Source: Caulobacter sp. SL161 (GTDB taxonomy: Bacteria; Pseudomonadota; Alphaproteobacteria; Caulobacterales; Caulobacteraceae). Taken from it: a stretch of DNA of 64,000 nt. Of this stretch, positions 1 to 64,000 are shown in pieces. A program made the position numbers and the translations under genes. The notes under the pieces are model-generated. The model was not told where the DNA came from, searched no databases, and saw only the letters and a program-made list of their open reading frames with translations. Location: positions 3,100,001 through 3,164,000 of the forward strand of contig NZ_JAPPRA010000001.1 in assembly GCF_026672375.1 (NCBI RefSeq). Reading direction: 5' to 3'. The number at the start of each line of letters is the position of its first letter. Within the stretch, counting starts at the first letter, position 1.

Positions 1-896
1 GCCTGTTCCTGTCGTCGGGTGTCATCCGATCCGGGGACTACACGATGGAAGAGATGGTTCGGGTGGCCAAGTCGCTGCGGCTCGAGCATGACTTCCGAGG
101 CTACATCCACCTGAAGCTGATCCCCGAGGCCTCGCCCGAGCTCGCGGCGGAAGCGGGTCTCTACGCCGATCGGGTGTCGATCAATATCGAGCTGCCGCGC
201 GACGACAGCTTGAAGGCCCTGGCGCCCGAAAAGGACCCCACCGACATCAAGCGCGCCATGGGGCGCATGCGACTGGCCATCGACGACCATGCCGAGCCAG
301 GGCGAAAGGCCCGCCGTCGCGCCTTTGCGCGGAGCCAGTCCACCCAGCTGATCGTCGGCGCCGACGAGGCCAAGGATGGAGATATCCTGTCACGCAGCGC
401 CAACCTGTACGGCGCCTATCGGCTCAGCCGCGTCTACTACTCGGCATTCAGCCCCATCCCTGACGCCAGCCACCGGCTGCCGCTCGTCCGACCCCCGCTG
501 CTCCGGGAGCACCGTCTCTATCAGGCCGATTGGCTGATGCGGTTCTACGGCTTCGCGCAGTCCGAGATCGTCGCGGCGGGCCAGGACCTCGACCTGTCGG
601 TCGACCCAAAGACCAGCTGGGCGCTCAGGCATCGAGACCGGTTCCCCGTCGACGTCCAGATCGCGGACAAGGAGACGCTGCTGCGGATCCCAGGCCTGGG
701 CGCAAAGGCCGTCGCCAGAGTGCTTGTCGCGCGTCGGGTCACCCGGCTGACGCTCGACGATTTGAAGCGGGTCGGCGCTGTGGTGAAACGCGCCAAACCT
801 TTCGTCGTGACGGCCGACTGGCGTCCCGGCGCCCTGACCGACCGCGACGACCTGAAGGCCGTCTTGAGCCCGGCCGTTCAGTTGAGCCTGTTCTGA
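1..896 (+). CDS. Radical SAM DNA modification/repair-type protein (3' part)
   Basis: The gene enters from outside the window; the reading frame is open from base 3, so the ATG at 45 is internal. It matches the C-terminal part of the family called putative DNA modification/repair radical SAM protein; the CxxxCxxC cluster motif lies upstream of the window. Visible are the radical-SAM barrel end (RVSINIELP strand) and, near the C-terminus, a helix-hairpin-helix segment (IPGLGAKAVARVL), which fits DNA binding. The stop codon overlaps the start of the UdgX-type gene by one base (TGATG), so the two are probably co-translated. The substrate is not known for the family; a role in DNA repair is inferred from the HhH motif and the partner. 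Confidence 0.85.
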   Translation, partial: LFLSSGVIRSGDYTMEEMVRVAKSLRLEHDFRGYIHLKLIPEASPELAAEAGLYADRVSINIELPRDDSLKALAPEKDPTDIKRAMGRMRLAIDDHAEPGRKARRRAFARSQSTQLIVGADEAKDGDILSRSANLYGAYRLSRVYYSAFSPIPDASHRLPLVRPPLLREHRLYQADWLMRFYGFAQSEIVAAGQDLDLSVDPKTSWALRHRDRFPVDVQIADKETLLRIPGLGAKAVARVLVARRVTRLTLDDLKRVGAVVKRAKPFVVTADWRPGALTDRDDLKAVLSPAVQLSLF

Positions 897-2335
897 TGCA
901 AGTGGTTCGCCTCGCCTCAGAGGTCGATTTCGCCGGCTGGCGAAGGGCGGCCAGGGTCCTGCGAGCCCAGGGCGCGCGTCCCGAATCGCTCGTCTGGACG
1001 GTGGAGCGCGAGCTCTTCGATAATGATGAGCCGGTGACGGACGCGGCAACGACGTTCGCCGTTCCAGCCGCCTTCATGGAAATGGCTCAACAGGTCGTGC
1101 TGAACCGGTCGCTGGATCGGTTCGCCCTGCTCTACCGCATTCTCTGGCGACTGGAGCGCGAGCCGCGATTGATCGAGAACCCCGCCGATCAGGATATGGC
1201 GTGCGCCCGCGACATGGCCAAGGCCGTCAGCCGCGCCGCCCACAAGATGAAGGCGTTTGTCCGCTTTCGCCGGGTGGAGGACGCAGCCGAGGAAACCTAC
1301 GCGGCGTGGTTCGAACCCGCCCACCGGGTGACCGAGGCGACAGCGCCCTTCTTCGCGCGCCGCTTCTCGAACATGAACTGGACCATCCTGACACCCGACG
1401 CCTGCGTGGCCTGGAACGGGGAGCGGCTATGGGTTTCGGAGGGCGCGGATCCCGCCGACGCGCCGTCCGAAGACGCCCAGGAAGCGCTCTGGCGAACCTA
1501 CTACGCGTCGATTTTCAATCCGGCCCGTCTCAACCCACGCCAGATGCGCCAGGAAATGCCCAAGCGGTACTGGCGGAACCTCCCAGAGGCCGCGCTCATT
1601 CCTGGCCTTATCGAAGCCGCCCAAGATCGCGCCGCCGCCATGGTCACCACGCCGCCGCGTCCCCCGTCAGAACGCGTTCTGAAGGCCGCGCAGCGCCATG
1701 CTCGGGATGCGCCCTACAACGCTGGTGCGCCGACCACTCTGGACGCCGTGCACGCCGGCGTCAGCGTCTGTCGGCGCTGCGATCTGTGGCGGGAGGCGAC
1801 CCAGGGCGTCCCGGGTGACGGGGCGCCAAGCGCGCCCCTGATGTTTGTCGGCGAACAGCCCGGCGATCAGGAGGATCTTGCGGGCAGGCCCTTGGTGGGT
1901 CCTGCAGGACGGATATTCGACCGAGCGCTCGCCGAGGTGGGTGTGCGGCGCGAGCAGACCTACGTCACGAACGCGGTGAAGCACTTCAAGCATGAACTCA
2001 GCGGGAAACGCCGCCTGCACAAGACCCCCACCCAAGGCGAGGTGAGCGCGTGTCGATGGTGGCTGGACGCGGAGCGGCGGTTGGTCAGGCCCACGGTCAT
2101 CGTGATGCTGGGCGCGACCGCCGCCTTCGGCGTCATGGGGCGGCTAACGCCCTTCCGTGAAACCAGAGGACGCCCACTGCCCTTGCCGGACGGGGTCCAG
2201 GGGCTCGTGACCTTTCATCCGTCGTACCTGCTGCGCCTGCCGGACGCTGCGGCGAGAGAAAACGCCTACCACTCTTTCGTGGACGATCTTCGTCTGGCGA
2301 GCCGACTGGCCGGCCTGGCCGCGACATCCCGTTGA
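896..2335 (+). CDS. UdgX-family uracil-DNA binding protein fused to SAM-partner domain
   Basis: 479 residues, starting at the ATG that overlaps the preceding stop. The N-terminal ~250 residues match the 'probable DNA metabolism protein' domain found with radical-SAM partners. The C-terminal ~200 residues are a family-4-like uracil-DNA glycosylase of UdgX type: CxxC (CRRC near 291) for the 4Fe-4S cluster, the GEQPGDQED active-site strand, and the UdgX-specific loop KRRLH with its histidine near residue 375. In UdgX that histidine forms a covalent bond to the abasic site after uracil excision (established for the mycobacterial protein). All of these residues are present, so activity is likely. 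The fusion of both domains in one chain is common in this family. Confidence 0.9.
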   Translation: MQVVRLASEVDFAGWRRAARVLRAQGARPESLVWTVERELFDNDEPVTDAATTFAVPAAFMEMAQQVVLNRSLDRFALLYRILWRLEREPRLIENPADQDMACARDMAKAVSRAAHKMKAFVRFRRVEDAAEETYAAWFEPAHRVTEATAPFFARRFSNMNWTILTPDACVAWNGERLWVSEGADPADAPSEDAQEALWRTYYASIFNPARLNPRQMRQEMPKRYWRNLPEAALIPGLIEAAQDRAAAMVTTPPRPPSERVLKAAQRHARDAPYNAGAPTTLDAVHAGVSVCRRCDLWREATQGVPGDGAPSAPLMFVGEQPGDQEDLAGRPLVGPAGRIFDRALAEVGVRREQTYVTNAVKHFKHELSGKRRLHKTPTQGEVSACRWWLDAERRLVRPTVIVMLGATAAFGVMGRLTPFRETRGRPLPLPDGVQGLVTFHPSYLLRLPDAAARENAYHSFVDDLRLASRLAGLAATSR

Positions 2336-2434
2336 GGTCAGCGGGTAATCTCTGGGCCATCAAGACAGCGCCCAGGTCGTCAAGCGCTCGCGAGAGGGTG
2401 AACGACCAGCGCCGCAGACACCGAGGTGAGAAAC

Positions 2435-2462
2435 GAAAAAAGCCCGGCTAGGCCGGGCTTTT
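2435..2462 (-). terminator. Rho-independent terminator after tRNA-His
   Basis: Hairpin AGCCCGGC / GCCGGGCT with a short TAG loop, flanked by A-run and T-run so it could work in both directions. It lies just downstream of tRNA-His on the minus strand and downstream of the UdgX gene on the plus strand. Confidence 0.8.
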
Positions 2463-2475
2463 CAAGGACTTGCGA

Positions 2476-2552
2476 TGGTACCAGCTCTCGGGCTCGAACC
2501 GAGGACCTCTAGATCCACAATCTAGCGCTCTAACCAACTGAGCTAAGCCGGC
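2476..2552 (-). tRNA. tRNA-His (GTG)
   Basis: 77 nt including encoded CCA. The anticodon loop is TTGTGGA, giving GTG. The acceptor stem begins G1 and pairs G1 with U72, the discriminator base is A73, and the base before G1 is A, so there is no templated G-1. This is the alphaproteobacterial form of tRNA-His (loss of the G-1:C73 identity element), which supports the taxonomic placement. Confidence 0.97.
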
Positions 2553-2622
2553 TCATCGCGAGGCGTTGTCTTTAGTGGGATCGTCCGTCGGGATCAAGCA
2601 CCGATCCCGATGTTTTGAACGG

Positions 2623-2653
2623 AAAACGCCCCGGAGCCGAAACTCCGGGGCGT
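2623..2653 (-). terminator. Terminator of exbB-exbD-tonB operon
   Basis: Perfect 11-bp inverted repeat ACGCCCCGGAG / CTCCGGGGCGT with a 6-nt loop; read on the minus strand it is followed by TTTT. It lies 27 bases past the tonB stop codon. Confidence 0.88.
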
Positions 2654-2680
2654 CTCCTAACTTTCGCTGTGATCCAGGCC

Positions 2681-3412
2681 CTATTGCGGGACTTGGAACA
2701 CCAGCGGGACGGTCACCTGGCCACCGTCGACGGGCGCGCCGTCGAGGGTCTTGGGCTTCATCCGGAACAGGCGCGACAAGCGGATAGCCGCATCGCCGAA
2801 GCCCATGTCCGCCGGCGATTCGGAAACCACCGAGCAGCCTTCCAGAGTGCCCTTAGCCGTCACGGTGCACGAGATCGTCGCGCGACCGCTGACTTCCATC
2901 CGCTGAGCACGGTCCGGATAGTACCGGGCCATGTCTTCACCCGAGGGCTTACGGGCCCAGTCGGGACGCGTGATGACCGACGCACGCGCCGGCGGGTTCG
3001 AAGGAACCGGCGGCGTGGGCGAGATCACCGGCGGAGCCGTTTGTTCCACCCGCTTTTCAACGGGAGGGATCGGCAGCGGCGGCGGCGGCGTCACGTCCGG
3101 CGGCGGAGCCACCGGCGGGCGCGGCTGAACCACGGCCGGAGGCGGCGGCGGTTCATTGGTCGGCGGCGGCGGCGGCGGAGGCGGCGGCGGCGGCGGCGGC
3201 GGCGGAGGCAGCTCCACAACCGTCGCGTCGTCCGAGTACTCCTGGAACACGGCTTCGAACTTCTGCTTCGCCAGGTAGGCGAAGAGCAGCGCGTGCAGAC
3301 CAGCCACGACCGTCAGGGAGATACCAAAGGCACCGAAACCCTTCTTGCGACGTGGACCGTCCGAGGTGAGCGGATCGTAGCGGCGATGCTCGGGCGTATT
3401 TTGATCAGCCAT
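2681..3412 (-). CDS. tonB: Energy transducer TonB
   Basis: 243 residues. A basic cytoplasmic N-terminus (RRKKG) precedes one membrane segment at about 29-48, then a proline-rich periplasmic spacer (16 consecutive prolines at 69-84, more to ~125), and a C-terminal TonB domain at ~160-243 ending in VPLVFQVPQ. TonB transmits proton-motive force from ExbBD to outer-membrane TonB-dependent receptors, of which this window holds one (41714-44350). It is the last gene of the exbB-exbD-tonB operon, 10 bases after exbD, and is followed by a strong terminator. The proline run is encoded by a near-uniform CCG tract. Confidence 0.95.
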   Translation of the reverse strand: MADQNTPEHRRYDPLTSDGPRRKKGFGAFGISLTVVAGLHALLFAYLAKQKFEAVFQEYSDDATVVELPPPPPPPPPPPPPPPPTNEPPPPPAVVQPRPPVAPPPDVTPPPPLPIPPVEKRVEQTAPPVISPTPPVPSNPPARASVITRPDWARKPSGEDMARYYPDRAQRMEVSGRATISCTVTAKGTLEGCSVVSESPADMGFGDAAIRLSRLFRMKPKTLDGAPVDGGQVTVPLVFQVPQ

Positions 3413-3422
3413 GCATCACCCC

Positions 3423-3857
3423 CTACTGGCTATCATCCCGTCCGACGAGAGCCACGCTATAGAAGCCGTTATCCTGGAGGGTGTTCATCACCTCCATGAA
3501 AGCCCCGTAGCGAACCTTTTCGTCGGCCCGGATGAAGATGCGCTCCTTGCTCGGATCGCGACGGCCCATGTTCTTGGTGATGTCGTAGCCCAGCTCATCG
3601 ATGCTGGTCTCGTTGTCACCAAGGTAGAGCTGCCCCGACTGTTTGATCGAGACGTAAACCGGCTTGGATGGAGGCGGCGAGGATTTCGCCACCGCCGGCG
3701 GCAGGTTCACTTCGACCGACACGGAGGCCAGCGGAGCCGCCACCATGAAGATGATCAGGAGCACCAGCATAACGTCCACGAAGGGCGTAACGTTGATCTC
3801 GCTGTTCTGTTCGACGTTGAACCTGTCGCCCCCACCGCCTGAAAGCTTGGCGGCCAT
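3423..3857 (-). CDS. exbD: Biopolymer transport protein ExbD
   Basis: 144 residues, usual length for ExbD. A single membrane helix at about 23-42 (INVTPFVDVMLVLLIIFMV) carries the essential membrane aspartate (D28), and the rest is a small periplasmic domain. ExbD forms the proton-conducting motor with ExbB that energises TonB. It lies 5 bases after exbB and 10 bases before tonB, so the three are one transcription unit. Confidence 0.96.
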   Translation of the reverse strand: MAAKLSGGGGDRFNVEQNSEINVTPFVDVMLVLLIIFMVAAPLASVSVEVNLPPAVAKSSPPPSKPVYVSIKQSGQLYLGDNETSIDELGYDITKNMGRRDPSKERIFIRADEKVRYGAFMEVMNTLQDNGFYSVALVGRDDSQ

Positions 3858-3862
3858 GGGTG

Positions 3863-4771
3863 TTACGCCCCCTTGTCGAGCTGGCGCGAGATGGCGTTCA
3901 TCAGTTCAGCAACGAAACCTTCCGAACGCGTGCCGTAGGCCGAGATGCGGGTCTGGAAGTAGTTGTAGAAGATAACGGCCGGGATAGCGGCGAACAGACC
4001 GATACCGGTGGCGAGCAGGGCTTCAGCGATACCCGGCGCGACGACGGCGAGGTTGGTCGTGTTGGTGTTCGCGATGCCGATGAACGACGTCATGATGCCG
4101 TACACGGTACCGAACAGACCGATGAACGGACCGCCCGAACCGACCGAGGCCAGGAACACCATGCCACCCGACAGGCGCTTGGCCAGCGAAGCTTGAACGG
4201 CGTTGATGGCGTAGGTCGCGCGGCTCAGGGTCGAGTCGCGGTGCTCGCCGGCGACGGCCAGACCGGCCTGACGCGACAGCTCAACTTCCTGCGAGGCGGC
4301 GGCGGCCATGTCGGCCATCGGGTTGCCTTCGAATTCTTCCGACGAGCTGATGCGCGCGATGTCGGCGATCGAGCGAGCGCCGCGGAAGGCTTCCAGGAAC
4401 TTGTCCGACTGCTTGTTCAGCGCGGCGAACTCGAAAATCTTGGTGAGCAGCAGCACCCACGAGAAAACCGAGGCCAGCACCAGGCCGATCATGACGACCT
4501 TAACGACGACGCCGGCCTGCATGAACATGCCGATCGGGGTCAGCGAGTGAGCGGCCGGCGCAGCGGCCTCTTCGGCCGGAGCGGCTTCGGGAGCCGGGGC
4601 GGCGGCGGCGGCGTCCGCGGCCGGAGCGGCGGCGGCGTCGGTGGCCGGTTGAGCTTCAGCAGTAGCGGCGGCGGGAGCCGCGGCGTCCTGAGCAAAAGCC
4701 GGGGCGCTCGCCATCAGCGCCATGGCGCCGACGAGAGCGATGAAGGGGGTCTTCCGTTTAATGTCGAGCAT
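3863..4771 (-). CDS. exbB: MotA/TolQ/ExbB proton channel family protein
   Basis: 302 residues from the ATG at 4771, chosen because it begins a clean signal peptide (MLDIKRK, then a hydrophobic stretch ending APAFAQ); the frame stays open for 51 codons upstream but those residues are not protein-like. After the signal comes a ~45-residue Ala/Pro/Glu-rich periplasmic linker, then the ExbB core with three membrane helices, including the GTVYGIMTSF channel segment. The long Ala-rich extension is typical of the larger ExbB subtype. First gene of the operon; forms the inner-membrane motor with ExbD. Confidence 0.94.
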   Translation of the reverse strand: MLDIKRKTPFIALVGAMALMASAPAFAQDAAAPAAATAEAQPATDAAAAPAADAAAAAPAPEAAPAEEAAAPAAHSLTPIGMFMQAGVVVKVVMIGLVLASVFSWVLLLTKIFEFAALNKQSDKFLEAFRGARSIADIARISSSEEFEGNPMADMAAAASQEVELSRQAGLAVAGEHRDSTLSRATYAINAVQASLAKRLSGGMVFLASVGSGGPFIGLFGTVYGIMTSFIGIANTNTTNLAVVAPGIAEALLATGIGLFAAIPAVIFYNYFQTRISAYGTRSEGFVAELMNAISRQLDKGA

Positions 4772-5347
4772 CTGTCGCCAGTTCCTGATTGGTCTAGCAC
4801 GTTTGGACCGAGGGTCGTCGCGCGAGAGCGTCTCCACCCTAACTCTGAATAGTCCGCCTGGAGGTCGATAGCTCTCACCCCGGGCGGACCCGCTTCGCTG
4901 CGCTCGACCCGTTACGCCCCTCACGAGGACCAGCCTCCAGAAGGATCGTTTCGAAGCGCGTGCAACCGACGCCCTTTTGGGGCTCCGGTCTTACCGCAAT
5001 GTTAGAATTGCGGCTGGGGTCCTTTGGCAACCCCTTTTCGTACCGTCAAGGGTCTCATTTGGGCACAAATTCATCGTCACGCCCCCGACCCCCTGGCGTT
5101 CGCCGCAGTGCACAAAACGGTTTTCCGGATTTCGGGGCGGTTTTTCCCTGCCAACGAGAAAAACCATGCTGCACTGCAGCAAGGCAACAAAACGCGGGTC
5201 TTTGAAGAAAGGCGCCTGTCTGCACGGCAGATGGGAGCTTCGCGCCGCGCGAACAAGCTCGCATGGGGAAGAAACGGCGCCGAGGCCGACCGAGCACCGG
5301 CCGACCTGAAGGTCAAAGAGACTTCCGCTGGGAAGAACTGGAAAAAG
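4772..5347. other. Intergenic region upstream of exbB
   Basis: 576 bases between exbB and tRNA-Phe with no convincing gene in any frame. It must hold the exbB promoter. I looked for an obvious Fur-box-like inverted repeat near the start codon and did not find one. Confidence 0.5.
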
Positions 5348-5423
5348 TGGTGCCTGGGGCCGGAATCGAACCAGCGACACGCGGATTTTCAATCCGCTGC
5401 TCTACCAACTGAGCTACCCAGGC
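5348..5423 (-). tRNA. tRNA-Phe (GAA)
   Basis: 76 nt with encoded CCA; acceptor GCCTGGG pairs perfectly with CCCAGGC, the anticodon stem CGGAT/ATCCG encloses GAA, and the T-arm carries GGTTCGATTCC. Confidence 0.98.
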
Positions 5424-5523
5424 ATCCGGGCTTTGGCGGGGTGAAACCGCCTTGGCGACCTCGCCGTGCAGCGAGGAGCCGGGTCTATAGGGGAGGCGCG
5501 AAAGGATGTCCAGCGCCGTTTTA

Positions 5524-5697
5524 TCATTCCCTGTTGATGTCTTGGGATGGCGGATTTTCCTCGTCATCGTCGCCGCCCGCCACGACGTAGCGACCGCTCA
5601 GCCAGCGCTGCAGATCGACGTCCGCGCAGCGTTTCGAACAGAAAGGGCGGAACGCGGAATCAGCGGGTTTGGCGCAGATGGGACATTTCGCGCTCAT
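5524..5697 (-). CDS. yacG: DNA gyrase inhibitor YacG (zinc-binding)
   Basis: 57 residues beginning MSAKCPICAK. The four zinc ligands are visible as CPIC (5,8) and FCSKRC (20,24), the family signature, followed by an acidic tail (GGDDDEENPP). YacG binds the GyrB C-terminus and inhibits DNA binding by gyrase (established for E. coli). The ATG overlaps the stop of the RNase gene by four bases (ATGA), so the two are translationally coupled. This is the last gene of the hisD-infA-maf operon and a common alphaproteobacterial neighbour of this RNase. Confidence 0.93.
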   Translation of the reverse strand: MSAKCPICAKPADSAFRPFCSKRCADVDLQRWLSGRYVVAGGDDDEENPPSQDINRE

Positions 5698-6756
5698 CTC
5701 GCAGACACCTCAAATCGTTCAACAGGCCATGCAGGCGCGGCTTCGACAACGAACCGCCGACCCAGGCGCTCGGCGACGCCTTGGTCCAACTCGGCCTGGA
5801 ACGCTTCGGCGACGGCGGGCGCACAGAGGGCCGTCAAGCGCCCTCCCGGGTCCGCCCTGCCCTCACGCCCCAGCGCACGCGCCAGACGTCGCGCCACATA
5901 GCGCGGCTCGGCGTCTCCATGGCTTGTGAGCAGCCGATCGAGAATCGGCGGTGCTCGCCGAGGCACGATCATCTCAAGTGTCCCGAACTTGCTGATGGGC
6001 CCGATGCCCACACCGGGATTGTCAGGCGCAAAGGCGCTACGGGCGGCCGTCGTCAGGGCCTGGGCGTCATGCCCCCGGCCGACCAGGTCGAAAATGATGA
6101 TTCCCGCCAGGCCCTTCAGCCTGAGAACACGGGCGGCGACATTGATGGCGGCCATGTTGGCCAGACGCGCGGCGCGTTTGGAGTCGGCGCCGTCGCGGGC
6201 GCCCAGATCGACGTCGATCGCGGTCAGAGCCCGAGTCGGCTCCACTGCGATGTCCCCGCCGCCGGGCAGGCTGAACACTGTCGCTAGCGCATCGGCCTCG
6301 GCTTCCTCGACGGCGAGCAGAGCCTTTTCGCCCGTCGTCGGCGAACCAGCCTTCACGATCTGACGTAGCCGCTCCTCAAGCGACTGCCCCTGGGCCAGCA
6401 CCCGCGGCTCGCCCCTGCCCCTCGGCCACGAAGCGCGCCACACCGGCCTTGTCCGCGCGAGACGGTGTCTTGATCTCGATCTCGACGACCCCGCCCTCCA
6501 CCAGGGCCGGCATGTCAGGCCGAAGCGGCAAGATGAGATCCCGTCCGCCCGGCAACTGCACGAAGGCGGATGAGAAGGCCTTTTCGATCTTGCGCACCCG
6601 CGCCACGCCGCGCACGCCTTCCGCGTCCAGCGGATCGTCATCGGGCCATTCGATCATCAGCCGCTCGGGACGCCCGTCCAACGTCACAACGCCGACGGTC
6701 TCTCCCACCCCTTTGTAGAGATAGGCGCGACGCACGGAGGCAGCCTTGGCGCTCAT
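5694..6756 (-). pseudogene. rng: Ribonuclease E/G family protein, single-base frameshift
   Basis: The first frame (6756 down to about 6420) begins MSAKAASVRRAYLYKG and runs to VARFVAEGQG; the second (about 6420 to 5694) continues GEPRVLAQGQSLEERL to the end. Removing one G from a G-rich stretch at about 6411-6424 joins them into one ~353-residue protein. Both acidic residues expected for RNase E/G catalysis are present (TAIDVD and IIIFDLV). It is a short family member without the long RNase E C-terminal scaffold. It overlaps maf and yacG by four bases each, so the gene is in its normal operon position. Either a sequencing error in a G run or a recent loss-of-function mutation; the rest of the protein is well preserved. 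Confidence 0.85.
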
Positions 6757-7358
6757 GGGCGATAACCCAGTCCGGAAAGCAGGTTCAGGGTCTCATAGAG
6801 CGGCAGCCCCACCACGCTGGGATAGGAGCCCTGCAGGTCAGTGATGAATCCGCCCGCCAAGCCCTGGACGCCGTAACCGCCGGCCTTGCCCCGCCATTGC
6901 CCGCTGGCGACGTAACCGTCGCGCTCAGCGTCGGACAGGCGCTTGAAGCCGACCCTGGTCTCGACCAGACGGGTCGCCGTACGACCGCCGGGCGCGATCA
7001 GCGCAACGCCGGTGAGAACCTTGTGATTCCGCCCCGACAGGAGCTTGAGACAATAGAGCACATCCGCCTCGGTCTCGGCCTTGGGCAGGATACGACGACC
7101 CACGGCCACCACGGTATCGGCGGCCAGGACAAAATCGCCCGGCGCGCGCGCAGCGACCACCCGCGCCTTCTCGAGCGCGAGTCGCAGCGCGTGACGGCGG
7201 GGCGTCTCGTCGCGAAGCGGGGTTTCGTCGATGTCGGCGGGATCAACCCGGTCGGGCGTAACGCCGACCTGGGCGAGCAGGTCGAGGCGCCGGGGGCTCG
7301 CGCTGGCCAGCACCAGCGCCGGCCCGGCGGCCACTGGGGCGGCCGTCTTCGGAGCCAT
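6753..7358 (-). CDS. maf: Maf-like nucleoside triphosphate pyrophosphatase
   Basis: 201 residues. The Maf signature LVLASASPRRLDLL opens the domain, followed by DETP and the conserved DFVLAADTVV segment with its catalytic aspartate. Maf proteins hydrolyse non-canonical or modified nucleotides (dTTP/UTP/m5U types) and so act in nucleotide sanitation. It sits between infA and the RNase gene and overlaps the latter by four bases. Confidence 0.94.
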   Translation of the reverse strand: MAPKTAAPVAAGPALVLASASPRRLDLLAQVGVTPDRVDPADIDETPLRDETPRRHALRLALEKARVVAARAPGDFVLAADTVVAVGRRILPKAETEADVLYCLKLLSGRNHKVLTGVALIAPGGRTATRLVETRVGFKRLSDAERDGYVASGQWRGKAGGYGVQGLAGGFITDLQGSYPSVVGLPLYETLNLLSGLGYRP

Positions 7359-7365
7359 CGGCGTC

Positions 7366-7584
7366 TTACTTGAAGCGGTAGGTGATACGGCCCTTGGTCA
7401 GGTCGTAAGGGGTCATCTCGACCAGGACCTTGTCACCGGCCAGAACGCGGATGCGGTTCTTGCGCATCTTGCCGGCGGTGTGAGCGATGATCTCGTGATC
7501 GTTTTCCAGCTTCACGCGGAACGTGGCGTTCGGCAGCAGTTCGCTGACCGTACCGGGAAACTCGAGCAGTTCTTCCTTAGCCAT
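7366..7584 (-). CDS. infA: Translation initiation factor IF-1
   Basis: 72 residues from the ATG at 7584 ([11 protein letters not shown]), the exact usual IF-1 length; the ATG four codons upstream was rejected because IF-1 always starts MAKEE. One S1/OB-fold: [25 protein letters not shown] is split here only for length, with the [11 protein letters not shown]-binding loop and the [11 protein letters not shown] end. Binds the A site of the 30S subunit during initiation. Confidence 0.97.
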
Positions 7585-7680
7585 CAGGCCTCTCAAAGGG
7601 ACGAATCAGATAGCCGCGAGGGTACGCCCGACAGGGGTGTCGGGACGAGCCGTTCGCGGCGAGGCGCCTCTATAACGCAA

Positions 7681-8139
7681 TTACCCCCCAAACGTCGATG
7701 GCGCGCCGAAACGTCGCTTGATCGCGGCCGCCAGGGCGTCCCGGACCTCGCGATAGGCCTCCAGGCGCGCCTCGCGGGAGCCGTCGGTCAGGGTGGGGTC
7801 GTGGGTCGGCCAGTACTCGATCTCGACCGCCCGATCACGGGAAAGCTCGACTGCCCGATGCTGCGCTTCCGGGGTCAGTGAGACGACGACATCGAAGCTG
7901 TCGTCCTCGAGCTGCGCGAACGTCTTGGGCCTGTGATCGGAGACATCCAGGCCCAGCTCGTCCATGACCACCACAACGAAGGGGTCGATCCCCTCCCCGG
8001 CCGGATCAGACTTGAGCCCACAGGAGTCGACATAGGCCCGCGTGCCATAGAATCTCTTGAACAGCCCCTCGGCCATCGGCGAGCGCACGCGGTTATAGTT
8101 GCAGGTGAACAGCACCGCGTCCGGCAACGACTGGGGCAC
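7681..8139 (-). CDS. Low-molecular-weight protein-tyrosine-phosphatase/ArsC-like protein
   Basis: 152 residues. The P-loop CNYNRVRS fits the CX5R(S/T) phosphatase motif at residues ~13-20, and a later HDP holds the likely general-acid aspartate. The family includes low-Mr tyrosine phosphatases and arsenate reductases; the P-loop sequence CNYNRVRSPMAEG is the form found in alphaproteobacterial homologues that always sit with hisD and UPF0262. Substrate not known. It begins two bases before the UPF0262 stop region ends, so it is co-transcribed. No arsenic genes are nearby, which argues against an arsenate role. Confidence 0.88.
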   Translation of the reverse strand: MPQSLPDAVLFTCNYNRVRSPMAEGLFKRFYGTRAYVDSCGLKSDPAGEGIDPFVVVVMDELGLDVSDHRPKTFAQLEDDSFDVVVSLTPEAQHRAVELSRDRAVEIEYWPTHDPTLTDGSREARLEAYREVRDALAAAIKRRFGAPSTFGG

Positions 8140-8141
8140 GG

Positions 8142-8621
8142 TCAGCCCCGCCAGTGCAGCGCGCAGATCAGGGTGAACAGGCGACGCGCCGTATCAAGGT
8201 CGGTCTTGACCTTGCCCTCCAGCCGCTCGCGCAGGAGGTTGGAACCCTCGTTGTGCAGGCCCCGTCGCCCCATGTCCAAGGCTTCGATCTGCTGGGGCGA
8301 GGAGTTGCGGATGGCCGAGTAGTAGCTGTCGCAGATCAGGAAATAGTCCTTGATCACGCCTCGAAACGGCGAGAGCGACAGCAGGTGGCGGCGCGCGTGA
8401 CCGGCGCTTGCAATGTCGAACGCTAGGCGATTCTCGATCAGCGACAGGCGCACATCGTAGGGGCCCTCGCCGGCTTCGGCAGGCTCGAAGTAGTTGCCCT
8501 CAAGCAGATCGAAGATCGCGACCTGGCGCTCCTGCTCCTGGTCGCGCGAAGCGGCCGCGAGGCTTTCCTCGTCGATCTCGATCGACTTGATCCGGTGGTT
8601 GGCGCGGGCGTCGGTGCTCAT
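8142..8621 (-). CDS. UPF0262 family protein
   Basis: 159 residues matching the uncharacterised UPF0262 family, recognised by EGNYFEP near 55, the segment SPFRGVIKDYFLICDSYY and the C-terminal LFTLICALHWRG. The family is restricted to alphaproteobacteria and its gene is regularly placed between hisD and the small phosphatase, as here. No function is established; the position suggests a housekeeping role. Confidence 0.92.
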   Translation of the reverse strand: MSTDARANHRIKSIEIDEESLAAASRDQEQERQVAIFDLLEGNYFEPAEAGEGPYDVRLSLIENRLAFDIASAGHARRHLLSLSPFRGVIKDYFLICDSYYSAIRNSSPQQIEALDMGRRGLHNEGSNLLRERLEGKVKTDLDTARRLFTLICALHWRG

Positions 8622-8642
8622 CTGGCGCAGGAGGTTCGCGCG

Positions 8643-9929
8643 TCAGTCGCCGCTTGGCAACCTCACTGACGCAGACAAGGCGTGCGCCGGCAGCCCTTCA
8701 GCCTTGGCCAAGGCCACCGTGTGCGGTCCGAGCACGGCGAACGAGGCTGGATCGCACTTCACGATCGAGGTGCGCTTGATGAAGTCGTAGATCGACAGGC
8801 CCGACTGGAACCGCGCTGCGCGGCTGGTCGGCAGCACGTGGTTGGAGCCCGCGACATAGTCGCCGATCGCTTCGGGCGTCACACGGCCCAGGAAGATCGC
8901 GCCGGCGTGCCGTACGCGGTCGGACAGGCGCTCGGGATTGTCGAGCGCGAACTCGACGTGCTCGGGCGCGATGGCGTCAACCAGGGCCGGACTCTCTTCC
9001 AGCGGCGCGATGATCACCGCGCCGTGGTCGCGCCACGAGGCCGCAGCGTCCTCGCCTGTGGCCAGGGTCTTGAGGCGCTCGGCGACGGCCTGTTCGACCG
9101 CCGCGGCGAAAGCCTCGTCGTCGGTGATCAGAATCGACTGGGCGGCCGGGTCGTGTTCGGCCTGGCTGAGCAGGTCGGTGGCGATCCAGTCGGGATTGTT
9201 GTTCCGGTCGGCGACCACGACGATCTCCGAGGGTCCAGCCAGGGCGTCGATGCCCACCACGCCGTAGAGGCGGCGCTTGGCGGCGGTGACATAGGCGTTG
9301 CCGGGACCGACGATCTTGTCGACCGGCTGGATGGGTCCCGCGCCATAGGCCAGGGCGGCGACGGCCTGGGCTCCGCCCACGCGCCAGATCTCGGTGACGC
9401 CGGCTTCCTTGGCCGCGGCCAGCACGGCCGGCTGCAGCTTGCCGGGCGGGGTGACCATGGCGATGCGATCGACGCCGGCGACCTGAGCCGGAACGGCGTT
9501 CATCAGCACAGTCGAGGGATAGGCTGCGCGACCGCCGGGCACATAGACGCCCACGGCTTCCAGCGGCGTCCAGCGCCAGCCGAGCTCGACGCCGGCCTCG
9601 TCGGTCCATGCCTGGTCGGCCGGGCGCTGGCGGCTGTGATAGGCGCGAATGCGGGCGGCGGCGAAGGCGATGGCCTCGCGGACGTCCGCCGGCGTCTCGG
9701 CCGCGCCGGCCTCGATCTCCTCGGCGGTCACGCGGATCGTCTCCGCCGTCAGGTCGACCTTGTCGAAGCGCCGGCTGTAGTCGAGCAGCGCCTCGATCCC
9801 CTGCGTACGGACGGCCTCGAGCACGCCAGCGACGGCGGCGTCGACATCAGCCGGCGAGCCGCGACGCTCGTCGAGGAAGGCCTTGAAGGCGGACTGGAAA
9901 TCGGGGTCGGAAAACAGGAAGCGGCGCAT
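8643..9929 (-). CDS. hisD: Histidinol dehydrogenase
   Basis: 428 residues, normal length. Converts L-histidinol to L-histidine with two NAD+ in the last two steps of histidine synthesis. Family features seen: GVYVPGGRAAYPST, the substrate/NAD region GPGNAYVTAAKR, the zinc-binding QAEHDP, and APEHVEF near the C-terminus. It starts the conserved unit hisD-UPF0262-phosphatase-infA; the gap to UPF0262 is 21 bases. Confidence 0.97.
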   Translation of the reverse strand: MRRFLFSDPDFQSAFKAFLDERRGSPADVDAAVAGVLEAVRTQGIEALLDYSRRFDKVDLTAETIRVTAEEIEAGAAETPADVREAIAFAAARIRAYHSRQRPADQAWTDEAGVELGWRWTPLEAVGVYVPGGRAAYPSTVLMNAVPAQVAGVDRIAMVTPPGKLQPAVLAAAKEAGVTEIWRVGGAQAVAALAYGAGPIQPVDKIVGPGNAYVTAAKRRLYGVVGIDALAGPSEIVVVADRNNNPDWIATDLLSQAEHDPAAQSILITDDEAFAAAVEQAVAERLKTLATGEDAAASWRDHGAVIIAPLEESPALVDAIAPEHVEFALDNPERLSDRVRHAGAIFLGRVTPEAIGDYVAGSNHVLPTSRAARFQSGLSIYDFIKRTSIVKCDPASFAVLGPHTVALAKAEGLPAHALSASVRLPSGD

Positions 9930-9974
9930 GGCCTGCTAGATGCGGCTTTTTCCGACCAAGGCAAGCCCGAAAGC

Positions 9975-11441
9975 CTACGGAATGGCGGGGTCGCGCGTCC
10001 GGAACCGGTACATCAGGGCGCCGTAGACAATGGCCGCAATAGCCAGGCCCACGAACCAGGCGTAGGTATAGAGACCCATCCAGATGCTCCCGACGCCCCC
10101 GAAGAGATGCGGCGCGGCGGCCGCCAGGAAGCCCGGAATGTTGGGCGCGACACCCAGAAGCAGGGCCGCCGCGGCGGCGAGGTTCCAGCCCCCGCGATAG
10201 GCGTAAGCGCCGTCGCGGACATAGAGATCATCGACGTCCAAGCGCGCTTTGCGCACGATCCAGTAGTCCACGATGAGGATTCCGGCGATGGGCCCCAGCA
10301 GCGCGCCGTACCCGACCAGCCAGGTAAAGATATAGCCCTGGGTGGTCTCCAGGAGCTTCCAGGGCATGATCAGGACGCCGATGACGGCCGTGATCCAGCC
10401 GCCCATCCGATAGCTGATCTTGCTGGGCCAAAGGGCGGAGAAGTCATAGGCCGGCCCCACCAGGTTCGCTGCGATGTTGCAGCAAACGGTGTCGAGGCTG
10501 ATGATCAGCAGGCCGACCACGACAGCGATGCCGCCGATGTCGCCCGCCAGCTGGACAGGATCCCAGATCGCCTTGCCGAAGATGATCGTGGTCGCCGAGG
10601 TCGTCACCACGCTGACCAGCGCCAGCAGACCCATCGGCACGGGCAGTCCCACGGCCTGACCGATGATCTGATCGGACTGGCGCCGCGCAAATCGCGTGAA
10701 GTCGGGAATGTTCAGCGCCAGGGTCGCCCAGAACCCGACCATGGCCGTCAGAGCGGGCGCGAACACGCTCCAGAACTGACCGGCCTTGGCCCCGCCTGCG
10801 CCGAAGGCCGAGGGTTGATGCAGGATGGGCCCCAGCCCGCCTGCCTTGTCCACGGCCCACCAGACCATCAGGGCGCAGATCAGGATCTTGATCGGCGCGG
10901 TCCAGGTCTCCAGCCGGCGGATCGCCGTCAGCCCCTTGGTGACGAACAGCAGTTGCACGCCCCAGAAGGCGAAGAAGGCCAGCAGTTGCCCGACGCCGAT
11001 CCCCAGCAGCGGCAACGGCGCGCCCTCCAGCTTGCGCCCCGCGATGACGCCCAGCAGGATCAGCAGCGCCCCGCCGCCGATCCAGGTCTGGATGCCATAC
11101 CAGCCGCAGGCGACGATCGCCCGGGCCACGGCGGGGACGCGCGCGCCTTTCCAGCCGAACGAGGCTCTCGCCAGAACGGCGTACGGGACGCCCCAACGCG
11201 CGCCGGCGTGGCCGATCAGCAGCATGGGAACCAGCACGATCATGTTGCCCAGCAGGACGGTCAGCACCGCCTGAGAGGCCGACATGCCCTGCTCGATCAA
11301 GCCCGACGCCAGCATGTAGGCGGGCACGCAGATGACCATGCCCAGCCAGAGCGCCGCGAAATGCCACCAACGCCAGTTGCGCTGGGCGTCAGCGGTCGGC
11401 GCCAGGTCTTCGTTCCAGAGGTCGCTGTCGGGCGCGCGCAT
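9975..11441 (-). CDS. NCS1 family nucleobase:cation symporter
   Basis: 488 residues with about 12 hydrophobic helices. The N-terminal SDLWNEDLAPT and the following WHFAALWLGM segment are characteristic of NCS1 permeases, which import allantoin, cytosine, uracil, hydantoins or thiamine precursors with a cation. I cannot choose the substrate from sequence; the nearby 5-oxoprolinase is too far away to be an argument. It separates murA-DUF2948 from hisD, genes that are usually adjacent in this group, so it looks like a later insertion. No TPP riboswitch was seen upstream. Confidence 0.9.
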   Translation of the reverse strand: MRAPDSDLWNEDLAPTADAQRNWRWWHFAALWLGMVICVPAYMLASGLIEQGMSASQAVLTVLLGNMIVLVPMLLIGHAGARWGVPYAVLARASFGWKGARVPAVARAIVACGWYGIQTWIGGGALLILLGVIAGRKLEGAPLPLLGIGVGQLLAFFAFWGVQLLFVTKGLTAIRRLETWTAPIKILICALMVWWAVDKAGGLGPILHQPSAFGAGGAKAGQFWSVFAPALTAMVGFWATLALNIPDFTRFARRQSDQIIGQAVGLPVPMGLLALVSVVTTSATTIIFGKAIWDPVQLAGDIGGIAVVVGLLIISLDTVCCNIAANLVGPAYDFSALWPSKISYRMGGWITAVIGVLIMPWKLLETTQGYIFTWLVGYGALLGPIAGILIVDYWIVRKARLDVDDLYVRDGAYAYRGGWNLAAAAALLLGVAPNIPGFLAAAAPHLFGGVGSIWMGLYTYAWFVGLAIAAIVYGALMYRFRTRDPAIP

Positions 11442-11561
11442 GCCGCTCTCCGCGGGTGCGATCGGTCCCCAGCGCGCCGGCCCCCGCCGCGACGCGACCC
11501 GACCTTAGGAGCGGATCGCGCACGCTGGCAATTGGCGGGACGTCGTTATGGCGCGATCAGC

Positions 11562-11756
11562 TTACGCCAGCGCTGCGTAGGCCAGCGTCGCCAGCCCGGC
11601 GCAGAGCACGAAGCTGAGCGCGACCAGGGTGGCGCGACCCCAGTCGAAACAGGGACCGCCGTGCCGAAGCACCGGAGGCTCGGGCTTGGTGATGTCGCAC
11701 GCACGGAAAAACGCAGACTGGGCTTCGCCCATCGAGTAGGCGGTCTTTCTGGCCAT
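11562..11756 (-). CDS. Small membrane protein
   Basis: 64 residues from the ATG at 11756, preferred over the ATG at 11837 because AGGGAGG lies seven bases before it. An N-terminal hydrophilic part (MARKTAYSMGEAQSAFFRA) with a CDITKPEPPVLRHGGPC stretch is followed by a single C-terminal membrane helix (TLVALSFVLCAGLATLAYAALA). I do not recognise a family. It lies alone between the murA terminator and the NCS1 permease. Confidence 0.65.
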   Translation of the reverse strand: MARKTAYSMGEAQSAFFRACDITKPEPPVLRHGGPCFDWGRATLVALSFVLCAGLATLAYAALA

Positions 11757-11894
11757 GAGGGCCTCCCTGACGTTCGCGCCTCTGTTGGACGCGTAATGTA
11801 AGGTTAACACCGCTCGCCCCTCGGGCGAATTGGCCACGCGATCACTAGCGCGTGGGAAGAATCACAGGCGCCGCGCCTGCCCCTCAAAAGATCA

Positions 11895-11930
11895 GAAAAA
11901 AGGCGCCGCTCAGGGTTTGAGCAGGCGCCT
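11895..11930 (-). terminator. Terminator after DUF2948 gene
   Basis: Stem AGGCGCC...GGCGCCT, extended by TGCTC/GAGC, followed on the minus strand by a run of T. It ends the murA-DUF2948 transcript, 14 bases past the stop codon. Confidence 0.88.
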
Positions 11931-11943
11931 AAATCGAAGGCTC

Positions 11944-12384
11944 TTAGTCCGCGTGTCCCGGGGTTCGGGATGTCGACCAAGGATCGGAGACATCGGCCAG
12001 CGCGACATCGAGACAATCGACCGTCACGCGCATGTCCCCGCCGCCCGCGAAGGTCAGGGTCACCACACCGCCCGGCGCTTCCTCGCCCGGCTCGAAGCCG
12101 ATCGACAGCAGCTCGACGACCGCGCCCTTGGCGTCGCGACGAAGCTTGCGCGCCTGGACGCTGGTCACATCGCCGAACTGAAGGGCTGAGCGCACGCGTT
12201 CGCCCCGCTTGCCCTTGCGCGCCTCCCAACGGAAGCGATTGCAGGCGATGGTCAGGGTGCGCGCCTGAGCGTCCCAGCGGATATCGCCGATCTTGGCGAT
12301 CGCGTCCTGCAGGGCCGCCGACAGGACGCTCAGATCGTCAGCGTTGTGCGCCAGCAGTCGCAAGGGCTTGGCGGCCTCGGCCAT
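11944..12384 (-). CDS. DUF2948 family protein
   Basis: 146 residues from the ATG at 12384 (MAEAAKPLRLLA). It matches DUF2948, a small alphaproteobacterial family: DLSVLSAALQDA near the N-terminus, RFRWE in the middle, VDCLDVALADVSDPW near the end. The gene begins two bases after the murA stop codon, the usual arrangement, and is co-transcribed with it. Function is unknown; a link to murA is only positional. Confidence 0.9.
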   Translation of the reverse strand: MAEAAKPLRLLAHNADDLSVLSAALQDAIAKIGDIRWDAQARTLTIACNRFRWEARKGKRGERVRSALQFGDVTSVQARKLRRDAKGAVVELLSIGFEPGEEAPGGVVTLTFAGGGDMRVTVDCLDVALADVSDPWSTSRTPGHAD

Positions 12385-12386
12385 GA

Positions 12387-13676
<1,290 letters not shown>

Positions 13677-13773
13677 TAAGGTCCCTCGAACGCGCGGGGT
13701 GGGGACGCCGCGCGGTCCACATGTGAGGCGCGCGTTCTATCCGTTGCAAGAGGGCTTGCAAGGCCCTGACGGT

Positions 13774-14223
13774 CTAAATCGGCGCGGAGAGATCGTAGGG
13801 ACGCTCGTCAGGCCAGAACAGCGCATGAGTCGTGCTGGCCAGATCGACCGCCACCTGCGCCAGATCGATCGCCTTGCGCAGGGCCGCAAGACCATCCTCG
13901 CCGAACGCCGCCTTGCCGACCTCGGTGTCGAACTGCCCGCCGTCGCCCGACAGGCGCACCGCCACCGCCCATCCCTCGCCGCCCGGATTCGGAAACGGCG
14001 CGGAAAGCGAGAGGGTCAACGCCCGCCGTTCGCCGGAGCCATGAGTTATCCCCAGCAACTTCCGAACATCGTTATATGGTTTCGGAGCGGCCTCCGCAGC
14101 GGCGATGGCCGCGTCCTCGCCGCCAAAATCCTTGCGGGCCGCGGCTTTTCGCTTGCGAAGATTGGTTCTGAGGGCCTCGGCCAGCTTGGCTTCGCGGGCC
14201 GCCTTGTCGTCGTCGATCGGCAT
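13774..14223 (-). CDS. Hypothetical protein (basic N-terminus)
   Basis: 149 residues from the ATG at 14223 (MPIDDDKAAREAKLAEALR). The frame stays open upstream through tRNA-Thr on the other strand, so an earlier start is not credible. Residues 1-35 form a charged helix rich in Lys/Arg/Ala (LRTNLRKRKAAARK); the C-terminal ~90 residues (LTLSLSAPFPNPGGEGWAVAVRL onward, shortened here) look like a compact domain. Not assigned to a family. Monocistronic, 98 bases upstream of murA on the same strand. Confidence 0.7.
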   Translation of the reverse strand: MPIDDDKAAREAKLAEALRTNLRKRKAAARKDFGGEDAAIAAAEAAPKPYNDVRKLLGITHGSGERRALTLSLSAPFPNPGGEGWAVAVRLSGDGGQFDTEVGKAAFGEDGLAALRKAIDLAQVAVDLASTTHALFWPDERPYDLSAPI

Positions 14224-14313
14224 GTTCCGGGCGTGCGGCGACAAAGTTGTTCGGTCAAGACGATTTTGGGCTTGGCGTTCGCGATTCTCCTCGCTATACG
14301 CCCCCTCCTCGTC

Positions 14314-14388
<75 letters not shown>

Positions 14389-14389
14389 T

Positions 14390-14423
14390 GGGGACCCAAG
14401 CAAGTTTCTTTGCTTGGGTCCCC
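14390..14423 (+). terminator. Strong hairpin after tRNA-Thr
   Basis: Perfect 14-bp inverted repeat GGGGACCCAAGCAA / TTGCTTGGGTCCCC with a 6-nt loop, starting two bases after the tRNA. There is no T run, so termination or 3' processing is inferred from position only. Confidence 0.6.
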
Positions 14424-14649
14424 GCCATGCTTCCCAAACACAATGACGAGATGCGGCTCACCGGAGCCCCGTATCCCTTGGGCGCTCAAGGCGCCCGACA
14501 TCCATGACGTCACGATCAGACCTCGTCAGCGGCCCGCGCGGCGGCGCGGGTCGGCGCCAGAATCGACGGACAGGTGCTACCCAGGGCGGCCCTTGGGACA
14601 TGGGCCCGATAGCTCGGGCCTACGCCCGCTTTCGACAGAGACCAGAGTG

Positions 14650-15627
14650 ATGACTCGAGACGTGAAACTTGGCGCGCTTCTCGTCCTAGCGCATCTTTGG
14701 GCCCTGGGCGCTTCGAGCACGGCGTGGGCGGAAACCCTGCGCGTTGGCCCCCAAAGCCCCTTCAAGACCGTCACCGCAGCGCTCGAAGCGCTCCCGTCGG
14801 ACGGTGGAACCCTTGAACTGGCGCCAGGGGAGTATCGCGAGAAGATCACCATCACCAAACCCAACGTCCAGCTGATCGGTCGCGGACGCCATGCTCAGGA
14901 CGTGGTGTTGGTGTGGAGCGACAGCGCCTTGACGGCGGGCGGGACGTCGAAATCATTTTCGGTCGCCGTGTCGGGCGATGGCTTTCGCGCCCGAAACCTC
15001 ACGATCCAGAACGACTACCACCTGAAGGATCCCCGCCCCTCACAAGCGGTCGCGCTGCATCTGACCGCTGATCGTGCGGTTCTGGACAATGTCCGCCTCC
15101 TGGGCGCTCAGGACACGCTTTACGCCGCCAGCAAGAAGGACAAGCCCAGCCGGCAGTACTTCAAGAACTGCTACATCGAAGGGCACGTGGACTTCATCTT
15201 CGGCGACGCCAAGGCCTTCTTCGACCGTTGCCACATCCATGGCCTGGCCCATGACAGCGTGCTCTTCACGGCGCAGAGCAAAAACCGGCCCGATCAGGAC
15301 AGCGCCTATGTCTTCGATCGCGGCCTGGTCACCGCAGCGCCCGAAGCGAAGGGAATCTTCCTGGGCCGGGCCTGGCGTCCGTTCGCCACGGTGGTCTTCC
15401 TGCGCACCCGCATCGAGGCCGATGTCGACCCCGCCGGCTGGCGCGAATGGACGCCGGGCAAGACCGATACGCTGTCTACGGCCTACTTCGCCGAATTCGC
15501 CTCGACAGGGAGGGGCGCGGCTCCTGAGCAGCGCGACCCTCGCACACACCAGTTGAGCGCCGAGCAGGCCAAGGTCTGGCGACGTGAGCGTTTCCTCGCC
15601 GGCGCCGACGGATGGCGGCCAAGGTAG
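14650..15627 (+). CDS. Pectinesterase (pectin methylesterase)
   Basis: 325 residues with an N-terminal signal peptide (LGALLVLAHLWALGASSTAWA). It is a right-handed beta-helix of carbohydrate esterase family 8: GAQDTLYA and HVDFIFGDA carry the two catalytic aspartates, and LGRAWRP the conserved arginine. It removes methyl esters from pectin in the periplasm or outside the cell. Start chosen at the ATG of MTRDVKL because the signal peptide follows directly. It is convergent with the MFS transporter gene, and together with the GH39 enzyme suggests use of plant cell-wall sugars. Confidence 0.93.
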   Translation: MTRDVKLGALLVLAHLWALGASSTAWAETLRVGPQSPFKTVTAALEALPSDGGTLELAPGEYREKITITKPNVQLIGRGRHAQDVVLVWSDSALTAGGTSKSFSVAVSGDGFRARNLTIQNDYHLKDPRPSQAVALHLTADRAVLDNVRLLGAQDTLYAASKKDKPSRQYFKNCYIEGHVDFIFGDAKAFFDRCHIHGLAHDSVLFTAQSKNRPDQDSAYVFDRGLVTAAPEAKGIFLGRAWRPFATVVFLRTRIEADVDPAGWREWTPGKTDTLSTAYFAEFASTGRGAAPEQRDPRTHQLSAEQAKVWRRERFLAGADGWRPR

Positions 15628-15637
15628 GGCCTCGTCA

Positions 15638-16927
15638 TCATCCCGGCTGAGCACGCTTCAGCCGCGCCATCACGATGAAGACGAGCAGGCTCGTGACCAG
15701 CAGCACCGCCGCCAACGCGAACATGGGGGCCAGCGCGCTGCCGGTGGCGTCGCGGACGATCGGAACCAGATTCTGCGCGATAAAGCCGCCTAGATTGCCG
15801 ACGGCGTTGATGGTCGCGATGCCCGCCGCCGCCCGTGGGCCGCTGAGGAAGCTGGGCGGCAGGCTCCAGAACACCGGCTGGGCGGCGAAGATAGCAGGCG
15901 CGGCGATGCACAGCATGGCGAACTTCAAGGGCGCGCCCGGCACGATGACGCTGAGGCTCAGGGCCACTGCGGCCAGCAGGACGGGCCCTGCGATATGCCA
16001 GGCGCTGGCGCCGTGTCGCGCCGCGTGGCGCGGCACGAACCACAGCGCCACGGCGACAAACAGCCAGGGGATGACGTTGATGAAGCCGTTCATGGTGTTG
16101 GAGACCCCGAACGACTTCACGATAGTCGGCAGCCAATAGCTGAGGCCATAGGCGCCCAGCGGCATGCCGATATAGAGGCCGGCCAGCATCAGGACGCGCG
16201 GATCGAAGATCGCCTTCCAGGCCCCGCGATGATCGTCTACCTCCCCGCTCCGCTCGGCCGCGAGCGTCGAAGCCAGCCAGGACTTTTCGACATCCGGAAG
16301 CCAACGAGCGTCCGAAGGACCGCTCGGCAGCCGCCAGAGCACATAGGGCGCCAAAAGGACCGCCGGAGCCCCTGTCACCAGGAAGACCCATTGCCAGCCG
16401 GCAAGGCCGAGGAGACCGTCCATCCCCAGCAGAAGCCCGCCGATCGCCGCGCCGACCGCATTGGCGAACGCCGAGGCGATCATGAAGAGCCCGACCATAC
16501 GGGCGCGGTGCGCCTGCGGGTACCAGAGGGTCAGCACGTAGAGCACGCCGGGGAAGAACCCCGCCTCGGCCACCCCGAGCAGGAAGCGCAGGACGTAGAA
16601 CATCGCCGCGTTCTGGGTGAAGCCGAGCGCCAGTGTGACCAGGCCCCACGAGAACATGATCCGGGCGAACCACACCCGCGCGCCCACCCGCGCGAGAATC
16701 AGGTTCGCGGGCGCCTCGAACAGGAAGTAGCCGATGAAGAACAGCGAAGCGCCGAGACCATAGGCGGCTTCGCTCAGACCCAGCGCCGAGACCATGTCGA
16801 GCTTGGCGTAGGAGACGTTCTGCCGGTCGATATAGGCGATCAGGTACATCAGGCAGAACAGCGGCATCAGCCGCCGTGTGACACGCCCGACGGTGGCGCG
16901 CTCCAGGTCGCTGGACGAGTCGGACAT
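15638..16927 (-). CDS. MFS transporter, anion:cation symporter (ACS) family
   Basis: 429 residues from the ATG at 16927 (MSDSSSDLERATVG). About 12 membrane helices; YLIAYIDRQNVSYAKLDM in helix 1 and the FFPGVLYVLTLWYP segment are typical of the ACS family that imports organic anions such as hexuronates, galactonate and tartrate. The adjacent pectinesterase makes uronate or oligogalacturonate import plausible (inference). It lies downstream of the GH39 gene on the same strand with a 105-base gap. Confidence 0.88.
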   Translation of the reverse strand: MSDSSSDLERATVGRVTRRLMPLFCLMYLIAYIDRQNVSYAKLDMVSALGLSEAAYGLGASLFFIGYFLFEAPANLILARVGARVWFARIMFSWGLVTLALGFTQNAAMFYVLRFLLGVAEAGFFPGVLYVLTLWYPQAHRARMVGLFMIASAFANAVGAAIGGLLLGMDGLLGLAGWQWVFLVTGAPAVLLAPYVLWRLPSGPSDARWLPDVEKSWLASTLAAERSGEVDDHRGAWKAIFDPRVLMLAGLYIGMPLGAYGLSYWLPTIVKSFGVSNTMNGFINVIPWLFVAVALWFVPRHAARHGASAWHIAGPVLLAAVALSLSVIVPGAPLKFAMLCIAAPAIFAAQPVFWSLPPSFLSGPRAAAGIATINAVGNLGGFIAQNLVPIVRDATGSALAPMFALAAVLLVTSLLVFIVMARLKRAQPG

Positions 16928-17032
16928 GGATGATCTCCAGATAGGCGAAGCGCGTTTGAGCGGCGTTTGGCGGCGTGGTCGTGTTGCGCGCGGTGCACGG
17001 ATCATCAAGGATCCGAAGAGCCGCCGTATCGC

Positions 17033-18586
17033 TTAGGCCAGTGGATCGAGCTCGATCAGAACCACGTCGTTGGCCCGCATAGGCAGGTCCACGCTCGTGT
17101 CCCCCGACACGCGCAGCAACCGTTCGATCTCCGGCCGGTCCTGGGTCAGCGCCTCGAGCGATCGCAACTGCGCCGGCGTGAGCGTGGTGGGCAGGCCCAT
17201 CTCGATATAGGCGCTGTAGGCGTCGTTACGCTGATAACCGACCCGGCGCACCCGCAGCTGATAACGGCCTGGCTTGAGGTGGCTCAACCGGACCTTCAGC
17301 GGCTCGATGTCGGAGGCGGGGTGGGGCCGCGTGTAGAACGGGCGATTGCTGACCTTCTGGTCGGGCTGTCGCCAAGCATAGGCCAGAACCGAAACCCGAT
17401 CCCCATCGCGCGCCGCGAAGACCTGATCGTCTTCACAGGCCAGCTCAAGCCCTTTCAGAGCGTTCAGATACTTGTAGGCGAACCAGGCCGGCTTGCGGAT
17501 CCCTTGCGGATTCATCAGGCCAAAACCGCCTTGGAACGGCGCGGTCGGGGGGCCCGGTTCTTCGAACAGATCGGTATAGGTCCAGTAGCTCATGCCCTGG
17601 ACGAGACCCTGGGTCCGCCGCAGTTTCTCGACGATGTAGGCGGCGCTGACATAGCTGTCGTGAACACTGTCACGCGGCGTATAGCTGGTGCTCCATTCGG
17701 TGAAGTAGAGCGGCAGACCCGGATAGGCCGAGGCCTCGATCTGCTCCCGAACGCGGCGCACATCCCCGACGACGGCGTCCGGTGACGGCGACAGCTTGGT
17801 GTCCTGCACGCCCTTCTCATCGAGAAAGCCGCCATCGACACCGTAGGTATGGGTGGTGACGAAGTCGACGGCCGAACCGCTCTTCTTCACATGGGCCAGG
17901 AACTCCGGAACCCACGCCGCGCCGGCCGTGGCGGGCCCGCCGACCCGCAGGCTCGGGTCGATCGCCTTGATGGCGCGGGCGGTGATGTCATAAAGCTCGA
18001 AATAGGCCGCTTGATCCGCCTTCTCCCAGAAGCCGTCGAGATTGGGCTCGTTCCAGACCTCGAAGAACCAGGTCCGCACCTCCTCGACGCCATACCGGGC
18101 GCGCAGGTGGCGGACAAAGGCGTCGATCAGGTCGCGCCAGGGACCAAGCTGCGGATGGGAGGTGTTGCCCTTCCAGTAGAAGATCGTCTGGTCGGAGGTC
18201 TTCATCGCTTCGGGCGTGAAGCCCAGTTCGATGAAGGGCTTGATCCCCTTGGCCAGCAGGGCGTCGTAGAGCTGATCGATCTTGGTCCAGTCGTAGACGA
18301 TCTTGCCGTCTTGGATCTTCACCGTGCCCAGCACGTCGTGGAAGATCGCGTGGAAGCGAATGTAGCGGAAACCCAGCTCGTCGACGGTCGTCTTCAGCTG
18401 CGCCTGGCTATCCTCGCGGATCAGTGTGCCTGGATAGTCGGAGCCGATCGAAAGATCGAAGAAGCGATCGACCGGATGACCGGTTCGGCGCGCGTCGACG
18501 TGAATGATCCGCACACCGGGTCCGGCGTTCGCTACGACAGGCAGGCTCGACAAACCCGCCACGAGGGCCCGACGCGATAGCGACAT
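17033..18586 (-). CDS. Glycoside hydrolase family 39 (beta-xylosidase type)
   Basis: 517 residues. An N-terminal twin-arginine-like signal (SRRALVAG) precedes a (beta/alpha)8 barrel of GH39. The acid/base glutamate is E180 in VWNEPN and the nucleophile E297 in YFTEWS, both in the usual context; a C-terminal beta-sandwich follows from about 400. The family removes xylose from xylo-oligosaccharides, or iduronate in animal homologues. A perfect palindrome of LacI-operator type lies 40 bases before the start, so sugar-responsive repression is likely. Confidence 0.92.
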   Translation of the reverse strand: MSLSRRALVAGLSSLPVVANAGPGVRIIHVDARRTGHPVDRFFDLSIGSDYPGTLIREDSQAQLKTTVDELGFRYIRFHAIFHDVLGTVKIQDGKIVYDWTKIDQLYDALLAKGIKPFIELGFTPEAMKTSDQTIFYWKGNTSHPQLGPWRDLIDAFVRHLRARYGVEEVRTWFFEVWNEPNLDGFWEKADQAAYFELYDITARAIKAIDPSLRVGGPATAGAAWVPEFLAHVKKSGSAVDFVTTHTYGVDGGFLDEKGVQDTKLSPSPDAVVGDVRRVREQIEASAYPGLPLYFTEWSTSYTPRDSVHDSYVSAAYIVEKLRRTQGLVQGMSYWTYTDLFEEPGPPTAPFQGGFGLMNPQGIRKPAWFAYKYLNALKGLELACEDDQVFAARDGDRVSVLAYAWRQPDQKVSNRPFYTRPHPASDIEPLKVRLSHLKPGRYQLRVRRVGYQRNDAYSAYIEMGLPTTLTPAQLRSLEALTQDRPEIERLLRVSGDTSVDLPMRANDVVLIELDPLA

Positions 18587-18625
18587 ACGTTTCCTCCTCG
18601 TCTTTGAAGGAACAGCTACACGCCG

Positions 18626-18641
18626 TTGATAGCGCTATCAA
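18626..18641. promoter_or_regulatory. LacI-family type operator
   Basis: Perfect 16-bp palindrome TTGATAGCGCTATCAA with the central CG typical of LacI/GalR operators, centred about 48 bases upstream of the GH39 start. The regulator is not in the window. Confidence 0.7.
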
Positions 18642-18759
18642 TTGATTTTGCGGCATCGCTGCAATGGCCGCAACGGCGGATCCTCCGCCGTTAGCAAACA
18701 GGCTTCACCCGACCTGATCGAAGCGATCAAGCCGGATGAAATGCTTGTGGATCAGAGAC

Positions 18760-19620
18760 TTATAGCGCCGTCTTGTACAGCGCCAGCAGTTCGCTCCAGG
18801 CCTTCTCCGCCGCAGGCTCGTTGTAGGCTTGGCTGCCAGGCACGGTCCAACCGTGGTTGGCGCCGACATAGACCTCGACGGTCGCCTTGATCTTGGCCTC
18901 GGCGAACGCGGCCTTGAGCTTGTCCTTGGACGTCGGATCACGCTTGTCGTCGTTGTCGGCGACGGCGACGAGATAGTCGGCCTTCGTCTTCGGGATCAGC
19001 AATTGCGGGCTGTCTGGCCCCTCGGCGGTCAGACCGCCGCCATGGAAGCTGACCACGGCGCCGATGCGCGTGGGGTTCGAGCCAGCGGTGCGGAAGGCCA
19101 GCGGCCCGCCCATGCAGTAGCCCTGAACGCCGACGCGCTTGGCCTTGTTGGTCTGCGGCTGCGCGTCGAGGAAGGCGACAAAGGCCACGGCGTCGGTAAC
19201 CGCCGTGGTCGGCGTCACGGTCCTGGCCAGGGCCGAGATCGTTTCGCGATCCTGGGGATTGGCGAAGCTCATCGCCCCTTCCATCACCGGCGCCTTCTTG
19301 GTCCGGTAATAGAGGTTGGGGACCAGAACGACATAGCCCGAGGAGGCCAGACGACGGGCCATCTGGCGGAACACCGGACGGAGGCTCCAGATGTCGGGCC
19401 ACAGCAGCACGGCGGGCCACTTGCCCTTGCCCTTGGGATAGAACAGCGCCGCGTCGGCCTCGCCGTCCGGCGTCTTGACCGCGACGTCCTTCTCCACGAC
19501 GGAGTCGTCGGCGTGCGCGACTGTAGCGACGCCGGTCAGCGCGACGGTCAGCAGACCGAACCGGCGGCGAGAGATCGTCGGATCCTGAATGAGGCCGGGG
19601 TGGATTTCGTCATCGCACAT
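18760..19620 (-). CDS. Dienelactone hydrolase family protein (exported)
   Basis: 286 residues. A twin-arginine signal (SRRRFGLLTVAL, cleavage after AHA) precedes an alpha/beta hydrolase of DLH type: nucleophile C169 in GYCMGG, an aspartate in VADNDDKRD and the histidine in GANHGW. The cysteine nucleophile is the DLH hallmark. The substrate is unknown; exported members are broad carboxyl-ester hydrolases. Transcribed alone on the minus strand. Confidence 0.9.
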   Translation of the reverse strand: MCDDEIHPGLIQDPTISRRRFGLLTVALTGVATVAHADDSVVEKDVAVKTPDGEADAALFYPKGKGKWPAVLLWPDIWSLRPVFRQMARRLASSGYVVLVPNLYYRTKKAPVMEGAMSFANPQDRETISALARTVTPTTAVTDAVAFVAFLDAQPQTNKAKRVGVQGYCMGGPLAFRTAGSNPTRIGAVVSFHGGGLTAEGPDSPQLLIPKTKADYLVAVADNDDKRDPTSKDKLKAAFAEAKIKATVEVYVGANHGWTVPGSQAYNEPAAEKAWSELLALYKTAL

Positions 19621-19685
19621 GGCGGTCTCCTCCTTAGATTTGGGACCGGCACGCTATAACCGCGTTATCCGTTCGCCTATCCACT

Positions 19686-20717
19686 TTACCGGGCTGCCGA
19701 ATAGGTCGCCTTGCCGGGGACGAGCAGGTCCTGTTTGCGACCGTCGCACACCGCGTAGCTGAACCCGGACTGGATCGCCCAGGCTCCGACCTCGCCCGCC
19801 TTGTTTACGGCCAGGAAACCAACCTGGATGTCCTTGGCTTGGGGCTTTTTCTTCAAGATCCGCTCGACGGCCTCACGGCAGGCCGCCTCGGGCGAGCGTC
19901 CCTGGCGCATCAGTTCCACCACCAGGAAGCTGCCGACATTGCGGATCACTTCTTCGCCGACACCGGTCGAGGTCGCACCGCCCACGTCGTTGTCGACATA
20001 GAGCCCCGCGCCGATGATTGGGCTGTCGCCGACCCGGCCGCGCATCTTCCAGGCCATGCCGCTGGTGGTGCAGGCGCCGGATAGGTTTCCCTTGGCGTCG
20101 ATCGCCAGCATGCCGATGGTGTCGTGGTTGCCCGCCCCGCCCGGCGTGCCGAGCTGCCCCGTGGTCTTGCCGTAGTCCAAGACCTCACTGTTGGCTTTGG
20201 GATCGTATTTGGCGTCCTTTTTCCAGGCCTCCCAGGCGGCGCGGGACTCGGGCGTCAGCAGTTCCTCGCGGGGAAAGCCCTGCTCCAGCGCGAACTGCAG
20301 CGCTCCGGCGCCGACCAGCATCACGTGCGGAGTCTTTTCCATCACGCGGCGCGCCACCGAGATCGGGTGCGCGATATGCTCCAGCGCCGCCACCGCGCCG
20401 CAGTTGCCCAGTTCGTCCATGATGCAGGCGTCCAGCGAGACGTTCCCGTCCCTGTCCGGATAGCCGGCGCGGCCGACGCTGTGGTTCTTCAGATCCTGCT
20501 CGGGAACCCGCGCGCCGGCCTCCACGGCGTCCAGCGCCCGACCGCCCTTGGACAGGATCGCCCAGGCCGCCTGGTTCGCCGCGACGCCGAAGTCCCAGGT
20601 CGAGATCACCCCGGCGCCCTGCAATCGGACGGCCCCGTCGTCGGCGAACGCCGCCTTGGCGCCCATCATGGCCGATCCCGCCAAAGACGCGCCGATAAGC
20701 CCTCTGCGATTCAACAT
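19686..20717 (-). CDS. N4-(beta-N-acetylglucosaminyl)-L-asparaginase
   Basis: 343 residues from the ATG at 20717 (MLNRRGLIG), with a signal peptide of Tat-like form (NRRGLIGASLAG). It is an Ntn-hydrolase: GNHDTIGML holds the threonine that becomes the N-terminal nucleophile after self-cleavage, and GRVGDSPIIGAGLY is the conserved substrate loop. The family cuts the GlcNAc-Asn bond of glycoproteins or acts as an isoaspartyl/asparaginase-type enzyme. Divergent from cutC, sharing a 53-base intergenic region. Confidence 0.92.
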   Translation of the reverse strand: MLNRRGLIGASLAGSAMMGAKAAFADDGAVRLQGAGVISTWDFGVAANQAAWAILSKGGRALDAVEAGARVPEQDLKNHSVGRAGYPDRDGNVSLDACIMDELGNCGAVAALEHIAHPISVARRVMEKTPHVMLVGAGALQFALEQGFPREELLTPESRAAWEAWKKDAKYDPKANSEVLDYGKTTGQLGTPGGAGNHDTIGMLAIDAKGNLSGACTTSGMAWKMRGRVGDSPIIGAGLYVDNDVGGATSTGVGEEVIRNVGSFLVVELMRQGRSPEAACREAVERILKKKPQAKDIQVGFLAVNKAGEVGAWAIQSGFSYAVCDGRKQDLLVPGKATYSAAR

Positions 20718-20770
20718 CGGTATGCTCCAACAGACCAGACCGAGTCCGTAACACGGCCAAACGAGAAACC

Positions 20771-21508
20771 ATGTCCGCCCATCGCGTTCTGCTCGAAGTC
20801 TGCGTCGATACGCCCTCTGGATTGGCGGCGGCGATCGCCGGTGGCGCGGATCGCGTCGAACTCTGCTCGGCGCTCGCCCTGCAAGGTCTGACCCCAGCGC
20901 CCGGCCTGATGGCGCAGGCCGCATCGGCGCCGATCCCGGTCTATCCGATGATCCGCCCGCGCCACGGCGACTTCTGCTACGACGCGCGCGACCTGGATGC
21001 GATGCGGCGGGATATCGACGCGGTTCGAGGCTACGGCCTGCCCGGCGTCACGATCGGCGCGAGCCAGGCCAACGGCGCCTTGGATCTAAAGGTCCTGCGC
21101 AAACTGGTGGAACAGGCCGAGGGCCTGGGCACGACGCTGCATCGCGCTTTCGACGTGGTTCCGGACATGTCCGAAGCGCTCGAGATCGCTGTCGAGCTGG
21201 GCTTCGAGCGCGTGCTGACCTCGGGCGGCGCGCTGAACGCGCTGGACGCGACAGACAGGCTGGCCGCATTGGTGGAACAGGCGTGCGGGCGCATCAGCAT
21301 CATGGCTGGAGCGGGCGTCAGGCCCGGCAACATCGCCGAACTGGTGCGCCGGACGGGCGTGCGGGAAGCCCACGGCTCGTTCGGCGGTCCGGTTCCAGGC
21401 GCCGATCCGCGCTCGCAGCTCGGCGCCATGGGCTTCGTTCCGCCCGAGCTTCGCGACACCAGCCAAGCCGCCGTTGCAGAGGCGGTCAAAGCGCTGCGCG
21501 CGCTCTAA
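20771..21508 (+). CDS. cutC: Copper homeostasis protein CutC
   Basis: 245 residues. TIM-barrel CutC: LLEVCVDTPSGLAAA at the N-terminus, GGADRVELC, PVYPMIRPRHGDFCY and MAGAGVRPGN. CutC was linked to copper tolerance in E. coli, though its biochemical role is still debated. Its stop codon overlaps the convergent ATP-grasp gene by four bases. Confidence 0.94.
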   Translation: MSAHRVLLEVCVDTPSGLAAAIAGGADRVELCSALALQGLTPAPGLMAQAASAPIPVYPMIRPRHGDFCYDARDLDAMRRDIDAVRGYGLPGVTIGASQANGALDLKVLRKLVEQAEGLGTTLHRAFDVVPDMSEALEIAVELGFERVLTSGGALNALDATDRLAALVEQACGRISIMAGAGVRPGNIAELVRRTGVREAHGSFGGPVPGADPRSQLGAMGFVPPELRDTSQAAVAEAVKALRAL

Positions 21509-22668
21509 GCCTCGATAATGTGCGGGATAAACCGCGAGCGGTCGCGGGTGACGCGGCTGCGATCCTCGCGTACGCCGACGCCCGCCGGCTGGTCGCCAAT
21601 CACCCACGAGCCGACGACGGGGTAGTTCACGCCAAACTTCGGCGGCGGCTTCAGCGCCTGACGGATCCAGCCTTCACCGCCGTAGCCCTGGTCGAGCACC
21701 CTGCCCTTGCGACCGTCCTTCCAGAGCTCGATGTTCGCGCCCTCGCGGCTGAACAGCGGCTTGCGGGCGTAGCTGGCCCCCAGACGCTCGACCTTGGGAT
21801 CGTCGTCGAAATAGGTCTCCAGCAGGTTGGGATGTCCCGGATGGCGCTCCCAAAGCAGAGGCAGCATCGCCTTGTTCGACAGCACCGCCTTCCAGGGCGG
21901 CTCGAGGAACAGGGTCTTCGAGGCCGCAATGTTGGCGGCGTAGGGCTCTCGGAGCATGTCCTCCCAGGGATACAGCTTGAACAGCGCGCCGATGATGTAG
22001 TTGTCCTGGTCGACGAAGCGGCCGTCCGCGTCGAGACCGATCGCCGTGGTCGGTACGAACTTGGGCTCCAGGCCCGCCAGCCGGCCCATGTCCTCCAGGA
22101 ATCGCACCGTCTGACGGTCCTCGACGAAATCCGGGTCGCTGGCAAAGTGAACGAAGCCGCCGTTCGGGAAGATCGCCTTGAAGCGCTCGGCCAACTGGTC
22201 ATGCAGGCTGTTGAACTGGTCGGTGGCGTCGGGAAGCGCGCCCTGCTGGATCATGTCCTCCAGCCACAGCCACTGGAACACCGCCGCCTCATAGATGCTG
22301 GTCGGGGTGTCGGCGTTGTACTCGTAGAGCTTGGGCGGCCCAGCCCCGTCGTAGAAGAAGTCGAACCGGCCATAGAGCGAGGGATCGCGCGCCGCCCACG
22401 AGGCCGCGACCAGGTCGCGGGCGGCCTCGGGGATCTGAAGCCGGGCCATCAGGGCGTCGCTTTTGACGGCGTCGTCCACAAGCTCCAGGCAGAGCTGGTG
22501 CAGCGCCTCTGTCGCGGGCTCCAGATGGCCCTCGACCTCCTCCAGCGTGAAGGCGTAGGCCGCTCGCTCGTCCCAGTAGCGGCGGCCATCGGCGTGGTGC
22601 CAGGTGAAGCCGACGGCCTCGGCCTTGGACTTCCAGTCCCGCCGAGGCTTGAGGGTCAGACGACGCAT
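21505..22668 (-). CDS. Glutathionylspermidine synthase-like ATP-grasp protein (YjfC/YgiC type)
   Basis: 387 residues. It matches the C-terminal ATP-grasp synthetase domain of glutathionylspermidine synthase: YEYNADTPTSIYEAAVFQW, FLEPPWKAVLSNKAMLP, and VGSWVIGDQPAGVGVRED near the end. No amidase domain is present, as in E. coli YjfC/YgiC, whose exact substrates are not settled. It overlaps the PspA-like gene by one base (TGATG) and ends the leftward arm of the PspA divergon. Confidence 0.93.
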   Translation of the reverse strand: MRRLTLKPRRDWKSKAEAVGFTWHHADGRRYWDERAAYAFTLEEVEGHLEPATEALHQLCLELVDDAVKSDALMARLQIPEAARDLVAASWAARDPSLYGRFDFFYDGAGPPKLYEYNADTPTSIYEAAVFQWLWLEDMIQQGALPDATDQFNSLHDQLAERFKAIFPNGGFVHFASDPDFVEDRQTVRFLEDMGRLAGLEPKFVPTTAIGLDADGRFVDQDNYIIGALFKLYPWEDMLREPYAANIAASKTLFLEPPWKAVLSNKAMLPLLWERHPGHPNLLETYFDDDPKVERLGASYARKPLFSREGANIELWKDGRKGRVLDQGYGGEGWIRQALKPPPKFGVNYPVVGSWVIGDQPAGVGVREDRSRVTRDRSRFIPHIIEA

Positions 22669-23426
22669 CAGGCGTTCGAGCCGTCCCGACCGACCTTTTG
22701 CTTGTCCTCGATGGCCAGCATGGGGGCCGGCAAGGCTTCGTCCTTGGGGGCCATCAGGCGCGCCAGCACGTCCTCTGCGCCGCTCGCGCCCGGCAGGATG
22801 CCCGCCGCCGCCAGCTTGGCGTCGAGATCCGCGCCGGTCTTGCGGTCTTCCGACTCGCTGTGCAGTCGGAACTGCTCTTCGCGAACCGCCTGGCGTTCCT
22901 TGATGCGCTTGAGGCTGTCGGCCGCAGAGCCGACCACGCCGCTGGCCGAACCCGAGCGCGAGATGACGGCCGCCTGCGCCTTCTGGACGCTTTCGTTGAC
23001 CTTCACGATCTCGATCTCGCGGCGCAGCGCCTCAACTTTGGTGTCGGTCTGGGCGATCACCGTGCGCAGCTTTTCCTCGGCGGCGCGCAGCTCGTTCATC
23101 TGGGTCGATTTCTGGCCCGCATCCTTTTCGAGGTCGGCGATGCGCTGCGCCACTTCCAGCGCCAGAGCCTGGTCGCCCTTGTTCATCGCCGCCCGCGCAG
23201 AGGACTCGTACTTGCGCGACTGGTCCGTCAGTTGGGCGACCTCGGTCTCCAGCGCGCGACGACGCGCGACCAGCTTGGCCAGCTCGTCCCGGGCCTTGCC
23301 CTGGGCGTTGTCGGCGTCGCGGATTTCCTGGTCCAGGATGCGAAGGGCGTTGGCGTCCACCACCGTCTGCGCGCCGTCATGCGCCGCGCCGCGGAACAGG
23401 GCCGAGAGCTTGCTCCAGATCGACAT
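22668..23426 (-). CDS. PspA/IM30 family protein (YjfJ type)
   Basis: 252 residues, mostly long coiled coil (about 25-180), starting MSIWSKLSALFRGAAHD with the usual short amphipathic N-terminal helix. PspA/Vipp1/IM30 proteins form ESCRT-III-like assemblies that protect the inner membrane. The C-terminal ~60 residues extend past the core. There is no pspF, pspB or pspC here; it is the YjfJ type placed with DUF2170, DUF2491, DUF350, DUF1190 and an ATP-grasp enzyme. 23 bases separate it from the upstream DUF2170 gene. Confidence 0.93.
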   Translation of the reverse strand: MSIWSKLSALFRGAAHDGAQTVVDANALRILDQEIRDADNAQGKARDELAKLVARRRALETEVAQLTDQSRKYESSARAAMNKGDQALALEVAQRIADLEKDAGQKSTQMNELRAAEEKLRTVIAQTDTKVEALRREIEIVKVNESVQKAQAAVISRSGSASGVVGSAADSLKRIKERQAVREEQFRLHSESEDRKTGADLDAKLAAAGILPGASGAEDVLARLMAPKDEALPAPMLAIEDKQKVGRDGSNA

Positions 23427-23449
23427 TCGAAGTTCTCCGGTCTCTGTCT

Positions 23450-24121
23450 TCAGGCGGCCGCGACGCGGCTCTTTTCAAAGGAATCGCGCAGGTCGCTGGC
23501 GGCGGCGATGGCGTTATCGGCCAGGGTGCGCAGCTCGATGACCAGCGTCTGCAAGGTGGTCTTGGACGAGATCTCGCCCATCAGCTCGTAATAGTCGCGG
23601 CCGTCGACCGTGGTGATGCCGAAGTTCGACAGCGGCACGATCTTCTGAGCCTTCAGCAAAAACTCATTGAATTCCGCGCGATTGTTCTGCTCGTCACAGG
23701 CCCATAGTAGGGTCGAGACGACCAGTTGCAGCCCGCCGCCGCTGACATAGATCGGCAGGTCGCCGAACTCGTGCATGACGACCATCAGCACGGGCTCGAC
23801 GCCCTCGACGACCGTCACGGTCATCTCGTCCTCGCGCACGAGCGCGCTTTCCACCAGCGCATCGCGCAGGGTGTGGATCGTCCAGGCGGTGTCGATAACG
23901 GAGTCCATGTGTCTGACGCCCTTGGGGGGATTGGGATTGGTCTGCAGCGCCGGTCCGCGGACCGACTCGACGACGATGGCCTGCACAGCCGAAAGAATGT
24001 CGGGCTTGCACGCCGCCGGCGCCCAGACCTCGATTTTCACGAAGCCAGCGTTCCGTCGCGCCTCGCGCCACGCCCGCGTTCTTTCAGCGGCCTGAGCGCT
24101 TCTCTTCAGTTTGGCAGGCAT
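23450..24121 (-). CDS. YjfI family protein (DUF2170) with basic N-terminal extension
   Basis: 223 residues. The DUF2170 domain starts at about residue 72 (MDSVIDTAWTIHTLRDAL); E. coli YjfI is about this domain alone. The N-terminal ~55 residues (AAERTRAWREARRNAGFVKIE, given partly) form a basic helix then a strand resembling ribbon-helix-helix/MazE-like antitoxins, so I infer DNA binding. No good ribosome-binding site precedes the ATG at 24121; a shorter start at 23908 (AAGGG upstream) is possible. First gene of the leftward arm, divergent from the DUF2491 gene. Confidence 0.82.
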   Translation of the reverse strand: MPAKLKRSAQAAERTRAWREARRNAGFVKIEVWAPAACKPDILSAVQAIVVESVRGPALQTNPNPPKGVRHMDSVIDTAWTIHTLRDALVESALVREDEMTVTVVEGVEPVLMVVMHEFGDLPIYVSGGGLQLVVSTLLWACDEQNNRAEFNEFLLKAQKIVPLSNFGITTVDGRDYYELMGEISSKTTLQTLVIELRTLADNAIAAASDLRDSFEKSRVAAA

Positions 24122-24125
24122 GTGT

Positions 24126-24146
24126 TACATGTACGCATAACATGTA
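24126..24146. promoter_or_regulatory. Paired ACATGT sites, candidate operator
   Basis: Two ACATGTA copies (TACATGTA at 24126 and AACATGTA at 24139) start 13 bases apart, immediately upstream of the YjfI start codon in the divergent region; a TTGACA follows at 24150 reading right. This fits a small dimeric repressor binding in tandem. Confidence 0.45.
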
Positions 24147-24275
24147 TGCTTGACAAGTCACCGTTCGACGTCATCCTGCGACCGACTTCACCCGAGGGCA
24201 AGCACGCTTTCGGGAAACCGGCCTCGCCCACCAGATAAGCGAGCCGGCCCAGGATTCGAGGCCTCGCCGATCGCG

Positions 24276-24923
24276 ATGTTCGGAAAACTCTTCGGCCGCA
24301 AAGACCAACCCTCCGGCCCCGCCCTGCCCATCATCCGCAACGTGACGATCGGCCGGACCGTGGTGCTGGACCCGCTGGCCTGGCGACGGCTGGGCGCGGA
24401 GACCAAGTTCGCCCTCGACCGAGATACGCTGGAGATCACGGCCCAGGGCCTGATCCAGCTGAACGACGGCGCCTTCGTCCATCGCTTCTACACGGACGAC
24501 GAGATCCTGTTCCAGGTCGTCTCCGATGATCGTGAGGGACAGAAGGCCAACGACTTCACCGTCTTCACGCCCTGGGCCAGCGAGTATCCGGCTGATCGCG
24601 CCGATCACGAACTGTGGAGCGAACGCCTGCGGTCGCGCACGTTCCAGCCCGAGGGCCTGCCGCCCTATACCCGCCTGTGGTTCGGCGACGAGGCGGAACG
24701 TCAGGATCCCGTCACGCTCTGGGAAGACGTCTACTACGCCCGTGACGCCCAGACGCCCGACCGCCGCCTCTTTCAGACGGTCATGCTGTTCCACCGGGAG
24801 CTTCTCGGCGGCGACGGGCGCGAACTCTTGCTGGCCCTGACCCTCGAGCCCGAGGACAGCAAGGACGTCAGTCACGAGACCATGATCGGCCTGCCGCTGT
24901 CGGTGGGCGAGTTCCGAGCCTAA
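24276..24923 (+). CDS. DUF2491 family protein (YjfK type)
   Basis: 215 residues from the ATG at 24276 (MFGKLFGRKDQPSGP); the upstream in-frame ATG at 24150 gives an unlikely Arg/Ser-rich leader. It matches DUF2491, with LPIIRNVTIGRTV, an acidic YTDDEILFQV and the C-terminal MIGLPLSVGEFRA. Soluble and uncharacterised; always found beside PspA-like YjfJ and DUF350 proteins. It opens the rightward arm of the divergon, 67 bases before the DUF350 gene. Confidence 0.9.
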   Translation: MFGKLFGRKDQPSGPALPIIRNVTIGRTVVLDPLAWRRLGAETKFALDRDTLEITAQGLIQLNDGAFVHRFYTDDEILFQVVSDDREGQKANDFTVFTPWASEYPADRADHELWSERLRSRTFQPEGLPPYTRLWFGDEAERQDPVTLWEDVYYARDAQTPDRRLFQTVMLFHRELLGGDGRELLLALTLEPEDSKDVSHETMIGLPLSVGEFRA

Positions 24924-24990
24924 GTTTTGACAGGCCACGCGTTCGATCCGCACGCGCCGGTCGACCGGTCTTCTTGAAGGAGCCAGCCAG

Positions 24991-25404
24991 ATGTTCGACT
25001 TCATCGGTTTCAAGGCCGGAGCGATGGCCTTCCTGCTGGCCTTCGTGGTGGCGGGCCTGTTCACCATCGCCTTCAAGTACGTCTACCAGTGGGTGACTCC
25101 GTACAACGAGCGGGCCCTGATCCGGCAAGGCAACACGGCGGCCGCGATCGCGCTGGCCGGCGCCTTGATCGGCTATGTCCTGCCGCTGGCCTCGGCGCTC
25201 AGCCACACGGTCAGCCTGCCCGAGTTCGCGGCCTGGGCGACGCTGGCCGGCGTGATCCAGATCGCCGCCTTCACCGGCGTGCGCCTCGTCGCTCTGCCCG
25301 ACGTCAAGGCGCGCATCGAAAACGGCGAGGTCTCGGTCGGCGTCTACCTCGCGGGTATCTCCATTGCGGTCGGCCTGCTCAACGCCGCCTGCATGACCAC
25401 CTGA
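24991..25404 (+). CDS. DUF350 family membrane protein (YjfL type)
   Basis: 137 residues with four hydrophobic helices and the DUF350 signature LIRQGNTAAAIALAGALIGY. Strong Shine-Dalgarno GAAGGAG ahead of the ATG. DUF350 proteins are inner-membrane proteins of unknown activity found with PspA-like proteins and in some toxic-compound resistance contexts. Ten bases separate it from the DUF1190 gene. Confidence 0.92.
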   Translation: MFDFIGFKAGAMAFLLAFVVAGLFTIAFKYVYQWVTPYNERALIRQGNTAAAIALAGALIGYVLPLASALSHTVSLPEFAAWATLAGVIQIAAFTGVRLVALPDVKARIENGEVSVGVYLAGISIAVGLLNAACMTT

Positions 25405-25414
25405 GGATCTCGCC

Positions 25415-26062
25415 ATGACCGCTCCTCGCAAGCGCTCGAATTCGCTCAAGCTCAGCAGCATGCTGGCCGGCGCGGCCTCGCTCACCCTGGCCGGCTGCGA
25501 CGATCCCTCGCCCCAGGCCAGTTGGGACCCCAACCGGGGCGAACAGGTCCAGGCGTTCAGCTACAAGAGCCTCGCCGAATGCCAGGTGGCCAACGAGGTC
25601 TCCGACGAGCAGTGCGCGACCTCTTGGGCCGCCGCCCAGAAGGACGACGCCGAAAAGGGACCGCGCTACGACGCACGCGCGACCTGTGAAGAGGTCTATG
25701 GGGCCGGCAACTGCGTGCCCCGCAGCGAGAACGGCCAAAGCTTCTTTGGACCCCTGCTGGCCGGCTTCGTGATCGGCCAGATGCTGGACGGCGGCGGCGG
25801 CTACTATCGCGGCACCGGCATGTATCGCCGCGACGACCGCTACGGCGGCGGCTACTACTCGACCTGGGGCGGCCAGCTCGGACGGGACTACGGCACCGGC
25901 AAGACGGTCATCAGCAAGACCAGCATCGATCCGCCGGATGTGATCCGCAACGCGCCGCCCAAGGTGCAGACCCGCACCTCCGTCGTCTCGCGCGGCGGCT
26001 TCGGCGGCGGGCGCAGCTACGCCAGCAGCAGCGGCGGCTTCAAGGGCGGCTTCGGCGGCTAA
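25415..26062 (+). CDS. DUF1190 family lipoprotein (YgiB/YjfM type)
   Basis: 215 residues. A signal peptide ends in the lipobox LAGC (cysteine at ~28), so it is a predicted lipoprotein. The DUF1190 domain has paired cysteines (AECQVANEVSDEQC, ATCEEVYGAGNC) and is followed by a low-complexity Gly/Tyr/Arg/Ser C-terminus (SSGGFKGGFGG). In E. coli its homologue YgiB is paired with YgiC, matching the ATP-grasp gene on the other arm here. Last gene of the rightward arm. Confidence 0.92.
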   Translation: MTAPRKRSNSLKLSSMLAGAASLTLAGCDDPSPQASWDPNRGEQVQAFSYKSLAECQVANEVSDEQCATSWAAAQKDDAEKGPRYDARATCEEVYGAGNCVPRSENGQSFFGPLLAGFVIGQMLDGGGGYYRGTGMYRRDDRYGGGYYSTWGGQLGRDYGTGKTVISKTSIDPPDVIRNAPPKVQTRTSVVSRGGFGGGRSYASSSGGFKGGFGG

Positions 26063-26209
26063 ATCGCCGACCACCTCGTTTTTGCGATTGACTCGCAATA
26101 GCTCAGCGCGTTTACTTGCGAAGCGTTCGCAAGAACGCGTCGGGCCGCTCACCGAAGTCGGTTCGCCAGGGCGGGTGTCGGCCCCCTGCCAGGCGAGGAG
26201 ATTTACGGC

Positions 26210-26707
26210 GTGCGGCCCGACCATTTCACCGATCTCTTCTCCGACGCCGCTCTGGAGGTTTGCGGCCCCGCCGGTCTGGCCGAGGGTGAGCGCGTCCTGC
26301 TCTGGATGCTGCGCCAGTGGGCTGCGGCCCGTGTGCTGCGGGAAGAACCCGGCGCGCGTCTTTCAAAGACCGCTGGAGCCCTGATCTCGCCTCGCCTGGC
26401 CAGCGCCTTCATCCTGATGATGAGCGCCATCGAGGGGCAGGTTCGTCGCCCGCTGCGCTTCTCAACGCCGGGCTGCCGCAGCTACGCCGACGACGAGCAA
26501 CGCCTCATCGTGGCCTGTGGCGTCAGCCCGGCGAGTTTGGAGATGGCCGATCGCCTGATCGAGAGCCTCGTGATCGCGCCCGAAGCCGTGACCTTGATGG
26601 CCCGCTACCTGAACGCGGCCTTGGCGCAGGAAGGCATGGCCTTGCCAATGCGCCTGGACGAGCCCGTGATCGCCGTGGCGCCCCTGCGCCCAAGAACGCT
26701 GCACTAG
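26210..26707 (+). CDS. Hypothetical protein
   Basis: 165 residues from a GTG at 26210 preceded by AGGCGAGGAG, a strong ribosome-binding site. Predicted all-alpha and soluble, with no signal peptide or membrane segment. FILMMSAIEGQVRRPLRF and YADDEQRLIVACGVSP are the most conserved-looking parts. Not assigned to a family. Convergent with the phosphatase gene that follows. Confidence 0.75.
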   Translation: MRPDHFTDLFSDAALEVCGPAGLAEGERVLLWMLRQWAAARVLREEPGARLSKTAGALISPRLASAFILMMSAIEGQVRRPLRFSTPGCRSYADDEQRLIVACGVSPASLEMADRLIESLVIAPEAVTLMARYLNAALAQEGMALPMRLDEPVIAVAPLRPRTLH

Positions 26708-26727
26708 CTCCGTCGGGAGGTGGAGCG

Positions 26728-27216
26728 TTACGCGCGGGCCCGAGTCCAGCCCTCGTCGACCAAGCGTTGCGCCAGGGCTTGGGCCGCCATGACGACATCG
26801 TTCCAGGTCACGTCGAAGCCGGCGTCGTTCCCGTAATAGGGATCGATGACCGCACGCCCGGCATGGCCCTCCACCAGGTTCATCAGCAACCCCACCTCGG
26901 CGGTCGCGTCAGCCGGGGCGACGCTCAGAAGGCCGCGCAGGTTGTCGTGGTCCAGCGCGTAGATGTGGGTGAAGGTCCGGAAGTCGTCGGGTCGAACCTG
27001 ACGCGCGCGCAAACCGGTGATATCGACGCCGTTGCGGCGCGCCACGGCGATGGCGCGGGCGTCGGGAGCCTCGCCCTTGTGCCAGCCACCGGTGCCGGCG
27101 CTGTCGGCGGCGACGTCCAGCCCCAGCCGTTCGGCCTCCGCGCGAAACGCCCCCTCGGCCAGGGGAGAGCGACAGATATTGCCCATGCAAACAAAGAGAA
27201 CCGCCGCCCGCGCCAT
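26728..27216 (-). CDS. Low-molecular-weight protein-tyrosine-phosphatase
   Basis: 162 residues from the ATG at 27216 ([17 protein letters not shown]). The P-loop CMGNICRS is a classic CX5RS, and DPYYG near 128 carries the general-acid aspartate followed by the tyrosine pair. The start overlaps the stop of the 5-oxoprolinase gene by one base (TGATG), so the two are co-translated, although no functional link is known. No tyrosine kinase gene is adjacent. Confidence 0.95.
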   Translation of the reverse strand: MARAAVLFVCMGNICRSPLAEGAFRAEAERLGLDVAADSAGTGGWHKGEAPDARAIAVARRNGVDITGLRARQVRPDDFRTFTHIYALDHDNLRGLLSVAPADATAEVGLLMNLVEGHAGRAVIDPYYGNDAGFDVTWNDVVMAAQALAQRLVDEGWTRARA

Positions 27217-30200
27217 CAGGCCTCCCCCCACCCGCCGCCGCCCGGCGTTTCGATGACAATCACATCGCCCGCAGACACCTCGACGAGGTCGGTCGCGCCC
27301 AGGGCTTGGACCTGGCCCTCCGCGCGCTCTACCCTCGCAGATCCCAGAACCCCTGCCGCCCCGCCCTGCAGCCCGAACGGCGCCACGCGGCGGCGGTTGG
27401 ACAACAGGGTCGCGGTCATCGGCTCGCGGGATCCGATCCGGCGCACCACGCCGTCGCCGCCCCGGTTCGCGCCGGCCCCGCCCGAGCCGCGCCGGATCGA
27501 GAACGCCTCGACCAGCACCGGATAGCGCGCCTCCAGCACCTCGGGATCGGTCAGGCGGCTGTTGGTCATGTGGGTCTGGACCGCATCGGTTCCGGCGAAG
27601 TCCGGTCCCGCGCCCGAGCCGCCGCAGATGGTCTCGTAGTACTGTCGCCGATCATCGCCGAAGGTGAAGTTGTTCATCGTCCCCTGCGCCGCCGCCATGA
27701 CGCCAAGGGCGCCATAGAGCGCGTCGACCACCACCTGGCTGGTCTCGACATTGCCCGCCACCACCGCCGCCGGATAGCGCGGGCGCAGCATCGAGCCCTC
27801 GGGGATCACCAATTCGACCGGCCGCAGGCAGCCGTCGTTCATCGGGATCTCGTCATCGACCAACGTGCGGAAGACATACAGCGCCGCCGCCCGACAGATC
27901 GAGGCCGGGGCGTTGAAGTTGGTCGGGACCTGATCACTGGTCCCGGTAAAGTCGACACGCGCGGTGCGGGCGGCTTGGTCGACCGTGATCGCGACCTTCA
28001 CCACCGAGCCGTCATCCAGTTCATAGGCGAAGGCGCCGCTCTTCATCGTCGCCAGCACGCGGCGGACGGCCTCTTCGGCGTTGTCCTGGACGTGCGCCAT
28101 ATAGGCCTCGACGACGTCCAGGCCGAACTCGGCGACCATCCCGGTCAAGGCCTCGGCGCCGCGCGCGCAGGCCGCGATCTGGGCCTTGAGGTCGCCGATG
28201 TTCTGGTCGGGATTGCGGGCCGGCCACTTGCCCGAGGCCAGCAGGGCCCGGGTCTCGGCCTCACGGAAGCGGCCGCCTTCGACCAGCAGGAAGTTCTCGA
28301 TCAGAACCCCCTCCTCCTCGACCGTACGGCTGCTGGGCGGCATGGAGCCCGGCGTGATCCCGCCGATATCGCCCTGGTGACCCCGCGCGGCGACGTAGAA
28401 GCGAAGCGCGCCCTCCGCGTCGAACACCGGCATGACCACCGTCACGTCCGGCAGGTGGGTGCCCCCGTTGTAGGGCGCGTTCAGCATATAGACGTCGCCG
28501 GGCTGCATGCCGCGCCCGTCGTCACGTCGCGCCTCGCGGATGGCCCGAACGCTGTCGCCCATCGAGCCCAGGTGCACGGGCATGTGCGGCGCGTTGGCGA
28601 TCAGGTTTCCGTCGCGATCAAACAGCGCGCACGAGAAGTCGAGGCGCTCTTTGATGTTCACCGAATAGGCGGTGTTCTGCAGGGCGAACCCCATCTCCTC
28701 GGCCACGGCCATGAAGAGGTTGTTGAACACCTCCAGCATCACCGGATCGGCGTCCGTGCCGATGGCCTTGCGGCTCGCCAGAGCGACGGTTCGCTCAAGG
28801 ACGAGGTTCAGTTGCGCGTCGACGCGCGCGCGCCAGCCGGGCTCGACCACGGTGGTGCCCGTGGCTTCGCGGATGATCGCAGGCCCCGGAACCTCGGCGC
28901 CGACCGCCAGCGCTTCCCGGTCGAACACCGGCGTGGCGTGGACCTCCCCCGCCATCCGCGCCTCGACGGTGGCGAGCGCGATAGGCGCGCCCCCCGCAGC
29001 GCTGGCGCTGAAGGTTGGGCGCTCGCCCGCATCCGCGTGGCCGATCGCCTCGACCGACAGGGTCTCGACGACCAGCGGCGTCGTCGGCGAGGTGAAGCCG
29101 AAGCGACGCTGGTGCAAATCTTCGAACGTCTCGCGGACACGATCATCCAGCGGCGTGACCAGCGGCGTATCCGTGCCGGCGTACTTGACCCGCAAGCTCG
29201 CCACGGTCTCCAGCGACGCCATCGGAACGTCCTGGGCGCGCAACGCGGCCTCAGCCTCGGCGGCGAGGCGTCCCGCGCGCTCGGCCAGGTCATCGGCCTG
29301 CTCCAGAGGGCGCTCGACCGTCTCCTCGCGGATAAGGCGCAGGTCCGCCAGGCCCATGCCGTAGGCCGAAAGCACCCCGGCGAAGGGGTGGATCATCACC
29401 TTGGTCATGCCCAGGGCGTCGGCCACGAGACAGGCGTGCTGCCCGCCCGCCCCGCCGAAGCAGGCCAGCACGTAGCGGGTCACGTCATAGCCGCGCTGGA
29501 TCGAGATCTGCCGCACCGCCTTGGCCATGTTTTCGACGGCGATGGTGACGAAGCCCTCGGCGACCTCCTGCGGGGTCATCGCGCGGCCGGTCGCGGCGGC
29601 GATCTGCGCGGCCATAGCCTCGAAGCCGCGCGTGACGGCCTCGACGTCGAGCGGCTGGTCGGCGCTCGGGCCGAACACCTTCGGGAAGAACTCGGGCCGC
29701 AGCTTGCCCAGCATGACGTTGCAGTCAGTGACGGTCAGCGGCCCGCCACGGCGATAGGCCGCCGGACCCGGAACGGCGCCGGCCGAGGCCGGCCCCACCC
29801 GCAATCGCGCGCCGTCGAAGCTGCAGATCGAACCGCCGCCCGCCGCCACGGTGTGGATGTTCATCATCGGCGCGCGCATCCGCACGCCCGCCACGACGGT
29901 CTCGAAGGCCCGCTCGTACTCGCCCGCGTAGTGGCAGACGTCGGTCGAGGTGCCGCCCATGTCGAAGCCGATCACCCGATCGAACCCCGCCTCGGCCGCT
30001 GTCCGCGCCATGCCGACGACGCCGCCGGCGGGGCCGGAGAGGATGGCGTCCTTGCCCCGGAAGGCCCGCGCATCGGTGAGGCCGCCGTTCGACTGCATGA
30101 AGAGCAACCGCGTGTCGCGACCCAGCGCGTCCGCCACCTGATCGACGTAGCGACGCAGGATCGGCGACAGATAGGCGTCGACCACCGTGGTGTCGCCACG

Positions 30201-30809
30201 CCCGACCAGCTTCATCAGCGGGCTGACCTCGTGGCTGGCAGAGACTTGGGAAAAGCCGATCTCGCGCGCGATCGCCGCGACCCGCGCTTCGTGATCGGTG
30301 AAGCGGAAGCCATGCAGCAGCACGATCGCCACGGCGCGGAAGCCGGCGTCGTAGGCGGCTTGCAGCCCGACGCGAGCGGCGTCTTCGTTGAGCGGCTGCA
30401 ACACCTCTCCCTCGACGCTCATCCGCTCGTCGATCTCGACGACGCGGTCATAAAGGGCCTCGGGCTTGACGATATGGCGCTCGAACAGCTTGGGCCGCGC
30501 CTGATAGCCGATGCGCAGGGCGTCGGCGTGTCCCTTTGTGATCGCCAGGACCGTCGGCTCGCCCTTACGCTCCAGGAGCGCGTTGGTGGCGACCGTGGTG
30601 CCCATCTTCACCGCGTCGATCACGGCGCCCGCAGGCAGCAGCGCCCGCACGCCCGCCACAGCCGCGTCGGCATAGTGCTCGGGATTCTCCGACAGCAGCT
30701 TGTGGGTCACCAGCGAACCATCGGGCCGGCGCGCGACGATGTCGGTGAACGTGCCGCCCCGGTCGATCCAGAACTCCCAGCCGCGAGCGGTTTGGTCGGT
30801 GGCGGTCAT
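27216..30809 (-). CDS. 5-oxoprolinase / hydantoinase A+B fusion
   Basis: 1197 residues from the ATG at 30809 ([23 protein letters not shown]). The N-terminal ~690 residues are the hydantoinase A domain ([16 protein letters not shown]; later [11 protein letters not shown]), and the rest is hydantoinase B ([20 protein letters not shown]), joined as in eukaryote-type ATP-dependent 5-oxoprolinase. That enzyme opens 5-oxo-L-proline to glutamate using ATP. Fused forms can also act on hydantoins. Normal full length with no breaks. Co-transcribed with the downstream phosphatase. Confidence 0.95.
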
Positions 30810-30860
30810 GAGGTGGCGGCGCTCCCTTCGCACCCCCGTCATAACGCCTCCACCACCCGT

Positions 30861-30970
30861 GTCATCCCGGAAGCCTCGCAGAGGCTATCCGGGACCCAGG
30901 GGTGACGAAGCGCCGTGCGCGCCGCCCCTGGGTCCCGGCTCCACGCGCTCCGCGCTACGGTCGGGATGAC
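30861..30970. repeat. Nested palindromic intergenic element
   Basis: Outer ends GTCATCCCGG and TCGGGATGAC (9 of 10 pairs) enclose a perfect 14-bp inner inverted repeat, CCGGGACCCAGGGG (30889) and CCCCTGGGTCCCGG (30925), plus a small AGCCTC/GAGGCT hairpin. It lies in the gap between the oxoprolinase and TMEM165 genes and has the look of a dispersed Caulobacter intergenic repeat; other copies are not in this window. Confidence 0.7.
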
Positions 30971-30984
30971 GCGCTTTGGCGGGG

Positions 30985-31560
30985 TTACTTCAGAACCCCC
31001 AGCAGTTCCGCCGCCTGCCACAGGCCCAGCAACAGGAAGATCAGCGCCGCGCCGATACGGACGTACTTCAGCGGTACGACCTTGGTCGCCGCCTCGCCCA
31101 GATAGACGGCTGGGACATTGGCCAGCATCATCCCGAAGGTGGTGCCGGCGGCGACCCAGGCGATCGACTGGAACTTGGCGCCCAAGGCCACGGTGGCGAT
31201 CTGGGTCTTGTCGCCCATCTCGACAAGGAAGAAGGCGATGGTGGTGGTCAGGAAAACGCCATAGCGCCCGGCCGCATCCCCCTCCTCGTCATCGGCCTTG
31301 TCGGGGATCAGCGCCCAGCCCGCCATGGCGATGAACGAGATGGCGATCGCCCATCGGAACCAGGCGCCGCTCAGAAAGTCGGCGACCCAGTAGCCGGCGG
31401 TCGCGGCCAGAGCGTGGTTGGCCAGCGTCGCCACCAGGATGCCCATGATGATCGGGATCGGCTTCTTGAACCGCGTGGCCAGGATGATGGCCAGGAGCTG
31501 GGTCTTGTCGCCGATCTCGGCGATGGCCACGACGAGGGTCGAGACGAACAGGCTTTCCAT
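30985..31560 (-). CDS. TMEM165/GDT1 family transporter (probable Mn2+ exporter)
   Basis: 191 residues from the ATG at 31560 (MESLFVSTLVVAIAE). Two repeats of three helices each carry the family motif E-x-G-D-K-(T/S): AEIGDKTQL near 13 and VEMGDKTQI near 110. The family exports manganese and/or calcium. A manganese-sensing yybP-ykoY riboswitch lies in its leader, which strongly supports a role in Mn2+ efflux. Monocistronic. Confidence 0.95.
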   Translation of the reverse strand: MESLFVSTLVVAIAEIGDKTQLLAIILATRFKKPIPIIMGILVATLANHALAATAGYWVADFLSGAWFRWAIAISFIAMAGWALIPDKADDEEGDAAGRYGVFLTTTIAFFLVEMGDKTQIATVALGAKFQSIAWVAAGTTFGMMLANVPAVYLGEAATKVVPLKYVRIGAALIFLLLGLWQAAELLGVLK

Positions 31561-31573
31561 GAAAACAGTCCTC

Positions 31574-31615
31574 GGGCCGGGCGCATGCCAATAGCGTCGA
31601 TACCTCACCCGGCCC
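31574..31615 (-). promoter_or_regulatory. Expression-platform hairpin of the Mn2+ riboswitch
   Basis: Stem GGGCCGGGTG / CGCCCGGCCC (10 pairs, one wobble) just ahead of GAGGA and the ATG of the transporter. Its place between aptamer and ribosome-binding site suggests control of translation; the mechanism is inferred. Confidence 0.55.
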
Positions 31616-31630
31616 GGATGACGATCGGCG

Positions 31631-31748
31631 CCATTGGTCTCGCCAAGGAAGCTGCAAGTCCGCTTCCCTTCCCCGCGCCATGGATCAGAGATCCAAGTGT
31701 GTTGACGGCGGGGCCCGCTGATAGGCGCGGGCGGCTACTCCCCAAAGG
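31631..31748 (-). promoter_or_regulatory. yybP-ykoY manganese riboswitch
   Basis: Minus-strand leader of the TMEM165 gene. The aptamer starts CCTTTGGGGAGTAGC (the conserved GGGGAGUAG loop), contains CCGTCAACA in the second arm, and closes with GGCGAGACCAATGG; CCTTTGG and CCAATGG form P1. These are the defining elements of the Mn2+-sensing yybP-ykoY family, which turns on manganese efflux genes. Confidence 0.9.
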
Positions 31749-31786
31749 TGGGCGGGCGTGTAGCGGTTTGTCGGCGTCGGGTCAAT

Positions 31787-31957
31787 TCCTCCTCACCTCC
31801 ACCACACCCGCATCGCGGGGGAGCTGGCGCGGCGCGTATCCGCGCCGTGACAGAGGGGGCGCTTCGCAAACAGCGCCCCTCCGTGGAGCCTGTCCTCCGG
31901 CGCGCGCTTCGCGCGACCCGGGGGCGGTCCCCCTACCCCTTTTCACGGGGGAGGATG
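31787..31957. repeat. Multi-hairpin GC-rich intergenic element
   Basis: A run of short inverted repeats fills the gap between the riboswitch gene and the DUF2793 gene: GGCGCGG/CCGCGCC at 31826-31846, GGGGCGCT/AGCGCCCC just after, and a GCGCGC palindrome. It has the look of a dispersed REP-like element. No coding signal. Confidence 0.5.
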
Positions 31958-32695
31958 CTAAACCGCCGCCGGCGCGTCGAAGCGCAGGACGTGGATCGCC
32001 ACGCGCACCTTGCCGCCGACGAAGTTCCCGCTCACCGCCGTCAGCACCACCGGCGTATCAGCGTAGAAGGCCGTCGGCCCCACGACCCCGACATTGCTGG
32101 CGTTCTTGGCCACGCCCAGCGCGCCGCCGAACTTGCTGGCCTCGCCCGCGACGCCGCAGTTGTAGGCGGTCGCGCCGGTGATCGCGGCCGTGGTCCGGGT
32201 CGAGACCGCCAGCACGATGGCGCGGCTGGGGATGACGATGGTGGTCGCCGTCGACGCGCCCGAGAGCGTCACCTCCTGCTCGAGGATCTCCAGCCGGGTG
32301 TTGGCAAGACCGGGCGAGGTCGCGGCGATCGTGCTGCGGAACGTCGCCGACAGCGGCGTCCAGGCCGCGCCGTCGAAGGCGACCACCTGGTTCTCGTCCT
32401 TGACCCAGGCCAGCACGCCCTCGGCGGGGGCCAGGGCCTCCCAGGCGCCGACCTCGAACCGCATCAGGGTCCCGGCGGACTGACCCGCCCACGCCGCACC
32501 AGTGGCCCCGGCGGGCAGGATCCAGACGCCGCCCGCGACCGGAGTAGCAGGCTGCGCCGCGAGCGCGCGGCTTTCCACCGCCAGTTGGACCAGACCGTCC
32601 AGCCGGGCGAGGCTATCATTGATGGGAATGTGCTTCTGGGCCTGTGCGGCGACCACATAGGGCAGGCCAAGGCGGGGCGTGACATCGTCGAACAT
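31958..32695 (-). CDS. DUF2793 domain-containing protein
   Basis: 245 residues. The N-terminus MFDDVTPRLGLPYVVAAQAQKHI matches DUF2793, a domain of alphaproteobacterial phage and gene-transfer-agent tail regions; the part from about 130 (TRLEILEQEVTLSGASTAT) is a jelly-roll-like C-terminal half. No other structural phage gene is present, so this is a stand-alone or relic copy rather than part of a prophage. Function unproven. Confidence 0.88.
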   Translation of the reverse strand: MFDDVTPRLGLPYVVAAQAQKHIPINDSLARLDGLVQLAVESRALAAQPATPVAGGVWILPAGATGAAWAGQSAGTLMRFEVGAWEALAPAEGVLAWVKDENQVVAFDGAAWTPLSATFRSTIAATSPGLANTRLEILEQEVTLSGASTATTIVIPSRAIVLAVSTRTTAAITGATAYNCGVAGEASKFGGALGVAKNASNVGVVGPTAFYADTPVVLTAVSGNFVGGKVRVAIHVLRFDAPAAV

Positions 32696-32751
32696 GGGCG
32701 GCTCCGAGCGGGGTTGAAATCCGCTCCAAGCATCGGGCCGCCGCGAAGGGC

Positions 32752-32775
32752 GGGGACGGAAGCTGTTCCGTCCCC
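32752..32775 (-). terminator. Terminator after nitronate monooxygenase gene
   Basis: Perfect 10-bp inverted repeat GGGGACGGAA / TTCCGTCCCC, 4-nt loop, 14 bases past the stop codon. No clear T run. Confidence 0.6.
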
Positions 32776-32788
32776 GTGACCCACCCGG

Positions 32789-33796
32789 CTATTCGGCGGC
32801 GAAAGCCAAGTGTTTTCCGGCGGTAAACGCCGTCTTGGCGGCCAGTTCGGCCTTGGCTTGCTCATACTCCGCCGCGAACTTGGCGACGAGTTCGCCGGCG
32901 GTCAGCACGTTGTCAATCGCGCCGATGCCCTGGCCGCAGCCCCAGATATCGCGCCAGGCCTTGGCCTCCTGGTTGCCGCCCGAGCCGAAGTTCATCTTCG
33001 ACGGATCGCTTTCCGGCAGGTTGTCGGGGTCGAGGCCCGCCTTGATGACCGACGGCCGCAGGTAGTTGCCGTGCACGCCGGTGAAGAGGTTCGAATACAG
33101 GATGTCGTCCGCCTTGCTGTCGACGATCATCTGCTTGTAGCCCTCGACCGCGTTGGCTTCCTTCGTGGCGATGAAGGCCGAGCCGACATAGGCCAGGTCC
33201 GCGCCCATGGCCTGGGCCGCCAGGATCGAGCGGCCCGAGGCGATCGAGCCCGACAAGGCCACCGGACCGTCGAACCACTGGCGGATTTCCTGGATCAGCG
33301 CGAACGGCGACAGCGTGCCGGCGTGGCCGCCGGCGCCGGCGGCGACCGGGATCAGGCCATCGGCGCCCTTTTCGATCGCCTTGCGCGCGAAGCGGTCGGT
33401 GATGACGTCATGCAGGGTGATGCCGCCATACGAATGGATCGCCTGGTTCACGTCCTCGCGGGCGCCCAGCGAGGTGATGACCAGCGGCACCTTGTACTTC
33501 ACGCACATGGCGATGTCGTCTTCGAGGCGGTTGTTCGTCTTGTGGACGATCTGGTTCACCGCGAACGGCGCCGACGGCATGTCGGGGTTGGCCTTGTCCC
33601 AGGCCGCCAGTTCCTCGGTGATCCGGGCCAGCCATTCGTCTAGCTGCGACAGCGGGCGCGCGTTCAGCGACGGGAACGACCCGACGATGCCCGCCTTGCA
33701 CTGGGCGATCACCAGGTCCGGATTGCTGATGATGAACAGCGGCGAGGCGATGACCGGAAGGCGCAGGCGGTCGCGCAGGATCGGCGGCAGGGCCAT
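32789..33796 (-). CDS. Nitronate monooxygenase family protein
   Basis: 335 residues from the ATG at 33796 (MALPPILRDRLRLPVIASPLF). FMN-dependent TIM barrel of the 2-nitropropane dioxygenase family: AAGAGGHAG is the flavin phosphate loop with the catalytic histidine, GPVALSGSIASG and GADLAYVGSAF follow. Family members oxidise nitronates or act as enoyl reductases; substrate undetermined. Divergent from the mutase genes, with an inverted repeat in the shared upstream region. Confidence 0.92.
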   Translation of the reverse strand: MALPPILRDRLRLPVIASPLFIISNPDLVIAQCKAGIVGSFPSLNARPLSQLDEWLARITEELAAWDKANPDMPSAPFAVNQIVHKTNNRLEDDIAMCVKYKVPLVITSLGAREDVNQAIHSYGGITLHDVITDRFARKAIEKGADGLIPVAAGAGGHAGTLSPFALIQEIRQWFDGPVALSGSIASGRSILAAQAMGADLAYVGSAFIATKEANAVEGYKQMIVDSKADDILYSNLFTGVHGNYLRPSVIKAGLDPDNLPESDPSKMNFGSGGNQEAKAWRDIWGCGQGIGAIDNVLTAGELVAKFAAEYEQAKAELAAKTAFTAGKHLAFAAE

Positions 33797-33838
33797 GGAG
33801 AAGCTCCCTTTTGGAGGTCGGCTTGAGACGCCGAATAT

Positions 33839-33853
33839 CTGATCAGCGATCAG
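33839..33853. promoter_or_regulatory. Inverted repeat CTGATC-N3-GATCAG
   Basis: Dyad CTGATCAGCGATCAG 43 bases upstream of the nitronate monooxygenase start, in the gap shared with mutA. It could bind a dimeric repressor; no other support. Confidence 0.35.
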
Positions 33854-33956
33854 CTTAAACAACTGTTTGGCCTGGACGCAAGGCTTGACGGCCCTAGCGG
33901 CAGGGGCGCATCACGATCAAAAATAGAAGAATGCTGCAGTGCAGGAGAGAGACGCT

Positions 33957-35420
33957 TTGACCGAGGCGATGACGCCCCTGGCCGAGGACTTCGGCGCCCA
34001 AGGCGACGCGGCGACCCGCGCGCGCTGGATGGCCCTGGTCGAGAAGACCCTGAAGGGTCAAAGCTTCGAAGACGCGCTCACCGTCAAGACGCCGGACGGC
34101 CTGACCATACAGCCCCTCTACACGGCCGAAGACGGCGTGGCCGTGGCGCGCGACCTGCGCGCGCGGGACACGCATCGCCCCTGGGACCTGCGGATGCGCG
34201 CGGCCCACCCCGATCCGACCCGCGCGGCCAAGGACGTTCTGACCGACCTCGAAGGCGGCGCGGCTTCAGTGCTGCTGCAGATCGATCCGACCGGCGCGAA
34301 CGGCGTCGCGGTCGGCTCGGCCGATGACCTCGGCAAGGCCCTGTCGGGCGTGTTGCTGGACCTCGCGCCCGTCGCGCTCGATGCAGGCTTCCTGGGCCCC
34401 AAGGCCGCCGACTGGCTGGGCGCGCTGGCCAAGGCCGCGCCGAATGCGCCGCTGGCCTTCCACCTCGATCCGCTGACGGCCTTCGCCCAGGCCGGCGCCA
34501 GCCCCGGTCCGATCGAAAGCCACGTCTTCAACGCCGCGACCGTGGCGACGCGGCTGTCGACGACCTACGCCAAGGCCAGCCTGTTCTTGGGCACGGGCCG
34601 CGCCGCGCACGAGGCGGGCGGCTCCAATGTCGAGGAACTGGCCCTGATGACGGCCAGCGCTCTTACCTACGCCAAGGCCCTGGTCCGCTCGGGCCTGACG
34701 ACTGAGGAGGCGTTCGGCCGCATCGTCCTGGGCGTCAGCCTGGACGGCGAATACTTCACCGGCGTCGCCAAGGTGCGCGCGGCCAAGGCCATCTGGGCGC
34801 GGCTCACCGAGTCGTGCGGCGTCACCGTCGCTCCGACCATCGAGGCCCGCTCCTCGCGGCGCATGCTGGCCAAGGCTGACGCCTGGACCAACCTCTTGCG
34901 CCTGACCTCGGCCGGGTTCGCCGGCGCGGTCGGCGGCGCGGACGCCATCGTGCTGGACGCCTTCACCGACGCGATCGGCCTGCCCACCGCCTTCGCCCGC
35001 CGCCAGGCCCGCAACACCCAGCTCGTCCTGATGGAGGAGAGCCACCTGGGCCGCGTCGCCGATCCGGCCGGCGGCGCCTGGTACCTCGACAGCCTGACCG
35101 ACCAGTTGGCCCGCGCGGCCTGGGCGTCTTTCCAGGCCATCGAGGCCGCCGGCGGGGTCATCAAGGCGCTGGAGAGCGGCCTTGTCGCTGACGCCGTCGC
35201 CAAGACGCGCGCGGCCCAAGAGTCCGCCTACGCCGACAAGAGCCGCAAGATTCTTGGCGTCACCGTCTTCCCCAACGCCGACGACAAGCCGCCGGAGGTC
35301 GAGACGCCCGATCCGTCCGCCTTCGCCGTCCAAGGCCCTGACGTCCGCCTGCCGGGTCCGGACAGCCACTGCCCGGCCCTGACGCCCGTCCGCTTCGCCG
35401 CCGCCTTCGAGGGAGCCTGA
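33957..35420 (+). CDS. mutA: Methylmalonyl-CoA mutase small subunit
   Basis: 487 residues from the TTG at 33957, chosen because AGGAGAGA lies at a good distance; a GTG at 33939 and an ATG at 33969 are also in frame. It holds the mutase barrel ([21 protein letters not shown], split here) but ends without a B12 domain, as the small subunit does. With the large subunit it interconverts methylmalonyl-CoA and succinyl-CoA for propionate use. Four bases separate it from mutB. Confidence 0.93.
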
Positions 35421-35424
35421 GCTC

Positions 35425-37575
35425 ATGAGCACGTTCCCCGACTTCACCAAGATCGACTTCGCCGAAGTCACCGCCCCGGCCGCCCCGAAGGGCGAGGCCT
35501 GGAACACGCCTGAAGGCGTCGCTGTGGCTCCGGCCTTCGACGCGCAAGATGTCGCCGGGCTGGACTTCACTGGCGGCTTCCCGGGTGTCGCGCCGTTCGT
35601 GCGCGGCCCCTACCCGACCATGTACGTGACCAACCCGTGGACGGTGCGTCAGTACGCGGGCTTCTCGACGGCGGAAGACTCCAACGCGTTCTATCGGCGC
35701 AACCTGGCGGCCGGTCAGATGGGCCTGTCGGTGGCCTTCGACCTGGCCACCCACCGCGGCTATGACAGCGACCACGAGCGAGTGAAGGGCGATGTCGGCA
35801 TGGCGGGCGTGGCCATCGACTCGATCCTGGACATGCGCACGCTGTTTTCCGGCATCCCGCTCGACAAGATGAGCGTGTCGATGACCATGAACGGCGCGGT
35901 GCTGCCGATCCTGGCGCTCTATATCGTCGCGGCCGAGGAACAGGGCGTCAGCCCCGACAAGCTCTCGGGGACGATCCAGAACGATATCCTCAAAGAGTTC
36001 ATGGTGCGGAACACCTACATCTATCCGCCCGCGCCCTCGATGCGGATCATCTCGGACATCTTTTCATACACTTCGAGCAATATGCCGAAGTTCAACTCGA
36101 TCTCTATCAGCGGCTATCACATGCAGGAGGCCGGGGCGACGGCCGACCTGGAGCTGGCCTACACCCTGGCCGACGGCGTCGAGTACGCCCGCGCCGGCGT
36201 CGCGGCCGGCATGAGCATCGACGCCTTCGCGCCGCGCCTGTCGTTCTTCTGGGCCATCGGCATGAACTACTTCATGGAAGTGGCCAAGATGCGCGCCGCG
36301 CGCCTGCTGTGGGCCCGTCTGATGAAGCGCGAGTTCGATCCCAAGGACGACCGCTCGCTGTCCCTGCGCACGCACAGCCAGACCTCGGGCTGGTCGCTGG
36401 CGGCGCAGGACGTGTTCAACAACGTCGCCCGCACCTGCGTCGAGGCCATGGCCGCCGTGAACGGCCAGACCCAGAGCCTGCACACCAACAGCCTGGACGA
36501 AGCCCTGGCCCTGCCGACCGACTTCTCGGCCCGGATCAGCCGCAACACCCAGCTGTTCCTGCAGATGGAGAGCGGTACGACCCGCGTCGCCGACCCCTGG
36601 GGCGGCAGCTACTATGTCGAACGCCTGACCTACGAACTGGCCCAGAAGGCCCTGGCCCATATCGAAGAGGTCGAGGCGCTGGGCGGCATGGCCAAGGCCA
36701 TCGAGCAGGGCCTGCCCAAGCTCCGTATCGAGGAAGCCGCCGCCCGCACCCAGGCCCGCATCGACAGCGGCAAGCAGAGCGTGGTCGGCGTCAACCGCTA
36801 CAAGCCCGAGGTCGCCGACGACATCCCGGTGCTGAAGGTCGACAACAGCGCAGTGCGCGCCGCCCAGCTGGAGAAGCTGGCCCGCCTAAAGGCCGAACGC
36901 GATCCGGCCGCCACCGAAGCGGCCTTGAAGGCGCTGGAGGACGGCGCGCGAGGCAATGGGAACCTGCTGGCCCTGGCCGTCGATGCCGCCCGCGCCAAGG
37001 CCACGGTCGGCGAGATCAGCTATGCGCTGGAGAAGGTGTTCGGTCGTCACCGCGCCGAGATCAAGTCGATCCAGGGGGTCTATATGAAGGAGGCCGGCAA
37101 CGATCCGACGACGGCTCGCGCCAAGGCCATGGTCGAGGCTTTCGAGCAGGCCGACGGCCGCCGTCCCCGCATCCTCATCGCCAAGATGGGCCAGGACGGT
37201 CACGACCGCGGCCAGAAAGTGATCGCCACGGCCTTCGCCGATCTCGGCTTCGACGTCGACATCGGCCCACTGTTCCAGACGCCCGCCGAGGCCGCCCGCC
37301 AGGCGGTGGAGAACGACGTCCACGTGGTGGGCGCCAGCTCACTCGCGGCGGGTCACCTGACCCTGGCCCCGGAGCTGAAGGCCGAGCTCGCCAAGCAGGG
37401 CCGCGACGACATCCTGATGGTCGTGGGTGGGGTCATTCCGCCCCAGGACTTCCAGGCCCTTCGCGACGCCGGCGCGGCGGCGATCTTCCCGCCCGGCACG
37501 GTGATCGCTGAGGCGGCCATCGAGCTGCTGGATCAGTTGAACCGACAGCTGGGCTACACCCAAGCGGTCGCCTGA
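35425..37575 (+). CDS. scpA: Methylmalonyl-CoA mutase large subunit
   Basis: 716 residues, full length (also called mutB). The barrel is recognised by [34 protein letters not shown] and [11 protein letters not shown]. The C-terminal cobalamin domain (from about 585) has DGHDRG, with the histidine that ligates cobalt. Its last 44 codons are repeated as a diverged fragment at 38162-38293. The start ATG follows mutA closely, so both are one operon. Confidence 0.97.
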
Positions 37576-37632
37576 GCCGCTTGCCGACCGCGAGCGTCAA
37601 TGTAACCCCCGGTGGCAAACCCGAAGGTTCAC

Positions 37633-38085
37633 ATGTCAAGATCGTTGAAGAGAACAACCCGTCTCCGCGTCGTCTTGGCATTGGTGTTCGCGTTTGTGCT
37701 CCCGGGACTCTTGCTGGGAGAGGCCTACTATCTTCTGGATCCTTCAGTAGGCCGCGAGGAGACGGGGCCTGGCTTCGCCGTGATAGGCGTTGTGTTCGGC
37801 TTCTTTTTGGGTTGGCCCTTTGTCCTGGGCGCGGCCGTCGCCTGGAGCATTCTGGACAGTCTGGAGAGACACTTTGCCTGGACTGCGGCCTTGGTCGGCG
37901 TTCTGACCGGGCTCGCCGTCTCCGCCTATGCCTTCCGCAATGGCATGTTTCAGACTCAGCCCGTCGCCTACCCTCTTTGCGCGGCGATCGGACTGGCGAC
38001 AGGTCTTGGCGTCTGGTGGATCGCTTACGGTCGCCAAAGCCGGCTGCCCGTAAAGCTCGCGCCAAAGACGCGGCTCGTCCTCTAA
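37633..38085 (+). CDS. Small integral membrane protein
   Basis: 150 residues from the ATG at 37633 (MSRSLKRTTRLRVVLALVF), preceded by GAAGG; a GTG seven codons upstream is possible. Four hydrophobic helices alternate with short loops, and the basic N- and C-termini point to cytoplasmic ends. I recognise no family. Its stop overlaps by two bases the duplicated 3' end of a DUF4112 gene, just as the Uma2 gene does at the intact copy, so this is one of two alternative cassettes at the same spot. Confidence 0.7.
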   Translation: MSRSLKRTTRLRVVLALVFAFVLPGLLLGEAYYLLDPSVGREETGPGFAVIGVVFGFFLGWPFVLGAAVAWSILDSLERHFAWTAALVGVLTGLAVSAYAFRNGMFQTQPVAYPLCAAIGLATGLGVWWIAYGRQSRLPVKLAPKTRLVL

Positions 38086-38152
38086 CCGCCCTTCTTGCGG
38101 AACATCCCACGCTTGTGTTGGAGCGCTCTAAGGCGATGTGGTCGGGCAGCCC
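38082..38152 (-). pseudogene. 3' fragment of a DUF4112 gene
   Basis: About 71 bases that match the 3' end of the intact DUF4112 gene (38909-38980) at roughly 85-90% by eye, with one single-base deletion. It starts at the same stop codon, CTA on the plus strand. It is a remnant, not expressed. Confidence 0.85.
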
Positions 38153-38161
38153 TTAGCGGCT

Positions 38162-38293
38162 CAGGACTTTCAGCCCCTGCGCGACGCCGGCGCCGCAGCG
38201 ATCTTCCCGGCGGGGACGGTCATCGCCGAGGCCGCCATCGAGCTGTTGGACCAGCTGAACCGGCAGTTGGGTTACACGCAGGGCGCGGCCTGA
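38162..38293 (+). pseudogene. 3' fragment of methylmalonyl-CoA mutase gene
   Basis: 132 bases encoding 43 residues (from [15 protein letters not shown] to LGYTQGAA) that repeat the last codons of the intact mutase gene, where they read [15 protein letters not shown] to [11 protein letters not shown] identity is about 85% by eye with mostly synonymous changes, so the copy came from a related strain rather than a fresh duplication. No start codon or upstream part remains. Confidence 0.9.
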
Positions 38294-38336
38294 CCAGCGA
38301 GTGTGCGACCAGCCTCAGGCATGCTAGACTAGGGTC

Positions 38337-38912
38337 ATGAACGCCCTGGCTCGAGCGCTGGAGACCTCGCAACAGCACCGCTTCACGCTGGACGATGTGC
38401 TGCGCATGCAGGAGGCGGGCATCCTCGACGAGAGCGCTCGGGTCGAATTGATCGATGGAGCGCTGGTCGAGATGGCGTCCGAAGGGGAAGCCCATTCGCG
38501 GCTGAAAATGCAGATCGCGAAACAGTTCATCCTATCCTTCGGCGACGCAGTTCAGGTGATGATCGAATCGACCCTGAGGCTGTCGCCGACCAACGCGCCT
38601 GACCCAGACCTCTATCTCTATGATCAGGCGCTTTCGCTCGGCGAAATCAATGGGGCGAACGTGGGCCTCGTCATAGAGGTGGCCCAGTCAACCCTGCGGA
38701 GCGATCTGGCCTTCAAGGCCGAGCTCTACGCCCAACATGGTGTTCGCGACTACTGGGTCGTGGACGTGAACACCGATACGCTGATCGTACATCGCGGTCT
38801 GGCGGGGGGCGTCTATCGCGATGTGACGCATCACGCGGCGCGCGAGACGGTCACGGCGCTTGTCCTGCCAAGCGTGTCACTGTGCCTGGCTGAACTGCCC
38901 ATCATTCGCTAA
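38337..38912 (+). CDS. Uma2 family (DUF820) PD-(D/E)XK nuclease-like protein
   Basis: 191 residues. Uma2/DUF820 fold: RVELIDGALVEM near 37, APDPDLYLYD with the catalytic aspartate, IEVAQSTLRSDLAFKAELY with the E..K pair, and VRDYWVVDV. All key residues are present. The family is a restriction-endonuclease-like fold of unknown role, common in cyanobacteria and scattered as single genes elsewhere. The gene ends over the stop of the convergent DUF4112 gene by four bases and is flanked on its left by duplicated gene ends. Confidence 0.9.
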   Translation: MNALARALETSQQHRFTLDDVLRMQEAGILDESARVELIDGALVEMASEGEAHSRLKMQIAKQFILSFGDAVQVMIESTLRLSPTNAPDPDLYLYDQALSLGEINGANVGLVIEVAQSTLRSDLAFKAELYAQHGVRDYWVVDVNTDTLIVHRGLAGGVYRDVTHHAARETVTALVLPSVSLCLAELPIIR

Positions 38913-39370
38913 CCGCCCTTCTTGCGGAACAGCCCTCGCTTCTTCTTGGAGCGCTCCAGGGCGATGTCGTCGGGCAGACCGTGGCGGGCCTCGATGTCCT
39001 TCTGCAGCGCCTTGGCCGCCATCAGGTGGCCGGGGAACAGCATGTCGACCACCGAGCCGGCGAAGGGCACCGCGTCGGTCGCGGTGTCGGCCAGCACATA
39101 GGCCAGCATCCGCGCGACCGTGGACAACGACGCCCCGGCGCTGATGGCGTTGAAGACAAGCAAGGCCCCCGCCCCGATGCTGTAGAGCGGGCCGACGCCA
39201 GGCACCCACGACAGCACGCCGTCAAGGCCCAGTCCGAAAGGTCCGAGCCCGATCAGACGGTCCGACAGGCCCTTGATGCTTTCGGCCGACCGCCAGGCGC
39301 GATGGGCCTTGGCGCGGCGATCTGTGTGACGGTCGGAATAGTCGGCGGAGACAGAGATGTCGTCGGTCAT
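38909..39370 (-). CDS. DUF4112 family membrane protein
   Basis: 153 residues. The DUF4112 core is LSDRLIGLGPFGLGLDGVLSW then PGVGPLYSIGAG, with two or three hydrophobic segments, and a basic C-terminal tail (KKKRGLFRKKGG). Function unknown. A close paralogue of the same length lies 36 bases upstream on the same strand, making a tandem pair. A fragment of this gene's 3' end is repeated at 38082-38152. Confidence 0.92.
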   Translation of the reverse strand: MTDDISVSADYSDRHTDRRAKAHRAWRSAESIKGLSDRLIGLGPFGLGLDGVLSWVPGVGPLYSIGAGALLVFNAISAGASLSTVARMLAYVLADTATDAVPFAGSVVDMLFPGHLMAAKALQKDIEARHGLPDDIALERSKKKRGLFRKKGG

Positions 39371-39406
39371 GCTGTGCTCAACGCTCCGTCCCTGTTGTCG
39401 TTACCG

Positions 39407-39868
39407 TCAGCCCAGGAAGACGACCCGTCGCTTCTCCTTGCCGGCCTGGATACGGGCCAGCAGGTCACGGTACTCTTGCGTCGCCTGGACCTCCTTGCGG
39501 GTCCCTTCAAAATAGATCGTGTCGTCCATGTGCTTGGTCAACATGTCGGCCGACCACTTGTGGCCGGTGAACAGCACGTCCGCCGCCTTGCCCGCCACGG
39601 GGATCGAGCCGGCGACGGTGTCGATCAGGATGATCGCGCAGATCTGGATGATGATCATCGGCGCGGCCCGCGCCCGCACCGCGTCCAGCACGATCAGGCC
39701 GCCCGCGCCCAGGCTGTAGAGCTCGCCCGCCCCCGGAATCCAGGTCAGCAGGCCATCAAGGCCCACGCCAAAGGGGCCCACCCCCACGACATTGTCGGAG
39801 AGCTTTTTCACCCGCTCCACATTGGCGCGGATGTTGTGCAGCTCGACGTGCGATTTCGCGAAGATCAC
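39407..39868 (-). CDS. DUF4112 family membrane protein (tandem paralogue)
   Basis: 153 residues from a GTG at 39868 with GGAG seven bases before it; no ATG fits in frame. It shares with its neighbour the core KKLSDNVVGVGPFGVGLDGLLTW (shortened) and IPGAGELYSLGAG. The C-terminus is different, with EYRDLLARIQAGKEKRR. The two genes are co-directional and probably co-transcribed. No function is known. Confidence 0.88.
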   Translation of the reverse strand: MIFAKSHVELHNIRANVERVKKLSDNVVGVGPFGVGLDGLLTWIPGAGELYSLGAGGLIVLDAVRARAAPMIIIQICAIILIDTVAGSIPVAGKAADVLFTGHKWSADMLTKHMDDTIYFEGTRKEVQATQEYRDLLARIQAGKEKRRVVFLG

Positions 39869-40054
39869 CAAGGGGCTCCGGGACGCGGTAAACGTGGGCA
39901 ATCTGCCTGAAGCACGGCCCCGCAGGAAGTGGCGGCGGGCCAGATTCCCGCCCTGAGCGAACAGCGTGATCAAAAGTCTCGCGTGCGGAGGGAGCCCCTC
40001 GCGAAAGACGAGGTTTGCGCCTAAGTTAATGAGAAGGTCCGCCAGGATTCTCGG

Positions 40055-40372
40055 ATGCTGATCACGACTACGCCATTCATCGAAGGCCGCCCCGTGCAGG
40101 AGTACAAGGGCGCGATCTACGCCCAGTCGATCCTGGGCGCGAATGTCGTTCTCGACCTCCTGGCGGCGATCCGCGACTTTATCGGCGGCCATTCCAAGTC
40201 GTACGAACGCGTCCTGGCCCGCGCCCGCGAGGACGCGATGAAGAACCTCATCAAGGAAGCCGAGAAGCTGGGGGCCAACGCCATCCTGGCGGTCGACCTC
40301 GACTACAACACTGTCGGCCCGCAGGGCTCGATGATGATGGTGTCGGTATCCGGGACCGCCGTCGTCCTCTAG
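40055..40372 (+). CDS. YbjQ/UPF0145 family protein
   Basis: 105 residues, usual length. Matches UPF0145: MLITTTPFIEGRPVQEYKG at the start, REDAMKNLIKEAEKLGANAI in the middle and MMMVSVSGTAVVL at the end. The family forms small ring-like oligomers and is sometimes called heavy-metal binding, though function is not proven. Divergent from the DUF4112 pair. Confidence 0.93.
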   Translation: MLITTTPFIEGRPVQEYKGAIYAQSILGANVVLDLLAAIRDFIGGHSKSYERVLARAREDAMKNLIKEAEKLGANAILAVDLDYNTVGPQGSMMMVSVSGTAVVL

Positions 40373-40576
40373 GCGGGGGAAAAGCCGCCCCTCAAGGATA
40401 GCTCCCGCCCAGCCGCTACGGGCCCCGCGGCGCGTGTCCCCAAAGCTTCCGTTGCGGCCCGGATGTTGACCGGCTCGGGGAGACGGCGCCCGGCGCGAAT
40501 TGCCAGTTGCAGGCCTGCGAACGCTCCTGTATCGAACGCCCTCCCCCGCCGACGTGATTTGCGTCGACACCCGGAT

Positions 40577-40650
40577 GGCCCGGTGGCGGAGTGGTGACGC
40601 AGCGGACTGCAAATCCGTGCACCCCGGTTCGATTCCGGGCCGGGCCTCCA
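40577..40650 (+). tRNA. tRNA-Cys (GCA)
   Basis: 74 nt with encoded CCA. Acceptor GGCCCGG pairs fully with CCGGGCC, the discriminator is U73 as expected for tRNA-Cys, and the anticodon loop CTGCAAA gives GCA. Confidence 0.98.
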
Positions 40651-40823
40651 ACCACAACGCCCTAAAACTGCAACGCTGACCCGAACAGGGCGAGCGTATG
40701 CGCGCGCCTATTGAGTGTCATGGCACTCAAAGAAGCCACACATCTCGAGCCTATCGCGTAGTCTCCGCACTCGCCGACACAAGGCCCACGCGCCCGGCTC
40801 GCAGAGCCGGGCGCTGCCTTCCC

Positions 40824-41699
40824 TCACGACGTCAGCAGCTTCGCCTTGAGTTGGGCAAGGTCGGCCGGGGTCAGGCCCAGATCCTGTTCGACATAGCGCT
40901 TCCAGCCGCCGTCTCGCGCCGCGATGGCCTCAAAAGCCGCGTCGAGATAGCGTGCATCCACGCCCATCAAGGCCTGGACGACATCGGGCGGCAGACGACG
41001 AAACATGGCCGCCGCCGGATCGTCCGAAGCCGTCTGGGCCGACGGCTTGTAGTAGGTGTTCGACAGCAGATAGTCCTGCGTCACCGTTTCGCGCGGAACC
41101 CCGATCAGAGTGAGGATCAGCGCGGCGGCGACGCCGGTGCGATCCTTGCCCGCCGAGCAGTTGAACACCACCGGCGCGCCATCATCGAGCACTTGCCGGA
41201 TCAGGGTGGCGTACTGCGGGGCGAAACTGAACGGCACCTGCTTGTAGAAGCCGGCCATCAAGGTGCGGGTGTCTTCGGCGCTGGGCGTTCCCTTGCTGAA
41301 CAGGGCCATGAACGGCGCCATGTCCATCGGATAGTCGGTCTGGTGGACGCTCACGCCCATGGCGGCCGGCCACTGGATGGGCTGGGCCTGGCGTTCGTTG
41401 GTCGAACGCAGGTCGATGTTCGAGCGAATGCCCAGGGACTTGAGCTGCTCAAAGCCCTCGGGCGTGATGTGGCTCAGTTCGGCCGAGCGATAGACCACGC
41501 CCGACTTGACCGTGCGGCCATCGGCGGTGCGATAACCGCCAAGGTCGCGGAAGTTCATGCCGCCGTCGATCAGCAGCACATGGCCGTTCTCGACCCGGGC
41601 GATGGCCGGCGCGGTCTGAGCCAGGACGGGCGTGGCGGCCGGGAGGATCGCCGTGCTCAGAACGGCGCAGAACGCTACGCTTTGCAGGAGCTTTTTCAC
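40824..41699 (-). CDS. Secreted tyrosine phosphatase (Y_phosphatase3 family)
   Basis: 291 residues. A signal peptide ends at VLAQ (~28), so it acts in the periplasm or outside. The phosphatase domain opens with MNFRDLGGYRT, and the active site is NCSAGKDRTG (CX5R). The family includes protein phosphatases and phosphoinositide/phytate-like activities. It lies 14 bases after the TonB-receptor gene on the same strand, suggesting the pair releases and imports a phosphorylated nutrient or its product. Confidence 0.92.
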   Translation of the reverse strand: MKKLLQSVAFCAVLSTAILPAATPVLAQTAPAIARVENGHVLLIDGGMNFRDLGGYRTADGRTVKSGVVYRSAELSHITPEGFEQLKSLGIRSNIDLRSTNERQAQPIQWPAAMGVSVHQTDYPMDMAPFMALFSKGTPSAEDTRTLMAGFYKQVPFSFAPQYATLIRQVLDDGAPVVFNCSAGKDRTGVAAALILTLIGVPRETVTQDYLLSNTYYKPSAQTASDDPAAAMFRRLPPDVVQALMGVDARYLDAAFEAIAARDGGWKRYVEQDLGLTPADLAQLKAKLLTS

Positions 41700-41713
41700 C
41701 GTGGATCTCCAGG

Positions 41714-44350
41714 TCAGAAGTTGAAGCGCAGGCCCGCCATGAAGCGGCGGCCGATCTGTTCGACTTCCGAGGGGTGCTTGGTGTCGCCCTCGTAAGCGAT
41801 GTAGGTTTCGTTGGTCAGGTTCGAGGCGTCGGCGAACAGAGTCAGACGCGCGTTCAGCGCATAGCGCAGGGTCAGGTCTAGATTGCCGTAGGCCTTGCGG
41901 AACTCATCACCGCCCGAACCCAGGCCAAGCCCGCCCAAGGTGTCGGCCCAGTCGTCCCGCCATTGGTAGCTCAGACGCGCCGACAGGCCGTACTTCTCAT
42001 AGGACAGAGCGGTGTTGACCACGGTCTTGGAGGTGCCCGGGAACGGCGCGCCCTTGCGCGCAGGGGTGTCAAACTCGCCGTCCAGCAGGGCCAGATTGCC
42101 GCTGACGCCCAGACCGTCCCAGGGTGAAGGCAGCTGGCGGAAATTCTGCTGATAGTTCAGCTCGACGCCATAGAGCTTGCCGTTGCTGCCGTTCAGGGTC
42201 GAGATGAAGTCATAGCCCGTGCGATCAATCCCGCCGGCGTCATAGGTGTCGTCAGCCACCTTGGTCCGCGCGTCGTAGAGCACATTGTCCACGTCGCGAT
42301 AGAAGCCGCCGAGCGACAGAACGCTGTCGCTGGACAGGTAGTATTCGAACGAGACGTCCGCGCCCCAGGTGTATTCGGGCTTCAGGCGAGGGTTGCCGCC
42401 CGACACCGTGCCGGGTGCGCTGGTGTCGTTGATCGAGGCGCCCGTGCGGATCGCGCCGAACGAGGGCCTGGCCACGCCGCGCTGCACGGCGCCGCGCAGC
42501 ACCATGTCTTGGCCAAGGTCGAACTTGGCGTTCACGCTGGGGAAGATGTCTGTGTAGTCGTTCTCGATCACCAGCGGGGTCACGGTGGTTCCAGCCTGGA
42601 TGAAGCCGGCGATCTTCTGCTTCATGTGCTCGACGCGGGCGCCGAACACCACTTGGCCGCCGTCAAATCCCAGCTTGGCCATGCCGTAGCCGGCCGTCAG
42701 CTTTTCGTCGATGGCGTAGCGTGAGGTCGGGGCGATGATCGAGGACGGGTTGTAGCGCCCGGCCGCCGCCAAGGTCTGCAACTTGGTCTCCAGGTCCTTC
42801 CGCAGGCGACGATTGTCGAGATAGTTCAGGGTCGCGCCGAGCGGAAAGTCCGTCTCCCAAGCCTTGGTGGTCACATAGTCGGCCGCCTTCAAGTCGGCTT
42901 GACCGATGGCCGGCAGCAGCGCCGACAGCAGCACGGTCGGCTGGCCGATCGTGTTGCCGTCGATCTCGCGCTGGTCGTACTGGTAACCCGCCTTGAAGGT
43001 CCAGCGATCGTTTTCGCGGCTGAGGTCGCCCTTGGCGGTCCAGCTGTCGCCCTCAATCTCCGAGACGATCGGCAGGCCGATATTGAAGTCGAACGCGCCT
43101 TGGTCCACGGCCGTCAGGGCCTCGCCCCGCGCATAGGTCCCGGCGGTCGAACCGTTGATGGTCTTGTAGAGCTTGATGGTCGGGAAGTTGGGATCGTCCA
43201 GGCGATAGCTGAGCGAAGGGCGCAGCAGACGATTGAACTGCTGGTTCTGCAGCAACAGCGGCAGGTTGGTGTCGTTGCTCATCTTGGCGTTGTTCAGGCG
43301 CCAGCTGAACCGCCAGCCGTCGGCAAAGCCGTGCTCGCCGCCCAACGTGGTGAGCGCGTTCTTGGTGCGGTACTCGCCAAACTGCGCTGTGGAGCGCACC
43401 GGCACGCCGACCAGTTCGCCGCCCGTCGCGCCGCGCGTCCCAGACAGCGCGCTGCCCAACTGGAACGTGTAGTGGTTACGCTCCTCGTCGTCCTTGAACT
43501 CCGAATAGACCCACTTCAGGAAGAATTCGTGGTCGTCGCTTGGCCGCCAGGACAGCCCCATCGCAGCGCCGTTGTTCTCGCGCTGTAGGCGATAGTTGCG
43601 GGCGTCAAACGAGGACAGGACACGCGCGGCGTCATAGGCAAATTCGCGGTTGTCGGTGATCTGCGCGCGGCGATAGTGCGACACGGCGGCCATGACGCCG
43701 AAGGTGTCGTTGGACCAGGCGCCGCGCAGCGAGCCCTGGCGCTGCTCGCCGCCACCCAGATTCATCCGGCCCAGGCCAAGCTCACCCTGCAAGTCGGTTC
43801 CGCGACGATCGAACGGCGAATAGGTGCGCAGATCGATCTGCGCCACCACAGCTTCCGCCGGCAGGTCGGGGGTCAGCGACTTGTTGACCGCCAGCGAGCG
43901 TAGGATCACCGCGGGCACCGCGTCAAAGCGGAAGGCGCGGCCAGCGCCGCCTTCATCGACGCCGATCACCGGCACGCCGTCGAACGAGACGCTGGTCCAG
44001 CGGTTGGGCGCGCCGCGCACCTGTATGTAGCGCTCTTGGCCCTGGTCGCGCTGCACCGCCACGGCCGGCAGACGCGACAGCGCCGCCGCAGAGTTCTGGT
44101 CGGGGAAGCGGCCAACGGTGTCCGAGGCGATGACATTGACCAGATTGTCGGCCTGGCGCTGTTCGCGCAGGGCTGCGGTCTGGGAGTCGCGCAGCGGCGC
44201 GAAGATCACGACTTCTCCGGTGACCACCGGGGCCTCGGGATCGGCGGGTTGGCTGGCCCCCTGGACCTGAGCGCTGGCGGCGCCGGCCGACAACGCCAAA
44301 AGAGACAGGCCGGCCAGGGCGGCGCGGCGCAGATCGGCTCGACGGTTCAT
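41714..44350 (-). CDS. TonB-dependent receptor
   Basis: 878 residues from the ATG at 44350 (MNRRADLRRAALAGLSLLALS). Signal peptide, then a plug domain (about 60-170: VNVIASDTVGRFPDQNSAAAL, with VQVRGAP-like motifs), then a 22-strand barrel ending GRRFMAGLRFNF with the terminal Phe signal. It belongs to the subclass with the DTVGRFPDQN plug motif, typical of Caulobacter oligosaccharide/complex-nutrient receptors. Needs TonB-ExbBD. Divergent from the double TetR regulator and co-directional with the phosphatase. Confidence 0.95.
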   Translation of the reverse strand: MNRRADLRRAALAGLSLLALSAGAASAQVQGASQPADPEAPVVTGEVVIFAPLRDSQTAALREQRQADNLVNVIASDTVGRFPDQNSAAALSRLPAVAVQRDQGQERYIQVRGAPNRWTSVSFDGVPVIGVDEGGAGRAFRFDAVPAVILRSLAVNKSLTPDLPAEAVVAQIDLRTYSPFDRRGTDLQGELGLGRMNLGGGEQRQGSLRGAWSNDTFGVMAAVSHYRRAQITDNREFAYDAARVLSSFDARNYRLQRENNGAAMGLSWRPSDDHEFFLKWVYSEFKDDEERNHYTFQLGSALSGTRGATGGELVGVPVRSTAQFGEYRTKNALTTLGGEHGFADGWRFSWRLNNAKMSNDTNLPLLLQNQQFNRLLRPSLSYRLDDPNFPTIKLYKTINGSTAGTYARGEALTAVDQGAFDFNIGLPIVSEIEGDSWTAKGDLSRENDRWTFKAGYQYDQREIDGNTIGQPTVLLSALLPAIGQADLKAADYVTTKAWETDFPLGATLNYLDNRRLRKDLETKLQTLAAAGRYNPSSIIAPTSRYAIDEKLTAGYGMAKLGFDGGQVVFGARVEHMKQKIAGFIQAGTTVTPLVIENDYTDIFPSVNAKFDLGQDMVLRGAVQRGVARPSFGAIRTGASINDTSAPGTVSGGNPRLKPEYTWGADVSFEYYLSSDSVLSLGGFYRDVDNVLYDARTKVADDTYDAGGIDRTGYDFISTLNGSNGKLYGVELNYQQNFRQLPSPWDGLGVSGNLALLDGEFDTPARKGAPFPGTSKTVVNTALSYEKYGLSARLSYQWRDDWADTLGGLGLGSGGDEFRKAYGNLDLTLRYALNARLTLFADASNLTNETYIAYEGDTKHPSEVEQIGRRFMAGLRFNF

Positions 44351-44553
44351 CAACTTGCTTGCCCCCAACGCTTGAAAATCAAGAGTGATGAAGCGACGCT
44401 GTTAGAACGTTTGTACTGCGAATTTTGAACGCTTCTATGACCGTTTGATCACAGCCAAACAACGCGAACAGCCTTGGCGATCAGAGCTTAATCACGCTAG
44501 ATCAGCGCCGAAACCCAAGACCACACGCGATCGATCTCAGGCCCATAGCCCTT

Positions 44554-45801
44554 ATGAATCGGCTCAACACTGACGATATTCCGGACCCCACAGCGGACCG
44601 ACTCGCGGCTGCTGCGCTCAGCATGTGGCGCACGCACGGACGGGCGGAGATGAGCGCTCGCCAGGTCAGCCAGACCGCGAACGCCCAGGCCTCGCAGATC
44701 AACTACTACTTTGGCGGACTTGAACGGTTGTTATGTTCCAGCCAAGGCATGGCGATCCACGCTACGCGAGCGTGGTGCGCACGGATCTTGGCGGACTTTG
44801 AAGGCTTGACCCTGAGCGATGGCGGGGGCGATGGCGAGGCTAAGGCTCTCGCCGCGGGTCAAGTGATCGCTTCGGTGATCGAGGCCTGGCGCCGCGATCA
44901 AACCGACTTGGCCTTCGCCTGGACCGAATGCCAGATGCTGGCGGCGCGCCACCCTGACTACGCCCAGGCGGCGGCGCAATGGCGAGAAGTCTGGAGCGCG
45001 CTCTGGAGCAAGCTCTGCGAGCAGCTAGGCCTTGGCGACCACGCCGACCTGACCCTCGCGTTCTTCACCGGCGAGGCGTTCCTGCACCGCATCGTCTGGC
45101 GAGCGCCGTTTGATCGCGCCTGCCTGGGGGAAACCTGCACCGCTTGGGCCAGATTGCTGTTGAGCGGCGACTGCGGCCCCGGGCCGCTGCGGGATTTCGC
45201 CAGAACCGAAACCCAACGCTTCACAGCGCCGCTGTTGATCGCAGGATCCGCCTCGGCCCGCTTATCGGAAGCCGCCGCCGACCTCGTCGGCCAGGCCGGG
45301 CCGGCGGCGGTCACGCACAGAGCCGTCGCCCAAGTCGCTGGCCTGAACCTGGGGGCGGCGACCTATCACTTTCCCACCCGCGCCGCGCTGATGACCGCCG
45401 CCTGGCAGCATATCTATCTGCGCCTCCTAAGACCCCACCAGGCCACTGAGACCGGGCCGCTGGACCGCGCGACCTATATTGAGAGCCTGATAAGCTATGG
45501 CGGCGGCGAGGCTCAGCGTCCCGACGTGAACGCCATGGAGGCCCTGCTCTCCCAGGCTGCGCGAGACACAGCGCTTTGTGATATGGGCGCGATGATCCGC
45601 TACAGCCGCGGCCAAAGCAGCCACCTTCGCCTCGCCCGCCTTTCCCGCGCCCAGGGCGCGCTGACGCCGCAAGCCGCAGCGCTGTTCTCGATCGTGGCCC
45701 AGGGCTTGGGGCGAGACCTCTCGTGCATGCCGATCGAAGAGCGTCCCGCCCTCGCGCGGAGGCTGTTTACGCGGCTGCTCGACGCCGCCGGCGTGGATTG
45801 A
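44554..45801 (+). CDS. Regulator with two TetR-like halves
   Basis: 415 residues, about twice a normal TetR protein. The first half has a TetR-type HTH at ~14-60 (MSARQVSQTANAQASQINYYF, shortened). The second has a second HTH at ~232-280 (THRAVAQVAGLNLGAATYHF), each followed by a helical ligand/dimer domain. The two halves are diverged, so it is an old tandem fusion. Divergently transcribed from the TonB-receptor gene, which it probably controls (inference). Confidence 0.85.
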   Translation: MNRLNTDDIPDPTADRLAAAALSMWRTHGRAEMSARQVSQTANAQASQINYYFGGLERLLCSSQGMAIHATRAWCARILADFEGLTLSDGGGDGEAKALAAGQVIASVIEAWRRDQTDLAFAWTECQMLAARHPDYAQAAAQWREVWSALWSKLCEQLGLGDHADLTLAFFTGEAFLHRIVWRAPFDRACLGETCTAWARLLLSGDCGPGPLRDFARTETQRFTAPLLIAGSASARLSEAAADLVGQAGPAAVTHRAVAQVAGLNLGAATYHFPTRAALMTAAWQHIYLRLLRPHQATETGPLDRATYIESLISYGGGEAQRPDVNAMEALLSQAARDTALCDMGAMIRYSRGQSSHLRLARLSRAQGALTPQAAALFSIVAQGLGRDLSCMPIEERPALARRLFTRLLDAAGVD

Positions 45802-46063
45802 CTCATTGACCAACGCCCAACAGCGCGAGTTGCCGCATTTGGCGACACACTCTGTGGAGCGGCTTCAGGCGGAGGCGCGCCGCTCATTCTCGGCTCATCT
45901 AGGCTGACGAACTGATATCGGCCGAAAATCAATGACTTCACGTGTTCCATCACGCGATTGCTCGTTCTGAAGATGATAGGCGCCCACGAGAAATTTGTTT
46001 TAAATGGACATCGCTAGCGCGTCTTGATCAGGGCAATGCGCGCCAACCTAGGATACGCCCAGC

Positions 46064-46534
46064 ATGCGCAAACTCAGCTTTCTTAGCGGACTCAGCGTCA
46101 CAACGCTCATGATGCCGCTATACGGTTGCGAGCGCTCTAGCCCTCCCGCGCCAGAACCCCCGCAGACCGAGGTCACCATCGCTCAAGCGGAGTCTCCAGC
46201 TACAAAAGCGCTTCTAAATCAGGGACTTGAGCGCGCATCTAAGGCGTTCAAGGGACAGGCGATCGCCATTGAAGCCTTCACATCCCTCTCCCCCCAAGGG
46301 GAGGTCGTTTGCGCCAAGTATATCGCAATAAAGCCCAGCGCCGAAAAGACGGCGTATTTAATAAGCTCGCCAGTCGAAGTGGATTTAACGCCAAGCGAAA
46401 CCAGCTCCAATTGGGTGGGAAAATGCTCACAGAAAATCAAAGACCTGCACCTCAATGACGTAGATGGCGAATTGAGCTCCGCAAGAAACACAGCCCCCAC
46501 CGGACCAAGGACGCCAAAATTCAATATCCAATAG
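46064..46534 (+). CDS. Hypothetical lipoprotein
   Basis: 156 residues with a signal peptide ending in the lipobox LYGC (cysteine ~22), followed by a Pro-rich stretch (SSPPAPEPPQTE) and a small domain with two cysteines (EVVC near 83, GKC near 119). No family recognised. Codons and base composition are clearly more AT-rich than in the neighbours, which points to recent acquisition at the edge of the polysaccharide island. Confidence 0.6.
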   Translation: MRKLSFLSGLSVTTLMMPLYGCERSSPPAPEPPQTEVTIAQAESPATKALLNQGLERASKAFKGQAIAIEAFTSLSPQGEVVCAKYIAIKPSAEKTAYLISSPVEVDLTPSETSSNWVGKCSQKIKDLHLNDVDGELSSARNTAPTGPRTPKFNIQ

Positions 46535-46852
46535 CCCATTTCCAATAATGGATTTCTTTTCATATATAATTATAATTTTAAATGAATAAAAATTTGATCA
46601 AATATTATAGATATGATCGCAATTTTTGCAGCTTAGTTCGACAGATATAGTTTTTTACATATAGACGCGATACAAAGATCCAAGCGGCCTGCGAAGAACA
46701 TGTGCGCCATATTTGGCTGCGCCACAGCACGACCTACCCGGCGCCAAAATGAATAGCGAAGTGACATCAGTTAGAAATTTTGAGCTGTTAACTCTTGGCG
46801 AGTACACCGACCGCGTGGCACATGCACGACAAACAAAACTGGTGGGGCTTCA
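46535..46852. other. AT-rich intergenic region at the island edge
   Basis: 318 bases, markedly AT-rich at the left (runs such as TATATAATTATAATTTT near 46563) and returning to normal GC at the right. It probably holds the murA2 promoter. One fossil peptide start is noted separately. Confidence 0.6.
46700..46756 (+). pseudogene. Possible fossil start of a class-II glutamine amidotransferase gene
   Basis: A short frame reads MCAIFGCATARPTRR and stops after 18 residues. MC(G/A)I.G is the N-terminal form of asparagine synthetase-type amidotransferases (nucleophile Cys2), often found in polysaccharide loci. Too short for certainty; chance is quite possible. Confidence 0.25.
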
Positions 46853-48154
46853 ATGCGCGCAATCATCAATGGCGGCGTCACGCCGAAAGGCATAGTTAAG
46901 GTCAGCGGCGCGAAAAACTCCGCAACGCGCCTGCTTTCCGCAGCCTTGCTCACCGATAGTACGGTAGAGCTGAGCAGCTTCCCGACCCAATTGGTCGACG
47001 TGGGCCATAAGATTCGCTTCATCCGAGCGCTTGGCGGCCGCATCGATGTAGACGACGCGTCTGGCGCGATCGTGGTTGATAGCTCGAACTTCAAGTCTAC
47101 CGTGCTTGAAGACTACGACTACCCTATCCGCACCACTTACCTCTTGGTGGCGGGCCAGATTCTCCGCTCTGGCGTCGCTCGTATTCCCTATCCCGGCGGC
47201 TGCAAGATCGGTAGCCGGGGCTACGACTTGCACATTATGGTCTGGCGCCAACTCGGCTGCGAGGTCGAGGAGCTTCCGGACTACATCGAGGTGCGCGGCG
47301 GACGCTTCAAGGGCGGAGAGATCCGCTTCCCGATCTCCACCGTGGGCGGTACGGAAAATGCGCTGATCTGCGCCGCGATCGCCGAAGGCTCGACCGAGAT
47401 CATCAACGCCTACATCACCCCTGAGATCGAAGACCTGATCGACCTGCTCAAGCGCATGGGCGCGCAGATCGAGGTCTTCGGCAACAGCCATATCCGGGTC
47501 CACGGTCGTGGCGCACTTTCCGGCGCCCGCAAGAACGTAATGTATGACCGCATCGAGGCCCTGACCTGGATCGTCTATGCCATCATGACGCGCGGCGAGC
47601 TCCTGATCGAAGGCGTGCCCTTCGAAGCGATGCGCTCACCGCTTCTCTACATCGAGAGCGCGGGTGTCGACCTTCTGGCGAACAGCAACTCGATCTACGT
47701 GCACCCAGGCTGCATCAAGGAGGGCCGCGTTCAGCCCTTCGAGGTTCCCTGCGGCGCCCACCCCGGCGTGATTTCGGACATGCAGCCGTTCTTCACGATG
47801 CTGGGCCTGAGCGCCACCGGCGTCTCGCGCGTGTTCGACTATCGCTATCCGGAGCGGGTGGGGTACGTCCACGAACTCGCCCGCTTCTGCCAGCCCGGGG
47901 CGCTGGAAGCTGAGCATGGCAAGATCACTGTGCACGGCCCGGGCGTCTATCGCGCCGCCGAGGCGACCTCGACCGATCTCCGCGGCAGCATGGCCCTTAT
48001 TCTCGCCGCGCTTTGCGCGGACGGCCGTTCTGTCGTCAACGACGCGCACATGGCGCTGCGCGGCTACAACGACCTGAAAGGCAAGCTGGCCAAGGTCGGT
48101 GTGGAGATTGAGGTGCAGGAGAGCGACGAACCAGCGCTCGCCGCCATCGCATGA
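46853..48154 (+). CDS. Second MurA-like enolpyruvyl transferase
   Basis: 433 residues, diverged from the housekeeping MurA at 12387-13676. The catalytic set is intact: SGAKNS with the conserved lysine, PGGCKIGSRGYD with the PEP cysteine, SDMQPF with the aspartate and STDLRGSM with the arginine. The expected reaction is UDP-GlcNAc plus PEP to enolpyruvyl-UDP-GlcNAc. The stop overlaps the MurB-like gene by four bases, and a flippase follows, so the product is probably used for a surface glycan rather than cell wall (inference). Confidence 0.9.
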   Translation: MRAIINGGVTPKGIVKVSGAKNSATRLLSAALLTDSTVELSSFPTQLVDVGHKIRFIRALGGRIDVDDASGAIVVDSSNFKSTVLEDYDYPIRTTYLLVAGQILRSGVARIPYPGGCKIGSRGYDLHIMVWRQLGCEVEELPDYIEVRGGRFKGGEIRFPISTVGGTENALICAAIAEGSTEIINAYITPEIEDLIDLLKRMGAQIEVFGNSHIRVHGRGALSGARKNVMYDRIEALTWIVYAIMTRGELLIEGVPFEAMRSPLLYIESAGVDLLANSNSIYVHPGCIKEGRVQPFEVPCGAHPGVISDMQPFFTMLGLSATGVSRVFDYRYPERVGYVHELARFCQPGALEAEHGKITVHGPGVYRAAEATSTDLRGSMALILAALCADGRSVVNDAHMALRGYNDLKGKLAKVGVEIEVQESDEPALAAIA

Positions 48155-49149
48155 CGACGCGTAGCGTTTCGCGCGACATCGTCGACACCCTGGCGCGCCT
48201 CAGCGGCGCGCCAGCCGTGGAAGACGCCGATCTGAGGGGCTATAGCCGCTGGCGCGCTGGCGGGACCGCAAGGGTCGCCATCGAACCGGTTTCCGCCGAA
48301 GCGACGCAAGCCTGCCTTTCGTACCTGGCCGATAAGCCGTTGCCGAAGGTGATCGTCGGCGACGGCTCGAATATCCTGTTCGATGACGCCGGCTTCGACG
48401 GCGTCGTCATCCGCATCGGCGCAGCGCAGTCGGCGGTCCAGTTCGACGGCGAGAAGGTTCGCGCCCAAGCGGGCATATGGGTCCCGCAGTTTGTCCACCG
48501 CCTGTGCCAAAGGGGCTTGGGCGGCCTTGAACATGCGATCGGGATCCCCGGCACCCTCGGCGGCCTCGTCGTTATGAACGGCGGCAGTCGGCGGCTTGGC
48601 GTCGGGCGAAACCTCCTGCAAGCGCGCGGTTGCGACATCAACGGCGTGCCGTTCGAGCGTGATCACGCAGCTTGCCAGTTCCGCTATCGGGGATCCACGC
48701 TCCAGGACGACGGCCTGATCATCCTCGAGGCTGATTTCGCGTTCACGCCGGTCGATCGCCAAGCGCTACGCCGAGACATGATCTCGATCATGGTGGAACG
48801 CCGACGCAAGTTCCCCAAGAACCTTCCCAATTGCGGATCCGTCTTCCTGAGCGATCCGAAGATGTACGACGTGGTCGGCCCTCCCGGCGCCGCCATTGAG
48901 CGAGTGGGCCTCAAGGGCTTGAAGCTGGGCGACGCCCAAATCTCCCCCCTTCACGCCAACTTCATCGTCAATCTCGGGGCCGCCAAGGCGGGCGACATAC
49001 TTGGACTGATCCACCATATCCGGACGACCGTTCACCAGCAGACGGGCTTCTGGATGGACGCTGAAGTAAGGCATATCGCACCGGACGGCCGCATTCGCCC
49101 AGCGCATGAGGCCGCCGCAGAGCAGGCCTCAAACGCCGTCCCGGCCTGA
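48151..49149 (+). CDS. Second MurB-like UDP-MurNAc dehydrogenase
   Basis: 332 residues. FAD-binding PCMH-type enzyme: VIVGDGSNILFDD, GIPGTLGGLVVMNGGS, CGSVFLSDP with the catalytic serine, and MDAEVRHIAPDG with the glutamate. It should reduce enolpyruvyl-UDP-GlcNAc to UDP-MurNAc. No second murC or other Mur ligase follows, so the sugar would not receive a peptide. Overlaps murA2 by four bases; the C-terminal ~20 residues are Ala-rich and extend past the usual end. Confidence 0.9.
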   Translation: MTTRSVSRDIVDTLARLSGAPAVEDADLRGYSRWRAGGTARVAIEPVSAEATQACLSYLADKPLPKVIVGDGSNILFDDAGFDGVVIRIGAAQSAVQFDGEKVRAQAGIWVPQFVHRLCQRGLGGLEHAIGIPGTLGGLVVMNGGSRRLGVGRNLLQARGCDINGVPFERDHAACQFRYRGSTLQDDGLIILEADFAFTPVDRQALRRDMISIMVERRRKFPKNLPNCGSVFLSDPKMYDVVGPPGAAIERVGLKGLKLGDAQISPLHANFIVNLGAAKAGDILGLIHHIRTTVHQQTGFWMDAEVRHIAPDGRIRPAHEAAAEQASNAVPA

Positions 49150-49153
49150 CACC

Positions 49154-50395
49154 GTGTCATCACGTCTTGTAAAAATCGCGACGGTTTTGGCCTCGCGCGG
49201 GCTGACGCGGGTCTCTCAGGTCGTCGCGTTTCTGCTGCTGGCCAGGGTGCTGTCGCCCGAGGGGTTCGGCGCCTATGCGGTCGTGACCTCGGCCATCTTC
49301 CTGGCCGGGCAGATCGGGACGCTGGGTCTGCGTCAGGCCGCCGCCTACCGTATTGGCCAGAAAATCATGTCCGACGGCGAGGCCGTCGGCGTCCTCGCGG
49401 CATTCTGGCCCATCGCGGCCGTTCTATGCGCGGCCGGCGTCTACGCCTTGAACCGGGACAGCTTCGAGGCGCTAGGCCTGGGATTGACCACGGCGGCCCT
49501 GATCGCTTGCGCGGCGGTGCTGCTTCTCAACCTGATGCAGGGCGTGTTCCTGGGCCGGGGAGAGATCAGGGCCTTTGCCTTCTCGGACTCCGGCCCCCGC
49601 GTCCTGCAATCGGTGTTCGCCGCCCTGCTCTGGCTGTTTGGCGCACTGACCCTTGATACGGCTCTGTGGAGCTTTGCAGCCGGGTTCATCCTTCTGGCGC
49701 CCATGGTGATCTGGATGGCCGCCCGTCCGGCCAACAAGCTCGACCTGGCCATCGTGCAGGTTCCAGCCATGGTCCGCCACGGCTTCCTGTTCGCGGTCTC
49801 GGCATTCCTTGTCATGCTTCAGGGTCGCATCGGCGTCTTCTTCCTGTCGGGCGCCGATGGCGAAGTGGCCGCAGGCCAGTTCTTTGCGGCGCAACGCGCC
49901 AGTGAGATCTTCCTGGAATTGGCGACGGCCGCAGGCCTGGTGCTGTTCTCGGAAACCGCGCGCGGCGGCGCCACCCGTGAAAAGCTGGAGTCGGCCGTGC
50001 GAACGGCGACAGGACTTTTCGTCATGTTTCTGGGTGTCGGCGCGGTCGCCGCCGCTACCGCGCCCTGGCTTGTCGCGACCCTTCTGGGCCCTCAATACGC
50101 CGGCGCGACAGACGCCCTGAGGATCCTGGCGATCGGCCTGGCGCCCGCAGCGGCGGTAAGGATCCTCAATAGCGTCATTGCGGGCATGGGGAGGCCCTAT
50201 ATCAGTGCGGGCATCGTCTTCGGAGGAATGGCGCTAAACGCCTTAGTTTGTATGATCCTTGTCCCCAAGTTAGGCGCGTCCGGCGCCGCCTTTGGCTTAG
50301 TTGGGGGGCAGACCCTAGCAGCGGCCACCTACGCAGCGCTCTGTTGGGTCCAATTGCGAGCCTCGAAGCAAACCGAAAATATGCGACAGCCCTGA
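49154..50395 (+). CDS. Oligosaccharide flippase (Wzx-like)
   Basis: 413 residues from a GTG at 49154; an ATG at 49106 inside murB2 is the alternative. About 12-14 membrane helices of the MOP/polysaccharide-exporter type, beginning ASRGLTRVSQVVAFLLLARVLSPEGFG (shortened). Expected to flip undecaprenyl-linked repeat units across the inner membrane. It follows murB2 directly and precedes a broken polymerase by 11 bases. GC falls toward its 3' end. Confidence 0.88.
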   Translation: MSSRLVKIATVLASRGLTRVSQVVAFLLLARVLSPEGFGAYAVVTSAIFLAGQIGTLGLRQAAAYRIGQKIMSDGEAVGVLAAFWPIAAVLCAAGVYALNRDSFEALGLGLTTAALIACAAVLLLNLMQGVFLGRGEIRAFAFSDSGPRVLQSVFAALLWLFGALTLDTALWSFAAGFILLAPMVIWMAARPANKLDLAIVQVPAMVRHGFLFAVSAFLVMLQGRIGVFFLSGADGEVAAGQFFAAQRASEIFLELATAAGLVLFSETARGGATREKLESAVRTATGLFVMFLGVGAVAAATAPWLVATLLGPQYAGATDALRILAIGLAPAAAVRILNSVIAGMGRPYISAGIVFGGMALNALVCMILVPKLGASGAAFGLVGGQTLAAATYAALCWVQLRASKQTENMRQP

Positions 50396-50406
50396 GAAGT
50401 GACAGA

Positions 50407-51325
50407 ATGAAAACGATAAAATCGCCTCACTTCATAAACTTTACCCTCATCACCCTAGCCCCACTGGCATGGCTATCTGGCTTTGATTTCGTCGTTTTCC
50501 ATGCTGCGGCCATATATATCTTATTGACAAATCCTAACAGCCTTAAGCCAACGTCGCTATTTGACCTTATATATCTCTTTGGCATCTCCATACTTTTAGC
50601 ATCGCTTTTTCAATCTTCCTTGAGCGGAGAGGTTGAGTTCGCAAGAACATTCGCCGCAACAAACAATCTATCTATACTTTTTATTGGCTACATCTTTATG
50701 AAATCGGCCGAGACATTCCGCTGGTTTGATAAATCAAACAAATCGGATATGACCAGAATCAGCACAAGTATAAATTTGACACTTGTATTCATATTCATTA
50801 TTTCGATCATCTCTGTAGTTGCCTTTACAGCTATCGTCTTCCTTGAGATTTCGAATTTACAGCCTATCAATAAGCCAAGTTCTCTCGAACTCACCGCTTA
50901 TAGGTTTTGGCGTGAAGCCAAGGATGGACGATCTGTTGATCCCCATCGGATCTCACTCTACCCCCATTTCTCTTCTTGTGCGGGGGGGACTTTTGACATT
51001 CGCTCCTATGGCTATTTGCCTGTTCCTAGTACCGCTCTTCTGGATTCAACAGATATTGAGCTCGCGCCTGGCACAGAAGGGCCTTCCATTCACGATCGCC
51101 TTCTTCGCAGCGGGCTTCATATGTTACGCCAGCTACATTACCGTTCAGGACATTGACGCATACCCGATTGTCGCCCTCTGCCTCTTTACTTATCTAGGCC
51201 TTCTAAAAGCGTTGGCTCGCGATCTCACCTCGCCAGCGGCACGTAATAGGTCGAGCCAATCAAGCTCAATCCGCTCTGACATGACCACCATTTCTCATCC
51301 AGCCAAAACCGAGGTCCTGGGTTGA
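50407..51325 (+). pseudogene. O-antigen polymerase/ligase (Wzy/WaaL-like), frameshifted and internally deleted
   Basis: The first part (MKTIKSPHFINFTLITLAP, about 150 residues, four to five membrane helices) is in one frame; the second (SNSPLIGFGVKPR to the stop at 51325, with the RGGLL membrane stretch) is in another. The shift is at about 50830-50880. NPL(I/L)GFGVK followed by GSHSTP is the typical late-periplasmic motif of this family. Together only about 280 residues remain of the usual ~400, so the large middle part is lost. AT-rich compared with the chromosome. Inactive unless the sequence is wrong. Confidence 0.82.
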
Positions 51326-51344
51326 TTCGAGGCTTGGTCTGAGT

Positions 51345-52140
51345 GGGCGCAAGAGGCCGGCGCGCGGAGCTTTCCGCCTACACAGCGTGCCGGCCAGCCC
51401 GTCCGTGGAAGGTGTTGGCGTATCCTCGTAGCGTCATCCAGCTGAGGCCCGAGTGGCGGCGCTCGTTGTAATTACGCCTCCAGGCTCCCAGCTCCGTGCG
51501 GACGCGGGGCAGCGAGCAGAAGATCGTCTCGTTCAGCAGTTCGCCGTGCAGCCGCCGTTGAAGCTCTCATAGCGCCCGTTCTGCTGGGGCTTACCCGGCG
51601 CGATGTAGTGCCATCCGACGCCGCTGTCGTCGGCCCAGGTCAGAATAGCATTTGACGCGTATTCGATGCCGTTGTCGCTGACGATGGTGTTGGGCCGACG
51701 GCCGCGCTGGGCACTGATCGCATTGAGTTCGCGGGCCGCCCGAGCGTACGATAGCGAGGCCTCAGCGACCAGCGCCAGACACTAGCGCGTGCAGTTGTCG
51801 ATCGCCGTCAGGATCCTGAAGCGGCGGCCGTCGTTCATCTGGTCAGACACGAAGCCAGGCTCAAACGCTGGTTGGGGGCGAGTGGAAGCTCCAGAGCCGT
51901 CGCGGGCCCATCGCCCGTTTGCACCCGCCCCGCCGACGCACGGTCGGTTTCTCCTCGCGATAGAGCCGCTGGACCCGCCTTTTGTTGACGGCATGCCCTC
52001 GTTTGAGGAGCCCATGCAGCCGCCGATAGCCAAACCGGCGGCGCTCTTGGGCCAGGGTCTTCAGGCGCACCTGCTCGTCCGCTTCCTTGCTCGCGCAGTA
52101 TCCCGTTGATCTACTCTTCCGTGTACCGTGATCGTTTCAT
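51345..52140 (-). mobile_element. Decayed IS3-family (IS407-type) element
   Basis: On the minus strand orfA begins MKRSRYTEE at 52140 and stops at once; most of orfA and the start of orfB are deleted, joining to orfB at RLKTLAQERRRFGYRRLHG. The integrase core follows in pieces: SDQMNDGRRFRILTAIDNCTR, then [11 protein letters not shown] and [14 protein letters not shown]. Several frameshifts separate them. Clear terminal inverted repeats were not found. It is flanked by the broken polymerase and the GT2 gene, so it probably helped destroy the locus. Confidence 0.85.
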
Positions 52141-52285
52141 CTGCCCGCCTTTGGTCGTAGCGGACTCCAGTTATTTTCGGAGGAGTTTCGGGGCCTCATG
52201 TGAGCTTGCATATGATTTAGCACGTAAAATGGCTGCATGTCGAAAGACGTGCAGCCACTTTAGATTCACCAACAGGCAAATTAGC

Positions 52286-53278
52286 TCAATTTGAAAAACT
52301 AACGCCTATGTACTTATAGATAATCTTCCTGGGGAACGAGAACACCGAAGATGAGAACAATTTTTCAATAATCGGAATAGATGCCCTCTTTACTCCCGGC
52401 ATCAATAGTTCACCAAATCGAAGAGCTTGAGTCCCATCCCCCCAGACAATTGACCTAAGGGCCGCTTTGAATATCCTACGCTGCAATTCGCGGTCTGAAG
52501 CAGGAATAAGGGCTGCAGGACCAGCATCAGATAAGCATTTAAACATCGCCTCAGCATCGACCTCAGGCGCTAACGCCATCCTTCTCGCTAAGATCGAATA
52601 CCTCATTTGAATAGAAGCCTTTTCCGGATCATATGAAACTCCGGAGAATTGAACATACCGATTATATAGAACCCTTGGCACCGTATAAAATTCGCAAACC
52701 TTGATCATACGAAGCCAAAGATCGTAATCTTGACAATATTTAAATTCTGGTCGGTATCCGCCAGCTTTGTCATATGCTGAGCGGCGGAACATGACTTCAC
52801 CGTGAGAAAAAACATTGCCCAACACCAACCTGTCTAAACTCATTGAGTTAGCGTTGGGCGTCCGAGTCCTTGCGATGCCAGCCTGCTCTACAATGTTGTC
52901 GTAGTGAGAGCCGACGACGCCGACCTCTGGCCGGCTGTTCAGAACCGCCGCTTGCTCCGCGATACGATCAGGCGTCGAAACGTCGCCCGAGCCCTGGACA
53001 GCGATGTATTCGCCGCTGGCCTGGGAGATCGCGTTGATCATGCCGCGGGTGAAGCCCATGTTGGTTTCGTGCTGAATGATCTTCAGCCGCGGATCATTCC
53101 GCGCAGCATAGGTCTTGAGGCGCTCCGCGGTGTCGTCCGGCGAGCAATCATCAAATACGATGATCTCGAGGTTAGGATAGGTCTGATCCAGCAAAGACTG
53201 GAGCGTCCGATCAAGCAACGCGCCCCGATTGTAGTAGCCCGTAATGACCGTTACGCGTGGAAGATGTTCATCAGACAT
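52286..53278 (-). CDS. Glycosyltransferase family 2
   Basis: 330 residues from the ATG at 53278 (MSDEHLPRVTVITGYYNRG), with GAGG six bases before it. GT-A fold: VTVITGYYNRG, IIVFDDCSPDDT with the metal-binding acid pair, GEYIAVQGSGDV, and YCQDYDLWLRM with the catalytic region. It adds a sugar to a lipid-linked glycan at the inner membrane face. Seven bases after it on the other side begins the WecG/TagA gene, so they share an operon. The 5' third is GC-rich and the 3' two-thirds AT-rich, a sign of mosaic origin. Confidence 0.92.
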   Translation of the reverse strand: MSDEHLPRVTVITGYYNRGALLDRTLQSLLDQTYPNLEIIVFDDCSPDDTAERLKTYAARNDPRLKIIQHETNMGFTRGMINAISQASGEYIAVQGSGDVSTPDRIAEQAAVLNSRPEVGVVGSHYDNIVEQAGIARTRTPNANSMSLDRLVLGNVFSHGEVMFRRSAYDKAGGYRPEFKYCQDYDLWLRMIKVCEFYTVPRVLYNRYVQFSGVSYDPEKASIQMRYSILARRMALAPEVDAEAMFKCLSDAGPAALIPASDRELQRRIFKAALRSIVWGDGTQALRFGELLMPGVKRASIPIIEKLFSSSVFSFPRKIIYKYIGVSFSN

Positions 53279-53285
53279 AGAGCCC

Positions 53286-54056
53286 TCAGCCACTGTAACG
53301 CACCATGCGGTAGATCGAATGGGGATTGGTAATCAGATACCGAACGCCAAGGCGCCGCGGCTCAAGAAGGGTGCGGAACAGCCATTCCAGGCCAGCCTTC
53401 TGAACCCAGACGGGCGCACGCGGCGCGTCGCCCGCCAAGTAGGAGTACAGCCCGCCGCAGGTCTTGATCCAGCCGACCCCACGAAGGCGTTCGCGGTTGG
53501 CGACGGACCAGAACTCCTGCTTCGGCTTGCCAAGGCCAACCCACAGAACATCAGCGCCGCTGTCGACAATGGCTTGGCACACTTCGGCGTCCTGTTCCGA
53601 CGAGAAGTAGCCGTTTCGACGGCCGACGATCTGCAGATCGGGATAGAGCCGCTGCATCGCCTCGGTCGCGGCTAGGTTCTGATCTTCCTTGCCGCCCAGG
53701 ATGAAGAACTTCAGCCCTGCGGCCTGCGCGGCCTCCGCAGCGTCGTGGAAAAAGTCGGTCGTCGCCGCGCGCTCCGGCAGCGGCGTGCGGGTGAGAAGGC
53801 GCGACGCATTCACCACCGACATGCCGTCGGCGTGGATGATATCGGCGCCGTCCATAGCGTCCGCGAAGTTGGGATCTTCGCCCGCCAGCGCGATACCCTG
53901 GCCATTAGACGAGAAAACCAGCTTCGGATCAGCCTTGGTCGTCCGAGCCGCCAGGCAGTCCTTGACCATGATCTGGGCGAGTTGAGCGCGGGTCGCAGCG
54001 ACGGTGTTGAAGCCCCCAACCCGGACGAGCGGATAACCGTGATAGGCGGCTGTCAT
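53286..54056 (-). CDS. WecG/TagA/CpsF family glycosyltransferase
   Basis: 256 residues. GT26 family: DAMDGADIIHADGMSVV and FILGGKEDQNLAA, then DVLWVGLGKPKQEFW. Members such as WecG and TagA add ManNAc(A) to undecaprenyl-PP-GlcNAc. It overlaps the upstream epimerase gene by four bases and precedes the GT2 gene, so the order in the transcript is transferase-initiated assembly then glycosyl additions. Full length. Confidence 0.93.
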   Translation of the reverse strand: MTAAYHGYPLVRVGGFNTVAATRAQLAQIMVKDCLAARTTKADPKLVFSSNGQGIALAGEDPNFADAMDGADIIHADGMSVVNASRLLTRTPLPERAATTDFFHDAAEAAQAAGLKFFILGGKEDQNLAATEAMQRLYPDLQIVGRRNGYFSSEQDAEVCQAIVDSGADVLWVGLGKPKQEFWSVANRERLRGVGWIKTCGGLYSYLAGDAPRAPVWVQKAGLEWLFRTLLEPRRLGVRYLITNPHSIYRMVRYSG

Positions 54057-55045
54057 GGCAGAGCGGGTTCCTGCGTGGGAGTGTCAACTGACCGCCGCCA
54101 CGCCACAAACTTCGCCAGACCCTCGGCCAGCTTGACCTTGGGCTTGTAGCCGCAGAGCGCGTGGAGCTTGTCGATATTGGCGTAGGTGGCGGTGACGTCG
54201 CCGGGCTGCATGGGGCGGAAGACCTTGTTGGCCTCGATCCCCAGCGCCGCTTCCAGCGTGGTGATCATCTCCATCAGGCCGACGGGGTCGTTGTCGCCGA
54301 TATTGTAGACCTCGTGTCCCCCCTTGGCCGGCGGATTGTCGAGAACGCCGAGGATCCCATCGACGATGTCGTCGATATAGGTGAAGTCGCGGGCCATCTT
54401 GCCCTCGCCATAGACCTCGATCGTCTCGCCCTTCAGCATCTTCTCGGTGAAGCTGAAATAGGCCATGTCCGGGCGGCCCCACGGGCCATAGACGGTGAAG
54501 AACCGTAGGCCCGATTGCGGGAAGCCGTAGAGCTTGGCGTAGCTCTGGCTGAGCAGTTCGCACGAGCGCTTGGTGGCGGCGTACAGCGATACCGGGCTCT
54601 CGGCCGGATCACTCTCCTTGAAGCCGTCACCGTTCAGCGGACGATCGCCATACACGCTGGACGAGCTGGCGTAGACCAGATGCTCGACGCCGGCGTGGCG
54701 GCAGGCTTCCAGCACCGACAGATGGCCGGCCAGGTTGCTGCGCTCGTAGGCGAACGGGTTCTCGATCGAGTAGCGAACGCCGGCCTGGGCGGCCAGATGG
54801 ATCACCTTCTGGGCGCCGGACGCCTTTACCAGGTCGGCCAAGGCCTCATGGTCGGCGATGTCCATGCGGAGCATCGTAAAGCCGTCGCGGCCGTCCAGGC
54901 GCGCCGCGCGGGCCTCCTTGAGAGCCGGGTCGTAGTAGGCGTTGAAGACGTCGACCCCGATCACCGCTTCGCCGCGATCGAGCAAGCGCTCGGCCACATG
55001 GTAGCCCACGAAGCCGGCCGCGCCCGTGACGATGATCGGAGGCAT
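54053..55045 (-). CDS. NAD-dependent epimerase, UDP-glucuronate 4-epimerase type
   Basis: 330 residues. Extended SDR: GAAGFVGYHVAERL is the NAD-binding start, YSIENPFAYERSNL and YAATKRSCELL hold the active-site tyrosine and lysine, and RFFTVYGPWGRPDM is the substrate-binding stretch typical of UDP-GlcA 4-epimerase. With the UDP-glucose dehydrogenase next to it, UDP-galacturonate would be made. It begins three bases after ugd ends. Confidence 0.92.
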   Translation of the reverse strand: MPPIIVTGAAGFVGYHVAERLLDRGEAVIGVDVFNAYYDPALKEARAARLDGRDGFTMLRMDIADHEALADLVKASGAQKVIHLAAQAGVRYSIENPFAYERSNLAGHLSVLEACRHAGVEHLVYASSSSVYGDRPLNGDGFKESDPAESPVSLYAATKRSCELLSQSYAKLYGFPQSGLRFFTVYGPWGRPDMAYFSFTEKMLKGETIEVYGEGKMARDFTYIDDIVDGILGVLDNPPAKGGHEVYNIGDNDPVGLMEMITTLEAALGIEANKVFRPMQPGDVTATYANIDKLHALCGYKPKVKLAEGLAKFVAWRRSVDTPTQEPALP

Positions 55046-55048
55046 GCC

Positions 55049-56356
55049 TTAGCCGCGCCCGATGGAGGCGTAGGTAAAGCCGTGGCGCTCCATCTCAGCC
55101 TGCTTGTAGACGTTGCGCAGGTCGACCACGACCGGGGCCTTGAGCAGGCTCTTGACGCGATCAAGGTCGAGCGCGCGGAACTGGTCCCACTCGGTCAGGA
55201 TCACCAGGGCGTCGGCGCCCTCGGCGGCGTCATAGGCGCCCGCCTTGAACTCGACGCCGGCCAGCATGTGCGCGGCTTCCTTGGCGCCTTCGGGGTCGAA
55301 GGCCTGGACCTTCGCGCCCATGGCCTGCAGGGCCGGCAGGATGTCGAGGCTGGGCGCGTCGCGCATGTCGTCGGTGTTGGGCTTGAAGGTCACGCCCAGC
55401 ACGCCGATGGTCTTGCCGCTGAGGTCGCGGGTGCCCATGGCTTCGGCGACTTTCTCGGCCATAGCCTTCTTGCGGGCGGTGTTGACCTCGACCGTGGTCT
55501 CGATCAGCCGGGTCGGCGCGCCGTACTGCTGGGCCGTCTTCACGAGGGCGATCGTGTCCTTCGGGAAGCAGCTGCCACCATAGCCGGGGCCGGCGTTGAG
55601 GAACTTGCCGCCGATCCGCTTGTCCAAACCAATGCCCTTGGCCACCGACTGGACGTCGGCGCCGACCTTCTCGCAGAGGTCGGCCATCTCGTTGATGAAG
55701 GTGATCTTCATCGCCAGGAAGGCGTTGGCCGCGTACTTGATCAGCTCGCTGGTGCGACGGCCGGTAAAGACGATCGGGGTCTCGTTCAGCGACAGCGGGC
55801 GGTAGAGGTCGCGCATCACCGCCTGGGCGCGCTCATCGTCGGTGCCGACGACCACACGGTCGGGACGCTTGAAGTCCTCGATGGCCGCGCCTTCGCGCAG
55901 GAACTCCGGGTTCGACACCACGGCGAACTGGGCGTCGGGGCGGACCTTCTTGATGATCGCCTCGACCTCGTCGCCGGTGCCCACCGGGACGGTCGACTTG
56001 GTGACCACCACGGTGAAGCCGTCGATAAGACCAGCGATCTCTTCGGCCGCCGCATAGACGTACGACAGATCGGCATGGCCATCGCCGCGACGGGTCGGCG
56101 TGCCCACGGCGATGAACACCGCGTCGGCGTCCTTGATTGCCTGGGCGCCCTCGAGCGTGAAGAACAGACGGCCCTCGCGCACGTTGCGCGCCACCAGGTC
56201 ATCCAGGCCCGGCTCGAAGATCGGGATCTCACCGCGCTCGAGGCGCTCGATCTTGCTCGGATCCTTGTCGATGCACGTCACCACGTGACCGAAGTCGGCG
56301 AAGCACGCCCCAGACACCAGGCCCACATAACCGGTGCCAATCATCGCTACGCGCAT
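55049..56356 (-). CDS. ugd: UDP-glucose 6-dehydrogenase
   Basis: 435 residues from the ATG at 56356 (MRVAMIGTGYVGLVSGACF). GTGYVGLVSG is the NAD loop, GPGYGGSCFPKDT the active site with the thioester cysteine, and GVTFKPNTDDMRDAPS the C-terminal nucleotide-binding part. It oxidises UDP-glucose to UDP-glucuronate. First gene after the initiating transferase gene, which lies 178 bases upstream on the same strand. Confidence 0.97.
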   Translation of the reverse strand: MRVAMIGTGYVGLVSGACFADFGHVVTCIDKDPSKIERLERGEIPIFEPGLDDLVARNVREGRLFFTLEGAQAIKDADAVFIAVGTPTRRGDGHADLSYVYAAAEEIAGLIDGFTVVVTKSTVPVGTGDEVEAIIKKVRPDAQFAVVSNPEFLREGAAIEDFKRPDRVVVGTDDERAQAVMRDLYRPLSLNETPIVFTGRRTSELIKYAANAFLAMKITFINEMADLCEKVGADVQSVAKGIGLDKRIGGKFLNAGPGYGGSCFPKDTIALVKTAQQYGAPTRLIETTVEVNTARKKAMAEKVAEAMGTRDLSGKTIGVLGVTFKPNTDDMRDAPSLDILPALQAMGAKVQAFDPEGAKEAAHMLAGVEFKAGAYDAAEGADALVILTEWDQFRALDLDRVKSLLKAPVVVDLRNVYKQAEMERHGFTYASIGRG

Positions 56357-56534
56357 ATTTTCCCCACCGCGCTCCCTGCCCAATCAGGCAGGACATAAAA
56401 GTTGAACTGAAGACCAGTCTGGTACGGCCGTGTACAAGCTGGAGTGTGACTACTTGGTTGAAATGACACCGTTGCGACGGGTGTTTGTTGAACTCCCGTC
56501 GCCGAACCATAGCGGTCGCCTTGAGGACCAATCC

Positions 56535-57188
56535 TCAGTAGGCGTTTTCGCCCATGAGCAGGTGCGGGACGGTCATGAGCAGGATCTTGATGTCGCCACT
56601 CAGGCTCCACCGCTCGATGTACTCGTTGTCGGCGTCAATGCGCGCGGCCATCGCCTCGACCGTGTCGGTTCCCCCGCGCAGCCCCTTGATCTGGGCCAGA
56701 CCCGTGAGGCCCGGACGCGCCCGGAACCGCAGATGGTAGTTGGCGATCAAGGCCCCATATTGCTCATCGTGAGCCAAGGCGTGAGGGCGCGGTCCGATGA
56801 TCGACATGTCGCCGCGAAGCACGTTCAGCAACTGCGGCAACTCATCGATGCTGGTCTTGCGAATGAAGCGGCCGATCGTGGTTATGCGATCGTCATCGCG
56901 CCTAGCCTGAACGACCTTGGAGCCGTTCTCCTGGCATCGCATCGAGCGGAACTTCAGGATCGTGAAGCTCTTGCCGTTAAGGCCGCCACGCGACTGCCGG
57001 AACAGCACAGGACCCGGCGACTCCAGCTTGATCAGCAGAGCGACGAGCGCAAGGAGCGGTGCGAAGAACAGCAGCGCGCCCCCCGCCACCAGAATGTCCA
57101 TCGCTCGTTTCAGCGGATCCTTCGCGACGAGCGACACCTTCAAGGCGTGCGTTCGCTGTTCCGCTGTCGGATTAGATACGATCAGCAC
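56535..57188 (-). CDS. pssZ: Initiating sugar transferase (polyprenyl-phosphate hexose-1-P transferase)
   Basis: 217 residues. One hydrophobic membrane hairpin at ~28-55 (DPLKRAMDILVAGGALLFFAP), then the catalytic core: LIKLESPGPVLFRQSR, SIDELPQLLNVLRGDMS, GPRPH and RPGLTGLAQI. It transfers a hexose-1-phosphate to undecaprenyl phosphate, starting repeat-unit assembly. It belongs to the HfsE/PssY/PssZ group of Caulobacter; the symbol rests on its position near czrCBA and is not certain. Short form without the long N-terminal domains. Confidence 0.9.
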   Translation of the reverse strand: MLIVSNPTAEQRTHALKVSLVAKDPLKRAMDILVAGGALLFFAPLLALVALLIKLESPGPVLFRQSRGGLNGKSFTILKFRSMRCQENGSKVVQARRDDDRITTIGRFIRKTSIDELPQLLNVLRGDMSIIGPRPHALAHDEQYGALIANYHLRFRARPGLTGLAQIKGLRGGTDTVEAMAARIDADNEYIERWSLSGDIKILLMTVPHLLMGENAY

Positions 57189-57593
57189 GTGGTCCCCACC
57201 AGTCTCAGCACCGGGTCTTTTGCCCGATATTTAGGAACGCTTTACTAAATCGCCGGTCGATAAACAACCGCCCCAAGGCCTTGTTAACCACGGTTTTCGC
57301 GGTCGCGTGTCTTTTTTGCGCGCAGCGCAGACATTTTAAGCCTTCCAGAAAGGCGCCACACGCATCCCGCGCGCTGACGGCAAGTCTAGTTTCGTCACTA
57401 CTCGCCGATCAATTGTGGCAAAACGCACGTCCAGACCATGCAAGACTTTACGAAAACGTCGGGCAAGGCATTAGCCGACTCAAGGCCGCCACTGACCTCC
57501 GACTACGGGATCGTGACGTAGGCGTCATCACCGCCATTGCTCCGAGCGTCAAGACGGGCGACGATAGCAGATAGGCCTTTAATCGGGGCGGCG
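57189..57593. other. Intergenic region between sugar transferase and His-rich gene
   Basis: 405 bases, divergent promoters for both genes. TTAACCACGGTTTT at about 57283 resembles a CtrA box (TTAA-N7-TTAA) with a mismatch in the second half-site. No coding region seen. Confidence 0.4.
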
Positions 57594-58076
57594 GTGATTT
57601 TTCGGTCGGACAAACAACTGAGACGATGGATGGGGGTGTTCGCCGCCATGCTCGTCGGGCTGCTTGTCATCCAGGCCCCTGTCGCTGCGGCGGACCGCAT
57701 GCTCCATGCGATCGGCCAGAGTCACGCGGCAAACCCTTTCGCTGGCGCTTTGCTCGACCAGTACGAACACGACGTCTGTCATGGCCAGGATTGTCATGGT
57801 CAGGATGAAGAGCACGGGACCGGTCACACCGGTGTCCCCTCCAATGTAACGGCTGATAGCGACGCGAACAGCAACGCAGATTCCGAGGTCGCCGGACCAC
57901 ACCACCACCATCACCACGACAATCACACCGCCTACGGATTGACGATATCGCCAAGCCTGCCGGTGCGCTGGGGCTCATCGCGTTCGCTCTTCGGCGCCGA
58001 AGATGACCTGCGACCGGGCCTCGCCCCGCAGCTGCGGGACCGTCCCCCCAAAGCCCTCCTCGCCCACGTCGCTTAA
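57594..58076 (+). CDS. His-rich secreted protein upstream of czrCBA
   Basis: 160 residues from the GTG at 57594, which gives a basic n-region (RSDKQLRRW) before the signal peptide; an ATG at 57630 is the alternative. The mature part is hydrophilic with DVCHGQDCHGQDEEHGTGHTG and six consecutive histidines followed by DNH, fit for binding Zn2+, Cd2+ or similar metals. No family recognised. It lies 45 bases ahead of czrC on the same strand, so it is probably part of the efflux operon, as periplasmic buffer or metal sensor (inference). Confidence 0.75.
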   Translation: MIFRSDKQLRRWMGVFAAMLVGLLVIQAPVAAADRMLHAIGQSHAANPFAGALLDQYEHDVCHGQDCHGQDEEHGTGHTGVPSNVTADSDANSNADSEVAGPHHHHHHDNHTAYGLTISPSLPVRWGSSRSLFGAEDDLRPGLAPQLRDRPPKALLAHVA

Positions 58077-58121
58077 TCCGCGCGGCTTCAAGCGCCGCGC
58101 TCGCACGTTCGAGGATTCTTC

Positions 58122-59383
58122 ATGTCCAGTTTCTTCCAAGGTCGGTCGCGCCGGCCCTGGTTGCTCGCCACGGCGCTTGCCTTGGCGACGCCCCTTTCCG
58201 CATTCGCGGCCCCCCTTGGCCTTTCGGACGCGCTCAGCCGCGCGGCCAAGGCCGACCCTGCCCGTCCAGCGCTGGCTTCACGGATCGCGGCTGCAGAGGC
58301 CGGCGTCCGCCAGGCGGCGGTCCGCCCCAACCCCGTCATCGGCGTCGAGGTCGAGGACCTGGCCGGGACGGGGCGCTACTCCCTGATCGATCGCGCTCAG
58401 GCCACGCTCTACTACCAGCAGAGCCAGGAGCGCGGCGGCAAACGCGAGGCGCGCACGTCCCTGGCGCGCAGCGATATCGCCCTGGTCCGCCTGCGCGATG
58501 ATGTTCGCATGCTCGACCTGCTGCACGAGGTCGAGATCGCCTGGATCGAGGCGATCGCAGCCGAGGCGGATGCGCGTCTGGCGGCCGACCGCCTGGCCCT
58601 CGCCGAACGCGCCCAGGCCGAGGTCGACCGACGCGTGAAGGTGGCGCGCGACCCCCTGTTCGCAGGCGCTCGTGCGAACGCTCAAGTCGCTGAAGCCGCC
58701 ATCGCCCTGGCGGAGACCAGGACGAGGGCCGCCAATGCTCGCCGCGCGCTCGCCGCGTTCTGGGGCGGCGGCGATATGGATCTAGAACCGGCTGCGCTTG
58801 AAGACCTCAGCGCGGCCGATCAGATCGCCGGTCCAGCCTCGCCCGTCGATCTGTCGCTGCTGGAGGCCCAACGGAGCCTCGCCGCCGCCAAGGTCCGGGT
58901 GGAGCAGAGCAAGTCCGTTCAGGACCCCACCTGGCGCGCGGGTCTACGATATCTGAACGACGGCGGCGACGTCGCGGCAATCGTCGGTGGTTCCATCCCG
59001 CTATGGCGCTACGACACCAATCGCGGCGCCATTGATCAGGCCCGCGCCGCCCAGACGGCCGCCGATCTCGACCTTATCGGGGCCAAGGCGACGCTGGAGC
59101 GGAAGATCGCCGCGACCCAGGCCGCCTTGAGCCAGAAAGCCGGCGTGGCGCGCCGCATCGTGGACGAGATCATCCCCGCCAACGCCCGCACCGTCGACCT
59201 CGTCCGCGAAGGCTTCAATCGCGGCGGCTTTTCCTATCTCGACGTCATCGAGGCCCAGAAGGCGCTGATCGAAGCGCGCCAGCGTCGCCTCGCCATTCTC
59301 AAATCCATTCAGCTCGACCGCGCCCAGCTGGACCGCCTGACCGGCGCGCACGCGAATCTGATCCCCGTTCCGGAGTCTTCCCG

Positions 59384-59387
<4 letters not shown>
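58122..59387 (+). CDS. czrC: CzrC, outer-membrane factor (TolC family)
   Basis: 421 residues with a signal peptide (ALALATPLSAFA). Two repeats of an outer-membrane efflux protein fold with long alpha-helical coiled coils. ARTSLARSDIALVRL and the C-terminal REGFNRGGFSYLDVIEAQKAL (shortened) are typical of CzcC. It is the exit duct of a CzcCBA-type pump; the homologous C. crescentus operon exports Cd2+ and Zn2+. Overlaps czrB by four bases. Confidence 0.93.
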
Positions 59388-63776
<4,389 letters not shown>

Positions 63777-63789
63777 GACGTTATCGAAG

Positions 63790-63829
63790 GGAGGACTCTG
63801 GCGTACTCTGCATAGCGCCAGTGTCCTCC
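63790..63829 (+). terminator. Hairpin downstream of czrA
   Basis: GGAGGAC and GTCCTCC pair, with TGGCG/CGCCA inside, 14 bases past the czrA stop. No T run, so termination is likely but not sure. Confidence 0.6.
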
Positions 63830-63886
63830 GGTAGTCCGCAGTTGCGAAACCTAGGCTCAACGCGAGCGCAAGACGAAAGATAGGAA

Positions 63887-63977
63887 TGGCGGAGACGGAG
63901 GGATTCGAACCCTCGATACCCTTTTGAGGTATGCCGCTTTAGCAAAGCGGTGCCTTCAGCCTCTCGGCCACGTCTCC
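63887..63977 (-). tRNA. tRNA-Ser (GCT)
   Basis: 91 nt with encoded CCA and a long variable arm (CATACC...GGTATC). Acceptor GGAGACG pairs with CGTCTCC, the discriminator is G73, and the anticodon loop TTGCTAA gives GCT. Confidence 0.98.
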
Positions 63978-64000
63978 TCCTGAGAGGGAGCGGTTCGATA

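Follow-up and report, generated by a model that had tools for sequence, protein, structure and literature searches.

Minimal mobile elements (MMEs) are by concept free of an integrase, a transposase and mobility functions of their own. In Neisseria, as described in PMC3082526, a conserved gene pair brackets whole-gene cassettes that vary and are incorporated by homologous recombination. Homology-facilitated illegitimate recombination adds DNA through one homologous side and one illegitimate joint, and is described in PMC2884548 and PMC3240628 for naturally competent species and, rarely, for E. coli, where according to the same two papers linear DNA may alternatively form a circle that integrates through a single crossover. 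In the T6SS clusters of Vibrio cholerae, immunity gene arrays arose by sequential displacement: new modules were inserted beside old ones, and displaced genes and gene ends were left behind (PMC5361080). For these arrays the authors of that study suggest a process similar to homology-facilitated illegitimate recombination.

We consider it very probable that the Caulobacter locus described here, a gap between the genes for the large chain of methylmalonyl-CoA mutase and a DUF4112 protein, is a slot with lineage-dependent content, and that two of its alleles, mutase-X1-DUF4112 and mutase-X2-DUF4112, are joined head to tail in the window (the whole stretch of DNA analysed, 64,000 nt). Like an MME, the slot has two conserved flanking genes with differing whole-gene cassettes or none between them, and the slot ORFs examined are without integrase, transposase or mobility functions. 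Unlike the MMEs, which were compared between strains of Neisseria, the Caulobacter slot was compared between species with one genome each, and in the window it stacks two alleles, between which duplicates of both flank ends are found. As in homology-facilitated illegitimate recombination, the joint at ~38156-38162 links unrelated gene ends; that process is known from experiments and genome comparisons, whereas a comparable event in the window would be read from one natural scar. In contrast to the V. cholerae arrays, where the region upstream of an effector module serves as the anchor and effector-immunity pairs move, single unrelated genes lie here between convergent conserved genes. Because the MME type of slot is known and stacking has a precedent in Vibrio, we regard the locus as a clear fresh example and not as a new system. 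Gene gain is seen here at a readable intermediate stage, with both parental allele types present in relatives and the joint preserved. The locus suggests how accessory genes can build up between conserved neighbours with no mobile element involved, in a genus whose gene transfer agent is proven. It also provides a signature that can be counted across genomes: a right-flank end followed by a left-flank end inside a slot.

The window sequence runs from the mutase gene through X1, a copy of the DUF4112 3' end, a copy of the mutase 3' end and X2 (Uma2) to the intact DUF4112 gene (Table 1). This order, with two cassettes between duplicated gene ends, had been proposed in the original prediction and is present in the sequence, as are a mutase-end copy of 132 bases (38162-38293) and the ending of both cassettes on an overlapping CTAA: at 38082 the X1 stop overlaps the stop of the DUF4112-end copy, and at 38909 the stops of X2 and the intact DUF4112 gene overlap by 4 nt. 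The DUF4112-end copy, given there as 71 bases, measured 74-78 nt (38082-38155, with similarity traceable to 38159) and carries one 1-nt deletion. An identity of 85-90% had been assigned to both copies, which holds for the DUF4112-end copy (86% over 79 nt) and is too high for the mutase-end copy (82.6% over 132 nt). When the window's gene ends were compared by BLAST with its own gap, the mutase-end copy was found at E = 1e-35 and the DUF4112-end copy at E = 4e-22, values that rule out chance similarity. Changes in the mutase-end copy are mostly synonymous, as had been noted, with dN 0.043 and dS 1.06 relative to the intact end. The two copies are the sole direct repeats of at least 50 nt lying within 4 kb (E ≤ 1e-10) in the 64 kb window; two other repeat families in it are weak or low-complexity. 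By eye, X1 may actually begin at the in-frame ATG at 37633.

Table 1. Features of the mutase-DUF4112 slot in the window.
Feature	Position	Strand	Basis
Methylmalonyl-CoA mutase large chain, intact, left slot flank	35425..37575	+	Pfam PF01642 E=9e-231, PF02310 E=3e-18
X1, 157 aa membrane-protein-like ORF	37612..38085	+	ORF; same-slot homologues in other genomes
DUF4112 3' end, decayed copy	38082..38159	-	86% over 79 nt to 38909-38987; X1/DUF4112 joint as in G070
Joint of DUF4112-end copy and mutase-end copy	38156..38162	.	Compared with G070 and G072
Mutase 3' end, decayed copy	38162..38293	+	82.6% over 132 nt to 37444-37575; nearest G072
Spacer before X2, 43 nt, with TGCTAGACT box (-10-like, by eye)	38294..38336	+	Aligns with mutase-X2 spacer of G072
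X2, Uma2-family protein, 191 aa	38337..38912	+	Pfam PF05685 E=3e-25
DUF4112 protein, intact, right slot flank	38909..39370	-	Pfam PF13430 E=4e-17

Slot content was compared between species in 75 Caulobacter genomes including that of the window, one per species. DUF4112 was matched in 71/75 genomes and the mutase C-terminus in 70/75. Sixty-six stretches were taken from 64 genomes; 63 entries (window included) had both genes on one contig and 62 of them had the genes convergent, so that the conserved flanking genes are convergent on one contig in 62/75 genomes. The slot counts exclude genomes with the two genes on different contigs (G049, G051, G054, G057, G065, G059 and G073), those with one or both matches missing at the thresholds used (G021, G031, G038, G060 and G067), and one in which the genes are not convergent (L051/G007). 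X1 and X2 homologues were accepted at E ≤ 1e-4 when the match covered 60% or more of their length, with identities down to 28%, and a site was called empty when the mutase-DUF4112 gap was at most 30 nt.

The 62 slots (window included) comprised 13 empty sites, 14 with X1 and no X2, 15 with X2 and no X1, 8 with both and 12 with other content. The expectation of a swap point was borne out in that content varies genus-wide, although the slot holds from none to several genes and not one gene each time. All eight slots holding both genes have X1 before X2; seven of them lie outside the window and hold X1- and X2-like genes together with no scar. Stops overlap by exactly 4 nt at 7/13 empty sites, and ten slot ORFs have the same 4-nt stop overlap on DUF4112. 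In 8/62 slots a conserved dehydrogenase-like gene occupies the position adjacent to DUF4112, within the slot and on the DUF4112 strand, so the right neighbour differs in these. No integrase, transposase or recombinase family was found among 41 other slot ORFs (at least 100 aa, E ≤ 1e-5) or in X1 and X2; the ORFs were picked by length, a set that includes some spurious frames and possibly misses some genes. Alleles with a single cassette, whose existence had been anticipated, occur among the five genomes closest in DUF4112: one (G070) has X1 only, another (G072) has X2 only, and three (G069, G044 and G027) are empty. In G070 the gap of 506 nt with X1 alone is exactly as in the window, and the X2 protein of G072 is 95% identical to that of the window. 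A quick tree built from the 62 mutase ends, with 22/59 forks open, requires 24 changes among the five slot states, compared with a mean of 37.5 after shuffling. Among the matches listed for open-licence PMC papers, we found no report of the locus.

As a control, 15 neighbouring gene gaps ranged from -1 to 312 nt, with a spread within one gap of at most 172 nt (9-14 of 14 genomes); across this set of 14 the mutase-DUF4112 gap varied between -4 and 1604 nt, and that of the other convergent pair in the syntenic stretch between 1 and 122 nt (11 genomes). Genes for this control were predicted from codon composition, and in each genome the pair of matches lying closest together was used, which favours small values. 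The gap 18586/18760 upstream ranged from 113 to 8349 nt in 5 genomes and the gap 17008/17033 measured 18 and 1482 nt in 2 genomes, so the mutase-DUF4112 slot may not be the sole variable place in the region.

The two sides of the joint have different closest matches. With 38060-38345 as the query, part 1-93 (the X1 end and DUF4112-end copy) matched G070 over 93 nt at 86%, and part 103-286 (the mutase-end copy, spacer and X2 start) matched G072 continuously over 184 nt at 88%; weaker matches of these two kinds came from G030 (76%) and G035 (73%). Matches were obtained in 67 of the other 74 genomes, and in none did a match cross the joint between the DUF4112 end and the mutase end. No clear microhomology was seen by eye at 38156-38162, where both sides have decayed. 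The mutase-end copy is identical to G072 at 117/132 positions, to G070 at 115/132 and to the window's own gene at 109/132, and 14 of 62 other mutase ends are closer to it than its own intact end. Its dS of 1.06 to its own gene compares with 0.44 to G072, 0.46-0.54 to five of six other relatives and 1.16 to the sixth. Four of the sites that separate the alleles pair the intact end with G070 and the copy with G072, one shows the reverse, and eight changes occur in the copy alone, the pattern that decay would give. On the mutase-end copy alone G072 is thus only narrowly best, and when unaligned codons were dropped the empty-site G044 was level with it (0.886 for G044, 0.884 for G072); the link of G072 to the window rests mainly on the spacer and X2. 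The DUF4112-end copy matches its own intact end at 64/74 positions and G070 at 63/74, and on these figures it does not discriminate, its own end being ahead by one base. The idea that the fragments would be closer to other genomes than to the intact genes holds for the mutase-end copy and, by that single base, fails for the DUF4112-end copy.

At the nucleotide level the window is 84% identical to G070 in X1 and 90% identical to G072 in X2, and in G072 30 nt separate X2 from DUF4112; judged from these comparisons, neither genome is the actual parent. The intact DUF4112 end beside X2 is 95% identical to G070 and 90% to G072, and over the initial 200 nt of DUF4112 on the X2 side G070 is the nearest relative. 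Among the five relatives of the flank scan X2 is present only in G072. A simple tract from an X2 donor would not predict an intact DUF4112 end nearer to G070 than to G072. Identity to the five relatives is mosaic along the flanks, DUF4112 included: in the mutase gene G070 is nearest or tied in 9/16 windows of 100 nt, and in 11/12 windows past 39.2 kb the nearest relative, alone or tied, is G069. Compared at the level of sequence, this mosaic and the frequent changes of slot state agree with homologous recombination in the flanks. A second DUF4112-like stretch (39524-39844, minus strand) adjoins the first in the window, and two DUF4112 matches occur in 54/75 genomes. The stretch 39209-40380 is 92-100% identical to G069 (at least 96% in 11/12 windows), compared with 90-93% for the blocks from 27 to 37.6 kb; it is perhaps a separate, more recent exchange tract. 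Among the seven relatives listed, the continuous match ends at 40380 in five and near 39.4 kb in two. A tRNA-Cys gene lies at 40577-40650, and the region at and beyond it looks like a rearranged site; nearby sequence in G069 corresponds to 54092-56485 of the window and contains a 1227-nt repeat of 99.6% identity.

The anatomy, the two parental allele types in relatives and the closer match of the mutase-end copy to other genomes' ends are observed directly, and the following steps best account for them. Slot content turns over between Caulobacter lineages, most likely through ordinary recombination in the conserved flanks. Because an empty site has the mutase end before the DUF4112 end, the order in the window needs the head-to-tail joining of two alleles. 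One allele would have been broken ~74-78 nt inside the DUF4112 end and the second at a point 132 nt ahead of the mutase stop; one side probably paired by homologous recombination while the other was joined illegitimately, or a circularised fragment may have entered through a single crossover. The duplicated ends would then have decayed, with X1 and X2 remaining in use. The Caulobacter gene transfer agent may have brought in the DNA; C. crescentus particles carry ~8.3 kb that recombines into recipients, as described in PMC9632790. ComEC and DprA family matches are present in this genome and are not specific, since E. coli has them too. Non-homologous end joining through Ku was rejected, as this genome has no Ku match. 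The original prediction combined two alleles, which agrees with the match of the joint to G070 on the left and G072 on the right, and had X2 added to a resident X1; the arrival of X1 in an X2 resident is equally possible. That prediction is thus supported in its structure and largely in its interpretation.

A tandem duplication of the locus in one strain, spanning the mutase end through the DUF4112 end, after which one cassette was replaced or diverged, would also yield a DUF4112 end followed by a mutase end, with no donor at the joint, and the DUF4112-end copy is nearest to the resident end by its one base. We think it improbable: X1 and X2 are different proteins (no family and Uma2, respectively), so a second import would be needed anyway, the spacer before X2 matches G072, and the mutase-end copy is closer to 14/62 other genomes than to its own gene. 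The seven scar-free genomes with the same gene order could instead point to an ancestral X1-X2 pair, both inherited vertically, with the scar inserted between them later. Their X1 copies, however, have 42-48% protein identity (one extra copy 31%) and their X2 copies 39-72%, and the five genomes closest in DUF4112 have X1 only, X2 only or, in three, neither, which leaves this account very unlikely. An empty allele inserted between X1 and X2 was rejected, as it would donate the mutase end and then the DUF4112 end, the opposite order.

Phages and islands that insert at the ends of tRNA and other genes bring a replacement end with them and push the original one aside, and a displaced 3' end downstream of the gene, as seen here for the mutase, is their usual trace. 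A site-specific element in the mutase 3' end that supplied the present end has next to no probability all the same: the interval of 586 nt that separates the mutase ends contains X1 and the DUF4112-end copy and no integrase, the two mutase ends differ by 17%, and the extra DUF4112 end is left unexplained. We rejected it, since it is contradicted by the X1-only allele of G070, which lacks a displaced mutase end. One doubtful extension of the head-to-tail joining is that slots between convergent genes regularly grow from one gene into ordered arrays through such fusion of alleles, with the scar-free X1-X2 and X1-X2-X2 slots as older, end-trimmed products and the window and G053 (below) as intermediates.

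Both cassettes seem to be in use, since each is under purifying selection in pairwise comparison (dN/dS of 0.12 for X1 relative to G070 and 0.07 for X2 relative to G072). No Pfam family matched X1 at E ≤ 0.001, and NCBIfam and PADLOC yielded weak matches only. X2 is the sole Uma2 match in this genome and matches the PADLOC candidate defence family PDC-S03 (E = 1e-16). Read by eye, TG(C/T)TA occurs shortly before the ATG in 18 of the 21 X2 copies listed and may be an extended -10 promoter followed by a very short leader. X2 may bring its own putative promoter, because this motif precedes the start codon in most listed copies; in the window the putative box sits in the spacer carried with the mutase-end copy.

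Mutase-end scars were found in 2/49 occupied slots, window included. The second is in G053 (L092), where a second copy of the mutase 3' end (98 nt, 83%) lies behind a Uma2-like gene, 830-927 nt past the mutase stop, and a convergent 197 aa ORF with no Pfam family ends a few nt past the copy. The DUF4112-end half of the scar was not recognised there, because the ~45 nt before the mutase-end copy fit neither the DUF4112 end nor the end of the neighbouring dehydrogenase-like gene clearly. Gene-end matches of 15-40 nt in the slots of L052, L054, L061, L082 and L100 were too weak to be taken as scars; one of them, a 27-nt match to the mutase end in L061, could represent an old scar. Partial cassettes show other turnover: a 46-residue X2 start precedes an X1-like gene in L077 (G035, slot positions 32-169), and a 20-residue X2 end stands alone in L099 (G064, slot positions 44-103). 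The stretch from G072 (L112) contains three copies of a dispersed repeat of ~120 nt with 82-83% identity, at 3350-3475, 5068-5188 and 7320-7434.
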